A stretch of 64,000 bases of DNA from Lineolata rhizophorae (taxonomy: Eukaryota > Ascomycota > Dothideomycetes > Lineolatales > Lineolataceae), in NCBI GenBank assembly GCA_010093515.1, contig MU001671.1, positions 742,808 through 806,807 on the forward strand, given 5' to 3'. The notes beneath the pieces were generated by a model that saw only the letters and a list, made by a program, of their open reading frames with translations, did no database searches and was not told where the DNA came from. The position numbers and the translations under genes are program-made. The number at the start of each line of letters is the position of its first letter. The first letter of the stretch is position 1. Below, one piece after another: positions 1 through 64,000 of this stretch.

Positions 1-3000
1 CAAACTTCAACCCATTGGAGTTTTGTTGTCTTGTCGTCCCCAACGTCTTCTCATCATGCCTGCCTATGCAGGTAGGTAAGGACCAAGCCCGGTAAGATGG
101 GTAAGTTCTTAGGTGGAAGGCACGTAGAGTCAAGTGCCCGGGCTCAGCCCGGTAGCGCCAAGCGCTCACATCAGCGCCGTTGGGAGGGACGGCAAGTCGG
201 GTACATGCCCAACGTACCGACGCTCCGCGGCAAGCCGGATCTTAATAGGCTCGTGAGACGTATGTAGCGGCCATACTTAGCTATTATGTGTGTCTCATTT
301 GGAGCCAGACATAGCCCCCACAGCCAAGAATGATTATCCCGACGACGCCCTCGTGAATAACCTAGTACCAAGGCAGAAAGGCGCGTCCTATTTTTCGCTT
401 TTCAGGTGAGTTTTCCATATTCCTTTGCCCGCGGCCTCCGTGATTGGTTCGATTTTCCTCGTGTATGCCTTTTTCCCCCTCTACGAGATGCATTTCGCGA
501 GAGGCGGCCCCTTTTTTTTCTAGTTTGTGTTAAGCGGTGGCTCGGATTACCTTGCTGGTTTTGCTCCGGTTCGGACTACCTTCCTACTTTTATTCCATAA
601 ACCCATGACTCGGTACCTAGGCACTCCATGGAGTGCCAATACATGGGTGCTCGGCAGATACATACCGCTGTACCTTGGAGCCTTCCGACCAAGTTCCTTC
701 GTCTTAGGCCATGTAACCCATGTTTAGCTCGACCTACAACAACAAGGCTCACATCGTATGCCCACGATTCCCCACCGACGCACCGATCAAGCCGGTACTC
801 AATCGTGCATTCTCCTCCCTACATCCCTTCCCGACAACCCACCTACCTACCTACCTAGGCACCCACCCGCACGCATCCCTCCATCTCTCCCTCCGTCCTC
901 CCCCTTCCAGCCTCGCGCACCAAAACACCGCACCCGCCGCCCTCCTCCCCGCCCCGACCCGTGCCTCCCAACCCAAGATCCCAACCGCTACCTGCACGCC
1001 TCATCACCGCTGCCCCGGAACGAGGCGGGCGTCGCGCCGTGCGCGCGCGCGCCCGTTCGCTAGGCGGCGGGAGGACGGTTCTGCCGTTGTGGCGAGTAAG
1101 TAGGGATAGGGAGGGGAGGGGAGGGCGCGTACGAGGGCGGGGACGCGGGTGGGCGCCCTGGATGCGTGAGGAGGGGGGGTAAGATGTGTGTGCGTGGAGT
1201 GAGTGGGTGTATGGGGGGTGGTGCGAGGATTGCGCGTCGGGGAGGTTTGTTTTTTGTAGGTGTTGGCGGAGCAAGGGATGGGGCGATGGAGTGGATGGAA
1301 CGGTGGGGTTTTGTGGGTAGAGATGCTGTGGTGGTCTTGCTGTTGCGGTGAGTGTGTCTAGGTGCATATACATACGTGGATGTGGGGGGAAAGTATGCTG
1401 GGGACTTCTATAAGCCTTTAATGGCTTGTAGTGTTATGACAACATCTTAGTTTCACTTGTTCAGGTTGGCATCTCGTCGCGCAAGTATGCTAGGTAGGTA
1501 TGTAAGAGTCTGAGTCGGGAGTGGATGGCACATGTGGAAATGCACTTACAGTCACCATAATCACTTTTCTCACAAGCTGGTCTCATGCGAGTACTGAAAC
1601 TACTACATGCAAACCTAAATTACAAGTACAGGCAAAACGTGCTAGCAATCGTATAGTCATTCAGTTACGAGCAATTGGACTCAAATGCAGCGCTAACGCT
1701 ACCCTAAACGTGGCGCAATGTAATGCTTGACTCCATTCATGACGAAACGGTCCGACTAACCAAGACGAAAATTGCAATTCGTTCCGAACATTGGCCCCCC
1801 GGAATCGGTTCTTCACCATCCCATTTTTGCTTCTTGTCCGCCATTGCATTCTTCATCCCCCTCTTCGCACCTCGAACCTCCACGCCTCCCAGCTTTGGCG
1901 AGACATCATCACACATCGAGCAGTCGCAAAACCCAGAAGACAGAAAAGCAGCTTCTCGAATCAAACTTTGCAGAGCTGATCATCATTTTTCCACAACGTA
2001 TGCGGCACGCATTTTGAAGCTAAACAGGAGGCAACGCACGCCAAAAGTAGTAGCCAAGGAGTACTTTATACCGATACACATCGTATCACACCAAGAAATA
2101 TGCTTTGCTTCTCACGACCATGATCCAACGCAGCCAACGCAAAGCAAGATAAAGACATAGCAGCAGCAGATACTTGAAGACGCCCGACTAGTGCAGAAAC
2201 CAAAAAAAAAAAAAGAAAGGTAAAAACTAAACAATAAGTGGTTGTCATTCTCAGCCACATAGATAGCCGAGAGGGACGGGAATAACAAGATCGTCGGTCA
2301 TGCGTGAAGCGAACAGTGAAGAGCAAACACCTATTTCGTCGGGTCCCAACGATGAAGTCGCCAAAAGACGGAGAAAAAGAGAAAGAAGGCCTAACAGCCC
2401 GCAAGCGTCTAAATTTGATCGTTAAAAAGGAAAAAGCCCCAATCGAAGCAATGGAGTTGTCACGATCCTTCCCGGGCGTACGCCATGCAAATGCCGCCTG
2501 TGACAGATGCAATGAAGTGGACTGCTGTTCCGAAACCAACACAAAAGGAATACGTCAAAGCAAAACTAAAAATAAAAAAAAAAGAAAAAGAAGAGACCCC
2601 CAATACGATGCATGTCGGATCCGATCCATCACCGTCGATGCAGAACCATTCGTCACACCTCCTTTTTCATGCCTAACCCATGCCTCCACTCTGCCTTCCC
2701 AATTCCGTTTTTCCCATGACTAATGAGCAGAGTACAGAAAGAAAAAATTTTCCGCCATTTCCCCGTGTTTTATTTTTCTCCCATCCCCCCTTCCTCATCT
2801 CGCAGTGGGGTTGTTCCAAGGCGGCGGTCACGCCGACGACGTGGGGCTAGCGAACCGAAAAAAGAGGAACCCGCACCAACCACCGAACCCACCTCCCCGA
2901 TCGGGCTGGCCCGCGAACGCCATCATCCCGAGCCGCCGGCCCACGCCCACGCGGACGGGCAGCGCCATCGATGCAACACGCGGTCGCGGCCGCGGCCTCG

Positions 3001-3684
3001 GTCCGTGCCTCTGGCGCTCGCTCGCTCGCTACTCGGCTCCTCCGGTGGCGCCTTCCTCGGGACTTGCTTCTTGGGTCGCGATCGTCACAGCCATGCACGC
3101 CCCGACGGGTGCCCTTGATCGGAACGGCTCGTCGTCGCGGCGGCGTGATTCGGGGACAAAGAAGGCGGTTCTTTTTCCGGACGGGGAGGAGGATCGACCA
3201 GGCGCGAACGCCGTCGCTCAAGCCGCCTCGTTCGGCCGGTCCGTCGTCGCCACCGCTGAGGGAACCGCCTGCGCGAGGGCGAGGAACCCCCGTACCTTCC
3301 GGGCTCGGAAGGCGCAAACGAGCTACGGGGCAGGGGCGGCGGTCGGGCGGCGGGCCCGGGGGCGACTCGTCGTCGCCAAATGCTCGCCTAAGCTCTAGTC
3401 GCGGCGAGTACGAGCAGGCACCACCGGGGGGGGGGGGGGGGCAAGGCGCGAAGCCCTGGCGACGTCCAGCCGCGGGCCGTGGGAGGCTCCACGGGGGGAT
3501 GGACGCCTGCGATGCCAGCGGGCACGCGGGCTACCCGCAAAGCCTCAAGCCTGGGACCGGAAACCCTCGCGAACCCGCACTTTCCCATCCGCTAGACGCC
3601 GCCGCCTCGCCCGCTTTCCCCCGTCGTCGCTCCCTCCTCCTCCTCCTGACTAAACGCACACGCGAACGCACCAAGACGCGAGCC
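1..3684. other. Intergenic, no supported gene
   Basis: I see no convincing gene in this stretch, which lies downstream of the minus-strand RGS gene. Open frames here have no recognisable domain and many begin at non-ATG codons. It holds CT-rich tracts around 840-960, a run of TACC repeats at 840-860, A-rich patches near 2205-2230 and 2565-2590, and a run of 16 G at 3426-3441. The 5' flank of the window may belong to a neighbouring gene that starts outside it. Confidence 0.6.
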
Positions 3685-4995
3685 TCACAGCTCCTCCTCG
3701 CCGCCCCTCCGCTTGAACCCCAACTTACTGCTCATCTTCTTCCACGTGTGGGCCGCGGCCTCGCCCCTCGACGACCCGCGTGGGCTCGACGTGCTGCTCC
3801 CACCGCCGCCACCGCCACCGTAGTACTCGCTCGTCGGCGGCGTCGTCGGCGGTGTCATGGGGTCCGCGAGGCCGCTGCCGCTCTGCGGGCTGCTGACGCC
3901 GGAGCCGGCCGAGTCGACGTCGACCATCATGGCGTCGCCGGGCACGCTGCCGCCGTAGCCGAGGCCGCTGCCGCCGTAGCCCGACGTCGGCGTGCTGCCG
4001 TAGCTGCTGCCGTACGGCGGGTACGAGCTGGTGGGCGGGCCGCCGGCCGTCGCCATATGCGGCGACGAGCGCCCGGCCGACGAGAAGCGCGCGTGCGCGT
4101 TGGAGATGGTGCGCGGCAGGGAGAAGGATGCGGGCGAGGCCGAGGTGGAGGAGGCGGGGGCCGAGGCGCGATGGGCCGGCGAGGCCGAGAGGGGCGGCAC
4201 CGAGGTGCCGGGCGTGGCGTAGGCCGAGGCCGGGTCCGCCGAGGACGAGTACTGGTGATGGTGGTGGTGGTATTGCTGCTGCTGATGGTGGTGCAGGTTC
4301 TCGTCCGACGTGTTGTAGGCCGAGTCCGGCTGCGGGTGCAGACTGTTGATGAAGGGCACCAGGACCGACTCCTCCATCAGCTCGTACACCTTGTGCACGG
4401 CCGGATCGAGCGTCGACGGGTGGGGCGGCATCTGCGCATCCGCCTGGGCTAGGATGCTGTCGCGCACGTCCGACGGCAGGTTAACCTCGCGCGGCCCGTT
4501 GGGTGCGATGTACGCGTCCAGCAGCCGCTGCCACAGCATGCGCACGTACGTCACGTCGTCGGCTGACGGCGTCGTCGGGCCGCCGCGGCTCACCATCTTC
4601 ATGTAGTGCTTCCGGTAGCGCGACGCGTCCATGGTGAACTCGAGCGTCTCGAGGCAGTGGTTCTGCGACAGGTAGGCCATGAAGGCCGTCAGCGTCCACG
4701 GTGGCGGCGCCGTGTTGGCCAGAATATCGGCGAGGCTGGGCTTCCGCGGGCAGAAGGGCCCTGACGTCTGCATCGTCGTCGTCGGTATCCGCACAGTGAG
4801 CGGCCGCGACGGCACGTAGTTTCCGGCCATTGTGACGATGCACTCGCCGTCCGACTCCGAGTCGGGCGAGGTAGCCGGGGACGAGTGCTGCGAGGAGGCG
4901 GGCGAAGTGGTGGAGGAAGAAGAGGAGGAATGGAACTTCTTCGGGATGGAGAGGGTCGGGTGGTGGTGGTGGTGAGAGGACTTGCGAGTTCTCAT
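3685..4995 (-). CDS. RGS-domain protein (regulator of G-protein signalling)
   Basis: This intronless frame encodes about 436 residues from the ATG at 4995. The frame stays open to 5073 but begins there at TTG, so an N-terminal extension or upstream exon is possible. The N-terminus is rich in His and Ser. Residues of about 86-219 look like the fungal RGS fold: the stretch SLADILANTAPPPWTL, then AFMAYLSQNHCLETLEF, and a closing helix VYELMEESVLVPFINSL. RGS proteins speed GTP hydrolysis by heterotrimeric G-alpha subunits and act at the inner face of the plasma membrane. The C-terminal half is low-complexity Ser/Gly/Tyr and ends in a basic patch (KLGFKRRGGEEEL). I do not assign it to one of the named fungal Rgs proteins. 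The family call is firm; the start is not. Confidence 0.85.
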   Translation of the reverse strand: MRTRKSSHHHHHPTLSIPKKFHSSSSSSTTSPASSQHSSPATSPDSESDGECIVTMAGNYVPSRPLTVRIPTTTMQTSGPFCPRKPSLADILANTAPPPWTLTAFMAYLSQNHCLETLEFTMDASRYRKHYMKMVSRGGPTTPSADDVTYVRMLWQRLLDAYIAPNGPREVNLPSDVRDSILAQADAQMPPHPSTLDPAVHKVYELMEESVLVPFINSLHPQPDSAYNTSDENLHHHQQQQYHHHHHQYSSSADPASAYATPGTSVPPLSASPAHRASAPASSTSASPASFSLPRTISNAHARFSSAGRSSPHMATAGGPPTSSYPPYGSSYGSTPTSGYGGSGLGYGGSVPGDAMMVDVDSAGSGVSSPQSGSGLADPMTPPTTPPTSEYYGGGGGGGSSTSSPRGSSRGEAAAHTWKKMSSKLGFKRRGGEEEL

Positions 4996-5073
4996 CACTA
5001 TGTCCTTCCACGCCGGTCTGCGCCTTGGTCCCAAGAGGGCGGTATCCTTCTCGTCCGAGCCGCTAGGGCACAA

Positions 5074-8000
5074 ACACAGTGGGGAGCGGACGAGATAGGT
5101 GTGGTGCGCCAGCTTGGCCAGGGCAAGTGCCGGGGGGTGCTGGAGGACGGGACGTATTAAATATTAGGAAGCGGTGCGAGTGCCGCGGTGTGCAAACGGT
5201 CTGGCGTGCAGCTAACTTGTGGCAGAAAGCAACAGGGCCAAAAAAAGAGTGTGGAATGCAAGGCGGCTATAGGGACGAATGCACTTTATTATCGCGGCAT
5301 CTGCAGCGCACCTAAACGACGGGGCGAGCCTTTTGGGGTTCGGGAAAAAGGGCGCAGCGAAGGCGTGGTCGAACGAGACAGGAGAAGCTGGGTGGGTCGA
5401 TCGGATTTTGGTATCGGTTTGCCAATGCGACGAGCCCACTGAGGACACGGGAACTGGGTGACGTGCGTTTCCTCTCTCTTGGGCCTGGGCCGGACCCGAG
5501 TCACGGCAGCATTGGACGGCGGGCGAAGAAGCTGCTAGGCCGTTTGTGCAAGGCGAGAAGGGCCTACGAGCGGCGGCCACCCGTCGGCTGGATCGAGCTC
5601 TCCGGACGGTGGTGACCCTCTACGACCCGGCCTTCCCGCTCTTCGTGAGACAGTGCGCGGTGTAGCACGGCAGACTGCAGGCAGGCGGGCGCTAGCAGAC
5701 GCTGTGAAGCGGCGGCGACGGCAACGAGGAAGGTATGAGGCGTCAGTGCAAACGGCGTAAAGGCTATGGCGATTGCGGTTCCAGTAGTCGTCGTCGTCGC
5801 CGCTCGTTGTTGCAGGCGTGGTAGTGGCAGTGACAGAGGTAGTTCGGCTGCGGGGGGGTTTGAAAGAAGCGACAAGCAGCGGGTGCTAAGCAGGTATATT
5901 GGAGGTATAAGGTGCCCGGCAGATTTGGGGGATTAAAAAGCGGCTCGGCTGGTAGCGCGGCGAGGTTAGATGCTGGGTGGGCCGGAGGTATATGGGGTGG
6001 AAGGGGGTGAGAGCTGCGGGACCCCGGCAGTGCATAGAGCGAGCAGAACGGAGAGAGCCGCAGGAAGGGGGTCTCGGTGAATCTGCGGACAAGGCGCTAC
6101 ACAGGGCAGGTAGACTTGGGACTACTTTGGCGCACGGGCAGTGGCAGAGCGGGCCCAGGAGGGGATTATAGAGTAATAAGAGCGCGATAGTACCGGGTCG
6201 CTGGGGGACCCCGGGCGGGGGGGCGCGGGCGAGGTTTGCGTGGACGTGCTTTGGGCCCGAGCGGGTCGCGGAGCACGGAGGCGACGTATCAGGGAGCGGG
6301 CAGGGCGGGCGGCAGGCCTTCTAGAAAAGAAGGGCGCGCGCCGGCCGTTGGCCGCCGGGGGCCAGTTGCAAGGTTGCGCGCGGCGCCGTGTCAACGCTCG
6401 CGCTCCTCCCTGCGCCTCGGCGGCCGCGCGCGCTGATTGGCGCCGATCGAGACGCGCTAGAGCGCACTAAGAAGGCCAAGACCGCGCGCCCTGCCCCTAC
6501 GCAGCGCCCCCCGGCTCGACCTCCCCGGCCCCGCCCCTGGTAGGCTCGCCCGCCGCGCGCTGATAGGCGTCAGGCTAACAAAAGGGCCCCGGCCGTCATG
6601 GCACCATCGCCGCACGCACGCCGAATCGTCGTCAGTTCGTCGTCGTCGGGCCCCCTCCCCTCCCCTCCCCTCCCCTCCTCCTGCTGCGCCTTTGTTCGCC
6701 CGCCGGCCCCAGGAGAAAGCCAGCCGGCGCGACAAGGGGGCGCCGAGGGGGATTATTATTCGCTCGCCGCCGCCGCCTCCGCCCCGCTGGCTCGCCTTTC
6801 TTCTTGTACACGTGCGCGCGCCGCTCTCAAAGCCCAGCCGCGGCGCTCCGTGGAAGGGCGTGGAAGGGTGGAAGGCGAGCAAGGGAGGAGGGGAGGCGGC
6901 GAGGCGGCCGAGGCGGCGATGGCGGCGGCGGCTCCAGTTGCGTCAAAGGGGCCTCCAGGCGGCGGCGCCGCTATCGTCACCGGGAGCCGTTGCTTCGGAC
7001 TCTTTCTTCATTCCTTTTTCTTCACCCCATCACGTCGGTCCCTCCCTTTCTTCCGTGCGTCTGAGCCGTTCGCTGCCGTGGGACCGCACCTGTCCGCTGC
7101 GCCGGGCCCATAGTACGTAAGGTGGTAGGTAGTAGGTAGGTACGTACCATGTTACTAGCACTGTACTAACCGTCGCGGCGAGCGTCACCGCCTCAACCCG
7201 GACAACGACCCCTCTCAAACTAGTCTTCGCTCTCACACTCGTTCGGCACTTGCCGCGCAGACTGCAGCGGGCCGGTTCTATGCGTAGTGGGTTAGTACCG
7301 AGTTAGCTAGGTCCTTGCACGGCCAAAGTTGCTACTTACTAGTCGTCAGTAGCCGCCTCCCCTACCTTATGTCTTTCTGCGTGCGCCGCGCCGTACGCCT
7401 AGTACCTTACGAGCTTACCTACCTACATCACACGCTCCTCGCATCATTCCACCGCCGCGGCGGCGACGGCGCAAGCAGCGCGATCCTGTCCGAGCGTTTC
7501 TTCGTTTTCTCCTCTCTGCTTGCGCGGACGTGCGTATTGGCGCGCGGTCAGGTCACGGCCGGTCAGTCAGTATTGCTTACGTAGCAGGCAGTGAACGGGA
7601 AAGTGAGCGGGCGACTGAGATAGCCCGAGAGGCGAAGGCTGACTGTCCCGCGGGCGAAAAGCCAGTGCGAGACAGGCAGCCCCAGCCGTGAGCAAAGCTG
7701 TGGTCGCCGCCGCCGCCGCCTCCGCCACCGCCGTAGTCGGCCGTCATGTACGACACAGACATGTGACGACGCGCGAGAGGGCGATCTCGCGCATTCTCAC
7801 AGGGGGCCGGGACGAGCGGCGGAGGCAGGCATCTGACGGGTTGCTTCATGCTCCATGTGCCCAATGTACCTACTACGTATGTTTCTACCTAGTTGGCAAG
7901 TACCTAGACAACACGCTCTCACGCCGGTTGGCGAGGGACTCCTACCTAGGTACATACATATGTGCGATGCCATGCGGGGCGTTTCCAGTCACAGTGGATA

Positions 8001-11000
8001 CCTACATATGTATGCATACCCACCCACAAAAGGCGTCACATTGCTCCCTTCTCTTCCCTTCCCAACGGACACGCCAGCACCGTGGATGCCGGCAATAGGC
8101 CCACAGCAACGGGACGCTCCTGAGGGCGCGTGCGTTGCGTGCGTGCGTGTGTCTGCCACTCGCGCGCGCCAATCTACATACCTTTTGGCCGACGCCGGCG
8201 CATGGTAGTCCTTGGCCCCCTCCGTTGCCTGAAACGGGAGACCGGGGGAAGGGGGGCGCTTGGCCGGTGCGTAAGGGAAGGCCCCGGCCACTCGACCACT
8301 GCGGCCTGGGCTGGGCGGGCACGCCTCACTGCTCCTCGTTCTGCTTGGACGGTTTCGTCGGTGGTGCGTGCGTGCCTGCACGGTTGCGCGCAAGAACGGG
8401 TGGAAGAAAAAAAAAGATTAGGAGCTTGCGGCCGTGCGTTTCTTTTTCTTTTTTTTCCAACCCGTTTCTTTACTGTCGGGCGTCGTGGGCGCGTGTGGGG
8501 ATTCGTGGAATGCGCGTGGAAGCGCCGTGGAAGGCGGCGGGCCGGCCGCTGCCCGGGGCGCCTGGGCTCTCTCAGCTTGATTAACCTGCCTCCCGGCGGC
8601 CTTCGTCTCCCCCCTCCCGCGGCGGCCCATTTCTGGCGCACGGGTCTCCGTCGTGCCCCTTCCCTCTCTCTCTTTAGCCCGACTTCCATGTGCCTGATCC
8701 TCACCGTTCCCTCCGGCCCTATCTCTCATCATATTTCTCGGTCAATTAACCACACCCTATGGAGGTGGGCCTTTGGGGCTCTGGGCTTGGGGGTGGGAGG
8801 GTAAGACGGGCGTCCAATGTGTCGCCGCCACCCAAGCCGGCAGCCACCAGCAGCAGGAACGGCGCCAGCGGGAGAGAAGGGCGGGAATAGCAGCAACGGC
8901 AGGACGAGCGTCCCGGCGCCATGAGACACGTCTCTGCCGCCGTGGCGGCCAGGCGAAACAGGAGCAAACACACGTCCACGGCCAAACGTACTCCGTACAT
9001 GCATGCCCAGCAAAACGTCAGCGAGGGCGCCGCGGCCGGCGGCGGGACGCGGGCTGGCTACATACATAGCAAACGGCCCACACAGGGCCAGCCACACTGG
9101 GTATTGTAGTTTCACAAGTCGCAATCTTGGTCACATCGAGAAACTGCAAACTGCTCGTTCGCACGCCCCTCTCTTCCCTGCATTGGGAAGGGGACCTGCG
9201 GCCGCGGGGGCCCGGCTTTCAATTATTCTCCGTCAAGAAGCTGTCCCGTGCTTTCTTCGCCTCGCCGGCCCACCCCCCAGCCCCCCGACCACACTCCCCA
9301 AGTTCTTCTTTCCATTTGCCCATCGTACCCGGGTACCGTGGCGAGAGGCTCCACGGCCCATACCCCCGAGCGACGGGGAGCAAATTGGGAAGATGAAAGG
9401 TGAAAAAAGAGAGCTTCGGTGTGTGCGACCTTCCTAAAAGCGCCCTGGCGGGCCGAGGACCAGGGGAGGGGGGGGGGCGTGTGTGCTTTTGCGCTAGGTA
9501 CGTACAGAATCTCTCTCTCCGCCAGTCGTCCGCCGCCGCCGCCGCCGTCTCTGAATAGGTACAAGGTTAGAGCGCACGGTGGAGACGGGGACGTCAGCAA
9601 GTCGCAAGGGGAACGACGGGGCGGGGGGACGGGGCCAGGGCCTCCCCTTCTTTTGTTCACGCTACATACCTACTCACATACTCCGTGCGTAGTAAGTATG
9701 TATGTACAAGTGTACCTAGGCTCTCGGGGGCGTGTTTTGGGCCCGATGGCGGGTTTGAAGAAACTTCTTTTGTGTCGTTCGCCCGCGTCCCAAATCATTC
9801 ACTTCCCGGACCCGCCTACCGGCCCATCACGTCCAGGGGCTAAAACGTACCGGGTACGGGGTTCGGGCATGTAGTGTAGACGAAAGAACCCCATTCGAGC
9901 GAATTGGTGGGACCGGTTGGAGTCTACTGTGGGTAGTTTAGGTCGGTATGGACCGCCGCCGCCGATCCCTTTCCGCCGGGGGGCATCGTCGGGCGGCCCC
10001 TCCCCGGTCTCATGTGTCACAGAGGTACTTTGTAGGTATGCCGCGGACCCGAAGGAGGAGAAATTCTAGAAGAGACGGGCTTTTCCAGAACATTGCCCGT
10101 TTGAGAGCCGCAGGACGGGGACGGCCGGGGGTAAAAGGGCAAGCCACGCACACGCACACGCGCAGCGCCGATCATACCACTCTCGTATGAGACGCGTCTT
10201 TCCACCGTTATTCCATCAATCTTCTACCGTCTTTCCGCCTTTGTTCTGGCGAGATGCCCGACCACCTACGTATGTGCCTACTACGTAGGTACATGCCCTA
10301 ATTTAAAATTGTGGGCTAGTGGCCGGGCGAGTTGACGCCATGCGCCCTCAAGTTACAACCATGACAAAATAGTTCCTTTTTTTTGAAAAAAAAAAATTCC
10401 TTCCCGGTCCTCTCCTCTACTGTCGCGATTTGTTTTGATGGTACACCTACCTGGCTGCATTGGACCGCGCCGTCGCAGGACGAAACTTATCCCCCTCTCT
10501 GTCAAGTGTCAACCGAGCGTTCCATGCCCGGGCGCCCCCAGAGATGCATCGGGCTTCATGCGCTCGCTGCAGGGTGTTAACCCCCGTCGCAGCATCGGTC
10601 TATCTCTCTTCTCTCTCCGGCGTCTATCACTCCCATACGAAGACGGTCCGTCGGGCTTGACGAGCAGGGTGGCATGAACGAAACAAATTGCCCGCCAGAC
10701 CGGACTTTGGAAACCGTCGCATGGAGGTGGACGCATCGCATCGTCGATGAAGCGATCCGGGCCAGGAGAAATGAAACGCTCAATATCCGCACAGTGCGCG
10801 TCGTCAAGGTGGTTGGTGATGAGTATGTACGCTTGCAGCCCCACACTGGAACCCCGTCACCGTTGCTGCTACCTCCCTGCTCGCGCAGCCTATGTAGGCT
10901 CTACGGAAGGGTACCTCCCACGATAGACGACGGTGCCCGCGATGGAGGGAGGGAGGAGCTGAATGGCATGCCCGGCAGCCGCATGCCTGACTCGACTTTG

Positions 11001-11428
11001 CCGGCGGGGCGGACGTACACCATCCCAGGCAACCCGGCTCCAGGCAAGCAGCAGGTGAGATTTAGGCTGCGGTGTTGATCTTCATAACGCGGCCCATTTG
11101 GGTGCCTGCAGGGCGCGACGCTCTCGCAAATTGGGCGGGCAGTGGCGCTCGGCGTGCATGCCCCGTCCCGCAACGCCGCTCGCGAGTCGTGCGAGCCACG
11201 GGCTCGTTCTTTCTCGCTGCCCCAGAGAGGGAGCGGCGGGGACCGTCGCATGACGTCCGCTGCCCCGACTTCCGCCGTACGTAGCACATACTTACTACAT
11301 ACGTACGGCTCCGCGGTCGCGCACCCGTGGATCAATCGACCGCCTTCCGTCTTCGTTGCAGCCGCCAACCTTGGACCCCCCTGGCCCGAGCGCCGTTCTG
11401 GGAAAGCGCCCGCCCAGGCGCGCCGCCC
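5074..11428. other. Long GC-rich intergenic region
   Basis: About 6.3 kb separate the 5' end of the RGS gene from the 3' end of the RUS1-like gene. The open frames are GC-driven shadows with no domain. The stretch is studded with short TACCTAGGTA/TACGTA-type words (for example 7117-7150, 7868-7965, 9665-9720 and 10262-10292) and CT-rich or GC-rich low-complexity tracts. It probably carries the promoter and 5' leader of the RGS gene, which is transcribed leftward from near 5.0-6.5 kb. Confidence 0.5.
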
Positions 11429-14400
11429 TCAATCTATCTCGACGGCGATGCGAGTGCCCGAACGCGTCTCGAGCGCCCCGGCGTCCACATCCCACCCGGC
11501 GTCCTCGATGCGGCGCGCGAGCGCCGCGAACACGGCGTTCAACTCGCCCAGCGTCCGCCGTTCGAGCGCCAGCACGTCCAGGGCCGCTTCCCGCGTGCGC
11601 CTTCCCTTTCCAGGCCCTCCCCCTCCCCTCTCCCCTTCCTGCCCCCGCATTTCCTCCGCCGCCGTCTTGCCCTCTCCCCGCGCGCTCCTACCACTCCCGC
11701 CGCTCCTTCCTCCCTTCCTCCCCCCTGCCCACCACCACCACCCCGCCTTTCCTTCCGCCCTCTCCTCCTCCTCCTCCTCCTCCTCCTCCTCCTCCTCCTC
11801 CTCCTCCTCCTCTGCCGCCACCGCCCCCGCCACCAGCAGCGCGTGCGCCCACGCCTTGAGCTGCCCTCGCGGCCCGCTCCCCGCTTTGACCGCGATCAGC
11901 CCCGTCCGCGCCGCGCAGTCCCACCACAGCACGTACGGCTCGCGCGCGAAAGCCGCGAGCAGGCCCGCGAGATGCAGCGGCCGAGGAGGCCCCGTCGCCG
12001 CCGCCGTCTTCGTCGCCGCTGCCGGGTCGACACCGCCGCTGCTGGGTAGCCGTCGCACGAGCTCCGCTAGCGGCACGCCGATGCGCGCGTGGCCGAGGAC
12101 GCGCCCGTTGCTGCTGCTGCTGAGGCCGAACCAGCGGAGCACGCCGTCGGAGTCGAAGATGCGCTCGCGGCGGGCGACGGCGGCGGGGGAGAGGGCGGCG
12201 GGCACGGCGGCGGGAGGAGGAGCGGCTTCCGGGAGCAGGGTGTCGGTAAGCTGGCGCTGGCGGTGGAGCAGGGCGTCGAGCAGGTGCGAGAGGACGATGT
12301 TAGCGCGCTGGCGATTGAGGGAGCGCATCCGGACGGCGCGGACGGCGGCGTAGTTGGTGGCGAGGTGGATGGAGAGGAGCAGGGTGAGCGTGGTCCACGT
12401 GGCGAGCGGGGACGAGATGCGGGAGACGACTACGGTGCCGGCCTAGATGGTGGGGGAAGGGCGACGGGCACCCACCCCGTTCTCCCTCCGATTGGGGGAG
12501 AGGAAGGGGGGGTTTGGCCATGGAGTTAGATCACTGGTCTAGGTACTAGGTACGGTAGGGACGTAGATGGCTTCATGGTGTTCACGGGGCCAGCCGTTTT
12601 CTCTCCTCTCCTCTTTTGTCTCTTTTGACCCCGCGAGTGGGAGCGGACGGGGACGGAAGAGCCTTACCAGCATGCCCAAGAGAGATATTATGGTCTCTTG
12701 GCTCGAGTCTTTCTGTGGGTTTGAGACGGGTCCATCAGCTTATCGGAACGTCGCGGACACTAATATGGAGGTAGCGTGCACGAATGGCACCACCATCACA
12801 TCTTCCTCCTCTCTAGCAGACCGTTTGACCACAGGTAGCACTACCACTCCGCCGTCACACCCTCTCCCCAGACCCCCATTCCCCGCACCACTCGCTAGGC
12901 TGCCCAAACGGAAGCTTACGCAAGGGGAGCTGGCTAGCAGCCCACCATCCTGCCCATCTAGATGAGTCCAGAAGAGGGACCCCTGCAAGCCAGCGACCAG
13001 GGTTAGGGGTGCAGAAAGAGGCACGTCGCACGCTCTGAAGTCCTTCGCACCCGACAGAGAGCTTTCCCTCCCCAAAAGAAAGAAAGAGCCGGGGGGAGGG
13101 GAGGGCCAAGCCCTTTTCCCACACGTACCGCGTTCAGCTCGCCCAGATTCCCCGCGCGCGCAAAGTGCGCGCTCAGGCTAGCCTTGGCGCCGCCGGCCGC
13201 GACGCCGCACAGGGCGCGCAGCACGCCGGCGGCGGCCAGCAGGCCGACGCGCAGCGCCCGCCGCCCGGGCCGGGCGCAGGCGGCGCCCGACAGGCAGTCG
13301 AGCACCATGGCGACGTCGTTGAAGACGTCGGCGGCCAGGCGGTAGGTCTTGGCCTCGGGCGAGAGGGCGCCGCCGACGCGGTGCGCGAAGAAGACCGTCG
13401 CGAGCCGGCCAGCGGTGTCTTGGAGGACGGAGAGGAGGAGGGCGGCGGTGGCGGTGGCGGTGGGGTCGCCGACGCCGACGCCTGGGGTTGGTGGAGCCGG
13501 GGGAGGAGGGTGCGTGTTAGTTGCGGAGTGTAAAGAAGACGTGTAATTGCGAGTGGAAGGGTATGCGGTGTGCGTGAGGTTGCGTGTAGGTCGCGGTAGC
13601 GGTGGTAGTGGTGCGGGGGAAGGGGGGCGGCTGAGTGTTGCGGGACGTCATGGGTACAGCAAGGAGCTAGGCTAGTAGCCATGTACGTGCGGGCGGCTCG
13701 GTGGTGTGCGTGATTTTGAGCTACAAAGCGAATAATAATAACGTGATGGACGACAATGACGGAGGTGATGGCTTGGGAAGGAGGGCGAGGGGAGGGAGTA
13801 CATGCGAGTGCCAATTTGACTGATAGTGCCGAGTCTCATACGATGTGACGCCGCGCCTTGATGACTTGTATGTTTGTTTGCTCCAGGCGTCGTAGCACTC
13901 CGGAACTGAGACGAAATGAAATGGAGTGCAAGGTACTCTCGAGGCACGAAACAAGTTCATTAAGAGTACATATATGAATGACACAAAAATAAACGTTCTC
14001 GACTCACCTTCCAAAACGGCTCTGGACGCCAGCATCCCTGCAATCGAACTCGAGAATGCTTGCAGCGAGTCCTAATAAGTTAGCCTTGTTAAAGGTCACC
14101 GCGAAGCGCTAGGCACGTCCGAGATGGATGGATCGTCGCACATATATCTGGTATCTGCGGTTTTTTTTTGTTTCAACCAGGTCGTATAGACGTTAGCAAA
14201 AAGGACACACCAAGATGATGTGGTTCTTCGAACCGGATCCCCGGGGCAGCGCAGTAGGGAGCACCGAAAGCGAAAAGCGAAAAATGTCACGGGGACAGGA
14301 GTGGAACGGGGGTAGGACGGGCAACTCGACGCACTCGAGGTAGTCGTCTGTGACACTTTGCGGGTACCCCGCCGGCAGGAAGACTTCGAGGAGCTTCTGT

Positions 14401-14756
14401 ACCGCAGTCTTCGCGTTTTCCGGAGGCTGTGCCCGAGTTCGACGTCAGTTTGCTGATTGGTCCGGGGAGGGGCGGTCGGACGGGTCGGCCTTGATTGCGG
14501 CCGCGCGCTCCGGTTGTGTGCCGGCCGCACGGCAGATGGGGCGATGCATCGTGCACCTAGCCTTTGGAGCCCTAGCCGAGGAAAGAGGGGGCAGAGAGAG
14601 GGAGGGAGAGAGAGGGAGAGAGAGAGACGTCGGACTGACAATGATGTCCACCCGAACCTGCTCCCGCCCGCCTGACCCCTCGTTCTGCCGTGTTTGGGCG
14701 TACGTTGCAACGAGGGCGCCGGCCTCGTCAAACTCTTTGACGGTGACGTCGGTCAT
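11429..14756 (-). CDS. RUS1/DUF647 family protein, seven exons
   Basis: Seven exons join in phase into 565 residues: 14756-14640, 14426-14335, 14154-14142, 14071-14008, 13481-13129, 12712-12668 and 12442-11429. All introns are GT-AG. The family hallmarks appear in order: KLLEVFLPAGYPQSVTDDYL, EYQIYDSLQAFSSSIAGML, SLSAHFARAGNLGELNA, KDSSQETIISLLGML and HLATNYAAVRAVRMRSLNRQ. The RUS (root UVB sensitive) family is a conserved eukaryotic membrane-associated family. Its plant members act in UV-B and vitamin B6-related signalling; the fungal role is unknown. The third exon is only 13 nt and encodes most of EYQIY; the sixth is 45 nt. The C-terminal part carries a run of about 18 Glu coded by a (TCC)n tract on the plus strand, then a Trp/Gly/Arg-rich linker. 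The ATG at 14756 (MTDVTVKEFDEAG) fits the family N-terminus as I know it. Confidence 0.9.
11761..11812. repeat. (TCC)n microsatellite coding poly-Glu
   Basis: This is a nearly pure trinucleotide tract inside the last exon of the RUS1-like gene. Read on the minus strand it encodes a run of about 18 glutamates, so its length is likely to vary between strains without breaking the frame. Confidence 0.9.
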
Positions 14757-16675
14757 GTTGGCCAGGAGGGCGGAGAGAGAATGTCGGCGTTTCGTTGGAG
14801 TGGCCGCGTACGTGGTATGTACGGTACGTGGGGATGAAATCGTTTTCGTGGTCAATTGATTGTCAGACCGGGGTTGGCTCTCTAGCGATGCGTCTCGGCC
14901 GCGTCGATTGATTGGTTGGGCGCACGTCGCATTGCGTTGCACGGGTTGTGGGCGCTCATTTAGTGAGCAAACAATGCCCGTCTTAGATCCCTAACTAGAG
15001 GTCGAATAGCGTAGGACACGCATCATCGCTCTGCTTTCCCAAGACGTTTAGTGAGGATCAAGATCCACCAAGCCATAATTGCCTATCATCTATCTATTCT
15101 GTACTCTGTACCTCTTTTTGAACTCACTCCACCGACTACAGGAATAGCAGTCTAAGAAAATGAAACATCATAACTTGAATAATATAATTAATTGCGCTAC
15201 AGTTCACTTTATAAATGGTATTATTGGAAAGTATGCTTGGAACTAAGATAAAAATTCATGAACATCGAATTTTCTATAAAAATTGCCCTAGGAATATGAC
15301 CAGTGTTCAAGCCTCCAAGAATACATTTGATATCCAAATCTCTCATGTCATGTCTAATCCAAACATTTCCTGATAAAAGTGATAACGATGACCTCGACTC
15401 TAAGTATGAAGATATTCCTTGTACGTACCTTTCTGTTTCTTGACTTCCCTTATATCTGATGGCATAATTCTCTTGCCTACCAAGTATTTCGTAAAGTATA
15501 TTTCCGACAAACGGACTGCCCAGTCGGTACCGGAGTGGATCTAGAGTGAAGAAAGGCCGCTCGGGTAGATTTTGCTATCAGCGGAGAGGTTTATACAAGG
15601 ATGTACGATTATACAGTCGAGCTTTAGTTCGCATCGAGTCATGATTAAGCTCCATCATTACCCTATTATGTGTACTAGCAAGCGGCGAGAAGAGGCACAA
15701 AGAATAGGGGAGCGAAAAGTGATCTAAGGGCGGTGCTAGTCTAGACTAGCTATTAGTTGAGCACCTTGGTTTTGCATGGCCAATATTCGTTAGATATTCT
15801 CTAGTATTCTCCTTGGTAGTTAATGATATCGCGCTTAGCATGCACAATAGGCTGTAAGTGCTGTTGTGAAAGATACTACTGGCGCGCTTGAGCCAAAAAA
15901 GGGACGATAGGACAGTCTTTTGGCGAAGCAGAAGTGGTTTTGAATAGAACGGTAATGGAGAAGACGAAAACTATTCTGTGTAGAGAAGAAAATAGTGAGT
16001 AATAGAGCAAGGCGTTGTGTGGTATATCATTCAATCTCTGCCTTTCTGCAGTATAAGGAACTTTGGTGGAGGGCAGCTATCATCCACCGACCGTATCGTT
16101 GCAATCTGAACTAATAAGCATAAAGACAAAACCGACTGCCAATAACAACATTTCTAGTTGAACTGAGTATTGAGGGAGTTCCCTCTTGGCAGTCTGTTGC
16201 CAAACCTAAGTGTAGATTAGATGAGATTGCCAGCTTACCATATACGAAACTAAGCATAGTCGTGAGTTAGAACTGTGAACGTTCATTCCGTTAATCCGAA
16301 TGGAGCAGTCCACTTATAGAATGAACGGTCAAGAATAATCGTTACTCGATTTACCATCTTGCCCTCATTACGTCTGTAGGAGCAATCCTGGCATGAACTA
16401 CGTAAAACAGGTATCTATACATGTCGCATACCCGAACGGTAGCAGTAAGCCTTGCATCAAACAATTCCGCCATATAGAAGACCAAAAATATCAAGAAAAG
16501 CAAAAGGCGCCGCACAAACGCCCCATCCGTCCCTTGGCATTTATATGTACGTTTCCAACTCTGGACCATCTAGCGCCGTTGCTCGCCCAACGTTCAATCC
16601 AAGGAGCGTAAATAGCATCACCGCCTCCTTAGGGCAAAAAAATTTTGCCAACCGAGAGAAGCTCTTGAGTCCTGA
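14757..16675. other. Intergenic, AT-richer block
   Basis: No gene can be supported here. Composition drops sharply from the GC-rich left part to an AT-rich stretch, about 15,120-15,480. No frame longer than about 70 codons is present between 14.9 and 16.6 kb. The decay pattern could reflect an old repeat altered by RIP-like mutation, but I recognise no element. The right part holds the 3' flank of the DUF3405 gene. Confidence 0.45.
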
Positions 16676-19180
16676 CTAGTCTTCGCCCGCCTGATGCTCG
16701 TAAACCAAATCGACCTGCTTCACCGGATGCAGCAGCATGGCCGGCAAACACATGCGGCCCTCGTTCGCCACTTCCCACTGCTCGCCGCCATCGTTATCGA
16801 CCTTGTAGCCCAACCAGCGCTTCCACAAGTTGGGCGCGAACCCCGCGTCATAGTACCACGTGGTGCCCTTGAAGTTGTGCTGGCGCTCGTCGGAGAAGAC
16901 GCTTCCCCTGGCGCCGCCGGCAGCGCCGTTGCGTCCGCCGTTGAAGATGGCCGCCAAGTAGTCCGTCGGCCACCGACGATCGACGTAGACGGGGTGCGGC
17001 GCGTACACGGCCTTGAGCCCGTGGTGCAGCGCGCAGCTCCCCGGCCACATCTCGCTGAACATGGTGTGGCGGCCGAGGGATGTCTCGGCGTGCATGCGCG
17101 CGAGCAGCCGGCGCGACAGCCGCGACGTCGTGATGATGGCAGTGCGCCGCGGCGGCAAGCCCCGCGTCGTGTTGTAGCCCGTCACGTCCTCGGCCAGGAT
17201 CCAGTTGGTGCCGGCGGGGTCGAAGAGCGGATTGAAGGTTATGAGGTCGGCGTCTTCGCCCACGCCCCACGAGTAATCGTCGTCTTTTAACTCCGTTGGC
17301 GGCTTCGGGTCCTCTGACGTGTCGATGTCGTCGTCGATGGGGGGCTCGGGACCCCAGATGGGTCGCTCCGGCCTCGATAAGGAAGCCGAGTCGGGGGAAT
17401 TGGGATCTGTGGCTGCCATCTCGGCGTAGATGTTGTTCCTGTTGTTCGTGCCCTGCTCCGTCTGGAACCGTACTAGCTGCTTGAAGTCTTCCCACGAACC
17501 GTGCTCGGAGGGCACGTAGAAGCGGCTGTTGCGTTCCCAGAGACCTTTACGGGGCTGATCACGTGCGAACTTATCGACTTTGTCGAACAGGTGGTAGTAA
17601 TTGCCGGTATATCGGACGTCCATTTCCCAGTGCCAAAAGAAGTCGTACTCAGGGTGTTGGTGTGCGAAGTACTGGACGGGCATGAACGTGCTGCGGTAGG
17701 CTCCGTGGACCGGAAGGTTCCGGTAAAAGCTTTCAGCAACACCACCATAAATCAGGCCCATTTGCCTTTCAGACCACAGCGTACCCATTCCTCGGAATTC
17801 CTCAGGAAGCGAGTCATTAAGCACTTGCTGGTAGATATCGTCATCTGCCCAAATCTGCTTGTTGTCGTCCTTGACATGAATCAGAAAGTGGACGGTGTAT
17901 TCTCCGCCAGATCGAATAGACAATTCAGATATCAGCGCTCGCAAGTACATGATATCTTCTTGGTCATATTTGTAGTTCCACCAAGTCCGAATGAGCACAG
18001 CCGTTCGACGAAGATGTTGATTTGCCACGAGGGTAGTGGGTGTTGAGGCTCCAAGACTGTTGTCACTCGTATTGGCGGCCTGGCTGTCTTGGCGCTTATC
18101 CAAAACCGTGCCATCGGATTCTGCAGGATCCATCTCCGCAGCTTCCGCAGCAGGACCACCAGCACCCATCGAAAGGAAAAAATGGTTTCGATGGGGAGGC
18201 ATTGGTTTGAACCGATGTTTATTAGCCTCGAGGCACCGCTTTTGCACGTCCGCCCACTTTACCTCCCTGAAATCGACTTCCGCGTTCAACGCCCAGACAT
18301 CGTCGATTCCCTCGCGATCGCCTTCCATGCCAGCGCCCGTTCCGCCCAGGTTGCGTCCGTAACCAAGGCCGTACGGGCCTAGTCTTCCGAACCGTTCGAA
18401 GCAGACGTCGTCCCGCAGACCGAAAATATCATACGAGCCCATGACGTTGTCAGGCATACCGCTCGTGACACCAGGATAGCTCTGCAACATGGGAATTCGA
18501 ATGGTCTCCTCGTCGTCCAGGAAGCACTCCCTCACCACAGTGTAGTTGGCGACGTACTCCTCCGAGGTATAGTCCGGGTAGGGATTGAAGGCAGTGCTCG
18601 CCGGAAACGTCGATGCGTCGTCCTCTTCTGGCTCATCTCTCCTCCCTTTGGGCGCGGCGCTCGACGACGGCTCCGGGATATTTGGCCCGTCGCCAGGATA
18701 CTCCGGCTCGTTCTCCTCGCGCGACACCAGCGTCCGTATGCCTCCATGGTACCGCTTGAGGAACGGGAACTTCTCCCAAGGCGGCGGCGGCTTCGGCGCC
18801 TTCTCGACCCCGAGCTCGACCTTTTTGGACGACACCCAACTCAGCCGTGTCAGGGTCAGGACGAAGAGCACGATGGTCGAGCCGATGGCGAGCGCGAAGT
18901 AACGCGAGAACTTGCGCGGCGCGCGGTACGTGTATGCGTTGGAGGAGCGGGCGCCGCCGCGAGGCGACGGGCTGCGACGCGCGGCTCCCATCATGCCGTC
19001 GCAGGAGCCCGAGACGTTGCGCGACGACGCAGCCGACGAGTCGTAGGAGGAGCCGTCTACCGAGGACGGCGAGCGGCGGAGCTTCTCGACGTCGAGCTCA
19101 TCGTCGGAGGCGTAGGTGGGCACGGACGAGTACGCGGGCAGCTTCCGTCGGGCCAGGCTGAGCGGGTTGAAGCTGCGCAT
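16676..19180 (-). CDS. DUF3405 family type II membrane protein
   Basis: A single uninterrupted frame of 834 residues starts at a true ATG. A Ser-rich cytosolic N-terminus is followed by one membrane segment at about 94-113 (ALAIGSTIVLFVLTLTRL). That gives a type II (signal-anchor) topology typical of Golgi or ER enzymes. The large lumenal part matches the fungal DUF3405 family as I know it, with AVLIRTWWNYKYDQEDIMYL, GGEYTVHFLIHVKDDN, FFWHWEMDVRYTGNYYHLFD and WLGYKVDNDGGEQWEVANEG as clear landmarks. The biochemical role of DUF3405 is not established. The acidic MDVR and the lumenal placement would fit a glycosyltransferase-like enzyme, but that is inference only. The C-terminus, KQVDLVYEHQAGED, looks complete. 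Confidence 0.9.
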   Translation of the reverse strand: MRSFNPLSLARRKLPAYSSVPTYASDDELDVEKLRRSPSSVDGSSYDSSAASSRNVSGSCDGMMGAARRSPSPRGGARSSNAYTYRAPRKFSRYFALAIGSTIVLFVLTLTRLSWVSSKKVELGVEKAPKPPPPWEKFPFLKRYHGGIRTLVSREENEPEYPGDGPNIPEPSSSAAPKGRRDEPEEDDASTFPASTAFNPYPDYTSEEYVANYTVVRECFLDDEETIRIPMLQSYPGVTSGMPDNVMGSYDIFGLRDDVCFERFGRLGPYGLGYGRNLGGTGAGMEGDREGIDDVWALNAEVDFREVKWADVQKRCLEANKHRFKPMPPHRNHFFLSMGAGGPAAEAAEMDPAESDGTVLDKRQDSQAANTSDNSLGASTPTTLVANQHLRRTAVLIRTWWNYKYDQEDIMYLRALISELSIRSGGEYTVHFLIHVKDDNKQIWADDDIYQQVLNDSLPEEFRGMGTLWSERQMGLIYGGVAESFYRNLPVHGAYRSTFMPVQYFAHQHPEYDFFWHWEMDVRYTGNYYHLFDKVDKFARDQPRKGLWERNSRFYVPSEHGSWEDFKQLVRFQTEQGTNNRNNIYAEMAATDPNSPDSASLSRPERPIWGPEPPIDDDIDTSEDPKPPTELKDDDYSWGVGEDADLITFNPLFDPAGTNWILAEDVTGYNTTRGLPPRRTAIITTSRLSRRLLARMHAETSLGRHTMFSEMWPGSCALHHGLKAVYAPHPVYVDRRWPTDYLAAIFNGGRNGAAGGARGSVFSDERQHNFKGTTWYYDAGFAPNLWKRWLGYKVDNDGGEQWEVANEGRMCLPAMLLHPVKQVDLVYEHQAGED

Positions 19181-20063
19181 CGCAAAGTAGCGGCGGCGCG
19201 CTACCTTCAGGGCGGGTGGGGGAGGCGGAAAGGCAAAAAGCAGGCTTTAAAGGCGGCAAAAACGAAGTCGGGGCCCGAGGGCGGTGCAAAAGGCAATTGC
19301 GGGATTCCCGGGCTTTTCTGGCCCGCTTAATACTCCTCAGGGGTTTCGGCAGCGGGCGCAGTGTGTATACAGCAGGCAGGCGGCAGGTGAGGGATCCAAG
19401 GCGGATTGCATTGGGGTGAAGGGCTGCTGGCGCAACGGGGAGCGCTATCCTGGCCGCGCGTTGGCGAGGCGACGGCGCTCAAGCCACCAACGACATCGCC
19501 CCGCCGGCCCCTTCTTGGCTTATCGTCGCAGCTTGCGTGGTGCTCGGCCAGCCGCACGCCATCAAAGTGCCTTTGCTGTGTACTACGCACGGTATTTTCT
19601 TGTTCTCGACGAAATCGCCCAGCGGCGAAATAAACTGTGGATGTATATTGCAAAGTGGTCTCGGTCGATCACTCCATAGACTCAAAATATTCCATTGTCT
19701 CCATTGTCTCTATTGTCTCCGTTGTCTACATTGACTCCATTGACTTCATTCGCTCCATTGACTCTATTGTCTGCAACTTGGTGTCGCTGGGGAGACTGAA
19801 AAGCCGATCGGTCTGACCAGGCCTCGATGAGCTCCTGATGTCCCGGTCAGTGGAATAGTAGGCCACGGAGCCTAAGAATAGGGCTTGACAAATTGAGACT
19901 TCTCGGCGAGTCTAATACTCACCGCCCATGTGTCCTCGCGGCCGTGGCATCTTGCCATCTGAGCATTTTCCGCCGCTTTAGCGGTGCCACGCCTTATGTG
20001 GCCCATCGTAAGTGCCTGCCCGAATACAGGACTCGTCGCCACGGAATCAGCGAGCCTGCGCCG
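19181..20063. other. Intergenic with a 9-bp minisatellite
   Basis: This is the 5' flank of the DUF3405 gene, GC-rich near the start codon and poorer further right. The only marked structure is the nine-unit 9-bp tandem repeat at 19692-19772. No gene is supported. Confidence 0.5.
19692..19772. repeat. Nine-unit 9-bp minisatellite (CCATTGTCT-like)
   Basis: Nine head-to-tail 9-bp units fill 81 bp. Units 1 and 2 are identical (CCATTGTCT); later units differ by one to three bases (CTATTGTCT, CCGTTGTCT, ACATTGACT, TCATTCGCT). The tract lies about 510 bp upstream of the DUF3405 start codon and is not inside a supported gene. Confidence 0.9.
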
Positions 20064-20772
20064 CTATCTAGCCGGACGACCGAAGCGAGCATTGACGATG
20101 ATCTCTGTTCGCCATGCCAAAATTTCCTCCCAGGGCGTAAACGTGGGTGGGATAAGTCGCCTACTTTCTTGTCCCCATAATCTTGCCTCCATAAATGCTA
20201 GCAAATGATCCTCCTCGAGCCCCGCCCCGAAAACTGCGCGATTGAAGAAGGCTACGCGGAGATAAGTAGCTATTTGCGCCTCTGCCTCCATCATGGTCTC
20301 ATCTGGACCCTCTCCCAGAGATCCGTCATTGGCGATCATCGACCAACTCCGTGACCAAGGCTTTTAATTCGAGGATCTCTACCTCGAGGCTGGATTCGGC
20401 AGATGCGGCAGCCGAGTGCCCGGTGCCGTCTCCGTTGGCCATGGCCGATCGTTGTTCCGAGTGCGTAGTTGCTGAAGAAATATCTCTGTTATTGATCCGG
20501 AGGCTACGGGCAGTGGCTAGCAACTTTCTTCGAGCCCTTGGCTGCCTTATATGGCCCATGGCGATGGGTAGTCGAACTGGCTCGGGCACGCCGTTGATCG
20601 TTGATATCGTAATCGTGCCGAAGCATTCCTCGGATTGTGCGGGAGCACATATGCGCTGCCGTTTAAATACTTCGCCGCTTTCAATTGGAATGTAGATTCC
20701 TACTAGGTTTCTCTCGGTGTTACATTGGCGAATGACGTCAGCCAGCAACGCAAAAGAAGGCGTATAGGACAT
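20064..20772 (-). CDS. Doubtful hypothetical locus, two overlapping frames
   Basis: Two minus-strand frames overlap by 14 bases. The upstream one (20772-20326) starts at ATG and encodes 148 residues ending in an acidic helical stretch (SLEVEILELKALVTELVDD). The downstream one (20339-20064) encodes 91 residues with an amphipathic, aromatic-rich composition (TPWEEILAWRTEIIVNARF). Amino-acid use in both is protein-like rather than low complexity, so one gene split by a frame change, or an intron I cannot place, is possible. I recognise no domain in either. It could equally be a chance pair in a lower-GC region. Confidence 0.3.
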
Positions 20773-21686
20773 GGTCGCTCGAGATTGGACTCACTACCAG
20801 GTCATAGCCGGGGCCTCATTGACGCGGGGGGATAAGCCTTCAAGAAAGCTAGGCTGTTTGATTCAAAAGGTGAAGAACGAATGGTGACCAACTATACCTA
20901 GCGTCGAAAAGAGCTCTCAAGATGGTAGTGAAGCTCTCTAATGCGCGACAGACTTTGTACTGAGTGTGATAACGATTGTAAGTAATGTACTAAGGCATAT
21001 GTGTGTTGAGATGACGATCTCTGGACTGTGCCTGTTAACGGGAATAGGAGCACTGCCTAGGCCACCAAAGCTACGGCCTACCTATTACCTAGTATGGTGA
21101 GTCTGTCAATAAGTTGCGAGCGCTATTTCAAGCATTGGACATTGACTGCGGTGATGGCCGATTCAAGTCATGGACATTGCTCAGCCAGTGGCTTCCCAGT
21201 TGCCAAACCTAAATAGCAAGGAAGGTAGTCGACCTCACCGGAGCCACCTGACGACTTCGGGTGATGGGTGCTGGTCCTGCTACACTAGAAATTGCACGTC
21301 ATCGTAATTGCCAACCATACCGACGAGCCGTATCATGGGAACTGGCATAAATAGGCATTTGAGAAAAGAAATAAGATTGACTCCCCTTTCTACGGATAGA
21401 TAATGACAGCTTTTAATCCGTCAATAGGCAAGGCCCATAGTGGTCTAGAAAGTAGCAGTTCCCAGCTGTTCTGGATACCTAGTGTGAAATGCCCCAAATT
21501 CACGTTATTAGTGCCCGCCGGCCATTTTGGCGGATACCCACGAACCCACGCTACCCATTTGCTGCAAACTCAGCGTCAAAACACCAACGGGGAAGAACGT
21601 TCGTTGCTAGGCGGTTGCCAGGCGCGGGCCCAAGAATCACCCTAAAACACCGTAGACCGCAACGCTTCCTCCACGCGGTTCGCGCT
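20773..21686. other. Intergenic, nothing recognised
   Basis: This stretch runs from the doubtful hypothetical locus to the 3' end of the sulfotransferase-like gene. I see no gene, repeat or RNA in it. Confidence 0.5.
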
Positions 21687-22909
21687 TCAAAAATATCCCC
21701 GGGTGCGTGCGAAATAGACGGCGACGCCAGCGACGACGATAGGTGCCGCCATGGAGAGCACCCGCTTCACCGCGATCTGCATCCTTAGCCCCATTATGGT
21801 GCCCATGGTCTTGTGGAAGTAGTCGGACTCGTTGACGCGCGGGAAGTCCTCCTCCGGCACCGGCTTGCCCAGAAACTCGCACAGCGGCTCCCAGCCCTGG
21901 CTGACATTGTAGTCGAGCAGGCGCTCCGGCGGCGTCGCCTTGCGTATGTTGTCGTAGTGCTGGACGAAGACCTCCTTGTAGCGGGCCTCGTCGACGTCCA
22001 TGGTGCCGAAGTACTGGCCGAACATGTTATAGGCCATAGGGCGGATGCGGCCCACGAAGGTAGGGTCGATGGTGGCGAGCCACGACGAGCGCATTTTCTT
22101 GATGGACGCGCCAATGGTGGCATTGAACGACTTCCACCACGCGTCCCGGTCGCGGTTCGTGAGCACGACCTTGGCTTCGGGGTACATTTCTATAAGCTCC
22201 TTCCAGAAAACCGCGGCCGGAAAGTCCGTCACAGCCTATCGCATGCCAAACTCGTAGTTAGAGACGCTAATTGTTCCTTCCACGGGGGCGAAATGCGGGC
22301 CGCAGGCGGGTCCTCGGCCGTCAGGCGGGTACGCCGCACTTTAAGTTGACGCGCCGTTGGCCCCATCTCCGTCGGCATCCAATAGAGAGAGAGGGGAAAA
22401 AGGGGGGGAATGAATAAGGAGCGAAAAGGGTTTGAAAAAAGGCACCGACCATGGCGTGTCCCAACACCTGATCCCATTCCTCTCGTGTAAGTGGCTTCCG
22501 TTTGCCGACCCACGCGGCCGCGGCTTCGTGCCAGATGTCCGCGTCCGGAGGGTTGTGGAAGACGGACGCCATATGGTAGACGTGGTCATAGCCCAGCCTG
22601 GTCAGGGCCATCCGCATGGCTGTTGAACCGCATCACGGGCGGCCAGGTCAGCGCGTCGTCGTCGGTCGAGACGTGCGATGTTGCTCGCATTGCAAGCCCC
22701 CCGCCTGCCGGCGTGGGCGGGCATCCCGCGTACGGAGCTCGCGGAGAAAGCTAGGGGACGTTGAGAAGTGAACGCGACGTACATGCCGTGCCCGTCCGAG
22801 GCATGCCCAACACCAATACTTCCATGGGCTTGGTGCGTTTGCTCCCATGCCGATCCACCCACGTCTTCCCCGACATGTCGATCGGGAGGCCGAAGTAATC
22901 TCCTGACAT
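21687..22909 (-). CDS. Sulfotransferase-like P-loop protein, tail-anchored
   Basis: Three exons (22909-22783, 22619-22450, 22235-21687) join in phase into 281 residues. The N-terminal part has the nucleotide-binding-like strand and loop EVLVLGMPRTGTASMRMAL, which corresponds to the phosphosulfate-binding loop of this family. YPEAKVVLTNRDRDAWWKSF follows, typical of the fungal branch of P-loop sulfotransferase-like proteins (Sulfotransfer_4). The domain ends with LLDYNVSQGWEPLCEFLGKP. The last 25 or so residues (SMAAPIVVAGVAVYFARTRGYF) form a single hydrophobic segment, suggesting a membrane tail anchor with the enzyme facing the cytosol. Homologues are often misnamed as NAD-dependent epimerases. 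The substrate is unknown; no pathway neighbour is present. Splice sites are GT-AG and the family alignment runs unbroken over both junctions. Confidence 0.88.
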
Positions 22910-24996
22910 GGCTGCTGAGTTCGATTTCGAGCTGGAATCTTGAAGACCGGGCCGCGGGTGGGAAGAAGCTGAATCCGAGCGAGCACACGAGGCTCTTATA
23001 AGGCTGGCCCTGGCAGCTAGATATCCAGGCGGCGAGGCTCTGAAAAGGGCATCGGGGTCGGGGCTTGCAGCACCCGCGGGTAATAAATACTAGCTGCACA
23101 AGAGCATAGGCAACGCTACTAGGCTGGGTAACGCGTGGGCCCTTGAGGCCGTGCCTCTGCGCCGCTAGCGGCTCTTGCCTGTTTGATAGCTGTCACGGCC
23201 GCCCACAATAGACCAAGAGCTGGCCGGGGTAGCCCAATCAAAGGGCCTTGTCTTACGGCGCGGGATGCGTACGTTGGCATCGGGCGTGGGCTGCGGGACA
23301 CGGCGAGGCTATGTAGCGAGGCCCTGCAAGATCGAAACGCCAATTGGAAAGCTAGCACGGTCTCGGCGGCAGAGCGGCAGTAGCTCGTTGCGATCGTCTC
23401 CACTCCCCAGGAAAATCCCAATCAGGCTTGTACAGTTACGCCTGTCATTCTCGACTTTGTTGGTTAGCTTTGTTGAACTTGATGCGCAGCGGGCAATTGG
23501 CTCGTTGAATTGACTGCCTCGGATGACACGATAAGCGGCCTAAATTCTGCGAGTACAGGCGGTGGCCCACTGGCGAAGGAAGTTGCAAGGAGCGCATATT
23601 GCCAACCCCCAATTGGTTAGTTCTACTGTCAATCGCCAGTCTCTGTATGGTGTTCGAGTGAACACCTAGACGAAAGGCTTATTCAAGTTGCACGCCTTAC
23701 TATATGATGGCGAGTTTCGGCCGAAGGGCACGTGTCGATGCGTGTTCCGCAATACCTCGATTACATGCTCCCATACACTCGTAACTGAGGACTGGCCAAG
23801 TGCTACACGCAGTTAGCGGCCAATCTTTGGCGAGCTTCCCCGCGGAGCCCGTCCACCCCGTGCTATGTTCAGATGAGATGACCCACCGTTATACATATAT
23901 GGATGTTGCACTCAGGACTAGGCGTAGTCTGTAGGGGCGAAGCCTCGGTGTGAAGCGAAGGCCGACAGCCGACACATGCAATTGCACGCGAAGTGTTGCT
24001 GAATATGAACATCGCGAAATTCTGCATTCAGAGTATGATAAAAGAAGGCTTTAGTAGCTTGTGATGAGTGAAGATATCTTTGCTGGGAATTTCGATTCGA
24101 AATACGGCCCTGTCGTGTCAGCATGCCTGTTCTGTCAGCATACCCGTTCTGTCAGCGCACCCGTTCTAAGCCAAGCCTAATATGGAAGGCTGCGTCATAG
24201 GATTTAAAACAACTACCGATCCTAGGCTATGTCGGTGTCAATTCAAAAATTTACTGGGCAGCCTGGTTGAACACCTCCTTGTTAGCCACAGTTCTCTGAC
24301 AGGAACGCTCTCATGCTCCAATCGACTTAAAATCCGGTCTAAATTCCGATTAAGAGCGTGGCCCCCACAAGGGCGAGCAAATTAGTCAGACAGTTTTTTT
24401 TAGGCATGTCTAGATAAACGGGAAACGTGGTATTCAGCGCCGCCGCTCTTAAATTATTACGTCGTGCACATGTGAGTTTTGGTGTGAAATCGGTTGTAAC
24501 GGAGACTGTTGACTTGGTACTTTGCGTAATGTGGACGTGGACACTTGAGGCCGCACACAGAAGTTTTTGCTTTGGAAACGGAGTGTTGGCCTCCGGTGTC
24601 TACATAGCAAGAAAGTGCCCTAAGTTAACTTGTCTGATTAATTTGCGTTTGAATCAGGTTCGAAGCTATTCTGACAGGTAGACTCGCACAAGAGCAATCA
24701 TCCACATAGCAAGAGATGTAAAAACGTGCGGGAAAGCGTTTATAAACTAGATCGACTCCAACATCAAACTCGGACTGTAGGACTGTAAGGCAATGTGCCT
24801 TGTTCCTCTCCATCTCACTCCCGAACCTGTGCATTTCCCCTCCAACAAGGAGAGGGGGAAAAAAAAAGGGAGGAAAAACCAAAATAGTTCTTTTCTAAGA
24901 GCTATTTCGGTGTCATCAGTCTAGTTCTAATAAAATTATCATGAAAAGATTGCCAACTTTGGACGTAGCGACCATGCATGGTACGTGCCGATGCTC
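22910..24996. other. Intergenic, low GC, one short tandem repeat
   Basis: No gene is supported between the sulfotransferase-like start and the 3' end of the kinase gene. Frames here are short and lack domains. The one clear structure is a three-unit 17-bp repeat at 24118-24168. Confidence 0.5.
24118..24168. repeat. Three-unit 17-bp tandem repeat
   Basis: Three consecutive 17-bp copies of GTCAGCATACCCGTTCT differ only at two or three positions (units at 24118, 24135 and 24152). They lie in unassigned intergenic DNA. Confidence 0.85.
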
Positions 24997-27900
24997 TTAG
25001 TAGTGTGTATGTGAGACTTGCGCAGAGGACCGACTTCGCGATGTCATGCGATCTCCCGACGATTTCCATTTGATGTTTCGGAAAATGTCCTTTTGTGACT
25101 CGATGCTCTCTGCTGGCATGAACTGACAACCTGGAGGAATGCCCATCTGGAGACGGAATGAGGCGTTATTGTCCTCCCGAGGAGCCGATGATCCTTGCCC
25201 TTTTCTTGTCCCCTCGGAATATATGATTTGCTCGAGGTTTGTATCGGCCTCTATGTTATCGACCGTCTCCGAGAAGGAAGCAGGATCGGCGTATGAATTA
25301 TCGGGGAGTTCGTGCTGACGATCCGTTCCTAGTCCTACTCCAAGGAGTACAAAGTCCCTTCTAGCAACGAGACGTCTGCGTTTCTTGGGCCTACGAACCC
25401 CGAGCTTGCGAACAACTCGTCCTGAGAGTTGACTTCGATTGTCCGAAACATCATTCGTAGCTTGCTTTGGAGATTCTGGTGTGATTGGTGGTTTCCGAGG
25501 AATAAGTAGTTGTCCTAGACGGATGGCCTTCCCAGAATTGTGGTTCTGGTTTAATTCGTTAGATATAGATCTTGATCGGCTCGCAAATGACAACTGTGCT
25601 CACCTCAGATTGAGAAGGATGGTTCTGTAGCTTCTTAGGCCCAGTGTTAGGGCGTAGACCTCGTCGATACTGTTTAACCGAAGCGGCTTGGCCGCTCAAA
25701 GAGCTGCTCCTATGGCGCCACCAGGACTTTTCCAGTGTATGAGTTGTCGTAGCAGTGCCCAATCCAGCTCTACCTGCTCTACGCTTCCGGGTCGCCAGGT
25801 CCCCGTGCATATCGTTCATAACCTTGTCAGGCCTTCCTTTGGTTCCGGCAAATTTAGGTTTGCGCTGTCGTGTACTTTCAACCTTGCTGGGGGCCGACAT
25901 TTTACCTTGAGAAGCTTTCAAAACTGAAGCGTGACCTTGGCCTCCTGGAAAGGAGGTCGTTTGGGACCGTAGCGACGACTTTTGGTTAGGTTCCGCAAGG
26001 ACCTCCGCATAGGTTGGCCTCGCAATGTTCTCAGGTTGTGTCGCAGTCGGAGGAGTCAAAGGAGTCGAAGGAGTCGAAGGGGTCGAAATGTCCCCAGCCC
26101 GCAGGTCGGGTTTGAGTCTCCCAATATCGCGTTGCTTGCAACAACAATCGCATTCATGGCGGATTTCATCCTGCGAGGACATTCTTGCGACCACGTCTTT
26201 AGCTGAGGGGCGTTCACTAGGATTGCGCCGTAGCATTTTCTTGCACGTTTCTAAAATATTTTCCGTCCCCCGCATTTGCCTGTCACGGAGTGAATTTATC
26301 CAACTGATGACGTCGAATAGCTTCTCGTAGTATGGTGCTGGTGACTGGCTGTTTTCGACAAGTCCAAGAAAGGTATGTAGTTGATCGACGGTCTTTTGAA
26401 TCATGAACGTAGTCAACTCAACGAAAACGCAGCCCAAGGAGAAGATGTCAGCTTTCGTTCCGTGCTCTTCCTTGTTCGCGATTTCTGGGGCACAATACAT
26501 CGGCGTCATCGACGCTATGCTAGATGAAACTGAGGTGCTGTCAAAGGAGAAGTCGGAAGATATGCCGAAATCGGCTATAAAGACTCTGGCATCTTTCAAA
26601 AGGATGTTTGAAGGCTTGAGATCCTTATGCCTTATGCTTCTAGAATGCAGGTATGACAGGCCAGAAGCAAGGCACCCAAACCAGTCGCCAAGATGGCTAT
26701 TGCAAGAAGGGAAAGCGCCTGGCTTCCTCATGTAATTTTCGAGGTCCGTATCCGCAAGCGGCTTCATGAGAATGTGCAAGGCATTGTTCTCTTCATAGTG
26801 TCCGACGAACTCCACAACATGTGGGTGTTTCATCCTTCGGAGGATGTCAACTTCTTTTGTGAAGCGTTGGACCATGCAGACCTTTCTCACAGTCCGTCTA
26901 AATGTTTTGAGAGCATAGACAGACTTAGTCTCCTCATTCACAACCTTCTCCACCACTGAATGCGAGCCATCGCCAACACGGCCCGCACGACGGAGCGAAA
27001 GGCTTTTGCCGGACTCTGCTGCTAGTAGATGGCTGGGGCTGGTGGTGCTTTTGCAACGATTGAAACGCAATGGATATCGAAAGCGTCGAGTTCCGTGACT
27101 AAAAGCGGTGTCATTGAATCCTTGGAATTGGTCGTCGTACCAGCCATCCTGCCCGAAGTCCGGACCGGGTAGCTGGTCACCATTTCCTTCAAACCCATCA
27201 CTGTCATTGCTATTGCCGTTATGCCCGCCGGACCCCTGATTATCTCCGTCGCTGTCTCCGTCGCTGTCATCGCGATCACCACTTTCGTCGCTCGTATCTT
27301 GGTCTGACACATCGTCACTGTCGGATTTATTGACGTCTTCTTCGTCGGCCCAAAAATTGTTCCAACGGTCTATTGTCCATGGTCCACCGGGAATCTCCTT
27401 TCTGAAATGACGAGCGACATGGGAACATCGATCTTTCCACTGCTTCCACGTTGGAGAATCGCCTTTACAGAACCCACACCGATATCTAGACAGAGCTTGA
27501 ATCTCAATTCTAGATTCCTCGATGAATTTCTGCCAGGAGAACTTGAGATCTTGGCCGTGCTTTGGAGGGTGAATATCGTTAAAGTGCTTTTTAATTTTGT
27601 CTGATCTGGCGTAAAACTCAAGCCCTTTGATGCCCTTCTCCTTTCGACAATACACACAACAAAAGACCTCGGGGACGTATCTGTTTGCTTCATGTCTCTC
27701 CCAGACATCGCGACGCCGAGTTTTGAAGCCACATTTTCTTGTGCATTCGTACGGTCCTTCGAGGCTTCCTTTCAGGTCACAGATCGTGTTACGTTGTTCC
27801 TCTGCCCATTGTTTAGCTGAGTTTAGTATGTCTTCATCCGTGGGAACTCGGAGATCTTGGGTCATGGGAGAAGGAGCTCGACGTTGTTGGACGTTGGCTT

Positions 27901-28579
27901 TATCCAACCACATCCTGACAGTGGCTGGTGGCCAGTTGATACAATCGGCGAGACCTTTGAGTTTCTTTTCGTCTGGGCATGTTCCTCCGAACTCTTCAAG
28001 CCACACTTCGAGCATTCGGACACCCTTTTTCATATGGGGCGGCAGCTGTGAAGACGAGGATGGCTTTTTTGCGTTCCTTTGCACTTTTGGTTCGCGTCTT
28101 TTTCGTTCTTTGCCTAGACATACCCCCTGAGATAGAAGACGATGTTTATGACTCCGAGCTGACGATTCGAAACTTGTATGCGTGCTGAATTTCGACCGGG
28201 TCGAGAAGCCGTAAGCGGACGTGGAATTGGATTTATAGCCAGTATCATGAGTGGCCATGGGCCGGGAGCGTGGTTCGGTCGTTTGGAGGGTTTGGGTTTG
28301 AGGAACCTGGGGCAATAGAGACGCCACAGCAGCGTTGGTGACCTGATTTTTCTGTTGCTCTTGATGCGCTTGCGAAGTTTGAGCTGCGAGATATATTTGG
28401 GTCACGTCGGCCTCCGTAGCATCCGGATATATCATAGGCATCTGAGGTATTTGAGAAGGCTGAGCTGGCTGAAATGTTTGAGGCGTTAGGCCAGTTTGAG
28501 GTGTTGGGGTCTGTAAGCTCCACTGGGGCCGCGTGGGCCAGTCTGTTTCCTGCTTGGGCAGATTAGCAAAGTAATTCAT
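24997..28579 (-). CDS. Homeodomain-like / Cys-His finger / protein kinase fusion
   Basis: Exon 28579-25604 and exon 25545-24997 join in phase (58-nt GT-AG intron with CTAAC) to give 1,174 residues. After a Gln/Pro/Thr-rich start, residues 180-232 resemble a divergent KN-type homeodomain (MLEVWLEEFGGT and ATVRMWLDKANV). Cys/His finger-like units follow at about 277-338 and 366-392, then an acidic Asp/Ser/Gly tract at 415-470. A Ser/Thr kinase domain spans about 530-800: glycine loop VGDGSHSVVEKV, Lys558 in YALK, HKDLKPSN in place of HRD (Asp653), DFG at 670-672 and MYCAPEI. The catalytic residues are present, so it is probably active. The finger pattern recalls fungal homeobox/C2H2 regulators. 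A C-terminal basic stretch (RRPKKRRRL) could be a nuclear signal. A further upstream exon (ATG at 28776, donor at 28622) is possible, which would replace the first 14 residues. Confidence 0.8.
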
Positions 28580-28970
28580 TCAGCGGCGCTTGGGTGCCTT
28601 ACTATTGTCTCTGTAAAACTACCTCCTTGATGGAGGGGATAGGTCGTATTGAGCCCAATCTGGCCGTCATAAGGCTGAGTCGTGGCGTAGCAGCTCCCAT
28701 CCGAGAACGGCGCTGATATGAAGTTTCCAGTTGAGAAGTCATTGCATTCACCCGACTGATCATGAGAACCATCCATTTCGCCTCGTTCTTTTAGGCTGAG
28801 GAGCCAAGGGCGCGTGCGAGCGGCGGTGAGAAGCCTGGGGGTAAGAAGCACTGGCCAGGAGGGTTTGAGAATTTTGTTGTTACCTGGAAACGAGACCTTT
28901 AGAAGCAGGCAGTTATCTAGCCTTATGGCGTCTTCCACCCTGGGGGCTGTGTTTGCGGTTCATGGACCGA

Positions 28971-29090
28971 GGCGCGCCCTAGAAAGGACGAAGGGCGGAA
29001 GTCCACCCTCCGCCGTGAGAGGGGTGGAGAGTCCCGCCCTCTGCCGAGAGAAGGGCGGAGAGTCCCACCCTCTGTAGCAACGAGGGTGCG
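28971..29090. repeat. Array of four ~30-bp hairpin units
   Basis: Four head-to-tail units of about 30 bp start near 28975, 29003, 29034 and 29065, each able to form a GC-rich stem. The arms are CGCCCT/AGGGCG, CCACCCTC/GAGGGGTGG, CCGCCCT/AGGGCGG and CACCCTC/GAGGGTG. A GAAGTC or AGAGTC linker separates units. One stem position alternates G-C, A-T, G-C, A-T, so both arms change together. The array lies about 400-500 bp upstream of the kinase-fusion start codon. Confidence 0.75.
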
Positions 29091-29330
29091 CATATTCGAC
29101 TGGTGTACTTTGGGACGGAAAAAGTGTGCCCCTTTGGGCGGATTACACTTGAAGAACACCACAACACTCCCCAGGCAGAAGCCCTCCCTCCGCTATGGAA
29201 GGGTGAAGAGTCGCGCCTTCAGTACCGAGGAGGTCGCATATCCGCCTGGCGCGCTCCCAAGGTTGTAAAAGCCTGTTCCTCTGAACGAATGATCCTCAGA
29301 GAACACCACGACAATTCCGAGGCAGATCGC
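29074..29330. repeat. Degenerate ~147-bp direct repeat, two copies
   Basis: Copy 1 (about 29074-29183) and copy 2 (about 29222-29330) align along their whole length with many substitutions. The best conserved block is AGAACACCACAACACTCCCC at 29153, matched at 29300 by AGAACACCACGACAATTCCG. The start of copy 1 overlaps the last hairpin unit, and further hairpin-like sequence lies between the copies, so the hairpins and the 147-bp unit may be parts of one larger repeat. Confidence 0.7.
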
Positions 29331-30429
29331 AAGGCTCCCGAGTTTGCAGCAACCGGAGAGGCTGAGTAACTGCCATAGACAGCGGCACGTCATGTAGGCC
29401 TCGCTTGAACGATTTGGGAGCGAGCGAGGTGCAAGCTATCTCCGGTCAACATTTGTTCGTTTCTCAACCAAATCCAGCCTGAACTGCCTGGATTTAAAAA
29501 CATGGCGTGGCGAAAGGGAGAGGTAGAGGAGCAATGGGAGACCAAGCGAATATAAACAAAACATTCGTCTCCAAATCAGAAGGGAACGGGTGCTAGCCGG
29601 CCTGTGAAATGGCAGCGAAGCTGGGAGTGGCGCCTATCGAAATGCGCCCCGCTGCAGCCACTTGTTAATATCACGACGAGGCTTGCACTAAGGGGTCATG
29701 TGGTACCGCAACACGAAAGCTCGGAAGGCTTTTGCGGAACTTTCAGAAGAACAGAATTAAGCCTAGCAGGCAAGACTTGAGCGCTCTAGTAATGAGAGAT
29801 CACCAACCTAGATTCTTTCATTGGACAAGTGATAAACACGAGGTAGGCTGAAGCTCAACTGCTGAGAGCAGTGGTGCAATGATCAGAGTACAACGACCGA
29901 CATATCCTATGGGCCTCAGAGGAGCGCCGTTTGAGAGAGTGATGGCTACAGTTCCCGTTCTCATGGTAGGGAGATGCGCTCTTTTTATTGTTGTCTACTA
30001 TGTTTGTTTCGGCCTAGACCACGCAAGGGGTTTGTTTGAGAGAATGCGACCTCTGGCTTCAAACTCGTAATGTGGTTTGTCACCTACTTAAGTTCAGTTG
30101 AGAAGTTCTCATGTAAGAGATTGAACTATAATTTATGACGTAGCTTAATCTTCATCGATGTTGAGGTCTGGTGAGCCTTAATAGACGGTGGTTGGCGAAG
30201 TACGTACCCCTAGCGCGGGAGGTACCTAGTGGCTAGAAGTCTTGGCAACTGGTTTAGCTCGCCGAGGTGTCGCAGCAGCACTTCATGCCACTTGGGCACA
30301 TTCTTGAGAAAACGGCCACATACGATTGACGAATCGCTGACACCACATACCTAGACAGGGAGCTTCGCACTCCGAAACATTAGACTCGTTTTCTCATATC
30401 CGGTTGCTGCGTATCTATCCGAGGCCACG
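29331..30429. other. Intergenic between divergent genes
   Basis: This is the rest of the shared upstream region of the kinase-fusion gene (leftward) and rud3 (rightward). I see no gene in it. The promoter of rud3 must lie in its right part. Confidence 0.5.
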
Positions 30430-32639
30430 ATGTCTGCCACTGGGAGTTCGACGCCAATCCCAACAACAGGTCAGTATTACCATTCGCCCTACCGATTTAG
30501 GCTGGACGCGCTCATTGCCTCTACAACGGCAGCATATTATGGCGCAGTGCCGGAAGTGCTAATGTTTCGTCACAGGTCCGGCCTCGAAGAACAAGAAGAA
30601 GAACAGGAAGAAGGCAGCCAACGCAAGACCGGAAAGTAGCAATGGACCATCTGTGGCGACCGCCAATGGTGCCGGCGATGATCCAGGGGTCGACGCGGAA
30701 AATGAAGGTGATGGAGGCGATGAAGAAATAGACGTAAGTTTTCGGAGTTCGAGCGTGGGCGTTTTTGCGGCTGTGCTAATGACTGGCTCCCGGAAATAGG
30801 CGACCTCAGCGAACCTCCAAGCGCCTTCGTCCCCTAAATCGCAAGACTCATCATCCACAAGCCACCGACAAAGCAACGGCATGCCTAGCAGCGGCAATGA
30901 GTCAAAAGGCGGTCCCAGGAGCGGCCCAGATGGTTCTCTCTCGCTCTCACAGTCCTCCGAGGAGAGGTGGGATGCTTTGGCACAGGAGCGGGATTCGCTC
31001 CGAGCGGAGGTAACGCAGCTACGGCAGTCGTTGGAAAGCATACAAGGCAAACATGAACGGGAGATGTCAGGGCTCCAGGAGCAGCTGGACGAGTCTGTCG
31101 AGGGTCGCGAGCGTGCTGAAACGCAGTACCGCAACCTTCTCGGAAGGGTCAACACGATTAGGGATCAGCTCGGGGAGAAGATGAAGGCGGACAAGGTGCG
31201 GCATCTCTACAGTCTGGTAGTTATCTCACATGGGTCGCTGATCACATTCTATACATAGGAGGAACTCGCCGAGGCCCAGGGTCGCATCGAAGAGCTCGAG
31301 GAACAAGCGCAGAGCATGCGCGAAGCCAACGAAACTCTCACGGCCGATATCGATAAGCTACGTGTGGAGAACGAACAACAAGCAAAGGAAATTGCGAGTC
31401 TTCGGGATAGGGCAAGCCTCTCGCAGCAAAACTGGATCAAGGAGCGCGACGAGTTGATCAGTCGAGAAGCCTACGCCCGTGAAGAGTTCGAGAACGCCAA
31501 ACAGGCCATGCAGGATTGGGAGGTCCTGGCTATGGACGAGCGGTCCGCCCGGGAGAGCCTTGTTGACCGTGTTGCCGAGCTGGAAGACCGGCTCAATACT
31601 CAACAAGAGGCATACGAGCGTGCCGCTTCTGAGCGAGATGCTCAATCCTCAACGGTCGACGGACTGCAGCGCGCTTTACAAGATATTCAGGACGGTACGA
31701 GTATTATCGTTCCCTTCGAATATCTAAACTTGCTAACCTGTTCTCCAGCTCGTAAAAAGGAATTGAGGGAGGTGGTTGAGAATTCTCAGTCACAACTAGA
31801 GGAGCTTAGAAAACAACTTCAAGCGGCGGAAGAGGCCTCCGCGGCTGCACAAGCTACACTGGAATCTACCCAGAAGGAGCTAGAGCGGGCACGTCCTTTT
31901 GAGAAAGAGGTGAAAGAAAAGAACCTGCTGATTGGCAAACTACGCCACGAAGGCGTAATCCTAAACGATCACCTTACGAAGGCGTTAAGGATCATTCAGC
32001 ATCGGAAGCCAGAAGATAATGTCGATCGGTATGTCGCACATATACCTTATCGCAAGCCACACACGGGAAGCGCAATTTGCAGGAACACTTGTGGCTGACT
32101 TGTTGTAGCACAATCGTCACAAATCATTTTCTCTCGTTTTTGAGTCTGGACCGGTCGGACCCGAAAAAGTTCCAAGTTCTCCAGCTTATCGCCGCCTTGC
32201 TCGGGTGGACAGAGGGTAAGATGGTTTTCTCGTTTCCACAGCGTCCTGGACACGTATACCCCACGTTCAATTAATTAACGCCTGGTGTGACGGCGCAGAG
32301 CAACGGGAGAGGGCAGGTCTAGCGCGGCCAGGCGCGTCGGCCGTGGGCAGCGCCTCGAGCCTCCGCATCCCGATGTCACCGTTTCGCCGCACGCCTAGCA
32401 CGCCGGCGCTCAGCAGCGACATGTTTCCGGACTCGGCGACGCCGGCATCCGGGACCAGGGAGTCGCTCGCCCAGCTGTGGTCTGAGTTCCTCGAGCAGGA
32501 GGCCCAGGAAGGCGGCGCGGCAGGCTCGAGGAGGCCGAGCGCTGCGTCTCCGAGCAGCTCCAGCAGGGAGCGCGGGTCGAGCCTTGGGCTCGGCGTGACG
32601 CCTGGTGGGACTGGGCAACCCGGACCGGGAGCCGGGTAG
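30430..32639 (+). CDS. rud3: Rud3-type golgin with GRAB domain
   Basis: Seven exons (30430-30469, 30576-30733, 30800-31195, 31259-31694, 31749-32028, 32109-32215, 32299-32639) join in phase into 585 residues. After a basic Lys/Asn-rich N-terminus (ASKNKKKNRKKAAN) and an acidic stretch, a long coiled coil fills the centre. Near the C-terminus is the GRAB (GRIP-related Arf-binding) region: RTIVTNHFLSFLSLDRSDPK then FQVLQLIAALLGWTEEQRE. This matches yeast Rud3 and animal GMAP-210, cis-Golgi golgins recruited by Arf1 that tether vesicles between ER and Golgi. The Pro/Ser/Gly-rich tail is typical of filamentous-fungal versions. The intron at 31695-31748 is 54 nt with no in-frame stop, so its retention would add 18 residues. 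Start codon, phases and domain order all agree. Confidence 0.92.
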
Positions 32640-33660
32640 GGTTTCTCGCGATGCCTCGCAGCCTCCGTATTGCCTATTGCCTATTGTACCGGAAAGCTTA
32701 TTGGAGACGTCACGGACGTGTATAGAGGGGGGCTTTTTGTTGGCTTGGCGTTGCTTGGGGGAAGCAAAAGAGCCCCGCACTTTGGCTGTGGCTGGCTGGT
32801 TCGGAAGGCATTAACGCTGTGATTAATTGTTGAAATGGCAGGATACGAGACGGGGACGCGCGGTAAAGGCGTGGGGAAGAAGAAGGCCGTGCCGTGCCGC
32901 CGCCGAACCGCGCCGTCTGATTTGAGCGCGACTTCGACTCTTGAAACATTGCAATGGTTCCCTTGCGGAGCGCCGTGCGCGCCACTCAGCGCCGATCCAT
33001 TTGCAGGTGCCGGGCGCCAACGCGGCAACACGGGCGAGGGCGGGAGCCGTAGCGCGCGCCCCCCGTCCGGCCTCGTCCTCGTTCGTTCGGGGCGGGCATG
33101 GAGGATCGTGGACGGTCGCGAGGATCGCGCTGTTGGCGGTGTCCCGCAAGTCCCCCACACGAAACGGCGCATTAAGCCAAACCGGCTGCCCGGTTAGGGG
33201 CCCGAGTTTATGCACGCTTGCTCCCGCGCGCGTCTGCTTGCCGTTGTCGCGCATGCCCGCTTTCGTCAAATCATATTTGCCTGTGTAGGGGCGCCCGCGA
33301 TCGCAAGTCCTCGCCCGTCTCATGCAGCACGGCGGGTGAATTCGTAGGTAAAATGCTCCGACTGCGCGCAGGCGCCGCCCGCGGCGCCTGTCGTGCCTCC
33401 TGCAAGGCAGGCCGAGACACCCGCACGACCGCGGCGAGGTAACCCGCCGGAATATACTATTTGCTCCCCCTGCGGGGTGCGCTATCGCAAGAACGAAACC
33501 ATTTATTTCATCATTTTGCTCTCGTCGATTCAATTCGCTCTTGTTTCCTTTTTCTTTTCTCCGTCCTGACGTCCGCCTGTCTTTGGAGTAACTCGAGAGA
33601 ACTATGAGAAGACTCGCCCCGAGCTCTTGAAGACACTTGATTCCTCGCGTTGACGTAGCA
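32640..33660. other. Intergenic between rud3 and the HET gene
   Basis: GC-rich in the middle (about 32,850-33,420) and CT-rich just before the HET start. No gene is supported; the longer open frames on both strands begin at non-ATG codons or run antisense into the HET gene. Confidence 0.5.
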
Positions 33661-36600
33661 ATGCTCTGTGAGAAGTGTGAGTCGTTCTGGGACGCGGCGG
33701 GCGAAGTGGATTGGACCCGGCAGACCAGACGAAATCGCATACGATTCACCCATAAGCTCCATGACGAAGTCGAGTCACTGAAGCAGTCGGCCAAAGCACG
33801 GTGCCAGCCCTGTAAGATGATATATCATGGCCTGGTCGAGCTACCTAGAAAGCATGCGGAGGAACTACCGAACGGAGTGGGCTCTGGTGCCATCGTGGTG
33901 GCACTGGAAATGCCACGGAAGAAGACAGTTTGCAAAGATGTCAGGACTCAGAAAGAGTTTCTTGCATTCTTTGAGGACCAGCCAGACCCACCTCCGGTAC
34001 AGGAGCGGGGTCAGAAGCATCGCAACGCGCCTGTCGAGCAGCACACCGATGACAACCGGGAAGATTCTGTTCTGGGTGCATCTCAAAACTCTGCGCATGC
34101 ATCTTCACACTCAGAAAGCTCTTCAAATACAAATGCTTCTGGCGGGTCTGACCCCGAGTCGAGTGGCCACTCCTCAGGTGATGGGTCAAATACGTCGAGG
34201 TCAATTCAGAGTGGTTCGTGTGATGAGGATCAGTTGGCTAGTCCTGACTCGAGCACGCCCTCGGACCACGATTTATTTTTGCATCCATTCCCAACCGGTA
34301 CCACAGCGGTTGACTCGGCATACCCTAAGAGCTCAGTTGATTTTCTTTCTACTCATCCACGACCTTCACTGGATGTGCGTTCTGTTAGGACTCAGTCTCT
34401 GAGGCGTCTTCGTGGTTACCGTCCTTCATTTTGCGGCTTGACGATCCCAGTGGACTTCGATAATCCCGAGGGTATGGTCACACTATTAAACGTCACTGGA
34501 CACCCATCGAGTTTAAATCACCACTGACAACACGCGCAGGTCGAACCAAGAAGCTCCTTGCGCAATTCGAAGAAATCGACGACCTCAGCACTGGCTCAGC
34601 ATGCAGCTTCTACCTTGCAGAATTTTGGCTGAAGAAGTGCACAACTGAGCACGAGAAGTGCAGGCAGCTGGATGGACCAAAACCCTTGCCCACTCGTGTA
34701 ATTGACGTCGGCCCTGCTGACCAAAGCCGCGATCCCTACCTCTTCGAGACGCGCGGGGCCACAGGGAAATATCTAGCTCTTAGCCACTGCTGGGGCACTG
34801 ATGAACGAGCTGTTCCTACCACGGAGACGCATAACTTAAGAGACAGGCGCTTTGGGATCTCATTCGACAGTCTGCCACCGACATTTCAAGATGCTATCAA
34901 AGTGTGCCGAAGGTTTTCGATTCGATATCTTTGGGTGGATAGTCTCTGCGTCATTCAAGACTCACCCAAGGACTGGGATGTCGAGACATCGCGCATGGCA
35001 TCCGTCTATTCCAATGCATTCTTTACCATCGAGGCCTCGCATGGCACCAGCCCTCAAGACGGTCTTTTCGTCCGTCGCGATGCGTCATTCAGCCGACCCT
35101 GTATAATCAGGCCCAGCGGCACGCTGGTTCCATTTTGGGCTGTTACCCCAGATGACTACCCGATCATGCTCCGATGGCCACAACATTGCACCGCCCTCAG
35201 CTACTACGGCCGCCCCGTACCCGCCGAAGAAGGGCCGAGCAAACATAGGGCACTGCATGAGCCGTTAGAGTCTCGGGCATGGGCATTACAAGAGAAGCTT
35301 CTCTCGCGACGAACGCTCACATACGGCGCCAACGAGATCCGCTGGTCATGCATCGAAGGCGCAAACTCATCCGAACACGATCCCGAGCGGTCCCCGAAAC
35401 AACCTTTCCCATCTCACGTAGGAACAACGAACACAATCATACCCGACGGAACAGACACCCTCGCCCAAGCCATTCACCAACTGATCCGGATCCCGCGCCT
35501 GACCGAGACGCGCACGCTCGCCGAGCGGCTCCTCAAACGGCATGCCGACTCCGGCGCGCGCGTGCTCTCCGAGTCCGCCGCCGGCATCGTCCGCCACCGG
35601 CTCCTGGCCGAGTGGGTCCGCGTCGTCGAGGCCTACTCGGCGCGCGCGCTGGGGCAGCCCGCGCGCGACCGCCTCGCCGGCCTCGCCGGCGTCTCGTCCG
35701 CCCTCGCCCGCTTCACCGGCGACGCGCACCTCGCCGGCCTCTGGCGCGCCTGGATCGTGCCCTCGCTCATCTGGTTCGTGCCGGACGCCCGTGCGCCCCG
35801 CCTGCAGCCCGCCTGCGCCCCGACTTGGTCCTGGGCCTCGGTGTCGGGTCGCGTGCTGTATCCGATCAAGGTGGGCGCGGGCGTGCTGTCGCCGCGGCCG
35901 CCGACCCGCGAGGCCGCCGGAGCTGCCGCCGCAAACGGAGACTTCGACGCCGCCGCGGCCGCCGCCAGGGTGGCCAACGACGGCGCGTCGTTCCTGTCGC
36001 GCGGCTCGGGCTCGACGACAGCGTACGACGACGACGAGGCCAAGACGCTGGCGCCGCTGTGCACCGTGGTGGACGCGCAGGTGCGCGGGCCGGCGTCGCG
36101 GCAGCGCGGCGAGCTGACGCTGCGGGGCGACTTCCGGAGCGCCGTCGTGGGCACCGCGACGAAGGTGGCGGTGCCGCTGTTCCGGCTCGACGGCGACCCG
36201 TTCGCCGACCCGTCCGCCTACGCCGTCCTGCCCTTCCGCGACCCCGAAGCCTACCAGCTGCGCGATGGCCATGGCCGCCGCCTCGAGGCCTACCTCAAGC
36301 CAGACGAGCCTCTCGTCGCCGACGGAGAAGCAGCAGGGGGGCCAGCAGGAGTCCCGTCGAGCAGCATCCTCGGCCAGGAGCTCTTCTTCGTCGCCATCAC
36401 CGCCTACCGCTCCAGCATCATCACCCTCGCCCTGCAGCGCACCACCGGCCTAACCGAGCTCTTCCGCCGCGTCGGCCTCGCCGTCTGGACCTGGGAGGCG
36501 TGGTTCGGCCGGCCGCCGCCGCCGCCGCCCACCTTGCCCGACGACCTCGAGTCCCACCACCACCACCACCACCACCACCACCATCATCGCGGCCTCGGCC

Positions 36601-37031
36601 AGTTGGCCGTGCTGCCCAGACGGCCCGGCACCTCCGCCGGCGCGCGCAACCGCCCCACGACCAGCCGGAGCGTCGCCCCCATCGCCGCCCGCCCGCCCTC
36701 GTCCTACATCCGCCCCTTCGAGCTCCCCGAGTCGCGCAACCCGGCCGTCGAGCACTTCCGCATCCCCAGCTCGGCCGCCGGGGCCAATGCCAGCGGCGGC
36801 GGCAGCGGCTCGGGCGGCGCCAGCAGCGGCAGCGGCGTGGGAATCGGCGGCGGCCTGGGCGGCCTGCCGGCGCGGTCGCTGCGCAAGGCGGCGTCGCTGA
36901 CGGCGCTGTTCGGGCGCCGCGGCGAGGAGCCGCGGCACGCGGGGTGGACGAGGCAGCATGCGAGGCCGTTCGCGACGGCGCATCTGTACGCGAGGGGGCT
37001 GCACGCCGAGAGGGAGGTTGTGATTATTTGA
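33661..37031 (+). CDS. HET-domain (heterokaryon incompatibility) protein
   Basis: Exons 33661-34471 and 34540-37031 join in phase (G|GT) into 1,100 residues. The N-terminal part has the paired-Cys layout common before HET domains (CEKCESFW and ARCQPCKMIYHGLVE), then a Ser-rich insert of about 130 residues. The HET domain follows, with YLALSHCWG, LPPTFQDAIKVCRRFSIRYL, WVDSLCVIQDSPKDW and MASVYSNAFFTIEAS. Downstream are the usual WALQEKLLSRRTLTYG and a C-terminal region resembling RDRLAGLAGVSSALARFTG. HET proteins trigger cell death when unlike fungal individuals fuse, and some act in wider self/non-self responses. The extreme C-terminus is unusual: a His run of about a dozen, then Gly/Ser-rich sequence. 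GC content rises abruptly after about 35,490. The partner or trigger cannot be told from sequence. Confidence 0.9.
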
Positions 37032-38292
37032 GGTGTTTGGGGTGGGGGTTTCAGGAATAAGGAAGGGGCAGATTGGGGGGAAAAAAAAAAAGAAAAAAAG
37101 GTTTGCGCGGAGTTGTACGGTAACGAGGGATCCGGGGCTGGGTGGCGGGGAGGACGTGGCTATGATTGTGATGGTCCAAAGCCATGCATGACTCTGGTTA
37201 GCGGAATTAGAATGGCTATTTTCAGCGGGGCTCCAAATTACGAGCTACATTTTAGCTAGAACTCTTGAGCAACACAGTTGCTCTGAACTTGAATGGAGGG
37301 CTCGGACTTGGGGTGGGTTCACTCCCCATTAGTTGCGTGTTCTGTGTATATAACAAGAATGGCATTTACACGCGCGACTGGAAGTAGAGCGCCTCGTTCA
37401 CCAGCCGAAAGAAAACAAACGTTGGGTAGCCTTCAAAATCGAGCAGTCGCAGCCGGAAGACAAGACCTGGCAAACAGGAATATGGTGACAATGTTGGTTG
37501 CTCTCTACCGTATACCAAACTCGAATTACCGAACAGGCCCGCAAAGACCTTGGGTAGGAAGGAGAGCAAACGTCCCAATGAGGGGGAGAGGGGGGAAGAG
37601 AGCTGTAAGCAAGGAGAACAACGGCACCACACCTATGCAATGCTAGACCAATCTATGTATGCCCGACTAAAAGGAATATCAAACAGAACTAGGATCTTCC
37701 ACAACCAGTGGGCCGTCCCCCATCCATATGCACAAGAAAGTTACAAGGACAAGCAAAGTCGCCGATGTTCTTTTCCCGAAGAAAGACCCAAGAAGAACCG
37801 TAGGGTAAAGCAAGGGAAAAAAAAAAAAAAAAAGGCAAGACAGCAAAGGGAATAGAAAGAAAGAAAGGAAAAAAAAAGGCCAGAACAGCGCTCAAGCCAA
37901 TGCAGCAGTATTTGGTATGCCAGAATGCAAAGAAGCACAACCCATGCAACATGTCCGCGGACTCAACGCCAGGGCCACCGCAACCCATACGGAGAAAAGG
38001 AGTAAAGAAGAAAGAGCAGGTAGAGAGAGACAGAAAAGAACAAAACAATGAGACCAGAACAGTAAAAGAAAAGGGAAAACAAAAAAAAACCACAAGGAAA
38101 TCCTCTCATCTCCGCAACCCCCAGCGCACTCGTCCTCTCCACCACCAGCCAAGACAACGCCGGCGGCCGACGTTTCCAACACGCCACCCATCCGTAGAAA
38201 TGCCTAGACACAAAAGCTCCCATCGACCCCGCGCAAGTTCGACAACGCACCTCGTTCGCCCTCCGGTCCCTCCCTCCCCGCGCCCCTCGGCC
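37032..38292. other. Convergent intergenic region
   Basis: This is the shared 3' flank of the HET gene (plus) and sepH (minus). It holds several A-rich tracts (37,081-37,100; 37,818-37,833; 37,850-37,878; 38,086-38,090). On the minus strand these read as T-rich runs downstream of sepH. No gene is supported. Confidence 0.55.
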
Positions 38293-41200
38293 CTACGACC
38301 CCATGCGCCCCTCCCCCTCGACCCCACTGCTCTCCTCGGCCCCGCTAACCTTCCTTCTCCTCCGCGCGCCGATCCCCATCCTGACCGGCCTGTCGAGCCC
38401 CAGCCCCGCCGGCGTCGTCGCCCCCACCGCGGCATCCTCCCTGCTGCCCCTCCTCGCCCGCGCGCCGTCGCCGCCGCCCGTCGCGATGCTCAGCCGATGA
38501 TATCGCGGCCCGCTCTGGCGCGGCAGCCTGCTCTTCGACGCCGACGCCGAGTTCGAGCCAGCCCCAGCGCTACCACCACCGCTGCCGCCGCTGCTCCCGT
38601 TGCCGCGGCTCACGGGCCGGAACTGCGCCGTCGAAGGCGATCCGACCACGGGCCCGCCGGCAGTCGAACCCGCGCCCGAGCCCGAGCCATTCACCAGCCC
38701 GGAGTGCCGCGAGCGCCCCCCCGAGCGCGACGACCGCGCGGACTCGACGATCATCAAGTCGTAGGCCGAGGATGCGCGGGAGAGCTGCTGCGTCTGGTGC
38801 TGGGGGGTGGTGGTGGTGGTGGTGGTGGTGGTGGTGGAGGACAGGCCCTGGGGCGCGGGGGGCGGCATGGACTGCGACGAGACGAGCGGCGGGGGGAGCG
38901 GCGGGGGCGTCATGGTGTTGTTGGCGGCGGACGAGGAGCGTCTGAAGGAGCTGCGGATGCGGGGCGGGGGCGGGGCGGGCACGGCGGCGGCCGAAGTGGC
39001 GTCGATGCTGCGCCGCGATAGCGACGACGGATGGCGATGGTGATGATGGACCCGCGGCGACGATGCCGCCAGGTTCCTCTGGTGGTGCTGCTGGGAGGCG
39101 GCCTGCGCGCTCTTGACGAGCTCCGACGCGAGCTCGCGGACCAGGATGGCGGTGTCGAACTCGGCGAGGTGCTGGACGACGTCGAAGAGGGGGGGGTGGG
39201 TGCACAGGAGCGGGACCCCCGCCTGCTGCTGATTCTGTTGTTTCTGCTGCTGGAAGTCCTCGCCGGCGGCGTCGCAGATGGAGAGCACGATGCGCAGCAA
39301 GTTCAGCCGCACCACCACCTTCTTGGTGCGCAGCTTCTGGGCGGTGCGGGCGAAGATCTCGGGCCGGGCTAGGCAAGCGGCGACGGGCGCGCTCAGGCGC
39401 AGGATCTTCTGCAAGGGGTCCAGCAGCTTCTCGAAGGGCTCCTCGCCCGTGTTGAAGCACTCGACGATCGCGCGCCCAAAGGAGGACTCGATCAGTTGCT
39501 GCTCGACCTTGGCCGTCTCCTCCTGCAGCCACGCGAAGATGGTGTCGAGCGCCGTGACGCGCCAGCTGCGGTCCGACAGCAGCGAGATGTAGAAGCGCAA
39601 GCCCTTATTCTGCCACAGGATCTTGCGGCCCACCTGGCCCGAGTGCGCCATCTCGCACAGGATGGGCAGCGCGAACTGCTTAAGCTGCGAGCCCGACTCG
39701 TACACGCCCTTCAGGATCGGCACGATGCCGTTGAGCGCCGCATCCTCCTGCCGCGTCTTGCTCAGCCGGCACAGGTGGTACAGTATGTTCAGCACTTGGT
39801 TCGATACGTCGCGGTACTCGCCCGGCGAGCACGACTCGAGTAGGTCGATGAGCACCTCGATGGCGTTCGAGTTCTGCAGCGCGTCGTGCGTCGTCGACAG
39901 CATGGCCAGGTTGTTGATGAAGCGTAGCATCGTGATCTTGTGGGACCCGCGCATGCGGCGCAGGTCCTTCAGCACCCGCTTGAGCACCATGCGGTCGGCG
40001 ATGGTCTCCTTGACGTAGTTCTCCGCCTTCGAGAAGAGCAAAAAGATGTTGACGATGCGGCCCTCGATGAGCAGCGCCATCTCGCCCTCCTCCTCTAGCA
40101 CGCGGCTCAGCACCAGCGAGAGCGGATATAGCACCGTGCTGCGCGAGAAGATGCGGCAGAAGTCATTCTTGGGCGTCGGACCTTGCAGCTCGAACACGTT
40201 CCAGACGCCGTTGACGCCGATGAGGACGAGGTCACGCTCCGTCTCGAAGTCCTCCTCGAGGAACTCGACCAGCACGTTGAGCCCGCCGCACGAGACGAAC
40301 ATCTGCAGCGTCAGCGTCGACGTCTGGTACATCTGCCGCACGAAGGCCGCCGCCTGCAGCCGGATCTCGCTCGGGTACGTCTTGCGCGAATATTCGCAGA
40401 TAATGGGGATGCCGCCCACGAAGCACAGGTTCTCCTGTATCTCCGTGTTGCCCAGGATGATCATATTGACGATCTTGAGCAAGCGCGCAACCACATCGCG
40501 GCGCGGCTTCGTCTCCAGCACCTCGAGGATGGGCAGCATGCCGTGCGCCGAGATGATGACGGTCTTCATATCCGGCGACTCGAGCAGGACCTGCATCAGC
40601 TGCTCCGATATCTCCGCCAGCACGTCGGTAGGCTGCGACGTCTTGAGATCCCCCACGAGCGTCTCGACCAGACCGGCGAGCCGGGCGTGCCTGTCGCGAG
40701 CTGCGTTCGACTCGAGATCCATCTCGTCGAACTCGTCCTCCTCCAGCTGCGCGAACGGATCGTCCTCGTCCTCCTCGTCGCCCATCCACGAATTCGACAT
40801 CGACAGCTTCGAGCTCAGCATGAACGTCGTCGCGCTCCGGTCCGATCCGCTATCGCTCTCCGCCTTCTGCAGTATCGTCTCGTCCCCCGCGAATATGTCC
40901 GAGAAGTCCTCGTCCATGTCGTCCTCGGCATACTTCTGGATCTCGACCGACGACTGCGTTCGCCGCATACCGGGTGGCGGCTGCGGCTCGCCCGCGCCGA
41001 TCTTGCTAGTCGTCGGCTCCTCGATCGCCGTGGAATACTTCTTCAGGCCGGCGGCTACGCCGCTGCCGGTCCGCCGCTGCGTGTTTCTAGCAGATGGCTG
41101 CGTCGACCGCGGCATGTTCTTGAGGTCCGAGGGGTGGAACAGCTTGGGCGAGAACGACTCTTCCTCGCGGGCCTTGAGCAGCTGCAGCTTCCGCTGGAAG

Positions 41201-43157
41201 GCGTCCTCGTCCGCGACTAGGTCCGAGTAGTCCTCGACGGAGCTCTCGCGAAACAGCGCAGATGGGCGGTTGAACGACGTCGACAGCGACGACTTGCGCG
41301 ACGACCGCGGCCGCGGCCGCGGCGGCATTTGCTGCGGCGGCGGGGCGGCGGCAACAGCCGATGCCGCGGTCCGGATAGGTAAAGGACTCCGCATGATCTG
41401 TGTGTTGGGCTGCGAAGTCGAAGACGACGACGGGTTGCGCTGCGAAGAAGTATTCGGGATGGCGGGCTGCTTTTGCGGAGAAGTGGACGACTTTCTCGAC
41501 TTCACAGGGGTCCACGGCTTCACCGTCTCCATGGGATCTATGTGATCCAAGCCGACCGCCGGACCCTTGACGGTGCCGAAGTAACCTTCGGGAGTGGCGT
41601 CTTCGAGGCGCGACTCTTCGATGACGGAGTCGAAGTTCGCGTACGCCTTGAGCTTCTCCGCCGACAACGCGCCTCCGAAGTTGTCCTGCGGACGCAGGTG
41701 CGGCAGCTGCAGCGCCCGAGGGCTGATCGAAGACTCGAAGTCGTCGTCCCAGTTATCGTCGTCGCCTTCCGGCGACCGGTACATGTTCGGATTCGGCTTC
41801 GCCCGCGACAAGGTCAAATTGACCGCGTTGGGGGGAGATACAGTTGCCAGCTGCAACGCCGGCTGGTCCCTCTTCGCCATCGCCGCGCCATTAACCGACG
41901 GAATCGGACCAGACCGCCGCAGAGAGTTGGTGGGGGACTTGAGAGCCTCGTTCCACTCCCGAACGCTCTTCACAGCCTCGTCGTATTTTGTCGGCTTCGT
42001 GGGAACGATCTCCTGTTTCTTCCCGCTCGCGATCCACGGGTGCTTCAATAGCTTCCGTGCCGACACCCGGAGATTGGGGTCCTTCTGGAAACATTCCATC
42101 AGGAAGTCGCGGCACGCTGGCGAGATGCCTTCCGGAAGCGGAGGGTGGTCGTCGTTGACGATGCGGAACAGCGCGGGCATCGGCTGCAGCTTGTGGTACG
42201 GAGGCCTGCCGTCGAGCAGTTCAATCACGGTGCAGCCCAGACTCCAGATATCCGACGCCGTCGTCGCCCCCGAAAGCTCGATGACCTCGGGCGCCATCCA
42301 GTACGGCGTGCCGACAACGCTGGACTCGTGCAGGCCCGTAGCTTTCGTAGCCACGCCAAAATCCGCCAACTTCACAAGCCCTTCCTTGGTTGTGAGGATA
42401 TTGGCGCCCTTGATATCCCGGTGGATAACACCCTGCTCGTGGAGGTAGAGCAAGCCGTTCAGGACCTGGGACATGTAGAGCGAGACGAGATTCTCCGGGA
42501 ACTTTCCGAAATTCTTGCAAATAGAATGGAGGGAGCCATTCTCGCAGTATCTAGAAAAGGCGGTGTCAGAAGCTAAAGGCTCGATGATGGGGCTGGACGT
42601 GCTTACTCGAGTATGATGTACAACGACTCGGCCGACTTGACAAACCCGTGGTACTTCACAATGTTGGGGTGCTGCAGTCGTCGCCATTAGCCAAACGAAG
42701 CTTTATATCCCAACCACGATAGTGAAGGCACTTACGTTCAAGTTTTTAAGCAAGTCAATCTCAAGCTGCACATCGCGCTGTTTTAGCATAGAACCGGCTC
42801 CTCAAACGGCATACATCAACCACAAAACCACAAAACCCCCCCCTCCTCCCTCCTCCCTCCTCCCTCCCCCCTACCAAAAAAAAGGTAAAAAAAAAAAAAA
42901 GGAAAAATTCCGCTCACCATAATAACCCTCAACTCGCTCTTCGGCAGATCCGCCAACTTGACCTGCTTGACCGCCACCGTCTCGCCCGTGCCCCAGTTGA
43001 GCGCCCGATACACGGACCCAAAGGCCCCTTTCCCCAGGCAGTCGCCCAGCTGGTAGTCCTTGAGCCCCGCAACCACATCCTGCGCCGCCGCCGCCGCGCC
43101 CGCGCCGCGCCGCGCCGCGCCGCCGTCCTTGCTGCTGCCGCCGCTGCCGCCCTTCAT
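38293..43157 (-). CDS. sepH: Septation-initiation protein kinase SepH/Cdc7
   Basis: Exons 43157-42918, 42765-42736, 42671-42607 and 42550-38293 join in phase into 1,530 residues from the ATG at 43157. The kinase domain (about 33-290) starts with LKDYQLGDCLGKGAFGSVYR. It has Lys64, HRDIKGAN (Asp157), DFG (Asp175) and GTPYWMAPEVIELSGATTAS. This is the SepH/Cdc7 kinase of the septation initiation network, which signals from the spindle pole body to the septum. A disordered Ser/Pro region follows. Then comes a long helical, armadillo-like C-terminal half (for example GMLPILEVLETKPRRDVVAR and LLESCSPGEYRDVSNQVLNI). The last 250 residues are low complexity with a Thr run. The true start may lie upstream: the frame is open and protein-like (SPAEESDSESPSR, poly-Gln) back towards an ATG at 43393, separated by a 26-base homopolymer. 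Exon two has a second acceptor 12 nt earlier that would add RDVQ. Confidence 0.92.
38806..38838. repeat. (GGT)n microsatellite inside sepH
   Basis: This run of GGT units is read on the minus strand as a stretch of threonines in the disordered C-terminal tail of the SepH kinase. Confidence 0.85.
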
Positions 43158-43362
43158 GCCCACCGCCTGCTGCTGCTGTTGCTGCTGCTGGGCCAGCAGC
43201 ACAGCGGCGGCGGCGGCGGGCGCTCGCGAAGGCGACTCCGAGTCCGACTCCTCGGCGGGCGAGGCCGTCGTCGGGCGGCGACCGGCGGCGGGGCGCGCGG
43301 AGGCTCTGGTCCTGGCGCTGGCGCTGGCGGCGTGGGGGAGGCTGGGCGGGTCGGAGGGGGGA

Positions 43363-43388
43363 GGGGGGGGGGGGGGGGGGGGGGGGGG
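43363..43388. repeat. 26-base G homopolymer
   Basis: A pure run of 26 G on the plus strand (poly-C in the sense of sepH) is flanked by more G-rich sequence. It lies between a candidate upstream ATG at 43393 and the open, protein-like 5' part of sepH. Confidence 0.95.
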
Positions 43389-43618
43389 CCCATCGCGGGC
43401 GAACGGGCGGACGGACGGACGGCTGGCCTGGTCTGGCTCTTGCGTGGTCTCCGTTGGGCTCCCCGGTGGGAGGTGTCGGGGCCTTTTTGTTTCCTAGCGC
43501 GTCGCGGCGGGGGCGGCGCGGCGGAGGAGGACGGTGCGTGGTGTGCGAGGCGAGGACGGGGATGGGAGCGGTGGCGCGGGAGGCATAGCCAGATGGGGAG
43601 TTTGAGGGTGGAGGGTGC

Positions 43619-43659
43619 TGGTGGTGGTGGTGGTGGTGGTGGTGGTGGTGGTGGTGGTG
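43619..43659. repeat. (GGT)13 microsatellite
   Basis: This pure trinucleotide repeat lies about 460 bp upstream of the SepH Met at 43157, in the probable 5' leader or promoter. It is not in a supported coding exon. Confidence 0.85.
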
Positions 43660-44710
43660 TGGGGGGAGGCTTCGTGGGTGCGGCGGAGGGGTTCGGTGGC
43701 GTCGAGGCGTGGTGTGTGGAGGCGGGAAGGAATTGTCGTGGATGGCAAGGTAGGAAGGTAGCTGGTAGGTAGCTAGCTCGGAGGGACGCACAGAGGCTCG
43801 GAAGCGAGAATTGGTGAAGGGAGACGTTCAAGCGGGGGTGGAGGGGGAAGAGAAACAAATAAAGGGACGGAGTTGAAGGAGACGAGAAGCAGAGCAGCGG
43901 CAGAGGAAGCGGCGGCCGTCGCTTGGTGCTCGGCTGTTGAAGACCGTCCGGCGGCGTCGGCGAGAAAGAGAAGAAGTAGTCCGGGTGATGAAGAGCGCCG
44001 TCTATCTCGCGCCTCTCGCAAGTCCGTCGCTCCACCCTCTCTCCGCGCACACACCACGGCCCGCGCTACAAGCCACAGCGCGTTATTTTTCCCTTCCTAC
44101 GCCGAGATCCCTCTCTTTTTTTCCCCCGCACCGACCCAGCAACTCGTCTTGACCACACGCCGGGGCGTTTCTCACCCCTCCGCTCGGCCAACGGGCCCCG
44201 GCGCAGCGCGCAGGGTACTTCCCGGGAGAACGGGGCTTCCCTGTCCCTCTTTGTCCTTTCTCTCCCCCGCTCCAAACGCGCGCGCGCACACACAGAGCCT
44301 GGCCGGGTCCGTGGAGGACGTCTCACGCGCGGGCTCTGCTCTCAGTCACGGCGCCGGGTGTGCGCTCGGCGTGTTATGATTCCTTTCCCTCGGAGGGGGG
44401 GTTGGCGTATGTAGATTCGCGTGGGGCGGTTGCCGAGAGGCGTGTGTGCGGGCGGCGTCTGCGCAGCCGGAGCCGGCCTCTTCTTAAAGACTTTTCGCGG
44501 GCGGCGCGGGAATCCGTCGTAGAGGAGGACGCAAGGGCGGCGGAGAGGGAAGCAAGGGAGAGAGAGAGAGCTGGCCCGCAGCGGTGGCGGCGACGAGGTT
44601 GGGCCGGAGCACGTCCGTCGGTTGCTGCGGCGCCGCGGCGCGCTCGCGATGGAATGCTGCCCGCCCGGCGAGTCCTCGCGCGATCCGCTCGCAGGAGGCG
44701 CAGGGAACGG

Positions 44711-44770
44711 CAAAGCAGAGCAAAGTAGAGCACAGCAGAGCACAGCAGAGCACAGCAGAGCAGAGCAAGA
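44711..44770. repeat. 10-bp tandem repeat (CAGAGCACAG-like)
   Basis: About six units of a 10-bp motif (AGAGCAAAGT, then several AGAGCACAGC) run head to tail. They are imperfect at the left edge and perfect in the middle. Confidence 0.85.
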
Positions 44771-45450
44771 CTCGGTAAGGCTGCAGCGTCCGATGCGGCG
44801 CCCGCGGGCTTGGTTGTTGGTTGGGCAGGTTTCGGGGGCCCCCGTTTTGCGCACTCCGCGCAGCCCCGGCGCCCGCCAGCCCACACGGAGGGCCCGCGGC
44901 GCCGGGGCCCGGCGATTTGCGCCGCGCAGCGAGGTCCGCGACGCCCGCCATTGGGCTCGCCCAGCGCATCCCGTCGCCGTCCCGCCCGCCTGGAGGCCTC
45001 GCACACCGAGGCGCCCGTCAAGGCTTCCTGCGGCTGCGTCGGGCGTCTTCGGGCTTCGAAACGGGGACATGGCCGGGCCGTCCGTCGCCCGCCTTGGAGC
45101 TCACGCGTCCGCTTTGCGCTTCTGATTTTGACTTTTCCGACTGGGTCTGCTATTGCCCTTCCCGACGCGATATCGCGCAGGCCATGCCCTTGCTGCTGCT
45201 GGTGCCGGCCGGGCCATCGAACGCGTCTCACACGCGACTTCAAGCACAACTGGCGGGGTGGGCGGGGCGATGTTGTCCCATGGCCTCATTCGGGCTCCAG
45301 GTATCCCCCTCCTCCGTACGATGCGGTGATGCGCCGAGCTGAACAGTCGCGTTTCGACACCCGACCGTCTGGCGTCCTCTCCCGCCTCCAGAAGTCGTCT
45401 GCTGCAGCGGCCCTGAATTGAACGGATCGTAACCCTCATTAGCGCACATC

Positions 45451-48257
45451 CAATGAACGCCGTGCCAGTCAGTTGATCGGTGCTCGCTCAGCCAACCTTA
45501 TACGTCCATCCACACCCCGTAGAGCCGTGCTACATACGTACGTACATGCCTTCAGCCAGAGAGCACTAGCCTCTTTGTCCCTCGCCTGCACGGCTAATTG
45601 CTCTTTTAACCTCGGCCTTATCACCGCTCGCTCCGCGTTTTATTCTGTTCCATCTGCTTCCAGAACCTTAAAAGAAAAGGGGGCATGCGCGTGTATGCGG
45701 AGCGCTCCAATTAATCGTTTGCTTGTATGCGCGGGAACGAAAGCACGCTGCATGCAGCCTATGTCCAAAGGCCCTGACCTTGGGGATGCAAGGCATCTAT
45801 GATGTGCCACGGGACGTGCGCCATGCATCCCGTCTCACCGGCGGCCGATCCCGCGGGCTGTAAGATGCACGACGCCCTTGCGTGCTTGCGTGCCGAGAGG
45901 CGGATGCATGGCCAGCTTTCTTTTTTGTCCCGGAATTTTTCCTTCGCTCCGCACCGGAACGGAGTCTTTTATTCTTTTTTTTTCTTGTTTTACCGAAGGT
46001 GACTACAGATTGAAAGCTATGCTCCTCCATCGGTGAGGGGGGGCCCCAGTGATCATTTTCTGTACTCTGTACTCTGTGCCTCTCAGTATGCACACCATCA
46101 TCCCTCCCGAAACGACAAGCATCAGGAACATCATGCCTACGCATGCTCTCGGGAACTCCAACAGCGCTTCGTTCATCGCAAGGCCTCCATTATTTGTTTT
46201 AGCAAAACATACCCACCGTTCAATGAGTATTCCAGGCGGTTTGGAGAAGGAAACGCTCGGGGAATGGATGGTGTTGGTATTATGTTGCAGGATTCACGAA
46301 GATGTGTGCAAATGGATTATATGTCAAAGGTCCAAGGGTTCCCTGTAAATAGAGTCTTGCCAGCTTACCTTTTCACGTAGTTTATGTTCCAAAGCATCAC
46401 GACGCTAATCATCTTATTTCTATGCTTGCAACCTCAATTCAACGGCGAAGGAACTCTAAAGGTAGCACACACGAGTCCACAACCCCATTACCCTTTTGTA
46501 GTGCTGAATAGGCTTTAAACAGTCATTTTTCCCAACTATGCCTCAGATAACTTCGTAGGTGCATCTTTAATATGCAGCAGTCTCCACTTGTTATATATAC
46601 CTCCAGCTTCTAATGGTACGAAAGAACATAGACATCTCGTGTTCTTTAAAGATGCTCCTGACCAACATCTATATCTTAAGGAGTTTTATCCTTATATCAA
46701 ACACTCTAATAAATAAACTTGTATAAAGAGCTCAAACCCACGTTCCACCTATATAAAAATTGGGGGATATCTTTGAAGTTACATGACTTCTTTCCATCTT
46801 GCTGCTGTGAACTTTATATAGTTATTCTAGAATCGTCTCGGCATCTTGAACCAAAACCAGGAGCTCAATTGTACTAAAACTTTCAGGAGCTGGAAAGTGC
46901 TGAGTCGTATTTGCCCTGCTAATCCAACTTGGGGTGCTTCGCTGATTAGCGTACATCAAGTTAACAATCCAAGCGTGTATCACGATGATAACTCCCAGAC
47001 AAGCCCAGCGACACTATAAAAATGCATCATTACGACTTCACTCGGATTAAAAATTTATATGCTATAACCATCAAACCGCTTTTGCACCTTTAAATCTTCT
47101 TCCGATCACTTCACCCGAACAAAACCATCCAACATCCACGTAGTCGCACCCGAAAATTCCACCGTCAGTCTCCCATCAGCACCCCATCACTATTCCAAGA
47201 CAACAACTAGATCAACAGCATACAAATTTCTCTGCAGCACCGCACGCGCATCCGGGTCCCCATCCATCCAAAGTGGGATCCAACCGCGCCTCGAACCAAG
47301 AACTAATAATACACACCTTCGAGTCGCCCCACCGGCATTTACCGGGCGGCTCCTCGCAAAACGAAGCAGAGGACATATCAAGAGGGAAATTCACCATTAT
47401 CGCTCCAGCAGAAGCGATGAGCGCACAACTCCAGACAGAACTTATTTTCCTTACATAGCTCGCAGGAAAGCAAAGACAAAGAGGCCAATCGCCCAGAGTG
47501 AAAAGGAGGAAAAGAGAAAAAACTGACGAGGCCGAACAAGAAACAGCCATGGTCCATCAACCGGACAAAACTCAAAGAAAACACAAGAGGTGTATGCCAA
47601 AGGCAAAATTCCCTCTTCGGCGCCTTACCCAAAAGAAAACTGGGTTCGATGTGCGCCCGAACTCCCATCGTGAGCGCCATGTGGGCGCAAGACCATGAAT
47701 GCCAAGAGAAAGAAAGGAAATGGAGAAACTATACAGAGGTGCAGGAGTGTCGTGAGTTCGTGAGTGGACGTGGCGCGGTCGAACCACGCGCGTCGTGCCA
47801 CTGTCGTGTCGGGGGTGATCGTGAGGATAGAATGTTCGTCGTACAGTTGTGTATTCAAAACAAGGTCGCCATTCCATGATTTTGTTGAAATTATACCGGA
47901 ATCTTACGATTCCGGTCGGCCGCCGCTCGAAACGGCCCGTCCGTTTGCGTTAGGGCCAAGCATGCTGGGGATTGGCTTGCGCTTGGCCTTGGTCTGGGGT
48001 ATGCGCGGCACACCCTGGATCGCCCGAGGCTCCTTCATGAGGGCCGGGTCAAGCTTCGCAGGAACTGTACTCAAGGTTAACTTGAAATCTCAAAGTAAGG
48101 TACGAGCTATGACACGTACTTCTGCTGATGACTTGCCGATAGTCACCCGGAAATCTCGCATTGGGCGGCGCTGGCGCAGCGGACCGCCAGAGGTGATCGC
48201 TTGTGTCCGAGATGAAGTCCGTATCTATACCTTGCACAATGTAGTTAGCTCCTAGTT
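45451..48257. other. Intergenic, AT-rich core
   Basis: No gene is supported between the sepH upstream region and the 3' end of the DENN gene. The core (about 46,380-47,150) is AT-rich with many stops in all frames. It may be a decayed repeat, but no element is recognisable. A short plus-strand frame at 47273-47458 has protein-like composition but no domain. A perfect 9-bp hairpin lies at 47895-47916. Confidence 0.45.
47895..47916 (-). other. Perfect 9-bp inverted repeat, possible 3' hairpin
   Basis: The arms ACCGGAATC and GATTCCGGT pair perfectly around a TTAC loop. The hairpin lies about 340 bp downstream of the DENN gene stop codon. It could fall in a long 3' untranslated region or just beyond it. 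Confidence 0.5.
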
Positions 48258-51200
48258 TCATAGTCCGATACAAATAGGTAAAGACCTACGCTGCCTGCCC
48301 CACAGGACCCTACGACCGCGGTTTCTCTTCCCCATCACCACCTGGTCGAACAACCGAATCTGCGCCTCGTCTTCCTTCTTCGCTAGTTCTCGCTCGCTAA
48401 CGAAGACCCCGAACGCTTGCGTCTGGGCGAGTACGCCACCGACATAGTCGGCATTGTCTCCCGGCAAGCTACGGAGGAAGCCGTCCACGTCGAAAGAGTG
48501 ACGCAGTCCATTGCGGCGCTGCTCCGCACTAGGCGGTCCCATGGACTTACGATAGGTGTAAAGCAGCGACGCGAAGCAGCGGACGAAAGCAGCGCGAATC
48601 ATATCGGGGCGGAAGGCGGCCGAACATGGGACACAAACGCCGGCCGCACAGCGAGCGTGTGCAGCAACGCAGCCACAGCCAGTGCAACGGTAGATCCCAA
48701 TCACGGACGGTGTCGAATGTACCCCATCGGAATTGATGCTGCTGCTAACGCTGCTCATGCTGCAGCTGCTGCCTGTCGGAGCCCCAGCGTTGTCGTCTGC
48801 GCGTTCCTCGCATACGGAGCAGGTGGTGCGAGCAATATCTGCCTCCGGAATAGGACGCCAGATGAGACAGTGACCTTCAGCCCAGAGGACCGGCGAGCCG
48901 TCGGGTGTTTTTGTGGCATGCGGCAAGGGAAATGCCGCAGAGGCTGGCATCGAAGCCGATGGCATGATCGTTGAAGCGGCTAGAGTCGACGGCGCATAAA
49001 CCGACGGAGCATAAGTTGACTGTCCATACGGGTTACGCGCATCTGAATTTAGCGTCTGGGTGGAGAAAGACGTTGAGATCGACGGCGTGGTGTGATGACC
49101 TTGAAACGACGGTGTAGAAGCAGTTCCCGCTGCCCCTCCAATCGTCGCGGCGCTAGGGCGGCGAAGGCCAGTAACCCGATCAAAGCCAAAGGAAGAGCTC
49201 CGCCGCGGAATCGCATCGAAATGACCCGACCTCTTCTCTTTCAGATTAGCTTGCAATGTGTAGCCGGAGTCACTCCTCGATACAGGTGTCCCAGGTGCAT
49301 GCCCGAAAACGGTCGAGACCGGAGAAAGCTTAGGCGACGGCGGAAGGCTCATTTTGCCGGTCCCACTTGTCGATGGTCTCTCACTGGTCGGTCTCGCCAG
49401 CCCGTCTGAACTGTTGTTGGAGCGTGCGTGAAGGAACGCGTTGAGGATCACTGTCTGCGGTCCCGGCGGAGGAACGTCCGCAAAAGTCGCTGAGTTCGTG
49501 TTCACAAGGTTCGCAAGGTTGGAAGGTGGCGCCCTCGAGGTGAAAATCGTTGGGTTCTCCGCTACAAAAGCGTCACCAGGGAAGGCATCTATCGCATATG
49601 GTGGTGGGGCACGTGGAACAGCGCACCGAGTGTGCAAGGGCGCAGCAGTATGTAAGAGAGCGAGGAGCTTGCGGCGAACCTGCCTCGGAAGCGCCGGAGG
49701 GCGATTTGTACTCTCGATGCTGTCCTGGTCCAAATCAACGAGGACGAATTCCTCATCCGTTGGAAGAGATACGGCATCATAGCGGCGGTCAATGCCCACG
49801 ATGTAAGGGCACGGTGCCTCGATGGCTTGGACGAGGCGCGCCGGCAGAATGGGTATGAAGACTCCAGACCATTTGAATGGAAAGATAAGATGGACCAGAG
49901 CTGAGCAGACGAGGTGGAGCATCGCAGTATGCGATGAGAGCAGGATAATGCGCGATTCGCTTAGAACGTATTCGAAAAGCGTCACCACGTTTGGCACCGA
50001 AAGAGCCCGGAACAAGGCGTATAAATCCGTGTTTCGTGAACCAGGGAGCTCGTTAAGAGCTTCCTTCCGTGCGTACAAGCGCAGCTCACGCACTGACAAC
50101 TCGACCTGCGTAATGGAGGATATCGGACTGAAGGCTTCGGCACAGAGGTTGACGACATAACGCTCAAGCGGCTGCCACAAGCCGACCTTTGGGGAGCTCG
50201 GTGGCACGCGCAAAATGCCACCGTCCGTCATAGGTACGACAACAGCACGAAGCCACTCCTTCCAGAAGCTGGTCATGTTGCCATCGCGACCCAGGATGCC
50301 GTATGCCCGAGGAATCCACAAACCAGTCTCTCCATTAGTCAATCCCTCAATCTTAGAAGCAGCTCCGTGGCGCACCGGGCGAAGCATGTCCGTCATTAGA
50401 GCGATTTTCTCTTCCACCGCGCTGATATCGTCTTCAAGTTGCTCGCGTTCCACTGACTCGGGAGACATGGACGGCAATTTAGCTAGAAGAGTGGACAACT
50501 TCGCGCGCTCCATAGCCAACCGCTCACCCAAGCTGCTTGCTAGTTCGCGCTCCTCACCCGTCATGTTTGCTTTCCGCCACTCTTCACATTGGAGCTCAAG
50601 CTCTGCTGCCGCAGTTGGATTGAGTGGAAGCCACACAATGATGCAAATGCCGTACAACTTTGAGTTGTCAGCATTAGTCATGGCAAATCCATGCCACGTC
50701 GAACGCGGGCGGTCATCGGACGACATGACTGATACATCATCTGGGAACGCGAACATTGGCACATAATCTGGAAACGGATTGCGCCGTTTCATCTCGTCGA
50801 CCATGTTCTTGGGCGGATAGCGATCCAGAAGGACGGGTTCGTACCGGCGCTTCAAGGGGTGCATGTTCGGTGCCGGTTTAAATGGCTCGGGTGCCGGAAT
50901 GACTGAATTGTATCCACTCAATCGCCTTGAAGTCCGAACGGAAGCTGCAATAAAGCGACGAATTAGTCCGGTCGACTTGCTAATCACTTTCCGGAGCTTG
51001 GACGATGCTATCGAGGGACGTAAGTAGCATCTAGCAAACGGCCGCCCTGAGGCAAGAAATAGGTAGGAAAGGCTAGTTTGAGAACTCTCAAATTGGCCAA
51101 CCTCACCAATATCGTCTCATGTCAACCCCATTGGTAGGTCAAGACACGTCCGGCGATTACCACGCACAGGTATGCTTTGCCCAGAAAAGAATGTTTGAAA

Positions 51201-52145
51201 GAAAAAGAAAAACTTGTACTTGCCTTGTCTCATCATCGATGGCTGCCTCTTCATGCTGCTCATCGTTGAGATGCGCCTCCGGATGCTTCCTACGCCTGAT
51301 CTCATCGCTCCCGATCCAGGACCAAGGCTAGGACTTTGGTCAACATCCTCGCTCACGATACGTTGAGTCTTCGGCCTTGTCGCTACACTCCTCGCCCTCA
51401 CTGCAATCTGTGGATGTTGTTGGGATTGCGGTTGTGCTTGCTGTTGTAATGGTTGTTGCTGTTGTGCCTGCTGTTGGGGTTGCGCTGACCCACCAGCGCT
51501 AACTGGTCCTCCATTGGCATTGCCGCCGTCTTCCTTGCCGCCCGAGGATGAGAACACATCGACAAATGTCTCCCGGCCCTCCGCGAATTTCTTCAGTGCC
51601 TCGGTGAATTCCGCGTCCGAGAACTCGCCAAACATGTTGCTGAATCTATTCCTAGCACCATTCGGAGCCGAACCGTTTCCATTCACGATGCCGCTACCTC
51701 CACCATTACCACCGCCTCCACTATCCTCCGTTGACGGGTTGACTCCGCGAATGGTCGCACTGCTCCGGTTGCTGCGTGATACGACCGGCTGGTCAGGCCC
51801 GCTGATGATGCTTCCCGTCGATTTGCGCACCTCGTAGCTAAACCTCGAGTTCCTCGGTGTTGCTTCCGAGCTTGATGGTCCATTGCCAGTCAGTGTGCCC
51901 GACGACAGTGGACGCGGGGAGCGTGCAATGGGGGAGTCTGCGGCAGGCGATGTAGGGCTGGTAGCGGTGGCGGGTGTCTCGAGGGCACGGTCTTCCTCGA
52001 TGGTGGCGTCGACGTGAGAGGTTGAGGTGACATTGGAACGCTCTTCGAAAATTTGCTGGGACTCAATGCCGGAGATGAAAAAGTAGTCGGCAAGCGGGGC
52101 GGTTGAGGGAGGGTCGGGCGGAGGTGGAGGGCCCATGGGAGCCAT
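48258..52145 (-). CDS. DENN (AEX-3) domain protein
   Basis: Exons 52145-51224 and 51046-48258 join in phase into 1,236 residues. The first begins MAPMGPPPPP and PLADYFFISGIESQQIFEE, then runs through Ser/Gly/Gln-rich sequence to RRISTMSSMKRQPSMMRQ. The best junction uses a GC donor (AG|GCAAGT) and acceptor TTGCCTCAG, giving RQGRPFARCYLRPSIASSKL. The second exon carries an N-terminal DENN part (about 397-452), a helical linker and the central DENN part (about 542-727, with VPNVVTLFEYVLSESRIILL and FPFKWSGVFIPILP). A Cys-rich possible zinc site (CSVC, later CTGC and CVPC) is followed by a helical tail. DENN proteins exchange nucleotide on Rab GTPases in membrane traffic; which Rab is unknown. 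A GT donor further into exon one is a less likely alternative. Confidence 0.88.
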
Positions 52146-55100
52146 GGCTATTGCGGATCGTGTGCGTAAAAGGTGTTTCGGTAATGTAAGCCAAAGGTAG
52201 AAGTGTTTCCGTATCCTACGTGAGGTAGGCAAGCTTCAATAAGATCTACGGTGCGCGTGCCTAGAAGAGAAGCTTGCACGAGAACGCAAACGCATAGAGC
52301 TGCTGGCGGGTAAAGGTGCAAGTCCGGAGTCAACAGCTTTTGAAGCCGGATGGAAAGAAGGTAGGGAGGTGTGGAAGAAAAGAAAGGTTGAGAAGAGAGG
52401 TGGTGGGTATGAGGGTGGATGCGAGAGTCGTCGCGAGGGCGACGCCGGTCACGTCATGGAGGTTGAAGAAGGAAGTCGCGAGAGGCAGGAAGGCGCCAAG
52501 TGAAATGTAAGGCAGCAGCAAGCCGTGGTGCTCGGAGCAGATGCGGGCGTGTGGGTACCGTTGCTTGCGTACGTGCGGCGAACAGGCCAGGCCCACTGGA
52601 ATTTTAAGAGGAGACCGAGAAGTGCGAAGTAAACTGCGTGTTCGAGGAAAAAAAGTGTGTTCTCCTGTGCAACCGTCCAGGGCCCCACGGCGCAGGGCGC
52701 GAGGCGAGAGATACGAGCCGCTGCTAGGATGACGAAGGCGAGAAATAAGAGGGAGAATAGAGAGCCGAGAAAGAAAATTGGTAATGGGGGAGCAGCAAAG
52801 ACTTTGGCAGAGGTCCGGGAATGGCGATAATTCGATGCAGAGATGCGCGGAGAACGGCAACCACTGTACTGTCAGTCCAGACAATTGCTCTCCCCCCGGG
52901 CCCAACGCAGTCCGCACATGCCAAGAGCACCAGGGCGAAGGGCGACCAAAGTGAGATGAGCGTGTGCCTGGCAGCGCCCGCGGCTAGCAGCAACTCACTA
53001 TTTACGCTCTGCCTCGGTGCGCCGTGGTCGAGCTCCTCCTCCCTTTAGCGGTGGTGAAGTGCGGAGTTTAATGGAGGCAGGCGGGTCGTGCGGACGCGGC
53101 GCCCCCCCGGGGGGGGGAACAGCACAAGACGTTCGTGTGCAGCCCTTATCTGGCGGGCGCGCGCGCAGTGCATGCGGGAGAGCGGGACTCGCGCGGCGCT
53201 GGCGCTGGGCCTCTTGGGACCAAGGGTCGCTGGAGGCGTTCGCTAGCACACCTCCACGCCCAGGGCTCTCGGACAAGCTCCCAGCCCCAGGTGGCAGCCC
53301 GCCCAATTGGAGGGCGGCCGGGCGGCAGATCTGGCCGGTTCCCCTCGTGTGAGGAGAGACCGGCAGGCACGACGCGACATCTATTCGTCCGCTGTCTCTT
53401 ACGTCCTCCCATTGAACTGCTGAGCCAGCGCGCCGAACGCCTCTCCGAGAGGCCTATAGCGACGAGGTTGTGCATGCCGCGCCGGGGGCCAGTTTTTGCT
53501 ATCCAGTGTCGAGCCCACATCGGACCCGAAAAGCGCATCCGTTGGCCTTGAGCTTGGGGCAAAGGTGCCCTCATGCCCTGGCCCCTGGCGGCGCCCGCCG
53601 CGCAGTCAGGGATGCGGCCGGCGCCTTCACCCACACCTCAGGGTCCGCAATGGCGCTTTGGGGCTCCCCTCGCCCGCCCCTCGCCAATCCCCCCAACGCC
53701 TTCAGCGCTGACCACCACCATCATTCTGCCCAATCCGGAAAGGAGCGAGGATCCGCTAGCCCTCCCAGACGTTTGGACGCTGCTCTGCTGCCCCGTACGC
53801 GGCCCTGTTCAGGGGACGGCGGCGGGATGAAGAATTGGGAAGCGAGAAAGGTCTCCCACACCATCCATCGTGGTGCCACGTCGTCGTGTGCGCACACGTA
53901 TCCCGAGCTGCTCTGGACCGCCGGCCGCGCTTTGCTCGGTTGGCCTTTACCGCTCCCGTTCTAGGGCCGCGCTCCACAATTCGTCCAGGGGCCCGCTCCC
54001 ACCTGAGGCGAGCTGTCGACGGTCCGGCTCCCCCAAAAAAGGCGCCGTCCCAGACAACCACGTCCCCACGCCTCTTCGTCCACCATCCTTGACACCTACC
54101 GGTCCTCCGAACCATGAAAGGAGGCGCGCAGTTTCACAACCCTCAGTCCACTTTCTCAATTGCGCCTCCTCCCCTCTGCTTATCTACCCGCGATAAGGAG
54201 AGGTCCGTTTGGTGTTTCAAGCTCGCGGGCGGTATGGCGGTCTGGGGAATGGCACGGACGGTTAGCTGCAGCACCTGCAGTTGACTGCACGGGTTAGCAG
54301 CGCGCCTGTTCCGTCCCCGGTTTATAGTCGTGCCTGTATGTACAGTAGCACATTTTGCCCTCCTCACCGTCTCTTCAATATGCGCGGCAAGATACCCCCG
54401 GACGGCAGTCCGTACACAGTAATGCTCGACACGCACTACTTCCTCCTCCCCTCCGGCTCGTACGTTGCCTTCCTTTTGCGGCGCTCCTCCGGCCATTCTG
54501 CTGGAGAGCGTGTGTGCCGTCGGTAGACAGCTGCGTTCAATCAATTGCATCCAGCCGAGAACACTCGCTCTAGCTGTCCCGGCCGACCCGAGTACGAATA
54601 CCAAATGAGATGGCCGCGGGATACCTCTTCGTGCTGCCTTCTACAAAGCCTTAGGATTTCCGAGCTCCAGAGATATTACGAGCCGACCGAACATTCTTCT
54701 TGTTGAGGCAGTAGCAACATGGGAAAATTGCCAACGGCAATGGCAATCTGACCAACACTCACAACTTCCCGCCCATGACTCCGATCCCGCACGCTACTCA
54801 AGGGTGATGTAGATGGCGAGTCGTCCACCAGCCGCACTTGCATTCATGTGGGACCCGGAAGCCGTTGGCCACCGGGATTATTACGTGCATACGACCAGCA
54901 TCGGGGTTGCAGGCCTCTACCTTCCAAGCGAAGACTCCTCTCCTTTCTCTGTGTCCCGCCTTCCGTTTCAACTCAAAATACTCCGCACCCGCGGAGCAAT
55001 CGACGGGAATAAACACAATCTACACGGCTGCCGAAGCAAGGCGAGGAGGCTCTTCATGAGACGTCCAAACAAAGTCCGACTTAAAAGTCTAAGTCTATAA

Positions 55101-57694
55101 TTAACAGGATCCCAGGGCAGCCTAATTTATCTCGTATATTATCTAGGGTGGCCTCCTAAATGGAGCTTTCATTCGCTGTTGGTACTACGCTGTAAGACCT
55201 TCGCTCTCTGAGAGACCTCGGTTTTGTTGGAAATTGATTGGGCGGCGCGTGCCTGCGTCTCTTGTGTCACGTCTCCCCAGGGATAGCAATAACTGTAGCG
55301 CGCCGTGCTGTCGTGCCTGCGTCGCCTAGTAGGGTGAGATCTCAGGCTGCCCCGGCCACCGTCGCGAGCCTGGGAAAGGTTGAGGGGGGGCGAATTTGTA
55401 ACTTTATTGGGATGCAAGCTCGAACAAGGATACGACTTGCTAGGGTATAGTACATAATCGAAGGCAAGAATCTGGATGTACCTCGGAAACATGCCTTTCT
55501 CCGCATTTTCAATCTGCATTCCAACCGCACGTTGTGCGCCCGAGACACGGCGCGCGTCACGTCCTCGAAATCTAGTCTTCACCACCTATAGTCGCCTTAG
55601 TACAAGCAAGTACCCTCGTGACCGTCCATGGAAACCTCAAGATCAATCCAAGGTTTTCCCAACAATAGTGCCAACATAAACCAAGTCACACTCCCATCCA
55701 TCGCGCACCCGCGAACCACGCCGTCTCCGCCCGGCACCGCGACGGTCCCTTCTCGGCGCTCGAACCTCCTCCACACGCCACAACCCTACACGCGTAACCT
55801 CCGATCTCGTGACACCAGGCTAGTACATCATTTGCCCGTTTTCCACGCTGACCCCGATATCCCAGCTCCCCTCCACGGCGCCCGACTGAACCGCGGCGTC
55901 CAGCGACGGCGCCTATCCAATCGGGAAACCGTCCCATCGCTAGGACCGCCCAGCCCGCCCAGATCTCAGACACGCATCCACGCGCTCGGGCCCCACCCAG
56001 AGTCGAATCTAAACGGTCCTTTTTTGTCTGAGGAATTTCTTTTAGACGAGAAGCCACTTTTGCGTGCTTTTTTTTATTTTTTATTTGGGGAGGCGCGGCG
56101 TAAGGCGGGATCGATCGAGGCGCGAGAGCCCGGCCGCGCGCCATCCTGCAGCTGGCCCGCTCATCGATCATCCTTGCTGTTGGACACCGCACCCTGCAGC
56201 GTAGATCGATTCCGAGGGGGCTCACGATCGGTCGCGGTGTCTCGAGGGCTACAAAAGAAATATGAATCAAGGGAGCAAGGATATGGTGCGGTGAGATGTG
56301 TGGCTTTGCGGCCGAATAGGGCACTTGACTGTGGGTACGTGCGGACGTGATTCGTAGTATATCTATATAGCCCGTAGGGACTGCGGTTGATTGCTTCGTT
56401 CTTCGCGCAGTCCTACATTTCTCTGAGAGGAATATACTGCGGCGAGAATTTGGGGCTGGCGATTTTATACATTTTCTCGACTTGTCAGGCATCTACTTAC
56501 TGCTAATGTCTCACAGTCCTCAAATAACTCACCTCGGTACACTCATTGGCGCTGCTTATTTAGAATGAAACCCCACTCCAATGAATTTTCGGTCATGTAG
56601 AATGCATCTACATGCCAGAATAATTGTATGTACGGGCTTAGTTGATTATATTTTCTATGCCAACATTATGCCCACTCAGATGCCCCGGGTCTTACGCAAG
56701 GCCTGGCACCATATGCGGAGTATAAATTTCTCATCCGCTAGGATTTGGAGTCGGTTCCGTACATTTGTGATTTGCGGGGCTTACGCCGTGTAGGTTCTCC
56801 GGCTCATTTCATCTTTTAAGTACGGGATCCTCCCTTATTCTTTCCCTAATAAAATCAAAATGGAATGGGTTCTAGGACTCAGGCGTTCTTCACAAGTTCA
56901 CGGGTATCAAAATTCTTAGTTTGATACTTAACTTTTTGTACGACACAGGACATTTTACCACGTTTGAAAATAAAACTGGTCATTATTCTAACGCGCTGGC
57001 GAGGCCTCGGATGGGCTTTATAATAATAGTTCCAATATTTGAGAAATACTGGAACGGCAAGATACATCATAGACGCAGTTACTAGGTTCAACTTGGCTGT
57101 TATAATGATCTTTCCATCATAGTCTTAGGCCTCCTTTAGTGCTTTATTGTAGCCGGTGTAGTTTAAAGCCTGACTAAGAGTTCCTATTTAGTGAGCGGTA
57201 TAGCCTGGCTTTGGCCCTATGGAAAAGTGCCCAACTTAGACGCTGAGTAGGGGTTTTGTTGCTCAACCTTCGCTTCTCGTCGATGTGTGCTAGAAAGCTA
57301 CACATGATGACTCACGCTTTCCTGGAGTGTGTTGTGCAAGGTTCTTTTTGATGCTGTAGTGCACTTGCGGAAGAGGATTTCGTAGCAAACTTTCTTTCCA
57401 CGCCTGTACACCCATTAACATCTTGCTCTTGAAGGGCCTTTTCAAGTTTTTCTTTTTCCTTTTTTACTTTTTATTTAACTTTATCATTTTTCTGTGCTAC
57501 AGCAACCTGCAGGCTAATGGTAGGTAATGCGAGGTACTGTACCACAGCATTAGATTCACCATAGGCGGCATCGGGCCGAAGGTCCCTCGGGCGGCACCGA
57601 CTTCGGCCGATCCCCACCTAAAAAGTTTCAGTCATCATGCTGCCAGTTTTTATATCCTCAAGTTTTGGCGCCAAACCCCGAGAACTCCACCAAA
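52146..57694. other. Long intergenic region between divergent DENN and LYS2 genes
   Basis: About 5.5 kb contain no gene I can firmly support. The left part (52.3-53.0 kb) has CT-rich sequence whose minus-strand translation is strongly hydrophobic. The middle (53.0-54.6 kb) is GC-rich with shadow frames. The right part (56.5-57.5 kb) is AT-rich. A minus-strand frame at 57091-56879 (70 codons) looks protein-like but has no domain I know. The LYS2 promoter lies at the right end. Confidence 0.5.
57308..57314. promoter_or_regulatory. Gcn4/CpcA-type site (TGACTCA) upstream of LYS2
   Basis: A perfect TGACTCA lies 381 bp before the LYS2 start codon, within GATGACTCACG. It matches the core bound by Gcn4 in yeast and CpcA/CPC-1 in filamentous fungi, which induce amino-acid synthesis genes on starvation. 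Placement before a lysine gene makes function plausible; a seven-base word can also occur by chance. Confidence 0.5.
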
Positions 57695-60600
57695 ATGACA
57701 CAATCACCAGATCCGACTGTAGACCTTGATTGGTCCGGTTACGTTGGCTCGATACAATGGCATTTCAGCGAGGCCACAAAGAAGCATCCAGATCGAACAT
57801 GCGTAATAGAGACGAAGTCGTCAGAAGCTCCCGAAAGGAGATTTACCTACAGGCAGATCTACGAAGCATCTAACACCCTGGCACACTACCTCCACGATGC
57901 TGGTGTTACCAATGGAGATGTTGTTATGATCTGGGCGCATCGGTCCGTTGATTTGGTCGTTAGCATAATGGGCGCATTGGTATTGCCTTCCTTCTGCTTT
58001 GCTGTTTCTATTCTTTGACTTATTCGTATACTAACTTCGCTTGTCACTTCTTTTTCTAAAAGGCTTCCGCGGCGACAATAAGTATCCTCGATCCAGCCTA
58101 CCCGCCTACCAGACAGCAGATCTATCTTGAGGTCGCTCAGCCCTGCGCATTGGTCAATATTGCAAGAGCAACGGATGAGGCTGGACCTTTGGCCCCAATT
58201 GTGCGAAAGTATATCGATGAGGAACTCCAGCTCAAGGCTGAAGTCCCTCTACTGCGCATTGGTGATGGTGGCGTCCTGTCCGGCGGCGAAATTAGTGGCA
58301 AGGACATATTTGCCCAGGTCAGAGCGAAGGCTTCTTCACCACCTGATGCACTAGTAGGGCCCGATAGCAACCCTACGCTTTCGTTTACTTCCGGCAGCGA
58401 AGGGAGACCAAAAGGAGTACTAGGCCGCCATTTTAGTCTTACCAAGTACTTTGGCTGGATGGCCGAGAGGTTCAAGCTTAGTTCCGAGAGTCGGTTCACT
58501 CTTTTGTCGGGTATCGCGCATGACCCTGTTCAAAGAGATATTTTCACACCGCTGTTCCTCGGAGCTCAGCTGCTCGTTCCTTCGAAGGAGGACATTCAGC
58601 ATGAGAAGCTCGCAGAATGGATGCACGAGCACAAACCGACGGTTACGCACTTGACACCTGCTATGGGCCAGATTCTCGTCGGTGGAGCGGCTGCGAAATT
58701 CCCCTCTTTGGATAGGGCTTTCTTCGTCGGCGATGTCCTTACGACGAGAGATTGCAGGCGCCTGCGGGAACTCGCGGTCAATGCTAACATAGTGAATATG
58801 TATGGTACCACTGAAACGCAGCGCGCAGTGAGTTACTATGAGATACCGAGCCGGGCCAAGGATCCCGACTTCTTGGACAAGCTAAAAGATACCGTGCCTG
58901 CTGGAAAGGGCATGAAGAATGTGCAACTGCTCGTTGTGAATCGCCAAGATCGGAACAAGCTGTGCAAGGTTGGAGAAGATGGAGAGATCTACGTCCGTGC
59001 TGCTGGTCTTGCGGAAGGTTACAAGGGAGACCAAGCGTTGAACGATCAGAAGTTCCTCATGAATTGGTTTGTGGACAACGGAATGTGGGTTGAAGCCGAC
59101 CAAAAGAGCGGTAAAGGCGAGCCGTGGAGAAAATACTATAAGGGGCCCCGGGACAGACTCTATCGGACAGGGGATTTGGGCAGATATTTGGAGTCCGGTG
59201 ACGTCGAGTGTACAGGACGCGCAGACGACCAAGTCAAGATTCGTGGCTTTCGAATCGAGCTCAATGATATCGACAGCAACTTAAGCCAGAATCCCTTGAT
59301 TAGAGACTGCAAGACACTTGTTCGGAGAGATAGGAACGAGGAACCAACGCTCGTCAGCTACGTCGTACCAGAGCTGACCGAATGGCCCCAATGGCTCAAA
59401 GCTCGAGGCCTGGAAGACGTTCAAGATGAAGGGACAGACATTGGACCCACAAAAGTCTACTTCAAGAGGTTCAGACGGATGCAAACAGAGGTTCGGGATC
59501 ATTTGAAAGGCCGTTTACCCAGCTATGCAGTGCCTACCACTTTCATTGTCCTCAACAAGCTACCGCTGAATCCCAATGGCAAGGTTGACAAACCGAACCT
59601 CCCATTTCCCGATATTGCGGAGCAAACTGAGGAAGCCTCGGACGAGGATTTGAAGAGATGGGAATCACTGACGGAAACCGAGCGCACTGTTGCTATGAAG
59701 TGGGCCGATCTCATTCGTGGTCTCAATGCAAAGACTGTTGCACCTCAAAACGATTTCTTCGACCTTGGTGGTCACAGTATTCTGGCCCAGCAGATGTTAC
59801 TGAACATACGCAAGGAGATTGGAGCGAACATTTCCATAAACATGCTTTACGAGAATCCCAGTCTAGCCGGTTTCAGCGCGCAGGTTGACAAGCAATTGCG
59901 GGCAACAAACGGCCTAGGAGGCGAGGACATGGGGGCGAAGGAAAAGGAAGCCGCGTATTCTCAGTCTTTAGATGACCTTCTAAAGCAGCTGCCAGCTACT
60001 TATCAGACAGCAGATCCAGCTACAATTCGTGCATCCTCGAAGCCGACGGTCTTTCTCACCGGTGCCACTGGATTCTTGGGCGGTTATATTATTAAGGATA
60101 TTTTGGAACGCACTAGCCGGACCATCAGATTGATTGCCCACGTGCGAGGAGCAAAGGATCCGAAGGCTGCACTAGAACGACTACGACGTTCTTTACAAGG
60201 TTACGGTCTATGGCGCGATGAGTGGTCAACGCGACTGAGTTGTGTTGTTGGTGATTTATCGAAGCCTCAGCTTGGCATTGATCACCAAATATGGCAGACC
60301 CTTTCTCAGGAAGTTGATGTGGTGATTCATAATGGCGCCACTGTACACTGGGTCAAGAGATACCAGGACATGATGGCCTCAAACGTCATCTCCACCATTG
60401 ATGCTATGAAGCTCTGCAATCAAGGAAAACCCAAGCTTTTCGCATTCGTCAGTTCTACGAGCGTACTTGACAACGATCACTACGTCAAACTCTCGGCGCA
60501 ACACATTAGCACTGGCCAGGATGCTCTCTCTGAGGACGATGACATGCAGGGCAGTCGAACTGGTCTTGGCACTGGCTATGGCCAAACGAAATGGGTGTCT

Positions 60601-61323
60601 GAGCAGCTCGTCCGTGAAGCTGGAAAGAGAGGCCTTCGAGGTTCTGTCATTCGACCTGGGTACATTCTAGGCGACTCGGAGACTGGCGTCTGCAATACCG
60701 ATGACTTCTTGATCCGTATGCTAAAGGGTTGCATTCAGCTATCGGCGAGGCCACGCATTATCAACACTGTCAACTCTGTTCCGGTCAATCATGTGGCTCG
60801 AGTGGTCGCGGCTGCCGCCCTCAACCCTCTCTCGAGCGGCGTGCACGTCGTCCACGTTACTGGCCACCCGCGCTTACGCATGAACGAGTACCTGTCTCTT
60901 CTTGAGTTCTACGGTTTCAAAGTTCCAGAGGTTAGCTACGACGTCTGGAAGGACGAACTCGAGAAATACGTCTCGGCAGGTGGTCAGGAGAAGGATCAAG
61001 AACAGCATGCGCTGATGCCACTTTATCACTTCTGCGTCAACGACTTGCCAGCTACGACGCGAGCTCCGGAGCTTGATGACAGGAATGCTGTGCAAATTTT
61101 GAAAGCGGACGCCGAGCACTGGACAGGAATCGATGAGAGCGCAGGCTACGGCATCGGCAGGGAAGACGTTGGTAGATTCTTGAGGTACCTGGCCGAGACC
61201 AAATTTGTGAGCTGGCCTTCGGGCAGAGGAAGGCCATTGCCCGAAGTCCACCTAAGTGCAGCGCAGATGCAGGCAATTGGAGCTGTAGGGGGCCGCGGGG
61301 GCGTGTCTAAAGGAAGGGAATGA
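57695..61323 (+). CDS. lys2: Alpha-aminoadipate reductase, large subunit (LYS2)
   Basis: Exons 57695-57979 and 58063-61323 join in phase (83-nt intron with TACTAAC) into 1,181 residues. The enzyme reduces alpha-aminoadipate to its semialdehyde in fungal lysine synthesis, in the cytosol, after Lys5-type phosphopantetheinylation. The adenylation domain (about 60-560) shows LSFTSGSEGRPKGVLGRH, NMYGTTETQRAVSY, YRTGDLGRY, GRADDQVKIRGFRIEL and NPNGKVDKP. The carrier domain has DFFDLGGHSILA, with Ser667 carrying the cofactor arm. The terminal NADPH reductase has the Rossmann loop GATGFLGG (762-769) and GYGQTKW with catalytic Tyr934 and Lys938. It lacks the roughly 230-residue N-terminal extension of yeast Lys2, which I believe is usual in Sordariomycetes. 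The frame is open upstream only from a TTG, so the ATG in CACCAAAATGACA is taken as the start. Confidence 0.97.
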
Positions 61324-61934
61324 AGGTCGAGGAGCTTCCAAAAAGGCGCGGTGAAAGGGACGTGTAAAATAGTAAATATATTCGTGTAGGTCGCGTTGTA
61401 TCAGACGAATGGGCCAAAAAGGCTAATTTTGTTTTGGAATGGATAGATAGAAAAAATAGCAAGTGCGCTTTTCGAAACAAAGAAACTATATCAAGGACCG
61501 GGTCACGTGCAGTGCATACGTACGCGTCAAGACGCACGAGCCACCCGCGTGGCGCGCAGGAAATAGAAATGCGAGCTAAACCCGATCGGCGCACGCCCCC
61601 TTTCTGCTTGGCTGCAGCTAACTTGCGGCTCCCTTCTCTTCACCCGGGGACGTGTTTCGACTTCTCTTCTTCACCAGCCAAGCGCCTGCCAATCCTCTCC
61701 TTCGTTTGTTTCGTTTGCGCCCGTTCTTTCCCTCAGCTTAACACAGTCACTCGTTTTTTCTTCCAGGGCTGTTACACCTTCGCCGAAAGCCTGTCTGACC
61801 GTAGTCCGTCTCCACGACACTCTGCTTGCCAACCTTTCCAACTCCCAAGGGAACGCGTCTCCTTCCTCTCACAGCCTCCATCATTGAATACCCTTGCCGC
61901 TTGTCATCAGCATTCCTACTTAATCCGCGTCAAG
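61324..61934. other. Intergenic, promoter of the wall-protein gene
   Basis: About 610 bp separate LYS2 from the next gene on the same strand. A CACGTG E-box lies near 61503, and CT-rich tracts precede the start codon, as is common in fungal promoters. No gene is supported. Confidence 0.5.
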
Positions 61935-62733
61935 ATGTTCTCCAAGACCGCTTTTGTCTTCGCCTTCTTTGCCGTTGCCCGTCTGGCCACTGCCACTCCT
62001 CCGGCCTGCCTCCTTGCTGCTGTCAAGTAAGCATCAGTTTCCAAACACGCCTGCGAGAGCTTGGGCCGCGACAGCTGCAAAGTGGCGGTTCGCGACATGC
62101 CCAGAGCTTTTTGCGGAGGCATGCTTCGGTCGTCCCACGACCATAGCTGCGCTCAAAGATAATCTGTGCAAAGACTAACGTGACCGTTGCAGCGAGTGCC
62201 CTGACCCGTCCGATTTGGAGGCCGTTTGTGGCGACTACGGCTCGGATGTGCAATCCTTCCTTGGCAGCAACTGCGGCGACTACGAGGAGGATGCGATGAG
62301 CGCCTTCGATGAGACCTGCAGCTCCGCTGGTCACTCGGTTGGCACGTTCACCCTAGGACCCTTCACGACTATCCGCCTCCCCGAACAATTGTCGCTAACA
62401 TACGTTGGAATAGCATCCTACTCTGCCACTGCGACCGGGAGCGCCACCCGCTCTGGCCACTCCTCTACGGGCACTGCGCACGCCTCGGGTTCTGCCTCTG
62501 CCTCTGCCTCCGGTACAGGCTCCATGCCGACCTACGGCAGTGGCAATGCCACCATCACTACTGGTTCGCTTGCTCCTACTTCGACTGGCGGCTCTGAGGG
62601 TGGTTCTGAGGGTGGTGCTTCTGCTTCTGGCTCTGCCGTCCCCACTGGTTCTGACGGTGCTGCTGGCCGTATCGAGATGGGTGCGCTTGGCGCTTTGGCT
62701 GCTGCTGTGGCCGGTTTGGCGGCTGCGTTGTAA
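61935..62733 (+). CDS. GPI-anchored, Cys-containing cell-wall protein
   Basis: Exons 61935-62026 and 62193-62733 join in phase (AA|C) into 210 residues; the 166-nt intron has a CTAAC branch point. Residues 1-21 are a signal peptide (MFSKTAFVFAFFAVARLATA). A short Cys-containing domain follows, with PPACLLAAVNECPDPSDLEA, CGDYGSDVQSFLGSNCGDYE and FDETCSSAGHS. It resembles small conserved fungal GPI wall proteins. The rest is a Ser/Thr/Gly-rich, probably O-glycosylated stalk with a GGSEGGSEGG repeat. It ends in a hydrophobic tail (GALGALAAAVAGLAAAL) of the kind removed when a GPI anchor is attached. Its cysteine spacing is not the eight-Cys CFEM pattern. Function is likely structural or cell-surface. 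The call on class is firm; the precise family is uncertain. Confidence 0.82.
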
Positions 62734-64000
62734 GGTCTCGTGTTGTGCTCCTAGGTGTCGTAGAAGACCCTTTTGGGATATGGTGAAGATGCGAATCTCC
62801 CCAGTTCAGGTCAGCAGTGGTCGGCGGAAGGCGATGTGGATTCGTGGTTGGGTGTGTTGCAGGTTAGGTGGTACACAACTTTTCTCATTGCTTTAGGCAT
62901 TATTAAAGGCAGTCTATTGGCATTGGCTCCCAAGCTTTTCTGGTCTCAACTGTGCTTTCAACCGTAGTTTCAGGCGTATGTTCCTGGGCTATAGGTTTCT
63001 AGCAATTAATGTGGATTCTTCGACTGTAGTATAGGGACCGGAAACTTCATACTTTAGAATCTTTTGGGAAATATGACAAGTGCGTGCCTCTTTCGCTGAA
63101 GCTAGTTGATGGTTACTGGTCGACATCGCTTGTGGGTTTGATGATTGATCTTTGGATCAGACAGCAACGGCCAATCATCGGTAGCAGGATGGAAGTGCGA
63201 AAGGCAGTACTTGGCCAAGAATCGCTGGCAAATATAGACTATATGAGGTGTGGGAAGTTCCTACTTACTGCACAGTGTAGAAGTAGTACACTAGGATATG
63301 AAACTGATTCACAGATGCCGGCAACGGGAATGGACCCAAAATGAAGCCAGATTATGGAGTACATTATGGAAGATATTTGCCTTCCTACGAAACTTGAAAT
63401 CCAAGAGGTAACTTGGAGCCGGAGCGATTGTAGATATGAAAGAAACCTATAAAATATAACTTTTCTTTTCGTCTACGGTGTGCCAATTAAAAACGAGAGA
63501 AAAGATAACTAATCACTACTACAAATCTGCTCATACTACGAGTTAGAAATCCTAGACCCCCCCCCGTTCTAACACACACTATTTATTACAATTGGCTGTT
63601 GCTATGCGTTCCTTCATCTAGTATTATTCCAATTGGCCGGGCCGGAAGAGCGTTTCTACTGGTAGAGTGTTGGACTTATGAAACGACCCTAGAGTTGGAC
63701 CACGCTACTATTAATTACTCAATAAAGATGATACACTACGCACCGCTGCATGCTGCCTTCGGTGGCGTTTTCAGAGTTACTTAATACGAGCGCAAGTGTT
63801 ACTATTGCGCCGAACGGATTAAATATTATGTCCCCATCCGAAACGACTTGACGCCGCTACCGGCCCGGTACCGGCGCCGCTTTTGGGGTTATCCGCCCTT
63901 TAGCGCGAAAGTGGCTGGTTTATTCCCGATTGTCGCCCTAGGCTAACGGCCCCTACTCTCAACTCTTGGATGGCTATAAATTTTGTGAGGTACGGTCTAT
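62734..64000. other. Intergenic, right end of window
   Basis: No gene is supported. The sequence becomes AT-rich to about 63.8 kb and then GC-rich again. A tRNA-like fragment lies at 63635-63708, and a run of nine C near 63,556. Confidence 0.45.
63635..63708 (+). pseudogene. tRNA-like fragment (decayed tRNA or SINE head)
   Basis: The middle of this 74-base stretch reads ACTGGTAGAGTGTTGGACTT and then AGAGTTGGACCACGC. These resemble the internal A-box side and the T-arm (B-box) side of a eukaryotic tRNA in the right order and spacing. The acceptor and anticodon stems do not close well. It is best seen as a decayed tRNA gene or the tRNA-derived head of a SINE. Confidence 0.3.

Follow-up and report, generated by a model that had tools for sequence, protein, structure and literature searches.

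A predicted 13-nt coding microexon with weak splice signals in the RUS1/DUF647 gene of Lineolata rhizophorae

The single RUS1/DUF647 gene that we found in the 30.97-Mb genome of Lineolata rhizophorae probably contains a true coding microexon of 13 nt, constitutive for the most part, whose two flanking introns would each be recognized singly, by intron definition. The gene lies on the minus strand of the window (the whole 64,000-nt stretch of DNA that was analyzed, C2:742808-806807). A genome-wide search with the profile PF04884 (UVB_sens_prot, RUS1/DUF647; 4 of 4 candidates scored) returned three matching places, all of them exons of this one gene. Our model of the gene comprises 1,698 nt (565 codons and a stop) with zero internal stops, and consists of the following exons, given here with the two introns next to the microexon:

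14640-14756, minus strand: exon 1, 117 nt from the ATG; probable extent, placed by its GTCAGT donor and the frame; outside the Pfam match and the least certain exon
14335-14426, minus strand: exon 2, 92 nt, ending in phase 2 (..DYL GA) with CTCGA before GTGCGT; probable start, placed by a CAG acceptor and the frame
14155-14334, minus strand: intron 2, 180 nt, GTGCGT..GCAG, preceding the microexon, its 3' splice site coming after an A9 tract
14142-14154, minus strand: predicted microexon, 13 nt, ATACCAGATATAT, supplying the last base of a Glu codon and then YQIY
14072-14141, minus strand: intron 3, 70 nt, GTGCGA..TTAG, following the microexon, with a weak donor
14008-14071, minus strand: exon 4, 64 nt, DSLQAFSSSIAGMLASRAVLE and the first base of the next codon, starting in phase 0 after TTATTAG
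13129-13481, minus strand: exon 5, 353 nt, the PF04884 core
12668-12712, minus strand: exon 6, 45 nt, KDSSQETIISLLGML
11429-12442, minus strand: exon 7, 1,014 nt including the stop, of which Pfam covers the first part only

The predicted protein matches PF04884 with 322 bits, against a cut-off of 28.3, over profile positions 2-239 of 241, and this is the sole match (residues 42-284) in a scan of the whole protein. It is also similar to PDB 9sdh_A, a RUS family member 1 of solved structure (E 2.5e-47), and by both measures it belongs to the family. No relatives were found in viral_contigs or genome_contigs, collections without a fungal set. Removal of exon 6 from the model lowers the score from 322 to 269.1 bits, a loss of 53 bits. 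The predicted 45-nt exon that the sequence-only reading had placed beside the microexon is thus well supported as an exon, although it is not the microexon's neighbor but lies three exons further on.

Several other features of the gene can be described. Long introns combined with short exons are the reverse of the usual fungal layout, and introns of 526 nt (13482-14007, minus strand) and 416 nt (12713-13128, minus strand) share this gene with exons of 13 and 45 nt; the lengths of introns 1-6 are 213, 180, 70, 526, 416, and 225 nt. Past the Pfam domain, the last exon (11429-12442, minus strand) has codons for 17 consecutive glutamates, beginning at residue 439, together with low-complexity stretches. 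Introns 2, 3, and 4 open with similar ten-mers (GTGCGTCGAG, GTGCGACGAT, and GTGAGTCGAG, starting at 14334, 14141, and 14007 on the minus strand), a likeness that may be due to chance. Intron duplication was considered as a possible origin of these starts; compared by eye, introns 2 and 3 are unlike past the first ten bases, as are the ends of the preceding exons.

The cassette ATACCAGATATAT occupies 14154-14142 on the minus strand, preceded by AAAACCGCAG, which ends in CAG, and followed by GTGCGACGAT, which opens with GTGCGA. These are exactly the 13 bases between AG and GT that had been picked out from the sequence, and they restore phase as claimed: exon 2 closes with GA, in phase 2, the A of the cassette completes a Glu codon, four codons follow, and exon 4 begins in phase 0, giving DYLE-YQIY-DSLQAF. 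Joining 14335 directly to 14071 does break the frame (LETRCKHSRV...), and the 155-residue piece produced by this join matches PF04884 over profile positions 2-30 only, with 29.5 bits. A 58-residue peptide taken from exon 2, the microexon, and exon 4 scores 76.9 bits, and its residues 4-58 fall on profile positions 2-56, so there is no net length change. With YQIY masked the same peptide scores 63.3 bits, which makes the four residues worth 13.6 bits, and with the cassette skipped in frame it scores 57.0 bits. Compared at the protein level, svtddyleyqiydslqaf aligns without gaps across the microexon to SVSPDYLPYQLWDSVQAF of 9sdh_A, with YQIY opposite YQLW; the conservation of YQIY in the family, asserted beforehand, is borne out by both comparisons. 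The cassette has several properties of a spliceosomal microexon, in that it is an internal segment below the limit of about 30 nt, is bounded by GT-AG introns (CAG / GTGCGA), fits the frame, and encodes conserved residues. We regard this predicted coding exon as real.

To compare other ways of joining the flanking exons, GT-AG joins between the exon 2 and exon 4 anchors were enumerated, with a minimum of 40 nt per intron and a maximum of 90 nt per cassette. There are 29 stop-free, in-frame joins, comprising four with a single intron and 25 with two, and the 13-nt model alone among them places exactly four residues between DYLE and DSL, which is the spacing of the family. Nine of the 29, the model included, were scored with Pfam. 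The model with the 13-mer scores 322.0 bits, and lengthening exon 2 by three residues, to 14326, while keeping this 13-mer gives 315.3 bits. The seven scored alternatives that do without the 13-nt cassette reach at most 307.7 bits each: 307.7, 307.1, 304.9, and 303.0 bits for cassettes of 6, 15, 31, and 19 nt, respectively, and 304.1, 301.6, and 290.6 bits for single-intron joins from 14319, 14331, and 14211. The 6-nt and 31-nt cassettes have the last six bases of the 13-mer in common.

The single-intron joins embody an alternative in which there is no microexon: exon 2 would use a different in-frame donor to reach exon 4 directly (GTCGAG from 14331, for instance, or GTGTGT from 14211, which brings in a long insert), and the YQIY cassette would be coincidental. 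All four of these joins are stop-free and in frame, and U1 pairing of the donors at 14210 (-4.7) and 14330 (-2.0) beats that of the microexon donor (-0.4). However, the three that were scored lose 17.9 to 31.4 bits relative to the 322 bits of the model, and coincidence is a poor explanation of the peptide. The 263-nt interval was put through 100,000 dinucleotide shuffles, and 13-nt cassettes only were counted. An open, phase-fitting AG/GT cassette was present in 19,455 shuffles (19%), whereas a cassette encoding [YF]Q[LIVM][WYF] appeared once and one encoding the looser [YFWH][QEKR][LIVMF][WYFH] appeared 18 times, both motifs having been written with knowledge of the real peptide and of 9sdh. 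The fit of phase therefore proves little, and it is the peptide that carries the argument. We consider splicing without a microexon highly improbable.

The splice signals of the microexon itself are less clear. Seven places in the genome resemble U1 snRNA (C10:213723-213876, C29:277830-277985, C6:1239452-1239597, and four more), with E values from 8.1e-15 to 7.4e-12, all below the Rfam gathering score, 41 of 467 candidates having been scored; the 5' end of three of these U1-like sequences reads ATACTTACCT. Duplex energies with this U1 end are -1.3, -2.9, -0.4, -10.7, -7.0, and -8.5 kcal/mol for RUS1 donors 1-6, the weakest being that of the microexon's TAT/GTGCGA at -0.4 kcal/mol. Five of the six decoy GTs in the interval pair better with U1 than does the microexon donor (-0.6 to -4.7) and one pairs worse (+0.5), so U1 pairing alone does not pick GTGCGA. 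On the other side of the exon, the acceptor is preceded by nine A's and CCG instead of pyrimidines. Both flanking introns contain a match to the branch-site word GCTAAC:

14192-14197, minus strand: GCTAAC in intron 2, with its branch A 38 nt before the end of the intron; no AG comes between this site and the AG of the microexon acceptor
14079-14084, minus strand: GCTAAC in intron 3, with its branch A 8 nt before the end of the intron

Donor usage was examined across the whole genome with the pattern donor-N-GCTAAC-N{4,20}-YAG, at a donor-branch gap of 28-58 nt (near) or 228-258 nt (far), with the near pattern read backwards as a control; these counts include rows that pair one donor and branch site with two AGs. 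GTAAGT was found 234 times near and 32 times far, against 44 in the reversed control. The intron 2 donor, GTGCGT, was found 73 times near and 40 times far (the far count takes in the RUS1 exon 2 donor), against 32 reversed, and is used as a donor genome-wide. The intron 3 donor, GTGCGA, was found 39 times near (a count that takes in intron 3 itself) and 43 times far, against 57 reversed; judged by one branch-site word and one length band, it is not detectably used as a donor genome-wide, and a small use is possible. The splice-site evidence for the microexon is thus split, with the intron 2 donor in use and the intron 3 donor not detectably so. GTCGAG, which was run at intron distance only, shows no excess (58 vs 61 reversed), a further point against splicing from 14331 directly to exon 4. 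A local donor count at 253 strict branch-site ends was underpowered and gave 5 near and 4 far for GTGCGA, 5 and 5 for GTGCGT, and 13 and 2 for GTAAGT. A splice-site model self-trained on 264 kb was abandoned after drifting toward GC-rich non-introns.

What is new here is that the splice signals of the microexon, namely its donor and the A9 context of its acceptor, are weak. Together with the 38-nt distance from branch site to AG, the poor GTGCGA and the A9 3' site count against explaining these 13 bases as a mostly constitutive microexon. The sequence-only reading had called recognition of so small an exon a real question, a view strengthened by GTGCGA, which pairs worse with U1 than the other five donors and shows no detectable genome-wide excess.

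We think it likely that the 13-nt exon is recognized by intron definition, possibly assisted by PRP40. In intron definition the sites of one intron are paired with each other, and efficiency is said to follow intron length, not exon length (PMC8624252). The 180- and 70-nt introns, each with its GCTAAC, would be recognized separately across the intron, in which case the length of the exon would matter little. For intron 2, U1 at GTGCGT would be paired with the branch site and the first AG; for intron 3, U1 at GTGCGA would be paired in the same way with that intron's own branch site and AG. The two introns would probably be removed in turn, because U1 and U2/U2AF can hardly fit 13 nt apart. The weak GTGCGA donor is probably rescued by the shortness of its intron, the branch site, and a PRP40 bridge from U1 to the branch site. 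Yeast PRP40 is described as bridging U1 and the branch-site protein, and C. elegans microexons as needing PRP-40 with longer flanking introns and not with very short ones (PMC8378409); a candidate PRP40 in this genome is a gene with three FF-domain matches at C3:325135-325920. We speculate that, the donor being weak, the upstream intron may be removed first. For SRRM4-dependent human microexons, the account in PMC10250204 has the downstream intron mostly removed first and describes the donors as strong.

The same weak sites suggest a different reading, in which the microexon is real and is included inefficiently or conditionally; inclusion would then be regulated and, since skipped or retained products would be non-functional, would set RUS1 output. 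Skipping the microexon shifts the frame, and translation would then end at codon 194, ahead of the exon 5/6 junction (about codon 208) and with two exon junctions downstream, and retention of intron 2 or intron 3 leads to a stop at codon 117 or codon 85, respectively. These stops fit conditional inclusion, as do the weakest U1 pairing in the gene, the absence of a genome-wide GTGCGA excess, and the A9 tract before the 3' site. GCTAAC is, however, present in both flanking introns, and weak splice sites occur in constitutive exons too. A precedent for conditional use is the glucose-dependent 20-nt microexon described in Trichoderma (PMC11121469). We judge conditional inclusion of the RUS1 exon to be unlikely. 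Its development into an on/off valve, in which slow or conditional inclusion of the 13 nt sets the output of RUS1 protein and truncated, decay-prone transcripts arise otherwise, is decidedly doubtful; if true, the microexon would control a vitamin B6/UV-B-related gene in a fungus. We favor a mostly constitutive microexon recognized by intron definition, and infer its inclusion in the mRNA and its constitutive use from the sequence.

Fungal microexons are an already known kind of exon, and the rarity that had been ascribed to such small exons in fungi needs qualifying, as they are not unprecedented in the accounts given in PMC1184071, PMC11121469, and, for Tuber, PMC3689799. Xlr2 of Trichoderma virens is described as having a 20-nt microexon with glucose-dependent inclusion and RNA-seq support, which the JGI gene model missed (PMC11121469). 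The RUS1 exon resembles it in being a tiny internal coding exon of a filamentous fungus, with a length indivisible by three and a product that is part of a conserved domain, but is 13 nt long, lies in a different gene family, and is predicted from sequence. P450 genes of Phanerochaete chrysosporium, with exons as small as 6 bp (PMC1184071), likewise have very small coding exons among small introns; they represent another family in another fungus, with introns that are frequently 45-55 bp, whereas those of RUS1 are 70-526 nt. The NACHT-ANK genes of Tuber melanosporum, also an ascomycete, contain codon-sized microexons (Iotti et al., 2012, as cited in PMC3689799, PMC4986451, and PMC11121469). 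These are described as many, alternatively spliced, and proposed to serve diversification, in contrast to the single RUS1 exon in a conserved core. Microexons that depend on PRP-40 in C. elegans and mouse cells are, like the RUS1 exon, proposed to be too small for exon definition and to be spliced by intron definition (PMC8378409); those exons are metazoan, neuronal, and alternative, with PRP-40 dependence established by experiment, whereas a role for PRP40 at the fungal RUS1 gene is only proposed. In PMC3990503, on Cryptococcus, microexons are mentioned once, as a mapping option. A limited literature search found no paper that names DUF647 or ROOT UVB SENSITIVE together with a microexon.

Annotation easily loses exons of this kind, through a frameshift or an invented intron. 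If the RUS1 microexon is present in the mRNA, this 31-Mb fungal genome would supply a frame-keeping, family-conserved peptide from an exon of 13 nt whose 5' splice site is poor. Given a tiny exon, GCTAAC in both introns, and one weak donor, the locus would be a small testbed for intron definition, in which a minigene could separate what intron length, the branch site, and PRP40 each contribute.
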